The notes beneath the pieces were generated by a model. It made no database searches and was not told the DNA's origin. It worked only from the letters and a program-made list of their open reading frames with translations. From positions 283,458 to 325,180 of the forward strand of contig MKTC01000016.1 of assembly GCA_001897535.1 (NCBI GenBank): DNA of 41,723 nucleotides, given 5' to 3'. Origin of the DNA: Bacteroidetes bacterium 37-13. Its GTDB lineage: Bacteria > Bacteroidota > Bacteroidia > Chitinophagales > LD1. The stretch's first letter is position 1, and every line of letters begins with the position of its first letter. This document shows, piece by piece, positions 1 through 41,723 of this stretch. Both the position numbers and the translations under genes were made by a program.

Positions 1-25
1 CCCCTTATCTCTCGATATAATGCAG

Positions 26-99
26 TAGTCCCGCGCAGACTCGAACTGCGGACCTCTACATTATCAGTGTAGCGCTCTAACCACCTGAGCTACGAGACT
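26..99 (-). tRNA. tRNA-Ile (GAT anticodon)
   Basis: The minus strand folds into a complete cloverleaf. The acceptor stem AGTCTCG pairs with CGGGACT (one T-G wobble), followed by discriminator A; the D-arm is GCTC...GAGC and the T-loop is TTCGAGT. The anticodon loop CTGATAA gives anticodon GAT, isoleucine. The CCA end is not encoded (the next bases are CTG), so it must be added by a nucleotidyltransferase. It lies about 77 nt downstream of the 16S gene, the usual place in a 16S-Ile-Ala-23S operon; tRNA-Ala and 23S would lie beyond the left edge. Confidence 0.97.
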
Positions 100-176
100 A
101 TGCTAACAGCTAATCAGAGAACGAATAATTTTTGAAATAAAGGGAGAAATGCAGAGCAAAAACAGGGAATGCTCTA

Positions 177-1700
<1,524 letters not shown>

Positions 1701-1703
1701 AAA

Positions 1704-1732
1704 AGAGCTGATTCCTTTTGGCTAAAAGGAAT
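1704..1732 (-). other. 16S leader hairpin and processing-helix strand
   Basis: Just upstream of 16S the minus-strand leader contains a perfect 9-bp hairpin, ATTCCTTTT-AGCC-AAAAGGAAT. Its 3' part plus the following bases (GGAAT-CA-GCTCT) can instead pair with the 16S trailer AGAGCATTCC at 166-175, giving a 10-bp helix with a two-base bulge that brings the two ends of 16S together. Leader-trailer helices are the normal RNase III processing substrate. The assignment is from pairing by eye. Confidence 0.6.
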
Positions 1733-1812
1733 GTTTTGAAAACAAGTTTCAAAACTATAATGTTAGGCTATTTACCTGTTTTTAAAAATGCTACTACATT
1801 TCTAACCCTTAA

Positions 1813-1823
1813 TTTCAAAGAAC
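1813..1823 (-). promoter_or_regulatory. boxA-like rrn antitermination element, proximal
   Basis: The leader transcript reads GTTCTTTGAAA, close to the boxA consensus TGCTCTTTAACA bound by NusB/NusE. It lies between promoter P2 and 16S, the expected place for rRNA antitermination. A second, similar motif lies upstream at 1890-1901. Confidence 0.5.
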
Positions 1824-1889
1824 TTTTTCAAGGATAACTTTAAGTTATTTCTTGAGAAGCTATTCAGTTTTGTATTGCTCAAAATTGAA

Positions 1890-1901
1890 TTTTAAAGAAC
1901 A
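1890..1901 (-). promoter_or_regulatory. boxA-like rrn antitermination element, distal
   Basis: TGTTCTTTAAAA on the minus strand differs from the boxA consensus TGCTCTTTAACA at two positions. It lies about 25-35 nt downstream of the predicted P2 start site, as expected for an rrn antitermination site. Confidence 0.5.
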
Positions 1902-1932
1902 TCTTTTTGTTTCTCTTTTCAGAAACGGGGCG

Positions 1933-1966
1933 CAAAGATAATAAACTTTGTTTCACATTTCCAAAC
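1933..1966 (-). promoter_or_regulatory. rrn promoter P2 (16S-proximal)
   Basis: The minus strand has TATCTTTG (exact TAnnTTTG -7 box, 1933-1940), 21 nt downstream of TTTG (1962-1965). This matches the Bacteroidota primary sigma consensus. The bases after the -7 box are GCGCCCCG, a GC-rich discriminator in AT-rich surroundings, a trait of stringently controlled rRNA promoters in other bacteria (the stringent-control link is inference). Confidence 0.8.
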
Positions 1967-2072
1967 TTTTAGAAAAATATTTTTTTGAGATGTTTTTTTG
2001 AGAAGGCGTAATCGCTACGCTTTTGTTTACTTTTGAAGTGATAAAGAACTATGTTTCTTTCAAAAGGGAGCG

Positions 2073-2102
2073 CAAAGGTACTTTCTATTTTGACATTGTC
2101 AA
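2073..2102 (-). promoter_or_regulatory. rrn promoter P1 (distal)
   Basis: TTG (2100-2102), a 19-nt spacer and TACCTTTG (2073-2080) read on the minus strand, again followed by a GC-rich GCGCTCCC. It has the same architecture as P2 about 140 bp closer to 16S, so the operon has tandem promoters. The -33 box lies in a small inverted repeat TTGACA-T-TGTCAA. Confidence 0.8.
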
Positions 2103-2490
2103 GGGGGAGTACTCCGAAGTTTTCCACAAGGAATGATTACTTAAGGTTATATGTGGCTCTGTTACTTGCTTTTGCGACTAAAAGAAAAATGAAATTATTT
2201 TACTTTTTCTTTTGCATAATTGAAAGTTGCTATAAAAATGGGCTATTTCTGAGATTATGAAGTATCTTCGTCTATATGTAAAAGGGCTTCAATTCCTTAT
2301 AGTAATACTTGTATTTCCTTGATATAATAGTTTGCAGTGCCTCTTATATATAGTATAGGGCTTAGATAATCAATACTTATAGTAGCTATCATTACAGAAT
2401 AGCTACATTCTTTATTCTTAATGTAGTACTTTATTACTGAAGATGACAAACACACATTATATAGTAAGTGGAGAATAGTGTATAAGCATT
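2103..2490. other. Intergenic region between rrn promoters and nth
   Basis: Very AT-rich spacer between the divergent rRNA operon and nth. No credible protein is encoded: short open frames here lack a start context or similarity to known families. It holds a pair of overlapping inverted repeats (2382-2426). I see nothing else convincing in it. Confidence 0.7.
2382..2426. repeat. Overlapping inverted repeats (alternative hairpins)
   Basis: GTAGCTAT (2382-2389) pairs perfectly with ATAGCTAC (2399-2406) over a 9-nt loop. The tail of that second arm is also the start of CTACATT (2403-2409), which pairs with AATGTAG (2420-2426). The two hairpins share CTAC and are mutually exclusive. They may be a short noncoding regulatory element or chance in AT-rich DNA. 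Confidence 0.35.
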
Positions 2491-2522
2491 TTGAATAGTC
2501 TTAATTATTTTATGTGTATTTG
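2491..2522 (+). promoter_or_regulatory. nth promoter, adjacent to the start codon
   Basis: TTG (in TTTTG) lies 21 nt upstream of TGTATTTG (2515-2522), which matches TAnnTTTG at all but one base. The box ends 5 nt before the nth ATG, so the predicted transcript starts at or within a few bases of the start codon. Confidence 0.5.
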
Positions 2523-2527
2523 ATGCG

Positions 2528-3154
2528 ATGACAAAGCAAGAATGTGTAAACTATATAGTAAAGGAATTAGAAATGCTATATCCCAAAACACCAATTCCAT
2601 TAGAGCATAGCGATGCTTATACCTTATTGATTGCGGTTTTACTTTCTGCGCAGTGTACCGATAAGCGTGTAAATGAAATAACTCCTACTTTATTTGAAAG
2701 AGCAAGAACACCGCAACAAATGATAAAGCTTTCTATTGAAGAGATACGTGAGATAATTAAGCCTTGTGGGCTATCGCCAACAAAATCAAAAGCTATTTGG
2801 GGACTTTCAAATATTCTAATTGAGAAATACGGTGGCGAAGTGCCTAATACATTTGAAGCATTGGAGTTGCTACCTGGAGTTGGGCACAAAACTGCAAGCG
2901 TAGTAATGAGTCAAGCTTTTGGTGTGCCGGCTTTTCCTGTTGATACACATATTCATAGGTTGATGTATCGCTGGAAACTTTCTGATGGAAAGAATGTAGA
3001 GCAAACCGAACGCGATGCTAAACGGTTGTTTGCGAAAGCACTCTGGAATAAATTACACTTACAAATTATCTTTTACGGGCGAGAATATTGCCCTGCACGT
3101 GGACACAAAAAAGAGAACTGCCCTATTTGTTTTGCCGTTAACGGTAGAGAATAA
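2528..3154 (+). CDS. nth: Endonuclease III (base excision repair)
   Basis: DNA glycosylase/AP lyase that removes oxidised pyrimidines. The 208-residue protein has the full fold: QCTDKRVN near 42-49, helix-hairpin-helix LPGVGHKTA at 115-123 with catalytic Lys121 (E. coli Lys120), and PVDTHIHR with Asp139 (E. coli Asp138). The C-terminal iron-sulfur loop is abnormal. E. coli has C-X6-C-X2-C-X5-C, whereas only Cys188, Cys198 and Cys201 are present here, spaced X9 and X2, and the fourth cysteine is absent because the protein ends at 208. The [4Fe-4S] cluster is therefore probably missing or unusual. The start ATG directly follows a promoter-like box and has no ribosome-binding site. It is convergent with lolD, 11 bp away. 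Confidence 0.96.
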   Translation: MTKQECVNYIVKELEMLYPKTPIPLEHSDAYTLLIAVLLSAQCTDKRVNEITPTLFERARTPQQMIKLSIEEIREIIKPCGLSPTKSKAIWGLSNILIEKYGGEVPNTFEALELLPGVGHKTASVVMSQAFGVPAFPVDTHIHRLMYRWKLSDGKNVEQTERDAKRLFAKALWNKLHLQIIFYGREYCPARGHKKENCPICFAVNGRE

Positions 3155-3165
3155 CTGCTATTATC

Positions 3166-3825
3166 TTACGTAATGCTTTCTATTTGTCCGTCTTTCAAAA
3201 ATACAGTACGGTCTGCCATTTGAGCCAACTCTTCGTTATGCGTAACGATAATAAAAGTTTGATTTAGGCTTTGGCGTAAATCGAAAAACAGTTGATGTAA
3301 GCTTTGTGCATTTGCAGTATCTAAATTTCCTGAAGGCTCATCAGCCAATATCACAGATGGATTATTAACCAACGCTCGCGCTACTGCTACACGCTGTTGT
3401 TCTCCACCCGAAAGCTCGGAAGGCTTATGATAAATACGATGATCCACTTTAAGCAAACTCAATAACTCTTTTGCGCGCTGTTCGGCTCCGGCTTTAGATT
3501 TTCCTGCGATAAATGCCGGAATACACACATTTTCTAAAGCGGTAAATTCAGGTAATAAATGGTGAAACTGAAATACAAATCCTAAAGATAAATTTCGGAA
3601 AGAAGCCAATGCCTTTTCACTTTGCTTAAATACATTCATTTCATTTAAAAGAACTTCACCGCTATCAGGCTTATCTAAAGTTCCCAAAATATGCAGTAAC
3701 GTACTCTTTCCCGCACCAGAAGCGCCTGTGAGTGAAATAATTTCACCTTTTGCCACTTCTAACGAAACGCCTTTGAGAACTTGCAATGTGCCGTAGCTCT
3801 TTTGAATATTTGTTGCGCGTAGCAT
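3166..3825 (-). CDS. lolD: LolD-like ABC transporter ATPase
   Basis: Cytoplasmic ATPase of the MacB/LolD group, which powers extraction of lipoproteins from the inner membrane or related membrane-to-periplasm transport. The 219 residues include Walker [10 protein letters not shown] (34-42), Q-loop Gln86 in [17 protein letters not shown] (the LolD-type signature), ABC signature [15 protein letters not shown] (138-152), Walker B VILADEP (158-164) and H-loop His196. The length is usual for LolD. No permease gene (LolC/E-like) is adjacent, so the partner is encoded elsewhere. It starts 3 nt after the stop of aguB and is surely co-transcribed with it. The pairing with an amidohydrolase looks like operon convenience rather than a shared pathway. 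MacB-type efflux or FtsE-like roles are less likely. Confidence 0.88.
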
Positions 3826-3828
3826 TAT

Positions 3829-4698
3829 TTAATCTATGTATCGCTTGGTAATTGGTTGATATGAATCAATTCTTCTATCGCGTAAGAATGGCCAATGTGT
3901 ACGGTAGAAATCTGTTTTGCTTAAATCTAACTCCACCACTTTATTCTCTTCATTATCGTGTGAAGCCAAATAAAGCAAACTGCCGAAAGGATTGCTTACA
4001 AAACTTCCTCCCCAAAATTTCATTGCGCCATCTTGTTCAAAGCCAACTCTGTTTACACTTACCACATGTACTCCGTTTGAAACGGCATGAGCGCGTTGCA
4101 TAGTTTGCCAGGCATTGTATTGTTCCTTATTCGTTTCTTCATCTTGCGCAGTTGCCCAACCGATTGCTGTTGGATAAAATAAAATTTCTGCGCCCATGAG
4201 CGAAGTAATACGCGCAGCTTCAGGATACCACTGATCCCAACAAATAAGCACTCCTATTTTTGCAAACTTAGTTTCAAATATTTTATAGCCTAAATCGCCC
4301 GGAGTGAAATAAAACTTCTCATAAAATGCAGGATCATCAGGAATGTGCATTTTGCGATACTTTCCTAAATAAGTACCATCTGCATCTAACACAGCGGTTG
4401 TGTTATGGTAAATTCCTTCGGTTCGTTTTTCAAACAATGAAGCAATGATGACCACATTTAATTCTTTGGCAAGTTTGCCTAAAATATTTGTGGTATTGCC
4501 CGGAATTGATTCTGCCAATTTAAAGTTTTCATAATCTTCAACATCGCAGAAATACAAACTGGTAAACAATTCTTGCAGGCAAACGATTTGTGCGCCAGAA
4601 GCAGCAGTTTCGCGAATGCCTTTAATTGCTTTCTCCAAATTACTTCCAACTTCTGCGGTGCAACTCATTTGCACCATTCCAACTTTTACTTTCTTCAT
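3829..4698 (-). CDS. aguB: N-carbamoylputrescine amidohydrolase
   Basis: Nitrilase-superfamily enzyme hydrolysing N-carbamoylputrescine to putrescine, CO2 and ammonia, the last step of the agmatine route to polyamines. The catalytic triad is visible: Glu43 in LQELFT, Lys116 in RKMHIPDDP and Cys153 in LICWDQWYPE. The stretches QELFTSLYFCDVEDY and DPAFYEKFYFTPGD are typical of the AguB branch rather than of general nitrilases, and the 289-aa length fits. Agmatine deiminase (aguA), often a neighbour, is not in this window. It is the first gene of an aguB-lolD unit with its own promoter and a predicted leader of only about a dozen bases. Confidence 0.93.
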   Translation of the reverse strand: MKKVKVGMVQMSCTAEVGSNLEKAIKGIRETAASGAQIVCLQELFTSLYFCDVEDYENFKLAESIPGNTTNILGKLAKELNVVIIASLFEKRTEGIYHNTTAVLDADGTYLGKYRKMHIPDDPAFYEKFYFTPGDLGYKIFETKFAKIGVLICWDQWYPEAARITSLMGAEILFYPTAIGWATAQDEETNKEQYNAWQTMQRAHAVSNGVHVVSVNRVGFEQDGAMKFWGGSFVSNPFGSLLYLASHDNEENKVVELDLSKTDFYRTHWPFLRDRRIDSYQPITKRYID

Positions 4699-4715
4699 AT
4701 TATATAAACGACTTG

Positions 4716-4749
4716 CAAAGATACGCTTTCCTAAAAAGAGTTTTGCAAA
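4716..4749 (-). promoter_or_regulatory. aguB-lolD promoter
   Basis: TTTG (4746-4749), a 22-nt spacer and TATCTTTG (4716-4723, exact TAnnTTTG) on the minus strand. The box ends 17 nt before the aguB ATG, giving a short leader without a Shine-Dalgarno sequence. Confidence 0.75.
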
Positions 4750-4775
4750 GCAATATTAAAAACGGTACGAATGTG

Positions 4776-5645
4776 CTATAAAAATTGTTTAGTGAAGCGA
4801 TACAAATTAAAATTACTTTGAGTTGAAGCTTCTGCTAATTGCACGGCTATCTTTTGCACATCAAAGTTTTTCATTTTTTCACGCTGAATAATTTTAAGTG
4901 CTTTTGAAAGCAGCAACTTACTCTTTCGTTCACTGTTTATGCTTCCTTTACTGCTAAATGTTGCTATCAATTCTTTCACGCCAAGGCTTGTAACTGCAAC
5001 TGTTTTCACCACAGGGATAAAATCTTTCCCAGCTAAATGTAATTGCGTGCGAATAGCGCGTTCCATATTTTCAGCATCGGTGTGGTCGGCTTTGTTTACC
5101 ACAAATACATCGGCAATTTCCATAATGCCAGCTTTCATTGCTTGCACGCTATCGCCTGCTTCGGGCACTAAAACCAAAACTGTTTTATCAGCAAGTCCCG
5201 CAATTTCAACTTCACTTTGCCCCACGCCAACTGTTTCAATAAAAATATAATCGAAACTGTAGCTTTTCATTACCTCTAAAACTTCTACAATTGTATCGCT
5301 AAGTCCGCCAAGTGAGCCACGTGTAGCCAAAGAGCGGATAAATAAATTTGGATTGTTGAAATGGTCGCTCAGTCTTAATCTATCACCTAAAATTGCACCG
5401 AAATTAAAAGGTGAAGATGGATCTATCAATAGCAATCCGATTTTTTTTCCTTCATCCAATAATTGTGCAACCGTTGCGTTTAAAAGCGTGCTTTTCCCTG
5501 CGCCCGGAGGTCCTGTGAAGCCAATAACAGGAATAGCTTTAGGTTGAATTGACAATAGTGTTACATCGAATCCATCTAATGAATTTTCAACTTGAGTGAT
5601 AGCTTTGGCAAGTATTGCAAAATTAGATATGGAAGAAAAATGCAC
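4776..5645 (-). CDS. meaB: MeaB/ArgK-family G3E GTPase
   Basis: P-loop GTPase that protects and reloads adenosylcobalamin-dependent methylmalonyl-CoA mutase. Visible motifs are Walker A GFTGPPGAGKST, the MeaB hallmark LIDPSSPFNFGAILGDRLR, switch-like ETVGVGQSE and G4 motif NKAD. The C-terminal dimerisation helices are short, and no mutase genes lie in this window. I chose the GTG start (VHFSSIS...), giving 289 aa. The frame stays open to a TTG at 5702, but the added 19 residues look unlike the family, contain an exact -7 promoter box (5667-5674) and nearly abut the divergent gene at 5712. The family's N-terminal helix (ILAKAITQVEN) is retained with the GTG start. The long form (308 aa) cannot be excluded. 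Confidence 0.85.
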   Translation of the reverse strand: MHFSSISNFAILAKAITQVENSLDGFDVTLLSIQPKAIPVIGFTGPPGAGKSTLLNATVAQLLDEGKKIGLLLIDPSSPFNFGAILGDRLRLSDHFNNPNLFIRSLATRGSLGGLSDTIVEVLEVMKSYSFDYIFIETVGVGQSEVEIAGLADKTVLVLVPEAGDSVQAMKAGIMEIADVFVVNKADHTDAENMERAIRTQLHLAGKDFIPVVKTVAVTSLGVKELIATFSSKGSINSERKSKLLLSKALKIIQREKMKNFDVQKIAVQLAEASTQSNFNLYRFTKQFL

Positions 5646-5666
5646 TTTTGTAAATTGATTAAAAAA

Positions 5667-5674
5667 CAAACATA
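5667..5674 (-). promoter_or_regulatory. Candidate -7 box for meaB
   Basis: TATGTTTG on the minus strand is an exact TAnnTTTG, placed about 20 nt before the proposed GTG start. No TTG is seen at the usual -33 spacing, so support is partial. Confidence 0.35.
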
Positions 5675-5711
5675 AAGGAAGTTCTAAAGATTTCCCTAAC
5701 AAATAAAAGTT

Positions 5712-6947
5712 TTGAAAATAAGCGCTGTCGCCATTTGGAACGAATTTAAAAGCAAGTCTGAAAAACTATTGCTTGTTTCGCTATTGCTTGTATTTATTGG
5801 CTTCACTGCATCGCGCGCTTTGTTGAGCATTGGCATGGCCAGCATTTTAATTGCAGGATTAACTAATCTCTCCAATTTTAATTTCAAAAATATTTTTGAG
5901 CGAAAAGAAATTTGGCTGCTTACATTTTTATTTTGGAGTGTTGCCGTTTCTGGAATTTGGAGCGAAGACAAAACCGTTTGGCTAAACTTTACGCGCATTC
6001 ATTTACCATTTTTATTGCTACCGCTTGGTTTAATTTTTATAAATCCGCCAACAACACGGCAAATAAAAACCATTTTATGGTTGTATGTAATTGTGTTTTC
6101 AATAAGTATTGCTACTGTTCTTGGAAATTATGTTCTTCATTTTTCAAGTATCAATAAAAGTATCGAAAGTGGCGGTGTTATTCCAATGCCGCACAATCAT
6201 ATAAGATATTCTTTACTTTTAGTAATGGCATTTTTTAGTGCCACTTGGTTAAGTTTTTTAACTAAAAACACAAGTCGAAAATTTGCCATTTCACTAAGTA
6301 TTTTTCTTTTTACCAGCATTCATATTTTAAGTGTGCGGAGCGCCTTAGTTTCGCTTTACGCAGGCCTAATAATTTTGCTCATTCTAAATTTAAGGCATTT
6401 AGGTTGGAAGAAAATTATCTCTACTGCGGCATTAGTTATACTCTTTATTTCTGCGCTTTTTAATTTTGTTCCAAGCCTAAAAAACAAAATCGGTTATATG
6501 CGCTACGACCTCACTGAATACTTTAACAATAAAAGTTTAGATGCTTCGGACGGGATGAGGATTCGTTCATGGAAAGCCGGCTTTGAAGTGGCGCAAAACA
6601 CTCCATTCTATGGTAGCGGCTATGGCGATATTTATATTGAAATGCAAAATTGGTACACCAATAATTTCCCTAATTTACTCAACGACCAGAAAAAATTACC
6701 ACACAATCAATTTTTGTGGTGGTGGGTAACTTTGGGATGGTTGGGATTATTACTTTCGGTAACTGCATTACTTTTTCCACTAATAAAATTATGGCATAAA
6801 AGCGATTGGCTTTTTAAAGTATTTTACACCGTTCTTTTAGTATCATTTTTGTGGGAACCAACGCTTGAAGAGCAAATGGGAACAGGTTTTTGCGCTGTTT
6901 GGCTATTCTTAATTATTTATTTTGCATATAGGAAAAACAATGACTAA
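5712..6947 (+). CDS. O-antigen ligase/polymerase family membrane protein
   Basis: Polytopic inner-membrane protein of the Wzy/WaaL superfamily, which polymerises O-antigen repeats or ligates glycans to lipid A core. Its 411 residues are mostly hydrophobic with roughly ten to twelve predicted membrane segments. It has the large periplasmic-loop pattern of the Wzy_C domain: PMPHNHIRYSLLL near 155 and, later, KLPHNQFLWWWVTLGWLGLLL, where PHN-F and the conserved aromatic/Gly cluster are typical. The only suitable start is TTG. The 3' end overlaps the next gene by 8 bp (ATGACTAA), so it is translationally coupled to the glycosyltransferase. Ligase and polymerase cannot be told apart from sequence alone. 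Confidence 0.85.
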   Translation: MKISAVAIWNEFKSKSEKLLLVSLLLVFIGFTASRALLSIGMASILIAGLTNLSNFNFKNIFERKEIWLLTFLFWSVAVSGIWSEDKTVWLNFTRIHLPFLLLPLGLIFINPPTTRQIKTILWLYVIVFSISIATVLGNYVLHFSSINKSIESGGVIPMPHNHIRYSLLLVMAFFSATWLSFLTKNTSRKFAISLSIFLFTSIHILSVRSALVSLYAGLIILLILNLRHLGWKKIISTAALVILFISALFNFVPSLKNKIGYMRYDLTEYFNNKSLDASDGMRIRSWKAGFEVAQNTPFYGSGYGDIYIEMQNWYTNNFPNLLNDQKKLPHNQFLWWWVTLGWLGLLLSVTALLFPLIKLWHKSDWLFKVFYTVLLVSFLWEPTLEEQMGTGFCAVWLFLIIYFAYRKNND

Positions 6948-7713
6948 AATTTCTGCTGCCATTATTGCCTATAACGAAGAAAAGCACATTGCCAGAACAC
7001 TGCAATCGCTACAAAGTATTGCAGATGAAATTGTGGTAATTATCAACGATAATTCTACCGACAAAACAGAACAAATATGTTTGCAATTTGGCGCTGTTAT
7101 TTTCAAAAATAAGTTTGAAACGTATGGTAAACAAAAGCAATTTGCAGTAGCCAAATGTACGCACAATTTAATTTTGAGTATTGATGCAGACGAAGCAATA
7201 GATAACATTCTTACCAAAGAACTTGAACAAATAAAAACTACTCCAATTGCAGACGGCTACACAATTGGAATAAAAAATTTCTATTGCGGAAAATGGATGC
7301 AGTTTGGCGGAATAAACTCCACTAAAAGATTGAGAATTTTCAACAAGCAAAAAGGAAATTGGAACAATGCAGCTGTACATGAAAAAATTGAACTTGCCGA
7401 AATCTCAAACATTATCCATTTAAAAGGAAATATTTTACATATTGCCTACGAAAGCAAAGCAGAGCACATCAATAAACTAAAAAAGTATGCAGCCTTAAAT
7501 GCTCAAAAACTTTCAGCAAAATCGAAGCCTTACTTATTTTTCAAGTTGCTCATTAGTCCTATTTCAAAATTTATTACTTCTTATTTTTTGAAACTTGGTT
7601 TTGTGGAAGGAATGCAAGGTTTACAGTTTGCATATTTAATGAGTTACGAAACTTGGCTTAAGTATAAAACGGCTATGCAAATGAAAAACCTAACGCACAA
7701 AACTGCTTTTTAG
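6940..7713 (+). CDS. GT2-family glycosyltransferase (WaaE/KdtX-like)
   Basis: GT-A fold sugar transferase, probably acting on lipopolysaccharide core or a surface polysaccharide at the cytoplasmic face. The N-terminus KISAAIIAYNEEKHIARTLQSL, the nucleotide-binding DNSTDKT segment and the DXD-like motif LSIDADEAI near residue 80 are family hallmarks. AVHEKIEL in the second half matches the WaaE/KdtX-type subgroup. I chose the ATG that overlaps the upstream stop (257 aa) over a TTG 18 bp earlier because it begins directly at the first strand of the fold. An AGGA lies 8 nt before it, but within coding sequence. The acceptor sugar is unknown. Confidence 0.88.
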   Translation: MTKISAAIIAYNEEKHIARTLQSLQSIADEIVVIINDNSTDKTEQICLQFGAVIFKNKFETYGKQKQFAVAKCTHNLILSIDADEAIDNILTKELEQIKTTPIADGYTIGIKNFYCGKWMQFGGINSTKRLRIFNKQKGNWNNAAVHEKIELAEISNIIHLKGNILHIAYESKAEHINKLKKYAALNAQKLSAKSKPYLFFKLLISPISKFITSYFLKLGFVEGMQGLQFAYLMSYETWLKYKTAMQMKNLTHKTAF

Positions 7714-7782
7714 CTTTTTCAACACCAAAAAAGTTAAACTATACAACAGAATACGTATTGTTACACATTATTAAATTCTAAA

Positions 7783-8466
7783 GTGCTGCACTCGTATAAA
7801 TTATTGATGATAATTTTGTGTATGTTTTTTGCTTCGGCAAATGCACAAGATTCGCTTCGCAATACACAGGCAATAGCCGATACAAGCAGCGACAGCACTA
7901 AATTAGTAAAGCCTGATTTAGTTTTAGATTCAACCGATTTTTTAAAAACAGATAGCATTCCAAGCAAAGCCAAAATGCAAAAACGCCACAGTGCCAAAAG
8001 AGCAGCGTGGATGAGCGCTGTACTGCCTGGTTTAGGCCAAGTTTACAATAAACGCTGGTGGAAAGTTCCGATAATTTATGCCGGATTTGCAGGCTTGAGT
8101 TACGGCATTTACCACTTTAGCACAAATTACACAGGTTATCGGAAAGCCTATCGCATTCAGGTAGATGGCGACTCCTCAACATTTGCAAGCTTTAAAGGAA
8201 TAAGCGATCCAGATGAGTTAAAAATTTACCGCGATTCCAACAAGCAAAATCTTGATATTATGGCAATTATTACAGCCGTTTGGTATGCGCTAAATATTGT
8301 AGATGCAGTAGTTGATGCCCATTTGTTTCATTGGAATATGGACGATAATCTCGCCTTAGATTTACATCCGGTTGTGCCTTCCTACTTTAATAATACTGCC
8401 GCAATTGGTATTTCGTTTCAGTTTAGTTTGCGGCAGCCAACTACTAAAAAACTTTTTCAATTATGA
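7783..8466 (+). CDS. DUF5683-domain protein with signal peptide
   Basis: Exported or membrane protein of unknown function belonging to a domain family common in Bacteroidota. After a signal peptide (MLHSYKLLMIILCMFFASANA, then Gln-Asp), a Ser/Asp-rich linker leads to the recognisable domain: RAAWMSAVLPGLGQVYNKRWWKVPIIYAGFAG and a second hydrophobic stretch AIITAVWYALNIVDAVVDAHLF. Both hydrophobic segments may insert in the membrane. The GTG start is preferred because it supplies the positively charged N-region of the signal peptide; an ATG 24 bp later would remove it. Its stop overlaps the SDR gene by 4 bp (ATGA), so the two are co-translated. Confidence 0.75.
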   Translation: MLHSYKLLMIILCMFFASANAQDSLRNTQAIADTSSDSTKLVKPDLVLDSTDFLKTDSIPSKAKMQKRHSAKRAAWMSAVLPGLGQVYNKRWWKVPIIYAGFAGLSYGIYHFSTNYTGYRKAYRIQVDGDSSTFASFKGISDPDELKIYRDSNKQNLDIMAIITAVWYALNIVDAVVDAHLFHWNMDDNLALDLHPVVPSYFNNTAAIGISFQFSLRQPTTKKLFQL

Positions 8467-9158
8467 ACAAAACCATTCTCATAACGGGAGCTTCAAAAGG
8501 AATTGGTTTAGCAATAGCAAAACTATTTTGGAGTAAAAATTGGAATGTTGCCTTGTGTTCGCGCAATGTAGAAAATTTAAAATCTGAATTTATTTCAACC
8601 AATAATCAAACCGCGTTTATTGAAAGTGTTGATGTGCGCAACAAAACAGTATTGCAGCAATTTGGAAAAGCAGCATTGCAACAATTCGGCAGTATTGATG
8701 TATTGGTGAATAATGCAGGGCAATTTATTCCCGGAATGGTGCACGAAGAAGCAGATGGCACTTTGGAAACGCTTATCGAAACTAATTTGTATTCTGCCTA
8801 TTATTTAAGTAGAGAAATTGTTGCCAATATGAAGCAAAAAAAGCGCGGCAGCATTTACAATATTTGTTCGGTGGCAAGCCTTATGGCTTACCCAAATGGT
8901 GGAAGTTACAGTATTTCTAAGTTTGCGATGTTGGGTTTTTCAAAAGCATTGCGCGAAGAAATGAAAAACTATAACGTGAAAGTTACTGCACTTTTGCCCG
9001 GAGCCACACTCACCGATTCCTGGTCGGGAACCGATTTACCCGAATCGCGGTTTATGAAAGCTAGCGATATTGCCCAAACCATTTGGGATATTGAACAACT
9101 TTCGCCCAGCACGGTTGTGGAAGAAATTTTGCTGCGACCTGTTTTAGGTGATATTTAA
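8463..9158 (+). CDS. Short-chain dehydrogenase/reductase
   Basis: NAD(P)-dependent oxidoreductase of the classical SDR family, 231 residues. Cofactor motif TGASKGIG is at 8-15, the structural NNAG at 83-86, and the catalytic Ser136-Tyr149-Lys153 has the correct S-X12-Y-X3-K spacing. Ser-Arg (33-34) after the second strand suggests a preference for NADP(H). It most resembles 3-oxoacyl-ACP-reductase-like and sepiapterin-reductase-like members, but the substrate cannot be read from sequence. It is coupled to the DUF5683 gene by an ATGA overlap, which does not clarify its role. Confidence 0.9.
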   Translation: MNKTILITGASKGIGLAIAKLFWSKNWNVALCSRNVENLKSEFISTNNQTAFIESVDVRNKTVLQQFGKAALQQFGSIDVLVNNAGQFIPGMVHEEADGTLETLIETNLYSAYYLSREIVANMKQKKRGSIYNICSVASLMAYPNGGSYSISKFAMLGFSKALREEMKNYNVKVTALLPGATLTDSWSGTDLPESRFMKASDIAQTIWDIEQLSPSTVVEEILLRPVLGDI

Positions 9159-9209
9159 TTTATTAACTAAAAGAAATACCAAGTAGTAGCAACAAGCGTT
9201 AAGTTAGCG

Positions 9210-9217
9210 TAGTTTTG
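9210..9217 (+). promoter_or_regulatory. -7 box abutting the M61 peptidase gene
   Basis: TAGTTTTG is an exact TAnnTTTG ending 6 nt before the chosen ATG at 9224. No good TTG is present at -33. If used, the mRNA would have a leader of about three bases. The box also overlaps the alternative TTG start, arguing against that start. Confidence 0.4.
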
Positions 9218-9223
9218 AACTTT

Positions 9224-11080
9224 ATGCGTTTTTATTCCGTAATCATTTTAGCAATCTTTTTTTGGAGTTCGGCATCAGCAACCGACACGCTTGAAGTGCA
9301 AATAAATTTACGCTCAATACAAAATAATTCCATTGCTTGTACCATTAAATTTCCTACTTTAAAGAAAGGAAAATTAAGAGTAGTTTTTCCAACTTATGTT
9401 CCGGGTTCATTCAACGAAATTTATCCCGGAAATTTAATCCAAAACTTAGTCGGCATCATAGATTCTAACCATGTAGTTTCACCTGTAAAAACTAACTTAA
9501 ACTCTTTTGAATTTGAAAATCCGAACGGAATAAACACTATAAAGTATAATGCAAAACTTTCGTGGAAAGAAGACATTTCAAAACACGGAATATTTCCTCA
9601 GTTAGGCACAACACTAAAAGATGAAAATTATTTTTTGCTCAACTTTGGGGCAATACTTCCTTTTATTGAAGGTAAAGAAAAATTGCCAATAAAAATCACT
9701 ATTGAAAAAGAAGCTGTTTACAATGGTTTTTCTCCGCTTTTTAAAATCTCTTCAGTTACTGATATAGAAATCTATTTCGCTAAGAATTATTTGCAACTGA
9801 TTGATAATCCAATTTTATTTTCAACCAAAGCAGAAATTGTATTTAGAGCCGGGAGCACACGATTTCACTGCCTTTCTAATGCTTATGGAAATTTAAGCGA
9901 ACAAGCCATTTTAAAAACTTTAAAACCCGTTTGCGAAGGTGTGGTAAAATTCTGCAAAACCTTGAGTGTAAAAGATTATTACTTCTTTATTCTTTTGGTT
10001 GATTCGGGTGAAATTTTAGAAAGTGCCAATGAAGAAAATTATGGCGCAGTGCAACATTCTGCTTCCTCGGTAATGGTACTAAAAAACTACTCTGACCCAT
10101 ACAAAATTCAAAGCGAAATACAACAAACTGCTTCGCACGAATTGTTTCATCTTTTTGAACCTTTGAACTTAAAAACCGATGCTACCAGCAAACTCAATGT
10201 AAAAGCCAAACTACCAACCGAACATCTTTGGCTTTTTGAAGGCGTTACCGAATATTTTTCGCTCCTAATGCAGTGGCGCGAAGATTTAATTACTCAAGCG
10301 GAATTTATTCAGGAAATGAGAAATAAAATTAGCTTGATGCAATTTTTTGAACCATTTTCTTTAACCGAAAAAAGTTCGGAAAGTATTTTAACCGGCAACG
10401 AAACTTACTACCGGAATTTTTATTATAAAGGCTGTATTGCAGCTATGATGCTCGATTTGCGACTATTGGAACTCAGCCAAGGTCAATTAAACTTACAAGA
10501 ATTATTGCTTCGTTTTAAGAAAAGTATGAACGAAAATTATGTAGTGAAAGATGAAGAACTAATTTCTGAACTCATAAAAATTTCTTCGTTCAACGAACTG
10601 CATGAATTTTTTAGTAAACATATTTCTGGCACCGAGCCTTTTGATTTCAATAAATATTTAGGACTTGTTGGCTGGGCTTATGAACCACTTAAAGAAGATA
10701 CTGCAAAACTTTATATAGATGCCTCCTTTCGCTACGAAAAAGGCAGCAAAAATGTTTATGTTACCAATATAAATATTGACCAATTAGGTTTAGAAGAAGG
10801 CGATGTGTTACTAAAAATAAATCGCAAAAAAGTTTATAAAGACAATGTGGAAGAATTGATGGAAAAAGTATCTTCAATCAATTCCGGAAAGAATGTAATG
10901 TTTAGCGTTTTGCGCAAAGGAAAAGAAGTGAAACTAAGTGGTAAACCATTGATAGTAAATAAAAGCCAGCGCAACGTGATTAAAGTTGAAAAGCGACCAA
11001 CACCGGAAAAAAGATTTTATAGAAACACCTATAGAAGCGGGCAACTGAACACCGGAAAACCATATAGAATGCTCAACTAA
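9224..11080 (+). CDS. M61-family zinc metallopeptidase with PDZ domain
   Basis: Secreted peptidase of the glycyl-aminopeptidase (M61) family, 618 residues from the ATG. A clean signal peptide (MRFYSVIILAIFFWSSASA) is followed by the beta-rich N-terminal domain (YVPGSF near 58), then the zinc site HELFH (305-309) and the downstream acidic LFEGVTEYF (about 338-346). A PDZ-like domain lies near 500-575 (GLEEGDVLLKINRKKV), and the C-terminal tail is basic. It presumably acts in the periplasm or outside the cell on small peptides. A TTG three codons upstream is possible but overlaps a promoter-like box. It stands alone, 54 nt after the SDR gene. Confidence 0.9.
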   Translation: MRFYSVIILAIFFWSSASATDTLEVQINLRSIQNNSIACTIKFPTLKKGKLRVVFPTYVPGSFNEIYPGNLIQNLVGIIDSNHVVSPVKTNLNSFEFENPNGINTIKYNAKLSWKEDISKHGIFPQLGTTLKDENYFLLNFGAILPFIEGKEKLPIKITIEKEAVYNGFSPLFKISSVTDIEIYFAKNYLQLIDNPILFSTKAEIVFRAGSTRFHCLSNAYGNLSEQAILKTLKPVCEGVVKFCKTLSVKDYYFFILLVDSGEILESANEENYGAVQHSASSVMVLKNYSDPYKIQSEIQQTASHELFHLFEPLNLKTDATSKLNVKAKLPTEHLWLFEGVTEYFSLLMQWREDLITQAEFIQEMRNKISLMQFFEPFSLTEKSSESILTGNETYYRNFYYKGCIAAMMLDLRLLELSQGQLNLQELLLRFKKSMNENYVVKDEELISELIKISSFNELHEFFSKHISGTEPFDFNKYLGLVGWAYEPLKEDTAKLYIDASFRYEKGSKNVYVTNINIDQLGLEEGDVLLKINRKKVYKDNVEELMEKVSSINSGKNVMFSVLRKGKEVKLSGKPLIVNKSQRNVIKVEKRPTPEKRFYRNTYRSGQLNTGKPYRMLN

Positions 11081-11154
11081 AACATTAGTTGCAAAAAATC
11101 TTAAATATTAAACAGCTAAAATTCTTTATACTAATTTTATTGAAAAATATAAAA

Positions 11155-11745
11155 ATGGACTTCAATTTTTCAGCACTACTTACATTTATGCTTACATCAA
11201 TTCTTTCTCTTTTCGGTTTTGGAAATATTACCACACCGCTTTCTCCGGCAGTAAAATCTGTTCATGAATTTAAAGTAAAAACCATTACTGGAAAAGAACA
11301 AAGCCTTTCTGATTACAATGGCAAAGTGCTGCTGATTGTAAACGTAGCAAGCAAATGCGGCAACACACCACAGTATAAAGATATTGAAGCTTTGTATGAA
11401 AAATATAAAGACAAAGGGTTAGTTGTGTTAGGATTTCCTGCCAATAATTTTTTAGGACAAGAGCCTGGAAGCAATGAAGAAATTCAAAAATTTTGCTCCT
11501 TAAATTACAATGTAACTTTTCCTATGTTTTCAAAAATTTCAGTAAAAGGAAAAGACCAAGCTCCGCTATACCAGTATCTTACAAAGAAAATGAACAACGG
11601 TGTTTTAGATGCAGAAGTGAAATGGAATTTTCAAAAATTCTTGGTTGATAAAAATGGAAAAGTAATTACTTCTATCAGCCCTTCAACATCTGTAACAAGC
11701 GAAGAAGTTGTTCAAGCAATTGAAAAAGCACTTGCTAAAAAATAA
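11155..11745 (+). CDS. Glutathione peroxidase-family (thioredoxin-dependent) peroxidase
   Basis: Thiol peroxidase of the GPx family, reducing hydroperoxides. The catalytic set is visible: peroxidatic Cys68 in NVASKCGNTPQY, Gln102 in FPANNFLGQEPG, and Trp157-Asn158 in VKWNFQKF. The usual resolving Cys of two-Cys GPx (FPCNQF) is Ala here (FPANNF). Cys114 (KFCSLNYNVTFP) is the other cysteine. An N-terminal hydrophobic segment (about 6-24) suggests membrane anchoring or export. I chose ATG at the second in-frame start (196 aa); a TTG 66 bp upstream would add a basic, Ile/Leu/Lys-rich stretch with no family match. Downstream is a long-range inverted repeat. Confidence 0.9.
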   Translation: MDFNFSALLTFMLTSILSLFGFGNITTPLSPAVKSVHEFKVKTITGKEQSLSDYNGKVLLIVNVASKCGNTPQYKDIEALYEKYKDKGLVVLGFPANNFLGQEPGSNEEIQKFCSLNYNVTFPMFSKISVKGKDQAPLYQYLTKKMNNGVLDAEVKWNFQKFLVDKNGKVITSISPSTSVTSEEVVQAIEKALAKK

Positions 11746-11822
11746 GCAAATCCCTCATTCTAAAAATTTATCGAAATAGGCAAAAAGTGTTTAGTCTATA
11801 AAAATTCTGTTAAGGGATTTGC
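11746..11822. repeat. 10-bp inverted repeat spanning the GPx-batD gap
   Basis: GCAAATCCCT (11746-11755), starting just after the GPx stop, is exactly complementary to AGGGATTTGC (11813-11822), with 57 nt between. RNA from either strand could form a stem-loop with a large AT-rich loop. It has no U-tract, so it is not a standard terminator. Function unknown. Confidence 0.5.
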
Positions 11823-11862
11823 CACAACCTACATTGAGTGCGAACTTCGCTTGCTATTGAAT

Positions 11863-13779
11863 ATGGAAAGCTCTTCACTGAAGAAAAATCTTCTTTTACT
11901 ACTTATTGTTTTTAGCTCTTGCTCATCGGTGCTTTGGGCTCAAACAAAGTTTTATGCTTCTGCCAATAAGCAAGTGCCTGTAAATCAAAATTTACAAGTA
12001 AACTTCACAGTAGAAAATGGTGAAGTGCGCAGTTTTAATCCACCTGCATTTAAAGATTTTCAAGTTTTAAGCGGCCCGAATACTTCGCAAAGCATGAGTT
12101 TTATTAATGGCAGCGTTTCTAGTTCACAAACATATTCATTTATACTTCGACCAAAAAAAGAAGGTGTTTTTAAAATCGGGAAAGCAACGGTAAACGTTGA
12201 TGGTTCAAACTTAGAATCTAGCGAACTTACCATTGAAGTAACCCAAGCTGTGCAACAACAAGCACAACAGCAAAGGCAAAGAGGATTTAATCCATTCGGA
12301 TTTGGCGACCCTTTTGAAGACGACCCATTTTTTAACGACCCTTACGGACAGCAACAACAGCAAGAACCAGAGCCACAAGTAAACCAATCAGACGTTCAAA
12401 AAGATATAAAAGAAAATACTTTTTTGCGCATCGCATTAAGCAATAATTCTGTTTACCAAGGCGAGCAACTAACGGCAACGCTTAAACTTTATTTCAGCTA
12501 CAGCTTAGGAAATTTACAGCTTACAAAGGCAATGGGATTAGAAGGTTTTTGGAATCAAGAAATACAAATTGACCCAAACCAAAGACCGCGAATTGAAGAA
12601 TATAACGGCAAAAAATATCATGTAGTTGATATTCAAAAATACACTTTGTTTCCGCAGCGGAGTGGAACACTTACGCTTAGTGCCGCAGAAATTTCTGCCA
12701 TAGCACAAGTGCAAGTACAAAGCAATAGACGGAATATTTGGAGCATGTTTGGTGGAAATCTGCAAAACGTTCCTTTTAAAATTTCGAGTAATTCTGTGAG
12801 CATCAATGTAAAAGAATTACCAACTGCAAACAAGCCGGCATCGTTTAATGGCGCAGTTGGTGAATATTTTTTCAATTCAAAACTTTCTGCTTCTGCATCA
12901 AAAACCGATGAGCCGGTTACGCTCACAACTACTATTTCGGGTAAAGGAAATTTAAAGTTTGTGGAAATGAATAAGCCGCAATTACCCGATGGTTTTGAAG
13001 TGTATGATCCGAAAGTAAAAGAGAATATTTCTAACAACGATGCAGGATTTAGTGGCAGTAAGCAATATGATTTTTTAATTATTCCACGCCAACCGGGCAA
13101 CTATAAAATTCCGGCTGTAGAGTTTTCATTTTTTAATCCTCAAACACAAAAATACGTTACGCTTAGTTCACAAGAATTTTCGTTGAATGTAAGTGGTGAG
13201 CCTTCGGGAATTACAGGAACAGTTATTACCAATTCTAATAGCAATGCTAACATAAACAATCTGGGCAGCGATATTCGTTATATTAAAACAAGCATGTCTT
13301 CGTATGAAGTGCAGCAAAGTACATTGCCGGCCAAAGTAGGATTTGCAGCAGCATATATTTCGCCTTTATTGCTTCTGTTTATGTTTATAGCTGTGAAACG
13401 CAAAAGCGATGCAAATGGCAGAGATATTATTGGCACTAAACGCAAAAAAGCATTATCAGTTGCTCGCAAACGCTTAACTGCTGCCAATAAACTTCAAAAA
13501 GATGGTAACAAAAAAGAATTTTATGACGAAGTAAGTCGTGCAAGCTGGGGCTATTTAGCTGATAAATTTTCAATTGAAATGAGTGCTTTATGCAAAGAAA
13601 ATGTTGGCGATAAACTTTCTGCTAAGAACGTAAAACCTGAAACACAACAACGACTTTACAAACTGCTCAACACTTGCGAAATCGCATTGTATGCACCAGT
13701 TAGTGAAGTTGGTGAAATGAAAGAAAACTACGATGCTGCCATCAATTTAATAGCAGATTTAGAAGATGAAATTAAATAG
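11863..13779 (+). CDS. batD: BatD-family aerotolerance protein
   Basis: Membrane-anchored periplasmic protein of the Bat (Bacteroides aerotolerance) system, which in Bacteroidota includes MoxR, BatA and BatB. The 638 residues show a signal peptide ending near VLWA-Q and tandem beta-rich BatD repeats (FYASANKQVPVNQNLQV... and ...NTFLRIALSNNSVYQGEQL). An acidic Gln/Pro/Phe-rich insertion lies at about 125-180. A transmembrane segment (AAYISPLLLLFMFIAV) is near 490-510, and a helical cytoplasmic tail of about 125 residues follows. The ATG was chosen over a TTG 12 bp upstream. It lies 30 bp before batE, with which it forms a pair; batA, batB and moxR are absent here. Confidence 0.9.
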   Translation: MESSSLKKNLLLLLIVFSSCSSVLWAQTKFYASANKQVPVNQNLQVNFTVENGEVRSFNPPAFKDFQVLSGPNTSQSMSFINGSVSSSQTYSFILRPKKEGVFKIGKATVNVDGSNLESSELTIEVTQAVQQQAQQQRQRGFNPFGFGDPFEDDPFFNDPYGQQQQQEPEPQVNQSDVQKDIKENTFLRIALSNNSVYQGEQLTATLKLYFSYSLGNLQLTKAMGLEGFWNQEIQIDPNQRPRIEEYNGKKYHVVDIQKYTLFPQRSGTLTLSAAEISAIAQVQVQSNRRNIWSMFGGNLQNVPFKISSNSVSINVKELPTANKPASFNGAVGEYFFNSKLSASASKTDEPVTLTTTISGKGNLKFVEMNKPQLPDGFEVYDPKVKENISNNDAGFSGSKQYDFLIIPRQPGNYKIPAVEFSFFNPQTQKYVTLSSQEFSLNVSGEPSGITGTVITNSNSNANINNLGSDIRYIKTSMSSYEVQQSTLPAKVGFAAAYISPLLLLFMFIAVKRKSDANGRDIIGTKRKKALSVARKRLTAANKLQKDGNKKEFYDEVSRASWGYLADKFSIEMSALCKENVGDKLSAKNVKPETQQRLYKLLNTCEIALYAPVSEVGEMKENYDAAINLIADLEDEIK

Positions 13780-13809
13780 ATAAATACCTAAAATAGGCAA
13801 CATTAAAAC

Positions 13810-14586
13810 ATGAAGAAAGATACGGCTGTTTCTTGTTTATTTTTAAAAATCACTTTAGTACTTTTGGTATTAAGTGCCGGTAATCTATTTGCCAAAACAG
13901 ATCCCAAAGCATTATTTGAACATGCCAACAACGCGTACAAAAATAACAACTATACCCTTTCTATCCAGCTATATGATTCGCTGCTAAACTTAGGTATTGC
14001 AAATGCAACTTTACACTACAACCTCGGCAACAGCTATTTTAAAACAAACCAAATTGGCAAAAGTATTTTACAATATGAAAAAGCACACACTTTTGAACCG
14101 GAAGATGAAGACATTCTTTACAATTTAAACCTTGCTAACAGCAAAATTGTAGACCATTTTGTTGCAGTTCCAGAATTGAAAATTGTAAGCTGGTGGCGAA
14201 GTTTTACAAAAACTTTCAGCTCAACGGGTTGGGGAATTTTTGCCATTTTATTTGCATGGTTGGCATTGCTTTGTTTCGCTTTGTATTTATTCACTTCGTA
14301 CAAAGGTTTGGGAATTACATTAGGAATATTTTTAGTACTGCTTTCATTAGGTACTTATGCCTTAAGGCTTAAAGTGAGCCGCTGCGAAACAGAACCTAAC
14401 ACAGCCATTTTACTATCGCCATCTGTTTATGTAAAAAGCGCACCGGAACAACATAGCACCGATGTTTTTGTAATTCACGAAGGAGTAAAATTACAAGTGA
14501 AAGACCACGTAGGAAGTTGGTATAAAATTCGATTAGCCGATGGCAAAGTTGGCTGGGTAGAAAAAAACAATTTGGGATTTATTTAA
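13810..14586 (+). CDS. batE: BatE-like TPR and SH3-domain membrane protein
   Basis: Partner of BatD in the aerotolerance system, probably a scaffold at the inner membrane. In order it has a signal peptide (about 1-28, ending NLFAK), TPR repeats at about 35-110 (ATLHYNLGNSYFKTNQIGKSILQYEKAHTFEPEDEDILYNLN) and two transmembrane segments at about 135-185 (GWGIFAILFAWLALLCFALYLF, then GLGITLGIFLVLLSLGTYAL). A C-terminal SH3b-type domain (VYVKSAPEQHSTDVFVIHEGVKLQVKD...GKVGWVEKNNLGFI) ends the protein. This architecture is that of BatE. It is cotranscribed with batD and ends 6 bp from the convergent isochorismate synthase gene. Confidence 0.87.
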   Translation: MKKDTAVSCLFLKITLVLLVLSAGNLFAKTDPKALFEHANNAYKNNNYTLSIQLYDSLLNLGIANATLHYNLGNSYFKTNQIGKSILQYEKAHTFEPEDEDILYNLNLANSKIVDHFVAVPELKIVSWWRSFTKTFSSTGWGIFAILFAWLALLCFALYLFTSYKGLGITLGIFLVLLSLGTYALRLKVSRCETEPNTAILLSPSVYVKSAPEQHSTDVFVIHEGVKLQVKDHVGSWYKIRLADGKVGWVEKNNLGFI

Positions 14587-14592
14587 TCTCAA

Positions 14593-15681
14593 CTACTCAA
14601 TTAAATTGAGCAGCGTTCTAGATTTCAACTCTGTTTCTTTCCATTCTTTTAAACTATCACTATCATGTGTAACACCGCAACCAACATGAAGAATTAAATT
14701 CTTTTCTTGAATTTCCATACAGCGTAAATTCACATACAAATTTATCTCACCATTCCTGTTTACGGGACCTAAAAAACCAGTATAAAAACTACGATTTGTC
14801 TTTTCATTTTCAATAATAAACTGAATCGCTTCTTGCTTTGGAAAGCCTGAAACTGCCGGTGTTGGGTGCAATTCATTCACCAATTTACACCAATTAGAAT
14901 GAGAGGCATTTTGAATTTTAAATGTGGTAAGCAAATGCTGCACATTCCCTGCACTAACTGTTTTGGGACCTTCAATTTTTAACTGTGATTGAGGTATTTT
15001 TGACGCAATATTTTGAATATACTTGGTTACAATTTCTTGTTCTTCTCTTTCCTTTTCGCCCCAAGCATTTTTGTTTGAATTTGGCATTGTGCCTGCTAAC
15101 GAAAAAGTAGTAAAATTTTTATTGGAATAGCCCAAAAGCAGTTCCGGTGAAGCACCAAACCACAAGCCTTTTGAAGCCACAAAAGCTAAACTCACAAAAC
15201 TCCACTTATAGACTTCGCAGACTTTTAAAAAGTAATTTATTTCGTTAAATGCAGCTGGCTTTTTATAGCGAACTACTCGTGCTGTAACTACTTTGTCAAA
15301 CTTCTTCTCTCCTATTTTTTCCATTGAATGCTCAACATATTTTTGAAATGTTTTTTGCTGAACAGAAAGTACTTTCCGTTCTTGTACTTTCACTTTCTTT
15401 TTAGAAGTAAATTGCTTTTCAAGAAAACTAAAGTCAGTAAAATCAGGGCGAATAAAACATAGTTTATGTTCTTTATCTGCATGAAACGGAGCAATTACAA
15501 AGCCGCTTTTGTCTTTAATCTCATCTAGTGATTCAATAAAAATTTCTTCTGTTGAACTTTGAACTACAAATTGAATTTCCTCTGTTTCGGGCAAGCGATA
15601 AATAGAAAAAGGAAACCCAAGTGCTATACACTTCTCAAAAAGTAAATGCAATTTTTCATTAAGCAAACTATCTTCTTTCAT
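14593..15681 (-). CDS. menF: Isochorismate synthase (menaquinone pathway)
   Basis: Chorismate-binding enzyme converting chorismate to isochorismate, the entry step to menaquinone. The 362 residues carry the C-terminal chorismate-binding fold: RVVRYKKP, ASPELLLGY, SLAGTMP (the A-G-T form of isochorismate synthases, in contrast to PIKGT in PabB), LHPTPAVSGFPKQEA, FYTGFLGPVN and HVGCGVTHDSDSLKEWKETELKS. The N-terminal part is divergent, as is usual. I chose the ATG (MKEDSLLNEK) over a TTG 15 bp upstream. No other men genes are adjacent. Menaquinone use is consistent with the NDH-2 encoded further right. A siderophore EntC role is unlikely without a companion cluster. Confidence 0.88.
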   Translation of the reverse strand: MKEDSLLNEKLHLLFEKCIALGFPFSIYRLPETEEIQFVVQSSTEEIFIESLDEIKDKSGFVIAPFHADKEHKLCFIRPDFTDFSFLEKQFTSKKKVKVQERKVLSVQQKTFQKYVEHSMEKIGEKKFDKVVTARVVRYKKPAAFNEINYFLKVCEVYKWSFVSLAFVASKGLWFGASPELLLGYSNKNFTTFSLAGTMPNSNKNAWGEKEREEQEIVTKYIQNIASKIPQSQLKIEGPKTVSAGNVQHLLTTFKIQNASHSNWCKLVNELHPTPAVSGFPKQEAIQFIIENEKTNRSFYTGFLGPVNRNGEINLYVNLRCMEIQEKNLILHVGCGVTHDSDSLKEWKETELKSRTLLNLIE

Positions 15682-15723
15682 TTGTTTAAAAGGCAACGAT
15701 ATTCAAAATCTAACAAACAAAAA

Positions 15724-15748
15724 CGGCTACCCTATTTTAGAGTAGCCG
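15724..15748 (-). terminator. Intrinsic terminator of the T9SS-cargo gene
   Basis: On the minus strand CGGCTAC and GTAGCCG form a 7-bp GC-rich stem, extended by 3 bp past an A/C mismatch, followed by TTTTTGTTTG. It lies 21 bp after the stop of the gene at 15770-16639. It is one of only a few clear hairpin terminators in the window. Confidence 0.85.
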
Positions 15749-15769
15749 CTTTCAAATAAATTACAACAA

Positions 15770-16639
15770 TTATTTGCTCACATTAAATTTTCCTTTCAAC
15801 ATATTAACTCCATTTTTGTTTACTTCAAAAATGTAAAGTCCGTTGCTAAGTTCACTCACATTTACGGTGTTTGAATTCATCATTTCATTGATAACTTCTT
15901 TTCCATCTAAAGAGAAAATACGGATTTGATGACCAACCAAACTCACAGCACCATCAAATGCAATTTGAGTTGTAGCTGGATTTGGAAAAAATTTTAAATT
16001 AGTATAAGCTAAAGCCGCTTCTTGAATACCCACAGTTGTTTTATATGCAAAACGAATATTATCAAAATGCACTACAGAACCTTTAGTTCCATTGTTCTGA
16101 AAGCCTTTGCTACTTGATAAATCAAACAAAATTGTATCCGGAGTTCCGGTTGTGGTTTGGTAAACAAGTGGCACATAAATTGAATACCAATTTCCGCTTG
16201 TGCTTGCTAATGGAATAGATCCATATAGATAATCGGTGTATTGAGAATCTACAGTACTATAGCTATACGTGTTAATTGAAATCATTGCCGTATCACCTGC
16301 ACCTGGGGCATACTTGTAAGAGAATTTTAAAGTATCTGGTTTAGAAGTAAAAGTACCAAAATGCTCTGCAAAACCAGCAAGCAATATTTTTCCGTTTGGA
16401 GAAACTACCGAATCGGTAGTAAGTTTTAACGAAGCTGTTCCTTCAGTAAAATTACCGGCAGTTGTATCTTTAACTGCATAAGATGTTAATGTATTGCTGA
16501 ATAAACTGGCTGGTGTTTCCCAACCATCTGGAGCAATTGGATAACTCCAATTTTCAAATCCTGAATTTGGAAGTTGTTGCTGTGCAGATGCCCCCAAAGC
16601 AAAAACTACACTAAAGAAAAGAGTAGAGATTTTTTTCAT
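15770..16639 (-). CDS. Secreted protein with T9SS type A sorting domain
   Basis: Exported surface or extracellular protein, 289 residues. A signal peptide (MKKISTLFFSVVFALGASA-Q) is followed by a beta-sandwich domain of about 185 residues (LPNSGFENWSYPIAPDGWETP... to ...GSVVHFDNIRFAYK) resembling putative carbohydrate-metabolism (PCMD-like) and glycan-binding jelly rolls. A C-terminal type IX secretion signal of about 75 residues then begins KFFPNPATTQIAF and includes ELSNGLYIFEV and a final GKFNVSK. The sorting domain implies export through the T9SS and anchoring or release at the outer membrane. It is monocistronic, with its own promoter and terminator. The substrate is unknown. Confidence 0.88.
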   Translation of the reverse strand: MKKISTLFFSVVFALGASAQQQLPNSGFENWSYPIAPDGWETPASLFSNTLTSYAVKDTTAGNFTEGTASLKLTTDSVVSPNGKILLAGFAEHFGTFTSKPDTLKFSYKYAPGAGDTAMISINTYSYSTVDSQYTDYLYGSIPLASTSGNWYSIYVPLVYQTTTGTPDTILFDLSSSKGFQNNGTKGSVVHFDNIRFAYKTTVGIQEAALAYTNLKFFPNPATTQIAFDGAVSLVGHQIRIFSLDGKEVINEMMNSNTVNVSELSNGLYIFEVNKNGVNMLKGKFNVSK

Positions 16640-16666
16640 TGTTATTATTTGAGTTTTGTAATTGTG

Positions 16667-16698
16667 CGAATATAAAGTGTTTTGAAAAGTAAAAGCAA
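16667..16698 (-). promoter_or_regulatory. Promoter of the T9SS-cargo gene
   Basis: TTG (16696-16698), a 21-nt spacer and TATATTCG (16667-16674, one mismatch to TAnnTTTG) on the minus strand. The predicted leader is about 24 nt. The promoter fills the short gap after the symporter gene, so this gene is transcribed separately. Confidence 0.65.
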
Positions 16699-16704
16699 TT
16701 ATTT

Positions 16705-18372
16705 TTAAAATACTAAATACAATGCCGCTAAAATTCCCAATATTAAAACTGAACCTATTGCAAAAGCAGGGTGAACACTGTAAAGTTCTCTTGCATTTTG
16801 AATTTTAGAAGAAGAGGTTCTTTGCTTTTCAAACAAGCTAATTAAAACCATTCCTGCAACACATAAAGCAAATACAATTCCCATTCTATCCAAAAATGGA
16901 ATTTCATATAACCCGCTTTCTGCTTTTGCTGAAAAGCCAATACCGGATAGAAATTCTAAGTTCAACCATTGCGGTATAAATTTGAAGAAAATTGAAAGCA
17001 AAAAACCTCCAACAATAGAAAACAAAGCACCATTAGCAGTTGCTTTCTTCCAAAACAATCCTAAAAGAAAAACTGCAAAAACGCCCGGACTCACAAATCC
17101 GGTATATTCTTGAATATATTGAAATCCACCTTTTTTATCAATACCTAAATGTGGTGCTACAATCACAGCAATAATCATTGAAATTACAACCGTAAATTTT
17201 CCAACTTTCACGATAGTGCTCTCTGTCGCATTTTTATTCAATCGTTGCTTAAAAATATCGAGCGAAAAGATAGTAGCGATACTATTGGTTTTTCCTGCCA
17301 ACGAAGCCACAACTGCTGCGGTGAGTGCTGCAAATGCCAAGCCTTTTAAGCCTACAGGCAACAAGTTTAGCAAAATCGGATACGCATTATCCGGATTTAA
17401 TTCATTTCCGCTGCTCATTGCCGAAGCAAAAGCATTATCGTGTGTATATAAAACGTAAGCGGCAATACCAGGCACCACCACAATTAAAGGCATCAATAAT
17501 TTGAGGAACGCTGCAAACAAAATTCCGTTTCGTGCTGTTGGTAAATCTGCACCTAATGCTCTTTGTGTAATATATTGATTGCAACCCCAATAGTTTAAAT
17601 TTGCTATCCATAAACCGCCTACAAGCACGGTTAATCCAGGCAAATCCAAATAGTTTGGGCTACTTCGCGGTAGTATCATTTCAAAATGGTCGGGAGCACT
17701 TTTTAGCATATACAAAAAACCACCACCAATTCCTCCGCTTCCTGTTTTTTCAGCTACTAAATCTAATGCAAGATAAGTGGTTGCTAAGCCGCCCAAAACC
17801 AAAAAGAAAACTTGTATAATATCGGTGTAGCCTATCACTTTCATGCCGCCAAGTGTAATAATGATAGCAAAAAAAGCAAGTGCATACATACAAATTTCAA
17901 AGTTTAAACCAGAGATGCTGCTAACCGCCAATGCGCCTAAATAAAGTATGGAAGTTAAGTTTACTAACACATACAAAAGCAACCAAAAAACAGCCATAAT
18001 CATTGCCACTGTTGAGCTGTAGCGCTGCTCCAAAAACTGCGGCATGGTGTAAATTTTATTTTTCAAATACACCGGCATAAAAAACACGGCAACAATAATG
18101 AGTGTAGCGGCAGCCATCCATTCATAGCTGGCAATGGCAAGTCCCATTTTAAATCCCGCTCCGCTCATGCCAATAAATTGTTCGGCACTAATGTTTGACG
18201 CAATTAGCGAAGCTCCAATTGCCCACCAAGTTAATGAGCCTTCGGCAAGAAAATAATCCTTAGAATCTGTTTGTGCTTTCTTTTTACGGTAATAAATCCA
18301 AAGACCATAACCTGCAACTACAATAAAATATACTAAGAAAACAAGGTAATCGGCAAGTTGAAGTTTACGCAT
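16705..18372 (-). CDS. Sodium/solute symporter (SGLT-like, SSS family)
   Basis: Inner-membrane Na+-coupled transporter of the LeuT fold, 555 residues with about 14 transmembrane segments. Family motifs include YFLAEGSLTWWAIGASLIASNISAEQFIGMSG at the N-terminus and GGLWIANLNYWGCNQYITQRALGA in the middle; the latter is the sugar-transporting SGLT/vSGLT-type signature. AALTAAVVASLAGKTNSIATIFSLDIF, in the later Na+-site region, is also present. The substrate is probably a sugar or a related polyol. It is last in a minus-strand run, M23 peptidase, Rieske protein, symporter, with gaps of 28 and 26 nt, so it is probably cotranscribed with them. Confidence 0.88.
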   Translation of the reverse strand: MRKLQLADYLVFLVYFIVVAGYGLWIYYRKKKAQTDSKDYFLAEGSLTWWAIGASLIASNISAEQFIGMSGAGFKMGLAIASYEWMAAATLIIVAVFFMPVYLKNKIYTMPQFLEQRYSSTVAMIMAVFWLLLYVLVNLTSILYLGALAVSSISGLNFEICMYALAFFAIIITLGGMKVIGYTDIIQVFFLVLGGLATTYLALDLVAEKTGSGGIGGGFLYMLKSAPDHFEMILPRSSPNYLDLPGLTVLVGGLWIANLNYWGCNQYITQRALGADLPTARNGILFAAFLKLLMPLIVVVPGIAAYVLYTHDNAFASAMSSGNELNPDNAYPILLNLLPVGLKGLAFAALTAAVVASLAGKTNSIATIFSLDIFKQRLNKNATESTIVKVGKFTVVISMIIAVIVAPHLGIDKKGGFQYIQEYTGFVSPGVFAVFLLGLFWKKATANGALFSIVGGFLLSIFFKFIPQWLNLEFLSGIGFSAKAESGLYEIPFLDRMGIVFALCVAGMVLISLFEKQRTSSSKIQNARELYSVHPAFAIGSVLILGILAALYLVF

Positions 18373-18398
18373 AAAATGCGGTTTGTTTTATCGATAGT

Positions 18399-18827
18399 TT
18401 AGGATACTAATACTTCAACTTTATCTGCCACAACTGATGCTTTATACTGCTTCAATGCGGTGCGAGCAGGACCCTTTTCTAATTTCCCCTCAGCAGAAAA
18501 TACACTGCCGTGTGCCGGGCAAAAAAACTTTCCGTCTCTTGCTTTCACAGTTGCGCCTTGGTGTGGGCAAGTCATATCAAAAGCCAAAACTGTTCCATCT
18601 TCTTTTTTCACCAAACCAATATCTTCTCGCCCTTTTACTTTTACGGTTAAAATATTATTTGCCCCAAAAATTTCCAATGGAACAAGCACTTTACCTTCTT
18701 CAACAGAGAGTTTAGTTGCTGCTGCTCCAGCTTTAGGAGTACACGATTCTTGAGTAAGAATTACACCTGCTAAAAACCCAAATCCACATACTCCGCAAGC
18801 TGTGGTTAAAAATTCTTTTCGTTTCAT
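18399..18827 (-). CDS. Rieske [2Fe-2S] protein, membrane-anchored
   Basis: Small electron-transfer protein of 142 residues. The Rieske cluster ligands are complete: Cys87 and His89 in TCPHQGA, then Cys103 and His106 in FFCPAHGSVF. The N-terminus MKRKEFLTTACGVCGFGFLAGVILTQESC is a signal or anchor segment without a twin-arginine pair, and the Cys at its end could be lipidated. It resembles the single-domain Rieske proteins annotated as QcrA-like, but no cytochrome b or c genes are nearby, so membership in a bc complex is doubtful. It sits between the M23 peptidase and the SSS symporter in one operon; the redox partner is unknown. Confidence 0.88.
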   Translation of the reverse strand: MKRKEFLTTACGVCGFGFLAGVILTQESCTPKAGAAATKLSVEEGKVLVPLEIFGANNILTVKVKGREDIGLVKKEDGTVLAFDMTCPHQGATVKARDGKFFCPAHGSVFSAEGKLEKGPARTALKQYKASVVADKVEVLVS

Positions 18828-18855
18828 TTTATTTGATTTTAGTTTTTAAAAAAAA

Positions 18856-19839
18856 TTAGTCGAGCGCTTGACCTTGGCTTGAACTTATTTCTAACATTTT
18901 CACAAACATATCGTCTTTTAAATCATTGTAATAAAAATATGCCGGATTCACAGGATTGCCGCCTTTAATTACTTCATAATGCAAGTGCGGACCAGTTGAT
19001 TTTCCACTACTTCCAACTAAGCCAATTATATCGCCACGCTTTAATTTTTGCCCAACTTTCACCATAAATTTTGAAAGGTGCGCATAGCGAGTTTTATAGC
19101 CATAACCGTGATTCACCAACACTTGATTTCCGTAGCCGCGATAAGAATATTCTACTTGCTCCACCACGCCATCGCCTGTTACATAAACATCGGTACCAAT
19201 TGGTGCAGCAAAATCCATTCCTTCGTGAAATTTTGAAATCTTGTAAATTGGGTCAGTTCTCATTCCGTAACCAGAGGCAAGATGTCGCAAATCGGCATTG
19301 CTCACCGGCTGAATAGACGGTATTGAGCTGAGCATTTCCTCTCTGTTCTGAAATAGCTCTCCAATTTTATCGTAGCTTTTGCTTTGTATTGCCATTTGCC
19401 GCTTCAGCTTATCAATTTTCATTGAAAGTCCTTTCATCAAATCACCATTATCGTACTTTTCTAACGATCTATATCTATTTACTCCGCCCACACCTGCCTT
19501 CCAAACCTCATCAGAAATAGGATCGCTTTCAAAAAGTACTCTATAAATGTTTCCATCGCGGTAGTGCAATTCCTCCAACACATTACTCATTTGCTGCGCT
19601 TCATCATTTAGAATTGCGTACTGGTCTTTCATTGCCGCTAATTCATTCTTTAGAATTTTCTCTTTGGGAGAATCAATAAACATATATGCTAACGAAGAAA
19701 TAGCTAACGAAAACACAATTGATGCACATATAAATGCAAACACTTTTAAAAGCCTGCTACCCCAACCAACAACTACCTTTTCGTAGCTAAGTGTAGAAGT
19801 ATTAAAAATGAACTTCTCTCTGTTTTTAAATATTGGCAT
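18856..19839 (-). CDS. M23-family (LytM) peptidoglycan endopeptidase
   Basis: Inner-membrane-anchored cell-wall hydrolase or LytM factor, 327 residues. It has a transmembrane segment at about 31-54, a coiled-coil region at about 58-165 and a LytM domain at about 185-310. The zinc ligands are all present: His205 and Asp209 in HEGMDF, and His287 in HLHYEV (with His285 and His254 as catalytic histidines). It should therefore be active, unlike degenerate EnvC/NlpD-type factors. Predicted substrate: peptide cross-links in the periplasm. It is the first gene of the operon with the Rieske and symporter genes downstream. Confidence 0.9.
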   Translation of the reverse strand: MPIFKNREKFIFNTSTLSYEKVVVGWGSRLLKVFAFICASIVFSLAISSLAYMFIDSPKEKILKNELAAMKDQYAILNDEAQQMSNVLEELHYRDGNIYRVLFESDPISDEVWKAGVGGVNRYRSLEKYDNGDLMKGLSMKIDKLKRQMAIQSKSYDKIGELFQNREEMLSSIPSIQPVSNADLRHLASGYGMRTDPIYKISKFHEGMDFAAPIGTDVYVTGDGVVEQVEYSYRGYGNQVLVNHGYGYKTRYAHLSKFMVKVGQKLKRGDIIGLVGSSGKSTGPHLHYEVIKGGNPVNPAYFYYNDLKDDMFVKMLEISSSQGQALD

Positions 19840-19942
19840 TATGCTAAAATATAAATTCCAACAAAAGCGTTTAAAATCAAAATACTTTTTGCTGCGAATT
19901 AAAATTTATTGGAAGAAAATATTATTGAAAATAGCGAAGCAT

Positions 19943-21442
19943 TTATGCCTTCGTGAAACGCCAGCCAACAGTAAGTAAAATATTGTGCAATTGATTTTTT
20001 GTTCTTACGGCAGGCTCAAAACCATCATTTGATTGGTAAGGTTGCGAGTAAGTATTATACATTAAGAGTTGATAGCCTAAATCTGCAAAAAACTTTTTTC
20101 CGCGATAGCCTAAGCCAAATGCAATGGTATTTCTTTGTTCATTGTAGCCTGCCGCGCCAACACCAATTTTAAATGGCGTACTTTGCCAAGCATATCCTGC
20201 GCGAATTCTAAACCAATTTACAGAGCCTTCTACGCCAACACGAACAGTGTGTGCAAAGCCATATTTATTCTTAGAAATTGTGTTTATGGAATTACTCATG
20301 GCATCGTAGTTTGGGAACTTATGCTTGATAGCACCGTAGTTTTGAAATTCGTAATCAACAGAAATAAAACCATACTGTTTGAAGTAAAAACTATTGCTTA
20401 CAGTACCTTTCATAGGTTGTGTTAAGTTGTATCTAAACGGAGCAAAATCTGCATCTTTCGAATACACTTGACTATTGTAATTTTCAGTAAATGAAGCATA
20501 GTAATTTTCGTCTAACCGAAACCATGTAGGTGTTTGAAAAGCAATGCCACCGCGATACCAAGCCACAGGGCGCACGATTAAACCAAACTTCGCATTAAAG
20601 CCAACACCACTGCTGCGATACTGTTGGTTAAAAGTGTAATTATCAAAATAAACAATAGAGTCAGCAGCATCTTTTTCTCTAAATTCATTCACGGCAGAAT
20701 AAGACAAAAATGGAATACCTGCATCGAAAGCAAAAAACACCTTTTCGTTTATATTAAAACCGAGTGCTAAATTCACTTCATCTAAAGCACCACTTTCTTT
20801 TATGCTGCCACTTTGCGCCAATGGCGGACGCATATAAGTAATGTATTGATTAGAAACCGAATCAAAAAAAACACTCTGATTATTGTAAGCTAAAACAGCA
20901 GCCGTGCTTGCATTGCTGTAATCCGGCACTGTGCCGTTTAATCCATTTAATTCTTTCAACCAAGAATCTGCGTACACATTATGTTTATTGAAACCATCGT
21001 AATTTACAGTTCTATTAAAATTAGAAATACGATTATAGGTAAGCGCAAAATTCACGAACTTTAAATTGGAAGAAGAGAAACTTACTTTCCCTTTTTGTTT
21101 AATTGCTCCGGCAACCACAAAACCGCCATAGTTAAAAGAGAAATTTGTTTTGTCACCACTGCGCTGCTGCTCTAAAAAGCTACTATTGGTTGATGAAACA
21201 TGAATGCCAACACCTAACGACATTTCTGAAGCTCGAAATAATGCAATTCCTGCGGGGTTTTGTAGCGTTGAAGATAAATCTGCTCCAACAGAACCAAAAG
21301 CACCTGCAACGCCCATGCTACGCGCTGTTCCCCCAGTTTGGCGATAGGAATATTTTAGCGCATCGGCATCATACACTTGCGAAAAGATATCGGCAACCCA
21401 AACAAGGCTGCCGATTAGCAAAAACAAGAATTTCTTATTCAT
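19943..21442 (-). CDS. OmpP1/FadL-family outer-membrane transport protein
   Basis: Outer-membrane beta-barrel that takes up hydrophobic compounds, 499 residues. After a signal peptide (to about residue 21, FSQ-VYDAD), the N-terminal hatch-like segment TGGTARSMGVAGAFGSVGADLSSTLQNPAGIALF is the family signature, with the NPAG motif. Many alternating hydrophobic/aromatic strands follow, ending in LLTVGWRFTKA. It begins 15 nt after the stop of the low-complexity exported protein gene, so the two form an operon. Substrate is unknown; aromatic hydrocarbons or fatty acids are typical of the family. Confidence 0.88.
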   Translation of the reverse strand: MNKKFLFLLIGSLVWVADIFSQVYDADALKYSYRQTGGTARSMGVAGAFGSVGADLSSTLQNPAGIALFRASEMSLGVGIHVSSTNSSFLEQQRSGDKTNFSFNYGGFVVAGAIKQKGKVSFSSSNLKFVNFALTYNRISNFNRTVNYDGFNKHNVYADSWLKELNGLNGTVPDYSNASTAAVLAYNNQSVFFDSVSNQYITYMRPPLAQSGSIKESGALDEVNLALGFNINEKVFFAFDAGIPFLSYSAVNEFREKDAADSIVYFDNYTFNQQYRSSGVGFNAKFGLIVRPVAWYRGGIAFQTPTWFRLDENYYASFTENYNSQVYSKDADFAPFRYNLTQPMKGTVSNSFYFKQYGFISVDYEFQNYGAIKHKFPNYDAMSNSINTISKNKYGFAHTVRVGVEGSVNWFRIRAGYAWQSTPFKIGVGAAGYNEQRNTIAFGLGYRGKKFFADLGYQLLMYNTYSQPYQSNDGFEPAVRTKNQLHNILLTVGWRFTKA

Positions 21443-21457
21443 AAAAGATGGGTTCGG

Positions 21458-23074
21458 TTATCTGCCACGCCTCATTCCCCCGCCACCACCTTGGTTCATT
21501 TCAAAACCACGGGGTTGTTGCTGCATTGGGGCAGAACGTTCCATTTGTCTAAAGTTATTATTGTTATCAAACCGCTGCATTTCGCGTTGTGGCTGCATTT
21601 GCTGGCGGTTAAAATTTTGCTCTTGCTGACGTTGTTGCATTCTTTGTTGCTCCCTCTGCTCTTGTTGCATCTGCTGACGTTGCATTCTTTGCTGGTCTTG
21701 TTGCATCTGCTGACGTTGCATTCTTTGTTGTTCCATTTGCTCTTGCTGCATTTGTTGGCGTTGCATTTGTTGCTGACGGTCAAAATTTTGTTGTGGCTGT
21801 ACTTGACGTTGTGCTGGTTCAAAATCTCTATTCATCTGCTCACGCATATCGTTTATTCTTTGTGGACGTTCATTTGGATTTAAACGATTTGGTGCATTGC
21901 TTGGTACATCTCTTTGAATAACATTGCTATTTTTCTCCATTCTATCAACATTATTATTCGGAGTTTGCGGTTGCATTCTATCTGGTGTTTTATTATCTAA
22001 TCTATTGCGATATGAGTTATTCATTTCTATACCAGATGGAATATTTTTATCAGTTTTCTCAATAGCATTTGGTGATTTTTGCCAACCATCAGCAGGAACA
22101 TTGTTTTTATCCAAAGGTTTCATTACCGGATTATTGTTTGCCGGAGGATTGGTATTTGGCTTAGCAGCAGGCACATAAGTTCCTGGTTTCACCACAATAT
22201 TGTTTGGTTTGGTTTCATCTGTTTTACCATACTTACCAGGCAAAGAATTATTACCGGAATTTACATTAGATGCTTGGTAGCGAGGTCCCATTGCATCATA
22301 ATTTTTTCCATACCAACCATAGTTATTATTGTAGTATCCATTTCCATACATTCCATCGTAGTAACCATTTCTGTAGCCGCGATTATAGCCGCTGTAATAA
22401 CCATTGTAATTTCCCCAACCCCAGTTATTCCAACCATATCCGTTTCCATAACCATAACCGCCCCAAGCCCAATTATTAAATCCATAGCCGCCCCAGCCCC
22501 AGTTATTATAGCCAAAACTACTCCAAGGCGAATACCAATTATTCCAACCCCAATTATCGTACATTACCACATAAGTCCTTCTTGGTCTCCACCAATTCCA
22601 ACTTGGCATCACGCTCACATAAATGTTATTTCCCCAATACATCGGGTTTCCGGTGTAGTAATACAAATCGGTGTACCAAGGATCCCAAAAACTACTTCCC
22701 CAAGTTGGAGTATAGTATCTTCTTAACTGCGAAGTGTAGTAATAATCGTAATCGCTGTAATTGCTATATGAATTATTATTGTAGTTGCTGTTGGAAGAAC
22801 TATAACTATTCGTTGTGTAGCCATCATTCTTGTAAGAATTTTGCGAACTGCTGCTACCATCATCATACTTGTAAGCATCGCTGTTGGTTGAAGAATTATT
22901 GTAGTTGTAGCTACTATTATTCTGCGAACCATTACTATTAAATTGCTGCTGATAATTTGGCGTAGCAGATTTATTTGTTCCGTTATCTTTATTTGGGTCG
23001 TAATACACATCATCTTGTGCATACACTTGAAAAAGTGAAACCGCAGTAAGTGCTAATAATATATTCCTTTTCAT
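21458..23074 (-). CDS. Exported low-complexity protein (Tyr/Trp/Asn-rich then Gln/Met/Arg-rich)
   Basis: Function unknown. From the ATG (538 aa) it has a signal peptide (MKRNILLALTAVSLFQVYA-Q). A Ser/Asn/Tyr-rich stretch (about 22-105) and a strikingly aromatic Trp/Tyr/Gly/Asn stretch (about 106-260, with GWGNYNGYYSGYNRGY-type repeats) follow. A Pro/Asn linker (about 260-420) leads to a Gln/Met/Arg segment with MQRQQMQQ repeats, ending GGGGGMRRGR. No catalytic motif or membrane span is seen beyond the signal. Composition suggests a disordered, self-associating surface or matrix protein. It starts an operon with the FadL-type porin and is divergent from proS. A TTG 39 bp upstream is possible but the ATG gives the clean signal peptide. 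Confidence 0.8.
   Translation of the reverse strand: MKRNILLALTAVSLFQVYAQDDVYYDPNKDNGTNKSATPNYQQQFNSNGSQNNSSYNYNNSSTNSDAYKYDDGSSSSQNSYKNDGYTTNSYSSSNSNYNNNSYSNYSDYDYYYTSQLRRYYTPTWGSSFWDPWYTDLYYYTGNPMYWGNNIYVSVMPSWNWWRPRRTYVVMYDNWGWNNWYSPWSSFGYNNWGWGGYGFNNWAWGGYGYGNGYGWNNWGWGNYNGYYSGYNRGYRNGYYDGMYGNGYYNNNYGWYGKNYDAMGPRYQASNVNSGNNSLPGKYGKTDETKPNNIVVKPGTYVPAAKPNTNPPANNNPVMKPLDKNNVPADGWQKSPNAIEKTDKNIPSGIEMNNSYRNRLDNKTPDRMQPQTPNNNVDRMEKNSNVIQRDVPSNAPNRLNPNERPQRINDMREQMNRDFEPAQRQVQPQQNFDRQQQMQRQQMQQEQMEQQRMQRQQMQQDQQRMQRQQMQQEQREQQRMQQRQQEQNFNRQQMQPQREMQRFDNNNNFRQMERSAPMQQQPRGFEMNQGGGGGMRRGR
21620..21780 (-). repeat. In-frame tandem repeats coding MQRQQMQQ units
   Basis: Imperfect 36-48 bp units. 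The best pair, 21661-21691 and 21697-21727, is identical over 31 bp with a 36-bp period, a multiple of three. They encode Gln/Met/Arg blocks of the overlying gene and probably expand or contract by slippage. The open frames seen in other frames here are by-products. Confidence 0.85.
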
Positions 23075-23080
23075 AACGCA

Positions 23081-23110
23081 GAAATTTAGGTTCTTGACAA
23101 ATTTAACCAA
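23081..23110 (-). promoter_or_regulatory. Promoter of the low-complexity protein/FadL operon, start-proximal
   Basis: TTG (23108-23110), a 19-nt spacer and TAAATTTC (23081-23088; one mismatch to TAnnTTTG) on the minus strand. The box ends 6 nt before the ATG, so a leaderless or three-base-leader transcript is predicted. A second, exact -7 box, TAAATTTG (23098-23105), lacks a TTG at -33. Confidence 0.5.
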
Positions 23111-23137
23111 CAAGAGTTTAAACCATTTTGCTTTTTA

Positions 23138-23145
23138 TATTTTCG
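23138..23145 (+). promoter_or_regulatory. Candidate -7 box for proS
   Basis: TATTTTCG, one mismatch to TAnnTTTG, about 57 nt before the proS ATG. It would give a leader of about 54 nt. No clear -33 TTG. Confidence 0.35.
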
Positions 23146-23202
23146 CAACCTCTTTTAACAAACAATATTTATTTCAAACAATATAAAAACAACATAAAAC
23201 TT

Positions 23203-24678
23203 ATGGCAAAAGATATTGCTACACGTGATGCGGACTATTCGCAATGGTACAATGATTTAGTAATTAAAGGTGGTTTGGCAGATTACAGCAGTGTGCGCGG
23301 TTGCATGGTTATTAAACCTTACGGCTTTGCCATTTGGGAAAAAATGCGCGATGCTTTAGATGCCATGTTTAAAGAAACCGGGCACGTGAATGCCTATTTT
23401 CCACTTTTTATACCTAAAAGTTTTTTAAGCAAAGAAGCTGCTCACGTAGAAGGTTTTGCAAAAGAATGTGCTGTGGTTACGCATTACCGTTTAAAAAATG
23501 ACCCAAATGGAAAAGGTGTAATTGTGGATCCAGAAGCCAAATTGGAGGAAGAATTGATTGTTCGCCCGACTTCGGAAACTATTATTTGGAATTCATATAA
23601 AAATTGGATTCAAAGCTATCGCGATTTGCCATTGCTCATAAACCAATGGGCAAACGTGGTGCGTTGGGAAATGCGCACCCGCTTATTTTTGCGCACAGCA
23701 GAATTTTTGTGGCAAGAAGGACATACTGCACACAGCACACCACAAGAAGCAGTTGAGGAAACAGAAAGAATGCTGGAAGTGTATGCAAAATTTGCAGAAG
23801 AATGGATGGCATTACCTGTAATAAAAGGAAAGAAAACCGCTAACGAACGCTTTGCCGGTGCTGAAGACACTTATTGCATAGAAGCGATGATGCAGGACGG
23901 ACAAGCTCTACAAGCCGGAACTTCGCACTTTTTGGGCCAAAATTTTGCAAAAGCTTTTGATGTGCAATTTTTAAATAAAGAAGGAAAGCAAGAATTTGTT
24001 TGGGCAACTTCTTGGGGTGTTTCCACTCGTTTAATTGGCGCTCTAATTATGGCGCACAGCGATGATGACGGCTTAGTTCTTCCTCCAAAATTAGCACCGC
24101 TTCAAGTGGTGATTGTTCCAATTTACAAAGGCGCAGAAGACTTGCAAAAACTTTACGACAAAGTTGAGCCGCTTTTAAAAGAACTAAAAGCAAAAGGAAT
24201 AAGTGTAAAATTTGATGACGATGAAACCAAGCGCCCGGGCTTTAAATTTGCAGAATATGAATTGCGCGGAGTGCCTGTGCGCTTAGCTTTAGGCATGCGC
24301 GATTTAGAAAACGGAACGGTAGAAGTGGCAAGGCGCGACACCAAAGAAAAATCTTCTCAAACTTTTGAGGGTATTGGGGTTTACATTGAAAACCTGTTAC
24401 AAGATATTCAACAAAATATTTTTAATAAGGCTAATGATTTTAGGAACAGTAATATTCGCGAAGTAAACTCTTGGGAAGAATTTACAAATACCATTGAAAA
24501 CGGAAAAGGTTTTTTAAGTGCCCACTGGGACGGAACTCCGGAAACAGAAGAAAAAATTAAAGAACTAACAAAAGCAACTATTCGTTGTATTCCTTTAAAC
24601 AATAAGCAAGAAGAAGGGATTTGCGTTTATAGCGGAAAACCTTCTAAAGAGCGTGTAATTTTTGCCAAAGCCTACTAA
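23203..24678 (+). CDS. proS: Prolyl-tRNA synthetase, archaeal/eukaryotic-like type
   Basis: Class II synthetase charging tRNA-Pro, 491 residues. It is the form without the bacterial INS editing insertion: motif 2 ([27 protein letters not shown]) follows the [10 protein letters not shown] segment after a short gap, and motif 3 is [25 protein letters not shown]. The anticodon-binding domain ([14 protein letters not shown]) and the C-terminal extension (to ...[10 protein letters not shown]) that marks this type follow. The Cys set of a zinc-binding C-terminal domain is reduced to two (RCIP, GICVYSG). I chose the ATG of [15 protein letters not shown] over a TTG 75 bp upstream, which lies before the likely promoter box. 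It is followed 9 nt later by the acyltransferase. Confidence 0.96.
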
Positions 24679-24687
24679 AAATTTTAC

Positions 24688-25830
24688 GTGAAAGAACAAG
24701 CAAAACTTCATTTTGCCAATTTAGATATACTAAGATTTACAGCAGCTTTTTATGTATTGGCTGCACATATTTTTGATTATACTACAGAGGTTTACAAACT
24801 GCCATCTTGGTTATTTAAAAACAATGAAATTGTATATCCGGAAAACTTAAATACACTCGGAAGTTTTGTAAACATGTTTTTTAAGAATGGTTCATTTGGC
24901 GTGGACATGTTTTTCCTTATCAGCGGCTTTTTAATTACCAGTTTGTTGCTACGTGAAAAGAGCAAAAATTCAACCATAGATATAAAGAGTTTTTATGTAA
25001 GAAGAATACTTAGAATTTGGCCATTATATTACTTTATTGTGTTTTTTGCATTTGGTTTTGCCAAGTTCTACACACACGAAGAAATGCACCTTCGCGATTT
25101 AATTCCGCACTTGTTTTTTGTGGGAAATTTCAGCATGATACACGCGCTAAGTTGGTGCAGCGGCAAACTATTTATTTTATGGTCAATTTGCATTGAAGAG
25201 CATTTTTATTTAATCATTCCTATACTTCTTTTTTTAGTCCCCATTAAAAGACTGCCTTGGCTTGTTGTCGCACTAATTTTAGTAAGCATTGTTACAAGAA
25301 TTGTGCTTTTTAAAATGTATCCATATCCTTGGTTTCCTATCTATTTACACACCTTCTCGCGCTTTGATGTGTTAGCAATTGGATGCTTTTTAGGTTGGTT
25401 AAATTTTAATCAATTCAAATTTCAATTGCCCATTGCGTTAAGATGGTTATTGCTTGTTGGTTTATTTATTTTCATGGGAGTATTTTCAGTACGGTTTTAC
25501 GACACTTTTTTCTATGCTGTTTTCTTTAAATACTTCTACATTATTCCGAGTGCGATACTTTTTTACGACTTAGTGATTAACGTTTTTCCTACGTTCTCCG
25601 GCATGTTCAATAGCTTTTTCAATCGACTGGGGAAATACTCCTACGGCATTTACATGTATCATCCGTTTGCCATTATTTTTTGCAACAATCTTGCAAATCA
25701 ATACTTCAATCAAAGTAAAATTGCATTTGCACTGCTTTCAATTCTTTGCACTGTTTCTGTAGCTTTCTTTTCTTATGAAGTTTTCGAGAAGCACTTTTTA
25801 AAATTAAAATCTAGATTTGAAAAAATTTAG
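24688..25830 (+). CDS. Acyltransferase 3 family membrane protein (OafA-like)
   Basis: Integral membrane O-acyltransferase, probably acetylating or acylating a surface glycan or lipid. The 380 residues have about ten membrane helices. Hallmarks are the N-terminal LDILRFTAAFYVLAAHIFDY, with the conserved Arg and the catalytic-type His, then SFGVDMFFLISGFLIT and YVRRILRIWPLYYF. The late YSYGIYMYHPFAI is also typical. GTG start, only 9 nt after the proS stop, so probably cotranscribed. The acceptor cannot be deduced from the context. Confidence 0.9.
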   Translation: MKEQAKLHFANLDILRFTAAFYVLAAHIFDYTTEVYKLPSWLFKNNEIVYPENLNTLGSFVNMFFKNGSFGVDMFFLISGFLITSLLLREKSKNSTIDIKSFYVRRILRIWPLYYFIVFFAFGFAKFYTHEEMHLRDLIPHLFFVGNFSMIHALSWCSGKLFILWSICIEEHFYLIIPILLFLVPIKRLPWLVVALILVSIVTRIVLFKMYPYPWFPIYLHTFSRFDVLAIGCFLGWLNFNQFKFQLPIALRWLLLVGLFIFMGVFSVRFYDTFFYAVFFKYFYIIPSAILFYDLVINVFPTFSGMFNSFFNRLGKYSYGIYMYHPFAIIFCNNLANQYFNQSKIAFALLSILCTVSVAFFSYEVFEKHFLKLKSRFEKI

Positions 25831-25852
25831 CGAATTAACAGTTTAGGCTTTT

Positions 25853-25860
25853 TAATTTTG
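25853..25860 (+). promoter_or_regulatory. -7 box abutting marC
   Basis: TAATTTTG is an exact TAnnTTTG ending 4 nt before the marC ATG. A proper TTG at -33 is not evident. If used, transcription starts on or next to the start codon. Confidence 0.4.
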
Positions 25861-25864
25861 CAGC

Positions 25865-26446
25865 ATGTTCTCATTTGCAGATATTATTGCCATTACCTTT
25901 TCGCTCTTTGCTGTTATTGATATTGTTGGAAATATTCCTGTAGTATTAGGTTTAAAGCGAAGAGAACTGCATTTCCATCCGGTAATTGCAACTGCCTTTG
26001 CCGGCTTTTTAATGGTTGTATTTCTATTTGCGGGCGAAGCATTGCTAAAGCTAATGGGCGTTGATATTCAATCTTTTGCTATTGCCGGGTCCATTGTAAT
26101 TTTCATTATTGGAATAGAAATGATTTTAGGAAGAAGCATATTTTCTACCGATCCCGAAGTTGGCAAAAGCGGCAGTATCGTACCTTTAGGATTTCCATTA
26201 ATTGCCGGTGCGGGAACACTCACAACTATTATTTCGCTACGCGCCATTTACACTGTTCCTAACATTGTAATCGGTATTTTAATCAATCTTTTAATTGTGT
26301 ATGTAACGCTAATGAGCATGGATAAAATTGAAAAGCGCTTGAGCAAAAACACACTTAATGCTATGAATAAATTTTTCGGTGTAATCCTTATTGCTATTGC
26401 TGTTCGCATCTTTTCAAATGCGGTAATCAGCTTAGTAAGAATATGA
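25865..26446 (+). CDS. MarC-family integral membrane protein
   Basis: Six-helix inner-membrane protein of the MarC (UPF0056) family, whose function is not settled; early links to multiple antibiotic resistance were not upheld. The 193 residues show the family pattern: FSLFAVIDIVGNIPVVLGL near 12-30, AIAGSIVIFIIGIEMILG in the middle and PLGFPLIAGAGTLTTIISL, with the conserved P-L-A-GPG-like element (here PLIAGAG). The usual length is about 200. ATG start without a ribosome-binding site; a promoter-like box lies 4 nt upstream. Its stop is 6 bp from the convergent pabB stop. Confidence 0.9.
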   Translation: MFSFADIIAITFSLFAVIDIVGNIPVVLGLKRRELHFHPVIATAFAGFLMVVFLFAGEALLKLMGVDIQSFAIAGSIVIFIIGIEMILGRSIFSTDPEVGKSGSIVPLGFPLIAGAGTLTTIISLRAIYTVPNIVIGILINLLIVYVTLMSMDKIEKRLSKNTLNAMNKFFGVILIAIAVRIFSNAVISLVRI

Positions 26447-26452
26447 TTTTAG

Positions 26453-27736
26453 CTACTCGCCTACCTTAAAAATTTCGCGCATCGCTTTCATTTTTAAAAG
26501 CACTTCGTCCCATTCTTTTTCTGCTTGCGAATCGAAAGTAATTGCACTGCCCGAGCGCAAAGAAACATACTGTTTTGCAGCGTCATAAAACACACTTCTT
26601 ATCACCACATTAAAATCAAAATCACCATTAGGCATAATGTAGCCAACCGAACCTGAATACAAATTTCGCTGACAATCTTCTAACGCATCAATACATTTCA
26701 TCACTTCTATTTTAGGAGCACCGGTCATGCTGCCCATCGGGAAAGTATTCCGTATTATTTCTGAAACTTTTATATCGTTTTTTAGTGTTCCACTAACAGT
26801 AGAAATCATTTGATTTACTGTGTTAAACTCATACACACCACAAAGTTCTTCTACTCGCACACTGCCTGTTTGGCAACTCTTTGCAATATCATTTCGCACT
26901 AAATCTACTATCATTATATTTTCTGCTCGCTCTTTCTCATTTTGTTGAAGCGCTTGTTGTAGTTTATCATTCTCAATTCGGTTCTCACTTCTTTTTATAG
27001 TGCCTTTTATTGGTTGAGAAGTAATTGAATTTCCTTTCCTTTTCAAAAATCGTTCAGGACTTGCGCACAGTAAAAACTTATCGAAATATTTTACAAAACT
27101 ACTGAATGGCGCAAGTGTTTTATCATTCAAGTAATTGAAAAAACATGTAGTGTTTAACGTTACTTTTTCTGCAAAAAGTTCTATGCAATAATTCATTTCA
27201 TAGAAATCGCCTGCAAGGATTCGCGATTTTATATCTGCTACATTTTTCAAATACTTTTCGCGCTCGGTTCTAAAATTAAAATCAAGTGAAACAGCTTGCA
27301 AATTTTCTATTTTCATCGCCTGAATTGCATCAATAATTTCCATTGTTTCGGGGTAATTTCGGTTGATGGAAACCTGGCTTTTTTTCACTTCAATTACATA
27401 GCGTGGCTCAAAGAAAAAAAGATGTGGAAAGCCCAAATAATCGGGTAGTGAATTAGGCAAATTTTCTATTTCATTTTTTAAATCATAGCTTAGAAAACCG
27501 AAAACAGTTTGTTTCTTTTCATTCAAAAAACCTTCTAAAGAAACAAAAGCACTGCCCAACTTTCCTTCGACCAAATTCACAGTATCAACTGCTAAAGTCC
27601 ATTCAAAATGAGTAGGAATATTTGATTGATATTCGTTGCTATTAAGCAATAAGCAAACATTAAATTTATTTGCCCATGCCAATGCTTGCTTTTTAAACAA
27701 TTCAATATTAGGTAGCGTTACGGTAGTTTTTTCCAT
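26453..27736 (-). CDS. pabB: Aminodeoxychorismate synthase component I
   Basis: Chorismate-utilising enzyme making 4-amino-4-deoxychorismate for folate, using ammonia from a PabA glutaminase. The 427 residues carry the decisive PIKGT motif at 242-246 (Lys244 forms the covalent intermediate). ERAENIMIVDLVRNDIAKSC, FPMGSMTGAPKIEVMKCI and RSGSAITFDSQAEKEWDEVLLK in the chorismate-binding domain are also present. This separates it from TrpE and from the MenF encoded at 14.6 kb. The N-terminal domain (1-150) is divergent. No fused PabC lyase domain is present. It lies 6 nt after a small membrane-protein gene on the same strand. Confidence 0.93.
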   Translation of the reverse strand: MEKTTVTLPNIELFKKQALAWANKFNVCLLLNSNEYQSNIPTHFEWTLAVDTVNLVEGKLGSAFVSLEGFLNEKKQTVFGFLSYDLKNEIENLPNSLPDYLGFPHLFFFEPRYVIEVKKSQVSINRNYPETMEIIDAIQAMKIENLQAVSLDFNFRTEREKYLKNVADIKSRILAGDFYEMNYCIELFAEKVTLNTTCFFNYLNDKTLAPFSSFVKYFDKFLLCASPERFLKRKGNSITSQPIKGTIKRSENRIENDKLQQALQQNEKERAENIMIVDLVRNDIAKSCQTGSVRVEELCGVYEFNTVNQMISTVSGTLKNDIKVSEIIRNTFPMGSMTGAPKIEVMKCIDALEDCQRNLYSGSVGYIMPNGDFDFNVVIRSVFYDAAKQYVSLRSGSAITFDSQAEKEWDEVLLKMKAMREIFKVGE

Positions 27737-27742
27737 TGCGTT

Positions 27743-28153
27743 TTAGCCGCGAAATTTTTTAATGTTCTTGAAAACAAAATAGTACTTGATATACTTTCTG
27801 AATTTCCAGCTAAAATACATCACTACAGAATTTTGTAACACATAAAACACTATCGCAGTTGCGATAAACAAAACTATAAAAAACCACCACCAAGCAGCTT
27901 TCACAAAAAGAAACACACTTATGGTTGCCCAAAGCACAAAGTGAAATGAGAGATTAAAAATGGTATTCCGAACTAATTTTTGTACCATATTAAATACACC
28001 ACCTTGTTTATTTCTCTGTACAAAAACTTTTGTAACCAATACAATTTCGAATATTACAAACGAAAAAAATGAAAGAAAAAACACCCCAAAAGTAGCAAGA
28101 ATTTTTACTGCCACATCAGCCGAAGAATAAACAAAATCAGGTATTGCAAGCAT
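27743..28153 (-). CDS. Hypothetical membrane protein
   Basis: I do not recognise this 136-residue protein. It has about three to four hydrophobic segments (ILATFGVFFLSFFSFVIFEIVLV near 18-40, NLSFHFVLWATISVFLFV near 67-84, WWWFFIVLFIATAIVFYVLQNSVVMYF near 88-114) and a strongly basic C-terminus (KFRKYIKYYFVFKNIKKFRG). It is the first gene of a unit with pabB (6-nt gap), so it is probably expressed with it. A TTATTTTG box (one mismatch to TAnnTTTG) ends 4 nt before its ATG. Confidence 0.65.
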   Translation of the reverse strand: MLAIPDFVYSSADVAVKILATFGVFFLSFFSFVIFEIVLVTKVFVQRNKQGGVFNMVQKLVRNTIFNLSFHFVLWATISVFLFVKAAWWWFFIVLFIATAIVFYVLQNSVVMYFSWKFRKYIKYYFVFKNIKKFRG

Positions 28154-28269
28154 AGTTCAAAATAAATTCATAAAACGTTTTCAAGAATACAATTTAAGCA
28201 AAAGGTTTAAAAGTAAATATTTGGCAGAGTTTTTGCAGCAATATACATACACTCATATTTATCTAAATT

Positions 28270-28740
28270 ATGGACTACAATTTTACAGGAATAATTGCCA
28301 TGCGTACTTTTCTGCTTACGCTATTGTTTGGCGCTCTTCCTTTTGGTGCTTATTTAATTATTTGGGAAATGCTAAGCAGCCATCAAGAAATTCATTACAA
28401 CACCATGTTTGCAAATTTATTGCTTCCAACAGCTTTGGTTACGATACTGTTCTTAGCATTAGGATTTGCTATCTCGCTAAGATTCACCACCATAAAAACA
28501 ACCGATAATTTTTGCACCATAAAAAACTATAGCATCACAAGGCTATTTCTTCCTAAAAAAATCACTTTCAGGTGGGACGAAGTAGATCGAATATTGATGG
28601 ATGACGACTTAGGAAAAACAACGCTTTCTATTTTTTTAAGAAGCGGACACAAATATGAATTAACACATTCATTATTATTGCGCGGCAGTACCGATTTTCG
28701 AGCATTTGCAAATATGCTTGGAGTAAACACCGGACTCTAA
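28270..28740 (+). CDS. Hypothetical two-helix membrane protein with cytoplasmic domain
   Basis: Not recognised. The 156 residues begin with two hydrophobic segments (about 10-33, AMRTFLLTLLFGALPFGAYLIIW, and about 48-70, NLLLPTALVTILFLALGFAISL). A beta-rich region of about 80 residues follows (FTTIKTTDNFCTIKNYSITRLFLPKKITFRWDEVDRILMDDD) with the look of a small PH-like or YcxB-like domain. It is 9 nt upstream of the terC gene, so the two are probably cotranscribed. ATG start; the upstream region is AT-rich without a ribosome-binding site. Confidence 0.65.
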   Translation: MDYNFTGIIAMRTFLLTLLFGALPFGAYLIIWEMLSSHQEIHYNTMFANLLLPTALVTILFLALGFAISLRFTTIKTTDNFCTIKNYSITRLFLPKKITFRWDEVDRILMDDDLGKTTLSIFLRSGHKYELTHSLLLRGSTDFRAFANMLGVNTGL

Positions 28741-28749
28741 AATTACAAC

Positions 28750-29472
28750 ATGGATTACGATTTAAGTGCGTTTATGCACGCTGACGGCTGGATTAGTTTC
28801 ATAACCCTTGCCTTTTTAGAAATTGTATTAGGCGTAGATAACATCATTTTTATTTCGATAGTTACCGGAAAATTGCCGGAAGAACACCAACGCAGAACCA
28901 GAAATATTGGTTTGATGCTTGCGCTTATTTTTAGAATTGGTTTGCTTCTTGCTATCGCATGGATAATTGGTTTAACCGCACCAATATTTACCTTATTCGA
29001 CAATACTTTCTCTGGTAGAGATTTAATTTTAATTGGTGGCGGATTATTCCTAATTGCCAAATCCACTTCAGAAATTCACGAGAAAGTAAACAATATTCAT
29101 AAAGAGAAAAAAGCAAGTGCCGCTCATAGTTTTATGGGAGTAATAGCTCAAATTATCGTAATTGATATGGTTTTTTCTTTCGACTCTATCTTAACCGCAG
29201 TTGGGCTTACACAGCACGTAATGGTAATGATATTGGCCGTAATTGTATCAATGGTGGTAATGATGTTTTTTGCAGGCAGCATTAGCCGTGTAATCAATCG
29301 CTATCCAACATTGCAAGTGCTTGCCATGTCATTTTTAATTATGATTGGTTTAACGCTCATTATTGAAGGATTTGGCATACACGTAAACAAAGCATTTGTG
29401 TATGTAGCCGTGCTATTTTCACTTACTGTTGAAATGCTCAACATTCGCTTGCGAAGCAAAAACGGAAGTTGA
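28750..29472 (+). CDS. TerC-family integral membrane protein
   Basis: Membrane protein of the TerC family, whose members are linked to metal (Mn2+) efflux and to membrane-protein metalation. The 240 residues have about seven helices and two conserved acidic motifs: LEIVLGVDNIIFISIV (about 23-38) and IDMVFSFDSILTAVGL in the centre, whose Asp residues are the proposed metal ligands. No tellurite-resistance operon surrounds it, so it is the housekeeping type. Its last 54 bp overlap the 3' end of the convergent UPF0104 gene. Confidence 0.9.
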   Translation: MDYDLSAFMHADGWISFITLAFLEIVLGVDNIIFISIVTGKLPEEHQRRTRNIGLMLALIFRIGLLLAIAWIIGLTAPIFTLFDNTFSGRDLILIGGGLFLIAKSTSEIHEKVNNIHKEKKASAAHSFMGVIAQIIVIDMVFSFDSILTAVGLTQHVMVMILAVIVSMVVMMFFAGSISRVINRYPTLQVLAMSFLIMIGLTLIIEGFGIHVNKAFVYVAVLFSLTVEMLNIRLRSKNGS

Positions 29473-30402
29473 TTTTTTCATCTTCCAACCGCGAAGAAAA
29501 AATGCAATGCCGCCAATAGAAGGTATTGCAATATTGATAAGCCACACAACCAATACACTTAGCAAAATAGCCATTGGATTGGAGCAGATGTTTGAAAAAA
29601 CAAATAGCGAAATTCCACTACGTACAGCTAAATCGAAAAACGGCAAAGCCGGAGAAACTGATTGCAGCAGCAAAGTAACAGCTGCACCAGCAGCTAAAAG
29701 CAATAAATTATTATGTACAGAAAAAGTATAAGCAACCAATGTCCATTGCGACAGATAAATTAAATATCTGCAAAGCGAAAGCAACAAAACCATTCCTAAT
29801 CGTGCATTGCTCGAAGGCTTAATATGCGCAACTTTATTCTTTACAAAAGGAATTAACTGCAATGGCAAACGATGAAAGAAAAAATACGCACACAATAAGA
29901 TTCCACATACTACAACCGCAAAACCAATTAGCAATGGCGAAGGATAAAACCAAGGAAGAAAAAATAAGCCAAATATCGCGGTAATAAATGCTTGAGCCAT
30001 TCCGCCCAACATAGAAAAATAAAAACCGTTTACTGCTTCGCTGCGTTTCATTTCAAAAGTTCTGCCTACAAATTCTCCCATGCGCCAAGGTGTTACCGTG
30101 CCAACCATCACACCTTGCAATACTGCTTTTAGTAATTTACTAAAAGGCTGTGGCGATTCTGCAGCTAAAAGCAACTGCCATTTTTTAGTTTCAATCAACC
30201 AATTTAATGGCATTAAAGCAACCACTATTAAAAGTATCCAACCATTTTGTTTTACACTCTGCAACAGCAAATTTCTTTGTGCTACAGAATCATTAAAATG
30301 CTTGAATTGCTCGTAAATAACAAAAGCACAAAGCGCTACCACCACAAACTTAATTGCATACTTTACTAAGTTTTCAAACACTAATTCTTTGCGCTCAGTC
30401 AT
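29419..30402 (-). CDS. UPF0104/flippase-like (LPG synthase TM region) membrane protein
   Basis: Polytopic protein of 327 residues related to the flippase-like membrane domain of lysylphosphatidylglycerol synthase (MprF), without the C-terminal aminoacyltransferase domain. About eight helices are visible. Conserved features are NWLIETKKWQLLL, GVMVGTVTPWRMGEFVGRTF near 96-115 and SPALPFFDLAVRSGISLFVF. Stand-alone members are thought to move or modify lipids, but this one's substrate is unknown. Its C-terminal 17 codons lie antisense to the end of the TerC gene. Its start faces ruvC across a 70-bp gap. Confidence 0.83.
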   Translation of the reverse strand: MTERKELVFENLVKYAIKFVVVALCAFVIYEQFKHFNDSVAQRNLLLQSVKQNGWILLIVVALMPLNWLIETKKWQLLLAAESPQPFSKLLKAVLQGVMVGTVTPWRMGEFVGRTFEMKRSEAVNGFYFSMLGGMAQAFITAIFGLFFLPWFYPSPLLIGFAVVVCGILLCAYFFFHRLPLQLIPFVKNKVAHIKPSSNARLGMVLLLSLCRYLIYLSQWTLVAYTFSVHNNLLLLAAGAAVTLLLQSVSPALPFFDLAVRSGISLFVFSNICSNPMAILLSVLVVWLINIAIPSIGGIAFFLRGWKMKKSTSVFASQANVEHFNSK

Positions 30403-30472
30403 TGTATTCTATCTGTAAATAAAGTATTATTTTGAAAAATAATAGAATTTGCAAAATCTTGCAGCAAGTTTC

Positions 30473-31045
30473 ATGGGAAATTCAACAGTAAAAAACAGCA
30501 GAATTATTTTGGGAATTGACCCTGGCACAATTGTGATGGGCTATGGCGTAATTGAGGTTGAAGAGCAACATCTGAAACTCCTTAGTATGGGCGTTGTGCA
30601 ACTTTCTAAGTATGGAGATTCAGTTCAAAAACTAAAAATAATTTCAGAAAAAGTAACCGGACTCATTCACCAATACAAGCCAAAAGAATGTGCCATTGAA
30701 GCGCCTTTTTTTGGAAAGAATGTACAAAGCATGTTGAAGTTAGGCAGAGCGCAAGGTGTAGCCATTGCTGCAGCTCTTATGCAAGAAGTGGAAGTGATTG
30801 AATATGCGCCAAAAAAAATAAAGCAAAGTATAACTGGCAATGGCAATGCAGGAAAAGAACAAGTAGCTGCCATGCTTCAACACCTTTGCAAATTTACCAT
30901 GCAGCCTAAATTTCTAGACGCTTCCGATGGTTTGGCAGCAGCCGTTTGCCACCATTTTCAAACTTCCGGTGGCGTAAAACCAAGTGCAGGAAAAGTATCG
31001 GGCTGGAAAGATTTTATCTCAAAAAATCAAGACAGAATAAAGTAA
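30473..31045 (+). CDS. ruvC: Crossover junction endodeoxyribonuclease RuvC
   Basis: Holliday-junction resolvase acting with RuvAB in recombination repair. The 190 residues carry the acidic catalytic set: Asp in LGIDPGT near the N-terminus, Glu in CAIEAPFFGKN, and the paired acids in LDASDGLAAAVCHH. The Gly/Arg-rich QSMLKLGRAQGVAIAAAL and KIKQSITGNGNAGKEQVAAML are diagnostic. I chose the ATG of MGNSTVKNSRIILGID; a TTG 24 bp upstream is possible. The C-terminus extends about 20 residues past the usual end (PSAGKVSGWKDFISKNQDRIK). ruvA and ruvB are not in this window. Confidence 0.95.
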   Translation: MGNSTVKNSRIILGIDPGTIVMGYGVIEVEEQHLKLLSMGVVQLSKYGDSVQKLKIISEKVTGLIHQYKPKECAIEAPFFGKNVQSMLKLGRAQGVAIAAALMQEVEVIEYAPKKIKQSITGNGNAGKEQVAAMLQHLCKFTMQPKFLDASDGLAAAVCHHFQTSGGVKPSAGKVSGWKDFISKNQDRIK

Positions 31046-31214
31046 CTATACGTACTTTTTAAAATAATCTTCTGATTTGTAAACACAAAAGCCCTCTTTC
31101 TTAATTTACTTCATACTATCTTAGAGGTTCAAAAAAAACATACTTGTATTCTATAGTAAAAGCACTATTAGACATACAATTTGTAATTAATTCTATATAG
31201 TAAATAAATATAAT

Positions 31215-32861
31215 ATGCCACAAGAAAATCTTAGCGATTGGTGGAAATGGGGAGAGCCTGAAAAACGTAAAACACTTACGTACTATCCTAAATTGAAAGT
31301 CCATTTTGAGGAGCGATTTCAAACAACTTTCAATAAAATAAACAAAGCACCTGAATTTTCGCAAAAAAAGAAAACACAGCATGAAACCCTGCAACAATTT
31401 CAAACTCGTTTCCCGAAAATAAAAATTAAAACAGACATTTTTTCCAGGCTACAAAAGGCAAGTGGCAAAAGCTACCCCGACTTATTATCTGCCTTTCATC
31501 ACAATCAAATTCATTTACCGGACGCTGTTTTATGCCCCGCCACACAAAATGAATTGCAAGAAATATTACAATGGGCAAGCGAGCAAAGAATAGTAATTAT
31601 ACCATTTGGCGGAGGTAGTAATGTGGTTGGTGCATTTGCGCAAAAAGACACCACAAAACCATTTACAATGCTGGATTTAAGTGCTCTCAACCGCCTTGTA
31701 AGCATTGATAAACAAAACAATACTGCAATATTTGAAACAGGAATTTATGGCCCTCGCTTAGAGGCAATTTTGCAGGCAGAGGGTTTCACAATGGGGCATT
31801 TTCCTCAGTCGTTTGAATATTCCACTTTGGGTGGCTGGATAGTTACACGATCTGCAGGGCAAGAATCCTCGCACTACGGCAGAATTGATGACATCGTGAT
31901 TGCATTAAAAGCAGTTGCTCCTGCCGGGGAAATTCGCACAAGCAATTACGAAAGCGATGCTGAAGGCATAAATATCAAATCGCTATTTTTAGGCTCAGAA
32001 GGCACATTGGGTATTGTTTCTGAAGCCAAAGTGCGCATTCATGCTTTGCCTGAAAGCAAGAAATGGGTTACAGCAGTTTTTCCAACTTTCAACAGTGGAA
32101 CAGAAGCATTGCGCAAGTTAATTCAATCGGATATTTTTCCTTCGGTGGTAAGATATTCTGATGAACAAGAAACTTTTTTCTTATCACTGCTTTCTCACGA
32201 TATGCCTACTTTATTTTCATCAATAAAGGCATCTCTCACTAAATCTATATTAAAATTTAATGGTATTGAAAAGCCCTCAATAATGATGTTGCGCTTCGAT
32301 GGTTCTACAAAAGAGGCAGCATTAAAAGCTCAAATAGCCAAGCGCATCATAAAAAAACATTCCGGCTTTTTAAGTGGCAAGAGCTTAGGAAAAAAATGGG
32401 AGTCTTCGCGCTTTGGTTTACCCTATTTACGCGATGATTTAATTGAAAGAGGAATTTTTGTTGATACTATGGAAACTGTTTTACCATGGGATAAAATTGG
32501 GAATATGAAAGCGGAACTACTTGCCAATCTTCAACAATCTAAAGCATTTGGAAATAAAAACGGCATATTGTTAGCACATCTTTCGCATGTTTATACATCT
32601 GGCAGCAGTATATATTTTACTGTAATTACCAAGCAAGACAATGAGCAGCCATTAGCACAATGGCACGAAATTAAAAACATAGTTACAGATACAATTGTTG
32701 CAAATGGCGGAGCAGTTTCGCACCATCATAGCATTGGTCGCGATCATCAAAAATGGTACTTACAAAAAACTGATAAACTAACGAAAGAAGTGTTGATGGC
32801 CATAAAGAAAACTCTTGACCCCAACTTTATTTTAAACCCGGGAAAATTGTTTGATGAATAG
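31215..32861 (+). CDS. Alkyldihydroxyacetonephosphate synthase-like FAD enzyme
   Basis: Flavoenzyme of the VAO/PCMH fold, 548 residues, closest by motif to alkylglycerone-phosphate synthase (AGPS), which swaps the acyl chain of acyl-DHAP for a fatty alcohol, making the ether bond. The N-terminal SDWWKWGEPEKRKTL recalls the AGPS WNGWG element. GGGSNV (132-137) binds FAD. FEYSTLGGWIVTRSAG (200-215) and LGSEGTLGIVSEAKVRI follow. VDTMETVLPWD, HVYTSGSSIYF (active-site Tyr) and GGAVSHHHSIGRDHQKW, with the triple-His motif at 503-505, all match AGPS. It heads an operon, overlapping the GlpD-like gene by 8 bp, which could supply DHAP. A different FAD oxidase activity remains possible. Confidence 0.82.
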   Translation: MPQENLSDWWKWGEPEKRKTLTYYPKLKVHFEERFQTTFNKINKAPEFSQKKKTQHETLQQFQTRFPKIKIKTDIFSRLQKASGKSYPDLLSAFHHNQIHLPDAVLCPATQNELQEILQWASEQRIVIIPFGGGSNVVGAFAQKDTTKPFTMLDLSALNRLVSIDKQNNTAIFETGIYGPRLEAILQAEGFTMGHFPQSFEYSTLGGWIVTRSAGQESSHYGRIDDIVIALKAVAPAGEIRTSNYESDAEGINIKSLFLGSEGTLGIVSEAKVRIHALPESKKWVTAVFPTFNSGTEALRKLIQSDIFPSVVRYSDEQETFFLSLLSHDMPTLFSSIKASLTKSILKFNGIEKPSIMMLRFDGSTKEAALKAQIAKRIIKKHSGFLSGKSLGKKWESSRFGLPYLRDDLIERGIFVDTMETVLPWDKIGNMKAELLANLQQSKAFGNKNGILLAHLSHVYTSGSSIYFTVITKQDNEQPLAQWHEIKNIVTDTIVANGGAVSHHHSIGRDHQKWYLQKTDKLTKEVLMAIKKTLDPNFILNPGKLFDE

Positions 32862-34398
32862 AAAACAACAAATAGAAAATGCCCAAAATAAGCATTACGA
32901 TATTTGTATTATCGGTGGCGGCATAACAGGTACAGGCATACTATACCATGCAATAAATAATGGCTACAAAACACTGCTATTAGAGCGTGAAGATTTTGCA
33001 TTTGGTACCAGCAGTCGCTCTTCCAAAATGATTCATGGAGGCTTGCGCTATCTAAAAAATTTCCAACTAAAATTAGTGTGGGAAGCACTGCACGAACGCG
33101 AGCATTTATTGCAAGAATTTCCGCATTTAGTAAAGCCGATTAAATATATTTTACCCTCCTATAATTCAAAATTAAACTGGTATAAAAACCGCATTGGGCT
33201 TACTTTATACGATATTTTAGCAGGAAAAACAAGTTTACCTAAACACCATACACTTACAACACAAGAAGTATTAAAATATTTGCCCAATTTCAATGCTAAA
33301 AACTTAATGGGAGGAGTTGCATATTGGGATGCACAAACTAACGATGCAAAATTAGTTTTAGATGTAATTTCCAACTGCAATTTAAAAGGTACAAATGCTA
33401 TAAATTATTGTGGAGTAACTGGCATAAACAAAAGCGGGAATAATATTAAAAATATCGAATGTACAGATACACTTACACAAACTAAATTTAATGTAAATGC
33501 CTCAGTTTATATAAATGCCACTGGAGTGTGGACAGATGAGCTACTACTACAATTTAGCTTGAAAAAAACAGCTGTGATGAAACCTAGCAAGGGTATTCAT
33601 GTAATTGTTTCAACAGATATTATGCCAAAAGAAACTGTTGTTCTTGTTGAATCGAGCGAAAATGATGGTCGTTTTTTATACAATTTACCATGGGAAAATA
33701 ATTTAAGCATTTTAGGCACCACAGACAGTAATTATACTAAACACCCAAATGAAGTAAGCACAAAAAAAGAAGATATAGATTATATTCTAAACGCTTTCAA
33801 CAAAAGTTTCCCTGCTGCAAATATCACATACAAAGATATTATTAGTGTTTATGCCGGTTTGCGCCCAATGCTGGCAGATGAGCATACAAGCAGCTATGAG
33901 CAATCGCGCGAATACAAAATTTGGTGGAACACAGAAAATATGCTCACCATTGCCGGAGGTAAACTCACTTCTTTTCTTTCTATGGGAAAACATTGTATTG
34001 ATGTTGTAAATAAAAAAAACATTCCTGCTACTTCATCTTCAAAACCATCTCAGAAAAATAACTCACCGTGGCAAAAAGTTTATGGAGATATGGGATATTT
34101 AATTGATAAAATTATACTTGAAGATGCACAAAACAGCATACTGTTTACCCCAACCTTTAAGTACACTAATGCCGAAATCTTATTCTTTATTCGCTACCAA
34201 TCGGCAGAAACAATAGATGATATTTTTACACGTAGAACACATATCACTTATTCCATGCAAAAATTCAACATAGAATTGGTGCAACAACTTGCAACATTTA
34301 TGGCTAAAGAATTAAACAAAACTAACGATTGGATACAGCAACAAATAGAGTTATACAAACACTGTTGGGCACAATATCATCCAGATTTTATACAATAA
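32854..34398 (+). CDS. glpD: Glycerol-3-phosphate dehydrogenase, GlpD/GlpA-like
   Basis: FAD-dependent enzyme oxidising sn-glycerol 3-phosphate to dihydroxyacetone phosphate, feeding electrons to the quinone pool. The 514 residues show the dinucleotide fold YDICIIGGGITGTGIL (16-31), FGTSSRSSKMIHGGLRYLKN, which is diagnostic for aerobic G3P dehydrogenases, INATGVWTDELL and KPSKGIHVIVS. ISVYAGLRPM and TIAGGKLTSF follow, then a C-terminal helical domain. I chose the ATG within ATGAATAG, which overlaps the upstream AGPS-like stop. The DGK-like gene follows after 8 bp. Co-location with the AGPS-like gene suggests its DHAP goes to lipid synthesis, which is inference. Confidence 0.92.
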   Translation: MNRKQQIENAQNKHYDICIIGGGITGTGILYHAINNGYKTLLLEREDFAFGTSSRSSKMIHGGLRYLKNFQLKLVWEALHEREHLLQEFPHLVKPIKYILPSYNSKLNWYKNRIGLTLYDILAGKTSLPKHHTLTTQEVLKYLPNFNAKNLMGGVAYWDAQTNDAKLVLDVISNCNLKGTNAINYCGVTGINKSGNNIKNIECTDTLTQTKFNVNASVYINATGVWTDELLLQFSLKKTAVMKPSKGIHVIVSTDIMPKETVVLVESSENDGRFLYNLPWENNLSILGTTDSNYTKHPNEVSTKKEDIDYILNAFNKSFPAANITYKDIISVYAGLRPMLADEHTSSYEQSREYKIWWNTENMLTIAGGKLTSFLSMGKHCIDVVNKKNIPATSSSKPSQKNNSPWQKVYGDMGYLIDKIILEDAQNSILFTPTFKYTNAEILFFIRYQSAETIDDIFTRRTHITYSMQKFNIELVQQLATFMAKELNKTNDWIQQQIELYKHCWAQYHPDFIQ

Positions 34399-34406
34399 AC
34401 CCACCT

Positions 34407-35324
34407 ATGAAACGCATCACTTTTATTATTCACGGAAAGGCAAAAGAAAAAGATTTACTCAGCGAAAAAATCAGAGGGCTTTTTCATGAAAATGAAGTGC
34501 AAATTAAAATTACACAGCATCAAAATCATGCATCAGAAATTGCGTGCGAAGCTGTAAAATCAGGCTCAGAAATTATTGTTTGCGGGGGTGGCGATGGCAG
34601 TTTAAACGAAACTGCAAATGGAGTAATGCAGGGTTTAGATTTTTTAAAAGAAGAAGAAAAAGAAAAAATTCGCTTAGCAGTTTTGCCATTAGGAACCGGG
34701 AATGATTTTATTAAAACTATGCGCTCACCTTCAAATATTAAAATACTATATGAAGCAATACAAAAGGATAATGTTCAAAAAATTGACTTAGGTTTTGCAG
34801 AATTTTTTTCTCAAAATGGGAAGCCTCAAAAACGCTATTTTATAAATATTGTTGATGTAGGAATGGGTGGTGTGGTTGCCGAAAAGTTAAGCCGCTACTC
34901 TAAATGGCTTGGCGCAAATTTAACTTACCAAAGAGCAATTTTAAGCACTTTAATCACTTACAAAAATCAAGCAATTGAAGTAAACTCCAATACCTTTTCA
35001 TACAAAGGTAATATGATGAATTTTATTGTTGCCAACGGGAAGTACTTTGGAAGTGGATTAGGAATTGCTCCGGAAGCATCACCTCTCAACGGGAAATTTT
35101 CGGTAGTGATACTTGGCGAAATTTCTATTCTAGACTACTTGAGAAATTTAGGCAAAGTGAAAAGGTGCGAAAAAATTAAACACCCACAAGTGCAATATCA
35201 TAGAGCCGAAACAATAGAATTAAATTCAGCATTGCCATTGCCAATAGATATGGATGGAGAATTTGTTGGCTATAGTCCTTTAAAAATTTCGATACACAAA
35301 CAAGCGCTAAAATTTATTGTGTAA
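34407..35324 (+). CDS. Diacylglycerol kinase-family lipid kinase
   Basis: DAGK_cat-fold kinase phosphorylating a lipid such as diacylglycerol, 305 residues. The nucleotide-binding CGGGDGSLNETANGV (about 56-70) and PLGTGNDFIKTMR motifs are intact, as is the distal FIVANGKYFGSGLGIAPEASPLNGKFSVVI and the final DMDGEFV element. I chose the ATG (MKRITFIIHGKAKEK) just after the GlpD-like stop; a TTG 78 bp upstream would lie inside that gene and add unrelated residues. Third gene of the glycerolipid operon. It could act on diacylglycerol, alkyl-acylglycerol, sphingosine or ceramide; sequence alone does not decide. Confidence 0.88.
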   Translation: MKRITFIIHGKAKEKDLLSEKIRGLFHENEVQIKITQHQNHASEIACEAVKSGSEIIVCGGGDGSLNETANGVMQGLDFLKEEEKEKIRLAVLPLGTGNDFIKTMRSPSNIKILYEAIQKDNVQKIDLGFAEFFSQNGKPQKRYFINIVDVGMGGVVAEKLSRYSKWLGANLTYQRAILSTLITYKNQAIEVNSNTFSYKGNMMNFIVANGKYFGSGLGIAPEASPLNGKFSVVILGEISILDYLRNLGKVKRCEKIKHPQVQYHRAETIELNSALPLPIDMDGEFVGYSPLKISIHKQALKFIV

Positions 35325-35325
35325 T

Positions 35326-35727
35326 TTATTGAATACGATTTTCAATTTCATCATTCTCAGCAAACATATAAATAGCGCGAATTAAGCGCATTAAAATGCC
35401 TGATGTAAAATAGAAAAGTGTAACACACATAAACATTACTTGATACGATGGCAAATCCCAAATACTTTTAGCTGCCATATACTTTGCTAACAATATTAAA
35501 GCTGCACACAACACAAAGTAGTAACCATAAGACGGCAAGAAATACGGAACAAATTTTTCTTTAAAAATTCCCACTACATTATTGGCAACAGCAAAAAATA
35601 AAATGCCAATAAAAGCACCTGTAAATTCATCGTTGCGCCCGGGTGAAAAACTGTGATACAAAAAAATTAAAATCGCGCCCAAAACAACAGAATAGAGCAA
35701 CTGCCACAATGGTGTAAAATACTTCAT
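35326..35727 (-). CDS. Hypothetical four-helix membrane protein
   Basis: Unrecognised protein of 133 residues from the chosen ATG (MKYFTPLWQLLYSVVLG). It has four hydrophobic segments (about 8-26, 36-56, 68-85 and 97-115), short loops and an acidic end (FAENDEIENRIQ). The frame stays open to a TTG at 35805, but that TTG is the -33 element of a good promoter, so the longer form is unlikely; a GTG seven codons before the ATG is possible. It converges on the DGK-like gene with a single base between the two stops. Confidence 0.65.
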   Translation of the reverse strand: MKYFTPLWQLLYSVVLGAILIFLYHSFSPGRNDEFTGAFIGILFFAVANNVVGIFKEKFVPYFLPSYGYYFVLCAALILLAKYMAAKSIWDLPSYQVMFMCVTLFYFTSGILMRLIRAIYMFAENDEIENRIQ

Positions 35728-35773
35728 CAATTCCTTTTCATCAATCACAGCTATAAAATTAAAATGTACTCTG

Positions 35774-35805
35774 CAAATTTGGCATTTATTTTCGGTTCTT
35801 ACCAA
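35774..35805 (-). promoter_or_regulatory. Promoter of the four-helix membrane protein gene
   Basis: TTG (35803-35805), a 21-nt spacer and CAAATTTG (35774-35781; one mismatch to TAnnTTTG, and self-complementary) on the minus strand. It places the start of transcription about 45 nt before the chosen ATG and rules against translation from the TTG. Confidence 0.55.
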
Positions 35806-35874
35806 TTAGATTTTACATACTTACTGTTTAGTAAAATATTCTCAGCATCTCAAAAATCGGCAATAATTATTTTT

Positions 35875-35882
35875 TATTTTCG
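35875..35882 (+). promoter_or_regulatory. -7 box abutting the DUF721 gene
   Basis: TATTTTCG (one mismatch to TAnnTTTG) ends 6 nt before the DUF721 ATG; no TTG is seen at -33. If used, the mRNA leader is about three bases. Confidence 0.35.
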
Positions 35883-35888
35883 CATGAA

Positions 35889-36179
35889 ATGAAAGCCGGA
35901 AACAAAGTTTCTTTAGCAGAAGCAATAGACACCTTTATTCAAGAAAACAAACTAAAACCGCACATAGATGCTATGCGTGTAACACGTTTGTGGGAAGAAT
36001 TGATGGGCAAAACTATTGTAAAACATACTACTTCCATTCATTTTAAAGCCGGTAAACTTTATTTGAATTTTGATGCGCCTGCATTAAAAAACGAAATGTA
36101 TTACAGCCGCGACAAAATAAAATCACTTATCAATACAGAAATGGGAGAAGATGTGGTGAAAGAGGTTTTGATATTTTAA
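35889..36179 (+). CDS. DUF721 (DciA-like) protein
   Basis: Small basic protein of 96 residues with the DUF721 fold, the family of DciA, the ancestral loader of replicative helicase DnaB. Seen: VSLAEAIDTFIQENKLKPHID near the N-terminus, VTRLWEELMGKTIVKHTTSIHFKAGKLYLNFDAPALKNEMYYSRDKI, the characteristic W-x-x-hydrophobic-G core, and a final EDVVKEVLIF. Members without extra domains like this one are common in Bacteroidota. A role in replication initiation or nucleic-acid binding is inferred from the family only. It is 26 nt upstream of the thioesterase gene, probably in one transcript. Confidence 0.8.
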   Translation: MKAGNKVSLAEAIDTFIQENKLKPHIDAMRVTRLWEELMGKTIVKHTTSIHFKAGKLYLNFDAPALKNEMYYSRDKIKSLINTEMGEDVVKEVLIF

Positions 36180-36205
36180 TACGTATAATTGTAAAAAATT
36201 TCACC

Positions 36206-36625
36206 TTGAGTTTATTTACTGAAGCAGAATTTGAAGTAAGGTTTTTCGACTGCGACCCGCTTGGTATTGTGTGGCATGGCAACTACGCTAAATATTTTGA
36301 AATTGGCAGAGATGCGTTTTCAAAAAAATACGAAATAGATTTTGAAGAAATATTCCACAAACACAACTACTCAAGTCCTCTAACTTCCATTGACATGAGT
36401 TTTAAGCGACCACTGGAGTTTAAAGATATTGCCATTGTGAGAGCAACTTTTCGCCCTACCGATACGCCAAAAGTTATTTTCGATTACTTGATTTACAAGA
36501 AAAGTACCGGAGAAAAAATTTGTACCGGTAGCACCACACAGGTGTTTGTAACACGCGAAAACAGGCAACTTTCACTTACCATTCCTGCATTTTACGAAGC
36601 ATGGAAAAAGACTGTGAACTTATGA
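36206..36625 (+). CDS. Hotdog-fold acyl-CoA/acyl-ACP thioesterase (4HBT family)
   Basis: Small thioesterase of 139 residues. The active-site signature VRFFDCDPLGIVWHGNYAKYFEIGRDAF holds Asp17 and His24, the YbgC/4-hydroxybenzoyl-CoA thioesterase pattern. The long helix and beta-sheet follow (ITFR-like strands, FDYLIYKKSTGEKICTGSTTQVFV). The start is TTG: no ATG or GTG exists before the essential motif, so this is one of the better-supported TTG starts here. It overlaps the ketosynthase gene by 4 bp (ATGA), so the two enzymes likely work in one acyl pathway. Such pairs are typical of aryl-polyene/flexirubin-type clusters. Confidence 0.87.
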   Translation: MSLFTEAEFEVRFFDCDPLGIVWHGNYAKYFEIGRDAFSKKYEIDFEEIFHKHNYSSPLTSIDMSFKRPLEFKDIAIVRATFRPTDTPKVIFDYLIYKKSTGEKICTGSTTQVFVTRENRQLSLTIPAFYEAWKKTVNL

Positions 36626-37740
36626 GGAGAGTTTATGCTATTGCCGACAATATTTTTTCGCCCATAGCGGAAAATACAAAAGATAATTTTATAGCAGCAG
36701 CCAATAGCAAAACAGCGATAAAAAAACACTCCAATTCCGATATATTTTCAACACCATTTTTTGCTTCGTTACTTGGCAAAATCGAAGTACATAACGGATT
36801 CTCACGCTTTGAGAGTGTTTGCATTTCTTCTATTGAAAACGCGCTAAAACCAATAGAGAACTTGCTTAATAAAAGTGAAACTATTTTCATTTTATCCTCT
36901 ACCAAAGGCAACGTAGAATTGATTGAAAATGGAAACTATACCAAAGCAGACATTTCTCTTTTCAACTCAGCTAAAAAAGTAGCAAACAAATTCAGCTTGA
37001 ACAACCAGCCGATTGTGGTTTCAAATGCTTGTATTTCGGGTGTTTTAGCCATAAATATAGCACAGCAATTATTAGCAAATGGCAGCTACAAACACGCTGT
37101 AATTTGTGGTGCCGATGTGCTTTCAAAATTCGTAATTTCAGGATTTCATGCCTTGGGTGCAGCATCAAGTGAAATTTGTAAACCGTTCGATAAAAACAGA
37201 GCCGGCATAAACCTTGGCGAATGTGCTGCTACTATTGTGCTTTCAACCGAAGAAAAGTTGAATACTTTTCCAAAAAAGATTGAAGTTGGAAAAGGCTTTA
37301 CAACTAATGATTCAAACCATATTTCGGGCCCATCGAGAACAGGAGCAGAATTGGCTTTTGCCATTCAAAAAACGATTAGCGAAAATCAAATAGCAATTGA
37401 TGAAATTTCATTTGTGAATGCGCACGGCACAGCAACTTTATTCAACGATGAAATGGAAGCTAAAGCATTTAACTTAAGTGGTATTGCGCAAGTTCCGACC
37501 AATAGCACCAAAGCTATAACAGGACACACTTTGGGAGCAGCCGGAGTGGTAGAGTCTATTCTCTCTATTCATTCGCTTTTAGAAAATAAAATATTGCCCT
37601 CTACTAACTTTTCTGAATTGGGAACTACAGTTCCTGTAAATGTGAATGCACAATATATTTCTTCAGAAAAAAGTGTTGCATTAAAAACCGCCTCAGGCTT
37701 TGGAGGTTGTAATGCTGTTACTTTTTTCAAGATTGCGTAA
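36622..37740 (+). CDS. Beta-ketoacyl synthase (KAS I/II-like)
   Basis: Thiolase-fold condensing enzyme of 372 residues. The full catalytic triad is present: Cys137 in VVSNACISG, His268 in VNAHGTATLFNDEMEAK, and His302 in KAITGHTLGAAG. It is shorter than FabF (about 410) because the N-terminal strand/loop region is trimmed and divergent, suggesting a specialised enzyme rather than the primary FabF. I chose the ATG that overlaps the thioesterase stop; an in-frame ATG 21 bp upstream is possible. Coupling to a hotdog thioesterase suggests an aryl-polyene, dialkylresorcinol or other specialised acyl product (inference). No ACP, ketoreductase or dehydratase lies beside it. Confidence 0.88.
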   Translation: MRRVYAIADNIFSPIAENTKDNFIAAANSKTAIKKHSNSDIFSTPFFASLLGKIEVHNGFSRFESVCISSIENALKPIENLLNKSETIFILSSTKGNVELIENGNYTKADISLFNSAKKVANKFSLNNQPIVVSNACISGVLAINIAQQLLANGSYKHAVICGADVLSKFVISGFHALGAASSEICKPFDKNRAGINLGECAATIVLSTEEKLNTFPKKIEVGKGFTTNDSNHISGPSRTGAELAFAIQKTISENQIAIDEISFVNAHGTATLFNDEMEAKAFNLSGIAQVPTNSTKAITGHTLGAAGVVESILSIHSLLENKILPSTNFSELGTTVPVNVNAQYISSEKSVALKTASGFGGCNAVTFFKIA

Positions 37741-39055
37741 TTGACAATTCTTTTGCTTTTATTGGTGCTGAATTATTTTGTTTTTGTTCGTACGGACGAA
37801 TTATCAAACGGATATTTCTATCGTAGTTAATGTAGTTCCAAATCCAGTTAATGAGTACCACAATTTTATTGCGAAAACCAACCAACATCAGCAAGTGTAA
37901 ACCCATCCAAACTAACCAACCCAAAAAGCCACCAAACTTCATATTGTTTACTTGTACCACTGCTTTATTTCTACCGATTGTAGCCATACTTCCCTTATCG
38001 AAATAACTAAAAGGCATTAGCGGTTTCTGCTGAATTAACCTAAGAATATTTTTTGCCAATAATTGCCCTTGCTGCATGGCAACAGGTGCCACCTGAGGAT
38101 GTCCTTTCGGATATTTTTCTTCGTGCTGCTGCAATGCCACATCGCCAATGGCAAAAATATTTTCAAAGCTATGTACTTGGTTTATCTCATTGCAAACATA
38201 GCGACCACGAATGGCAGATTCTTCAGGCAAACCGCTAATTACTTGACCTTTTACACCTGCAGTCCAAATTAAATTATAGGTTGAAATTTCTTTTCCTCCG
38301 GCAGTATAAACTACTCTTCCATCGTATTTTGTAACACGAACATCTAACCAAACTTCTGTGCCTAATTCTTTCAGATAAGAAAGCGATTTTACTTGATTTT
38401 CAGGCAGCATATTTTGCAATACTTCCTTTCCGCTTTCAACTAAAATCACACGCATTTTTCGCAAGTCGAGCTCGGGATAATCAGCAGGCAAAACATGGTT
38501 TTTAAGTTCGCATAAAGCACCAGCTAACTCCACTCCGGTTGGTCCACCACCCACAATAGCAAAAGTCATCAATGCTTCTTGTTCTCTAATATCAGAAGTA
38601 AGTAAAGCCTTCTCAAAATTCTGCAATACTAAACTGCGTAAATTCAGCGCTTCTGTTACTGTTTTCATTGGCATTGCTTTTTCTGCCAAGCCTTCAATAC
38701 CAAAAAAATTAGTGGTAGTTCCAGTTGCAATTACCAAATAATCGTAATTCAAATTCCCAACAGAAGTTTCAATCTCATTTTTATCTGAATTTATCTTTTT
38801 CACTTCGCACCAGCGAAAAATAAAATTCTTCTGCCCTTTAAAAATTTTTCGAATAGGATAGGCAATAGAATCTGCTTCTAAACCTGCGGTAGAAACCTGA
38901 TAAAGCAAAGGCTGAAAAGTGTGATAATTATGTTTATCAATCATTACAATTTGCACATCTTTATTGGGAAGTGCTTTTGCTAACTGCAAACCGCCAAACC
39001 CACAGCCTACAATAACTATGCGCGGTTTATCTGTTTCAGGAATACCAGTTTTCAT
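37727..39055 (-). CDS. ndh: Type II NADH:quinone oxidoreductase
   Basis: Non-proton-pumping NADH dehydrogenase passing electrons to (mena)quinone, on the inner face of the membrane. The 442 residues contain the FAD fold RIVIVGCGFGGLQLAKAL (residues 17-22 the GxGxxG), the NADH fold FAIVGGGPTGVELAGAL, and IFAIGDVA near 300 with the quinone-site VAPVAMQQGQLLAKNI. A C-terminal hydrophobic anchor (FLGWLVWMGLHLLMLVGF, KIVVLINWIWNYI) is present. ATG was chosen over a TTG 30 bp upstream. Its last 14 bp overlap the convergent ketosynthase gene. Upstream lies the divergent TPP-riboswitch locus. Confidence 0.92.
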   Translation of the reverse strand: MKTGIPETDKPRIVIVGCGFGGLQLAKALPNKDVQIVMIDKHNYHTFQPLLYQVSTAGLEADSIAYPIRKIFKGQKNFIFRWCEVKKINSDKNEIETSVGNLNYDYLVIATGTTTNFFGIEGLAEKAMPMKTVTEALNLRSLVLQNFEKALLTSDIREQEALMTFAIVGGGPTGVELAGALCELKNHVLPADYPELDLRKMRVILVESGKEVLQNMLPENQVKSLSYLKELGTEVWLDVRVTKYDGRVVYTAGGKEISTYNLIWTAGVKGQVISGLPEESAIRGRYVCNEINQVHSFENIFAIGDVALQQHEEKYPKGHPQVAPVAMQQGQLLAKNILRLIQQKPLMPFSYFDKGSMATIGRNKAVVQVNNMKFGGFLGWLVWMGLHLLMLVGFRNKIVVLINWIWNYINYDRNIRLIIRPYEQKQNNSAPIKAKELSITQS

Positions 39056-39228
39056 TATGCTATATTTTGTATCAGTTAATTTCAATTTATCTTATGCAAA
39101 GGTTACTATGTATTACGTTTATCTTACTACTTTTTGCTATTTATCTTGAATATTTTACAATCAATTTACATAAGCAGCTTGTTTTAACCAATATTTTGAA
39201 GTACAAAAATTGCGCTTAATATTGTAAC

Positions 39229-39320
39229 TGCTTTCTGGGGGTATTTCGATGTAAAAAATCGGGATTGAGAGAGTCCCTTTGAACCTGAACATGTTGATAC
39301 ATGCGTAGGAAATGAAAGCA
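39229..39320 (+). ncRNA. TPP (thiamin pyrophosphate) riboswitch aptamer
   Basis: The conserved THI-box architecture is present. P1 is TGCTTTC paired with GAAAGCA. P2 is GGGG with TCCC, and P3 is CGAT...ATCG. The pyrimidine-sensing core reads TTGAGA (CTGAGA in most). CCCTTTGAACCTGA follows, then P5 CATG...CATG and GCGTAGGAAA, the pyrophosphate-side signature. It controls the TonB-dependent receptor downstream, so thiamin uptake is repressed when TPP is plentiful. Confidence 0.95.
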
Positions 39321-39406
39321 GGAATAGATTTCGATTTATCCTGCCTTGGCTCTTCACTTTTTCGGAAGGCTTTGAAATTTTTTTAAAACTAAAAATCAAA
39401 GCCATG
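39318..39406 (+). promoter_or_regulatory. Riboswitch expression platform with AUG-sequestering hairpin
   Basis: Three helices that exclude one another can be read. (a) GCAGGA-A-TAGAT, loop TTCG, ATTTA-TCCTGC (39318-39344) borrows GCA from P1. (b) GCCTT (39343-39347) pairs with AAGGC (39366-39370). (c) GGCTTTGA (39368-39375) pairs perfectly with TCAAAGCC (39396-39403), extended by T5/A5 past an AA bulge, ending at the base before the ATG (39404). Helix b competes with both a and c. No Shine-Dalgarno exists, so control is probably by occluding the start codon region; early termination at b plus T7 is an alternative. Confidence 0.6.
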
Positions 39407-41602
39407 AAAAAATTATTTTTCATCACCATGCCTTTTCTTGTTGCGGCACAGCAACCAGACACTTTAAAAACATTTACCGCAGATGAGGTAATTGTAAGTT
39501 CCACGCGCGCAGCGCTTAACACACCAACCACATTTTCGCTTATTAAAGCAAACGAGCTGAAGAATGTAAATCTTGGTCAAGATTTGCCCGTTCTGTTAGA
39601 TTTTTCGCCATCTGTGGTGAGTACCAGCGATGCCGGTGCAGGCGTTGGCTACACCGGAATGAGGATTCGCGGGAGCGATGCCACAAGAATAAATATTACC
39701 GTAAACGGCATTCCGATAAACGATGCCGAAAGCCATTCTGTATTTTGGGTAAATATGCCCGATTTATTTTCGAGTGTGGAAGATGTGCAAATACAGCGCG
39801 GTGTTGGCACATCTACCAATGGAGCAGGTGCATTTGGCGCTTCGGTAAATATGCGCACACAAAAAACTTCACAAAAAGCTTATGGCATTTTTTCAGCTTC
39901 CGGTGGGTCTTTTGGCACTGTAAAACTCTCGGCACAAGCGGCTTCCGGTTTAATTAAAAATAAGTTTTTTATTGAAGGTCGTTTTTCAAAAATAAATTCA
40001 AACGGCTATATAGAGCGTGCCACAAGTGATTTGTGGAGTTATTTTATCACTGCCGGCTTTCAGCACAAAAGAACGCTTTTAAAATTTGTAACTTTTGCAG
40101 GAAACGAAAAAACATACCAAGCTTGGAATGGTGTTTCTGAAGAAATGTTGAAAACAGATAGGCGATACAATAGTGCCGGAACAGATTATGGCGCAAAAGA
40201 ATTTCCTTGGAGAAATGAAATTGACAAGTATGGACAACAATATTATCAATTACTTTTCTCGCAAGGTTTTGGCAGAGGTTTTTCGCTGAATATCGGCTTA
40301 TTCACCACACTTGGAAAAGGTTACTATGAGCAATACAAAGTGAATCAAAAACTAAAAAAATATATGCCGATTTTTGATTCTACATTAGTATCCCAAAGAA
40401 GTGATTTAATTAGAAGAAGATGGCTTGATAATGTATTTTATGGAAGTACTTTTTCGCTAAATTACGAAAGAAGAAATTTTAATATTTCGCTTGGTGGTTT
40501 ATTAAGCCAATATCGCGGAAAACATTTTGGAAATGTGATATGGAATGAGCAAGAATTTAGCTTTAATAAGAACGCGCACTACTACGATAATCACTCGCTT
40601 AAAAATGATTTTAATGTGTATTTAAAAGCCGATTACACCTTCTTAAATCGCTACACTCTTTTTGCAGATATTCAATATCGGCACATAGATTACAATGGTG
40701 CGGGAAAAGATAATGATGGAGTGAATATACAATTCAACAAACATTGGAATTTTGTGAATCCCAAAGGCGGAATTGCTATTGCAATTAGCAACATACATAA
40801 TGTTTACACTTCTGTTGCAGTTGGCAATAAAGAACCTAATAGAGATGATGTTGCTTATAGCAGAGCTACAAAAAGCGAAAACATGATTGACTGGGAAGGC
40901 GGCTATCAATTCAGGCATAAAAAATTTCCGTTGCAACTGAATGGCTACTACATGTACTATAAAAACCAATTGGTGCTAACCGGAAAATTAGATGATGTAG
41001 GAAATGCCGAGCGTGTGAATGTGCCTACAAGTTTTCGCGCGGGCATTGAGTTGAATGGTGCTGTGAAATTTTATTCAAAAACTACGGAGCGTGAAATTTT
41101 TAAAATAGGTTACAGTTTCACTTATGCTCAAAGCAGAATAAAAGAATTTACACAACTCACTCCAACTTACGATAACGATTACAACTATATTGACACGCTT
41201 CTGCTTCAAGAAAAATTTCAGCATACAAGAATTGCTTTTTCACCTGATATTATTGCAGGTTTAGAACTAACCGGAAGCCCGCTCCCGGGTTTAACTTTAT
41301 CGCTAAATACGAAAGCAGTAAGCAAGCAATATTTAGATAATACTCAAAATGAAAACAAAAAGCTAAAACCTTATAGTTACTCAAATTTTAATGCTGCTTA
41401 CACTTACTACTTTCCAAAAAACAGAAGCATTACCATTTCGCTTTTGGTGAATAATATTTTCAATTTTATGTATGAAAATAATGGCTACACTTACAGCGAA
41501 AGATACTACGACAATGGCGTGTTACAAACGCCTACTGTTTACAATTTTTACTACCCACAAGCAGGAATAAATTTTTTGTTTGGAGTTAGAGTGAAGATAT
41601 AA
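39404..41602 (+). CDS. TonB-dependent receptor, thiamin-regulated
   Basis: Outer-membrane gated barrel, predicted to import thiamin or a precursor, 732 residues. Signal peptide MKKLFFITMPFLVAA-Q. A possible TonB box (ADEVIVSS, about 25-33) precedes the plug domain (about 40-155: LPVLLDFSPSVVSTSDAGAGVGYTGMRIRGSDATRINITVNGIPIND, then FSSVEDVQIQRGVGTSTNGAGAFGASVNMRT). The 22-strand barrel ends ...QAGINFLFGVRVKI. No N-terminal carboxypeptidase-like or STN domain is present, unlike SusC types. Substrate is inferred from the TPP riboswitch in its leader; similar thiamin-regulated receptors are known in Bacteroidota. A PnuT-type inner-membrane partner would be expected but is not within the window. 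Confidence 0.93.
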   Translation: MKKLFFITMPFLVAAQQPDTLKTFTADEVIVSSTRAALNTPTTFSLIKANELKNVNLGQDLPVLLDFSPSVVSTSDAGAGVGYTGMRIRGSDATRINITVNGIPINDAESHSVFWVNMPDLFSSVEDVQIQRGVGTSTNGAGAFGASVNMRTQKTSQKAYGIFSASGGSFGTVKLSAQAASGLIKNKFFIEGRFSKINSNGYIERATSDLWSYFITAGFQHKRTLLKFVTFAGNEKTYQAWNGVSEEMLKTDRRYNSAGTDYGAKEFPWRNEIDKYGQQYYQLLFSQGFGRGFSLNIGLFTTLGKGYYEQYKVNQKLKKYMPIFDSTLVSQRSDLIRRRWLDNVFYGSTFSLNYERRNFNISLGGLLSQYRGKHFGNVIWNEQEFSFNKNAHYYDNHSLKNDFNVYLKADYTFLNRYTLFADIQYRHIDYNGAGKDNDGVNIQFNKHWNFVNPKGGIAIAISNIHNVYTSVAVGNKEPNRDDVAYSRATKSENMIDWEGGYQFRHKKFPLQLNGYYMYYKNQLVLTGKLDDVGNAERVNVPTSFRAGIELNGAVKFYSKTTEREIFKIGYSFTYAQSRIKEFTQLTPTYDNDYNYIDTLLLQEKFQHTRIAFSPDIIAGLELTGSPLPGLTLSLNTKAVSKQYLDNTQNENKKLKPYSYSNFNAAYTYYFPKNRSITISLLVNNIFNFMYENNGYTYSERYYDNGVLQTPTVYNFYYPQAGINFLFGVRVKI

Positions 41603-41610
41603 AACAAAAA

Positions 41611-41639
41611 AGCACTCCGCCTTTTACCTTCGGAGTGCT
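41611..41639 (-). terminator. Intrinsic terminator, copy 1
   Basis: AGCACTCCG and CGGAGTGCT make a 9-bp GC-rich stem with an 11-nt loop. On the minus strand it is followed by a run of T (TTTTTTGTTTT) and fits a terminator for leftward transcription coming from beyond the right edge. On the plus strand it lies 8 bp after the receptor gene but is followed by GTACCTG, so it would be weak in that direction. Confidence 0.75.
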
Positions 41640-41696
41640 GTACCTGTTATGAAAATCTTTGGTTCGTTTCTTGCTTAATTTTTTCAGGTTTAAAAA

Positions 41697-41723
41697 GCAC
41701 TCCGCCTTTTACCTTCGGAGTGC
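41697..41723 (-). terminator. Intrinsic terminator, copy 2 (at contig end)
   Basis: The same hairpin, GCACTCCG with CGGAGTGC, is followed on the minus strand by TTTTTAAACC. Together with copy 1 it would form a double terminator for a leftward gene outside the window. Confidence 0.65.

Follow-up and report, generated by a model that had tools for sequence, protein, structure and literature searches.

A TPP riboswitch upstream of a Bacteroidota TonB-dependent receptor gene that may use Shine-Dalgarno-independent strand exchange to control translation

Introduction

How a translational riboswitch works in a phylum that hardly uses Shine-Dalgarno (SD) sequences is a question of practical interest, and it is raised by the leader of a TonB-dependent receptor gene of Bacteroidetes bacterium 37-13, which carries a TPP aptamer. 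The stretch of DNA analysed in the current work (the window) comprises 41,723 nucleotides of contig MKTC01000016.1, and all positions below refer to it. An earlier note on this leader had proposed that its platform hides the AUG instead of an SD sequence, and that the ligand acts through a three-step relay of competing helices. The computational follow-up described here indicates that the masking reading is right in principle and that the relay is not supported.

Results

Aptamer, receptor gene and genomic context

The presence of a TPP riboswitch before the receptor was confirmed by a match to RF00059 on the forward strand at 39227-39329 (bit score 55.4, gathering score 54.3, E 2.5e-8), which is the sole match (n=1) in the window genome. 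Its position upstream of a TonB-dependent receptor of presumed function in thiamin uptake fits the genomic placement of this family, and the aptamer is predicted to bind TPP; by inspection of the alignment, its first P3 pair is A-U, the consensus being G-C. The features of the leader are listed in Table 1.

Table 1 Features of the receptor leader and gene in the window
Feature	Position	Strand	Remarks
TPP aptamer	39227..39329	+	RF00059 match, single in genome
P1 5' strand CTGCTTTC	39228..39235	+	8 bp possible with 39314-39321
Proposed exchange strand (P1 5' strand and following bases)	39230-39239	+	Complementary to platform
P1 3' strand GAAAGCAG	39314..39321	+	P1 pairing
Aptamer core segment	39266..39275	+	Pairs 39348-39356 in modelled TPP-free fold; alone p 0.61 against shuffles
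Hairpin a (UUCG hairpin)	39318..39344	+	In modelled TPP-free fold; GCAG common to P1 3' strand
GGCTCTTCA	39348..39356	+	Same letters in congener; pairs aptamer core in ON model
TTCGGAAGGC, mimic of P1 3' strand	39361..39370	+	Final three bases are the mask start; pairs 39230-39239 without TPP (model)
Mask 5' strand GGCTTTGA	39368..39375	+	Kept in L003
Mask 3' strand TCAAAGCC	39396..39403	+	Adjoins ATG; kept in L003
A/U hairpin AUGAAAAA..UUUUUCAU, start codon at foot	39404..39423	+	Inside coding sequence; similar hairpin in L003
TonB-dependent receptor, 732 aa, presumed thiamin receptor	39404..41602	+	Pfam Plug; TPP-like core upstream of relatives

A TPP-like core lies upstream of 71 of 80 related receptors on genome contigs, these being matches to a pattern with 3 substitutions allowed and not individual Rfam scores, and upstream of 9 of the 80 no TPP element at gathering level was found; in one locus (L069) the single TPP match sits after its receptor. 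Within the family of the window, a TPP match is present in 27 of 30 genomes and is followed by a receptor, by inspection, in 24 of these 27. Relatives of the receptor were not found among viral contigs. The window genome (G000), rated 100% complete, contains no match to ThiC (PF01964), so that the receptor may be the main entry route of the vitamin, and the bacterium is probably a thiamin scavenger. A PnuC-family transporter (PF04973, 5e-51) is encoded on another contig of the same genome (L159, G000:C6:134917-135450). Just after the receptor gene a AAAGCACTCCGCCTTTTACCTTCGGAGTGC hairpin occurs twice (41609-41638 and 41694-41723), the second copy ending at the contig end.

Shine-Dalgarno sequences in the leader and in the genome

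Neither GGAG nor AGGA is present in the 20 bases before the receptor ATG, and the sequestor contains no SD sequence, which places the leader outside the SD-sequestering class. The occurrence of SD words was determined at -20..-4 of 220 predicted genes of the same contig and compared with two background stretches (values in brackets). GGAG (4; 6, 4), GGAGG (1; 3, 2), GAGG (1; 5, 4) and AGGA (5; 7, 6) are not enriched, AGGAG is slightly up (3; 1, 0), and A is enriched before the starts, reaching 0.45-0.50 at -13 to -10. The window genome therefore shows little or no sign of SD use, in agreement with the little SD use in Bacteroidota described in the available portions of three publications (PMC6847099, PMC9976891, PMC10783764).

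The 16S rRNA gene of the window (177-1700, minus strand) ends in the 3' tail GGCTGGAACATCTCCTTTT, with UCUCC, not CCUCC, as its anti-SD core. The pattern used for this tail matched in 7 of the 30 family genomes, reading GGAATACCTCC in five genomes of genus g2, GGAATATCTCT in G021 (g3) and GGAACATCTCC in the window; the core seems, as judged from these tails, to be degenerate in some genera of the family only.

A helix adjoining the start codon

The helix singled out in the earlier note, here termed the mask, is present: GGCTTTGA (39368-39375) and TCAAAGCC (39396-39403) are complementary over all 8 bp, and the ATG at 39404 follows directly. On its inner side the stem is lengthened by UUUUU/AAAAA (39378-39382/39391-39395), while the AUG can form the foot of a second hairpin (39404-39411/39416-39423) that is seen in many folds containing the mask. 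In every fold that includes both strands and does not forbid their pairing, the mask has a probability of 0.97-0.98, irrespective of whether the aptamer is enforced. The mean unpaired probability at -15..+15 is 0.24, compared with 0.44+-0.08 for 60 shuffles, none of which is as low, and just 4 of the 220 predicted starts on the contig, that of the receptor among them, are as closed. As a pairing alone the mask is not beyond chance, the best start-region helix of the window having a score of 20.0 (z 1.2 and p 0.12, with dinucleotide-shuffled versions of the leader as reference), and a comparison with relatives was therefore needed.

In the congener G002 (locus L003) both mask strands, the ATG junction, CTGCCTTGGCTCTTCA and GAAGGCTTTGAA are identical to the window, and differences are seen in the P3 loop, in the interior of hairpin a and in the loop of the mask. 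Hairpin a, the UUCG hairpin (39318-39344) on which the relay was built, is real, its structure being kept with a changed sequence in L003, and it reaches a probability of 0.87-0.92 in folds of the window unless P1 is enforced.

Recurrence of masking among relatives

The statistic used to compare leaders is the best helix between the leader and -12..+33, evaluated against shuffles that keep the coding sequence and the leader dinucleotides. Loci L004, L005 and L008, in which the TPP element precedes ThiS/ThiC-like ORFs (by inspection) and no receptor, were dropped, as were L058-L060, which are the same loci as L026, L009 and L017 (the family loci L058 and L059 sit in records named Chitinophagales bacterium). 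A receptor is present in 10 of the 30 loci L028-L057, and those 10 were used; the 68 remaining pattern-positive named loci yielded 58 tested ones, with 46-199 nt from the aptamer to the first ATG, of which 55 have a GGGG usable in the P2 test. For L013, L017, L021, L022 and L054 the start codon was reset manually to the Met of the signal peptide, and the starts of control genes are first-ATG predictions.

For the family (24 receptor leaders from 4 genera) the mask helix has a mean z of 1.73, with p<=0.05 in 10 of 24, compared with -0.09 for control genes of the window genome (n=219, 16 at p<=0.05). The mean is 1.11 for 10 leaders from other families of the order (4 at p<=0.05) and 1.10 for 58 leaders elsewhere in Bacteroidota (16 at p<=0.05), and Mann-Whitney comparisons of z with the controls give 7e-8, 0.017 and 2e-6 for family, order and remaining phylum, respectively, values that overstate independence because the leaders are related. 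Nine related receptors without a gathering-level TPP element upstream, some with uncertain starts, have a mean z of 0.18. Individually, 14 of the 24 family leaders miss p 0.05, L007 has a mask z of 0.0, and in L020 and L022, which carry long inserts, the mask was not found within the 80 bases examined. The opening energy is significant against shuffles (p<=0.05) in 4 of 24 family leaders and is higher than that of control genes (p 7e-8); the unpaired probability around the start reaches p<=0.05 in 8 of 24, a weak statistic for the family, given that many relatives have the AUG in a loop.

The masks differ in sequence: GGCUUUGA/UCAAAGCC, UCUUCAUGUCU/AGACAUGAAGA, AGAAAGAAUAAU/AUUAUUCUUUCU and GGAGUAAAA/UUUUAUUCU (the latter two having the coding strand in common), and further AAGGUUUUAA/UUAAAACCUU, CCUCUCA/UGAGAGG, UCCGGAU/AUCCGGA and CGGGUU/AACCCG. 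Other families of the order have UGUUCCCAAAA/UUUUGGGAACA (L040) and UGCAGGCCUCG/UGAGGUCUGCA (L054), and in the flavobacterial mask UUUUAUUCGUAA/UUACGAAUGAAA the AUG lies within the stem. The 3' strand of the mask is early coding sequence in many relatives and precedes the ATG in L001, L003, L021, L026 and L027. It is the principle of masking, and not one sequence, that recurs in relatives.

In L002 (G001, same genus), TCTTCATGTCT pairs with AGACATGAAGA across the AUG (-63..+6), and the sequence at its start, GACATGAAG, is similar to that of the P1 3' strand (GGAATGAAAG), so this start may itself mimic an aptamer strand. A hairpin TTTTATTCGTA(A)/(T)TACG(A/G)ATGAAA with the AUG within its stem, adjoining a CCCC that matches AAAGGGG of the P1/P2 5' strand, was observed in L103, L117, L120, L121, L122, L130, L132 and L135 (records of Flavobacterium, Maribacter and Kriegella).

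The P1 5' strand as candidate exchange strand

Five aptamer segments were scanned against the platform of the 24 family leaders in an exploratory manner, and the P1 5' strand was picked as the best of the five (mean energy z -1.15, 9 of 24 at p<=0.05). The corresponding values are -0.57 and 2 of 24 for the aptamer core (UGAGA), which was accordingly dropped as main exchange partner, -0.43 and 0 of 24 for the P1 3' strand, -0.31 and 2 of 24 for P2 5', and -0.02 and 1 of 24 for the L5 segment. By inspection, the P1 3' strand matches the mask 5' strand in genus 4 and in L002, where it may act as exchange partner.

The P1/P2 5' strand, scored against the platform without gaps, has a mean z of 2.18 across the family leaders; 14 of 24 reach p<=0.05 and the other 10 individually miss this threshold. 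The reversed query and a different segment of the aptamer have mean z values of 0.30 and -0.01, respectively. In the window, GCUUUCUGGG (39230-39239) pairs with UUCGGAAGGC (39361-39370), a stretch here called the mimic (score 19.2, p 0.030 against shuffles); the equivalent pairing in G002 is AGCUUUCUG with CAGAAGGCU (p 0.017), all 6 leaders of genus 4 pair GUUUUCCGG with (U/C)CGG(A/G)AAGC (p<=0.010), and the mimic of L002 is weak (p 0.88). Overlap between mimic and mask 5' strand was seen in 15 of 24 leaders (7.0 expected) in one analysis and in 13 of 24 (5.9 expected) in another. Elsewhere in Bacteroidota, AGGGGU matches a CCCC element with a mean z of 1.00 and p<=0.05 in 13 of 55 leaders (mean z 0.09 with the query reversed), and this element overlaps the mask in 17 leaders, with 9.8 expected.

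No such signal was obtained in the other families of the order for the P1 5' strand against the platform (z -0.04, 0 of 10 at p<=0.05); the control aptamer segment has a z of 0.89 there, perhaps due to its covering GAACAGGG. By inspection, L033, L040, L042 and L052 contain a CCTGTTC stretch complementary to the aptamer GAACAGG. In L040, the leader sequence CCCTGTTCCCAAAA matches both the coding sequence TTTTGGGAACA (start of M-K-K-L-L-G-T) and the aptamer GAACAGGG; L042 and L052 resemble it, and in L033 CCT/AGG takes the place of the CCC/GGG of the others.

In the covariance analysis of related genomes, which the earlier note had suggested as a check, changes on both sides are few. For the mask, one g2 pair changed on both sides, and shuffles show as much; for the pairing between P1 5' strand and mimic, covariation is found in two core columns (-4 and -1), and the paired fraction is 0.858 with own partners versus 0.785 with partners from other genera. 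Covariation support for the mask and the exchange helix is thin, and a clean proof by this route failed.

Coupling, sign and timing in predicted folds

When the pairing of P1 5' strand and mimic is imposed, 21 of 24 leaders open at -20..-1 and 22 of 24 at -15..+15, with a mean change of 0.138 each. With shuffled platforms (12 shuffles each, 276 usable of 288), opening is observed in 147 of 276 and 173 of 276, with changes of 0.011 and 0.022, respectively. The AUG triplet itself goes from 0.42 to 0.47 (change 0.053, p 0.39, not significant), and in the window it is paired in both the ON and OFF models. Of the proposal that the platform hides the AUG and not an SD sequence, the closed initiation region and the little SD use hold; in the family model the pairing that changes is that of -20..+15, and not significantly that of the AUG triplet.

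Full-length unconstrained folding was abandoned as a test of switching, as the mask always wins, and truncated nascent leaders are more telling. When leaders are cut just after the mimic and folded without constraints, the pairing of P1 5' strand and mimic exceeds 0.5 in 21 of 24 (mean 0.78), compared with 73 of 225 folds with shuffled platforms (mean 0.31). In the window, the probability of the mimic helix declines with the RNA end, from 0.996 at 39375 to 0.415 at 39406 and 0.013 at 39440, and for RNA to +40 values above 0.5 are reached in 2 of 24 leaders, which is not more than in shuffles (21 of 225). When P1 is enforced in the window the mimic helix is gone and the mask, once made, has a probability of 0.98; in unconstrained folds the P1 helix exceeds 0.5 in 0 of 24 leaders. 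The ON and OFF models of the window have energies of -48.0 and -49.4 kcal/mol, ligand term excluded, and the unconstrained minimum for RNA to 39440 (-54.0), which contains the mask, lies below both. The ON-OFF gaps average -6.4 kcal/mol, with -3.4 for shuffled platforms; L017, L018 and L025 exceed -11, and L002 has +1.7. Since the mask wins at equilibrium once its 3' strand has been made (RNA to +40), whether or not the aptamer is enforced, the switch would have to be kinetic, as far as fold predictions can be taken as a guide.

Proposed mechanism

From the sequences, the complementarities, their recurrence and the folds we infer ligand binding, a kinetic order and an effect on translation as follows. 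In the nascent leader without TPP, GCUUUCUGGG (39230-39239) would pair with UUCGGAAGGC (39361-39370), enclosing hairpin a and the helix between core and GGCUCUUCA. This pairing would take GGC from the mask, leaving the landing region before the AUG open for a time during which the receptor could be made, after which the mask would displace the open form. With TPP bound to the nascent aptamer, P1 would close by pairing with its own 3' strand, leaving the mimic free, whereupon GGCUUUGA could pair with UCAAAGCC as soon as the latter is made. The initiation region would then be closed and the gene therefore OFF, the sign expected for an uptake gene. On balance, the model in which a TPP riboswitch with no SD target acts on translation through strand exchange is considered probable, with appreciable room for doubt. 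Direct exchange of the P1 5' strand would explain the conserved GAAGGC and give TPP = OFF.

Alternative explanations

An explanation of a different kind, judged unlikely and still the strongest of the alternatives, is that the mask is a constitutive brake keeping translation low and that TPP acts elsewhere, on decay of the message, Rho or intragenic termination. This would account for the dominance of the mask wherever a fold includes its 3' strand and leaves the mask allowed, and for a mimic helix that is no commoner in RNA to +40 than in shuffled leaders. A constant brake would, however, need none of the overlap of mimic and mask above chance, the opening of the start in 22 of 24 leaders or the nascent dominance in 21 of 24. 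In addition, the available part of Costliow and Degnan 2017 (PMC5613172) reports no significant change with thiamine in the expression of transport operons of B. thetaiotaomicron, nor in its receptor transcript. The relay of the earlier note, in which P1 blocks hairpin a so that GCCTT (39343-39347) is freed for AAGGC (39366-39370) and the resulting helix b blocks the mask, is regarded as very improbable. All of its strands exist, with GCCTT and AAGGC identical in the congener, and enforcing P1 does abolish hairpin a; yet helix b has a probability of 0.0 in all folds with both strands, including those in which the mask is forbidden, apart from 0.113 when the aptamer is enforced and the RNA ends at 39375. 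Furthermore, the core helix and the P1-5' mimic account for the same bases, and the relay read literally makes TPP an activator, and therefore has the wrong sign for an uptake gene.

Slightly less credible again is transcription attenuation, in which the hairpin 39343-39384 and the following U residues would terminate transcription when TPP is bound. The U-rich TTTGAAATTTTTTT after AAGGC, with a similar stretch in L003, speaks for it, but the stem has 5 bp with a loop of 18 bases, 4 U are found in the next 8 bases, and leaders of other genera have no such U stretch at the equivalent place (by inspection, uncounted). A terminator at 39343-39384, which the earlier note had named as a finding that would overturn its reading, is unlikely: a scan of 39000-39500, covering loops of 3-8 only, returned 0 terminator-like sites, and with no intrinsic terminator found in the platform within that scope the leader falls outside the transcription-attenuating class. 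Least probable of all is that the mask is a by-product of A/U-rich signal-peptide codons (Lys-Lys, Leu, Phe) pairing with A/U-rich leaders. Several masks use exactly these codons; nevertheless, the mean z of 1.73 was obtained with shuffles that keep both coding sequence and leader dinucleotides, related receptors without the riboswitch have a z of 0.18 (9 loci, some starts uncertain), and in five loci (L001, L003, L021, L026 and L027) the 3' strand lies before the ATG.

Discussion

The thiM and thiC leaders of Escherichia coli carry translational OFF TPP riboswitches, the exchange strand of thiM being located on the 3' side. The strand-exchange model proposed here for the window resembles these systems in its RF00059 aptamer and in a ligand-stabilised P1 that frees a sequestor ahead of a thiamin gene. 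It differs in that the window leader has no SD sequence to sequester, the sequestor covering the surroundings of the start instead; in that the proposed exchange strand is the P1/P2 5' strand, unlike that of thiM; and in that many relatives of the window place the 3' strand of the sequestor in the first codons. Strand-exchange riboswitches are described, in the available text of a review (PMC10907184), as having a switching sequence common to aptamer and platform, mostly in the first helix, and in the model a P1 strand of the window aptamer would likewise serve both. In favour of this class are the complementarity above shuffles, the opening of the start and the nascent dominance; the full-length folds, in which the mimic helix does not dominate, speak against it. 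That text describes occlusion of the RBS (and AUG), and the term 'bacteroid' occurs 0 times in it.

Direct occlusion, for which the available part of a classification scheme (PMC2258182) sets a start codon <=15 nt from the aptamer core, does not apply, since P1 of the window ends at 39321 and the start is at 39404. In the same part, translation control is assigned by default and the hiding structure is not predicted. A TPP element upstream of a receptor is also found in Bacteroides (PMC5613172, in part), and a 2019 Bacteroides preprint from the Costliow/Degnan group, cited by title as reference 47 in the portion of PMC7366714 available, announces that TPP riboswitches regulate transcription or translation; start-region masking may already have been proposed there. 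In Flavobacterium johnsoniae, where SD sequences are lacking, low pairing at -20 to +20 accompanies initiation (PMC6847099, available portion); this is genome-wide tuning, whereas the model for the window involves masking under ligand control. Among the titles and abstract openings listed, a scope that leaves preprints and most subscription papers aside, no description of start-region masking by Bacteroidota riboswitches was found.

The evidence is evenly poised as to a broader proposal, namely that Bacteroidota have a translational platform class of their own. In such a class, the start region (leader to about codon 9) would be one strand of the sequestor and the P1/P2 5' strand would exchange co-transcriptionally, with AGGGGU against CCCC in much of the phylum and CUUUCUGG against C(A/G)GAAAG in the family of the window; it would have been rebuilt many times with different sequences and would constrain the first signal-peptide codons. 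If true, the strand-exchange model for the window offers testable ON and OFF strands with TPP = OFF as prediction, a reason for the conserved early codons of thiamin receptors, and a design rule for Bacteroidota switches.

Two records deserve separate mention. Locus L038 (G040:C68) has two near-identical tandem TPP aptamers before its receptor, corresponding to two matches in G040. Locus L101, in a record titled as a Klebsiella pneumoniae MAG, has a receptor, leader and start hairpin of the Bacteroidota type, and the record is probably mislabelled or a mixed bin.
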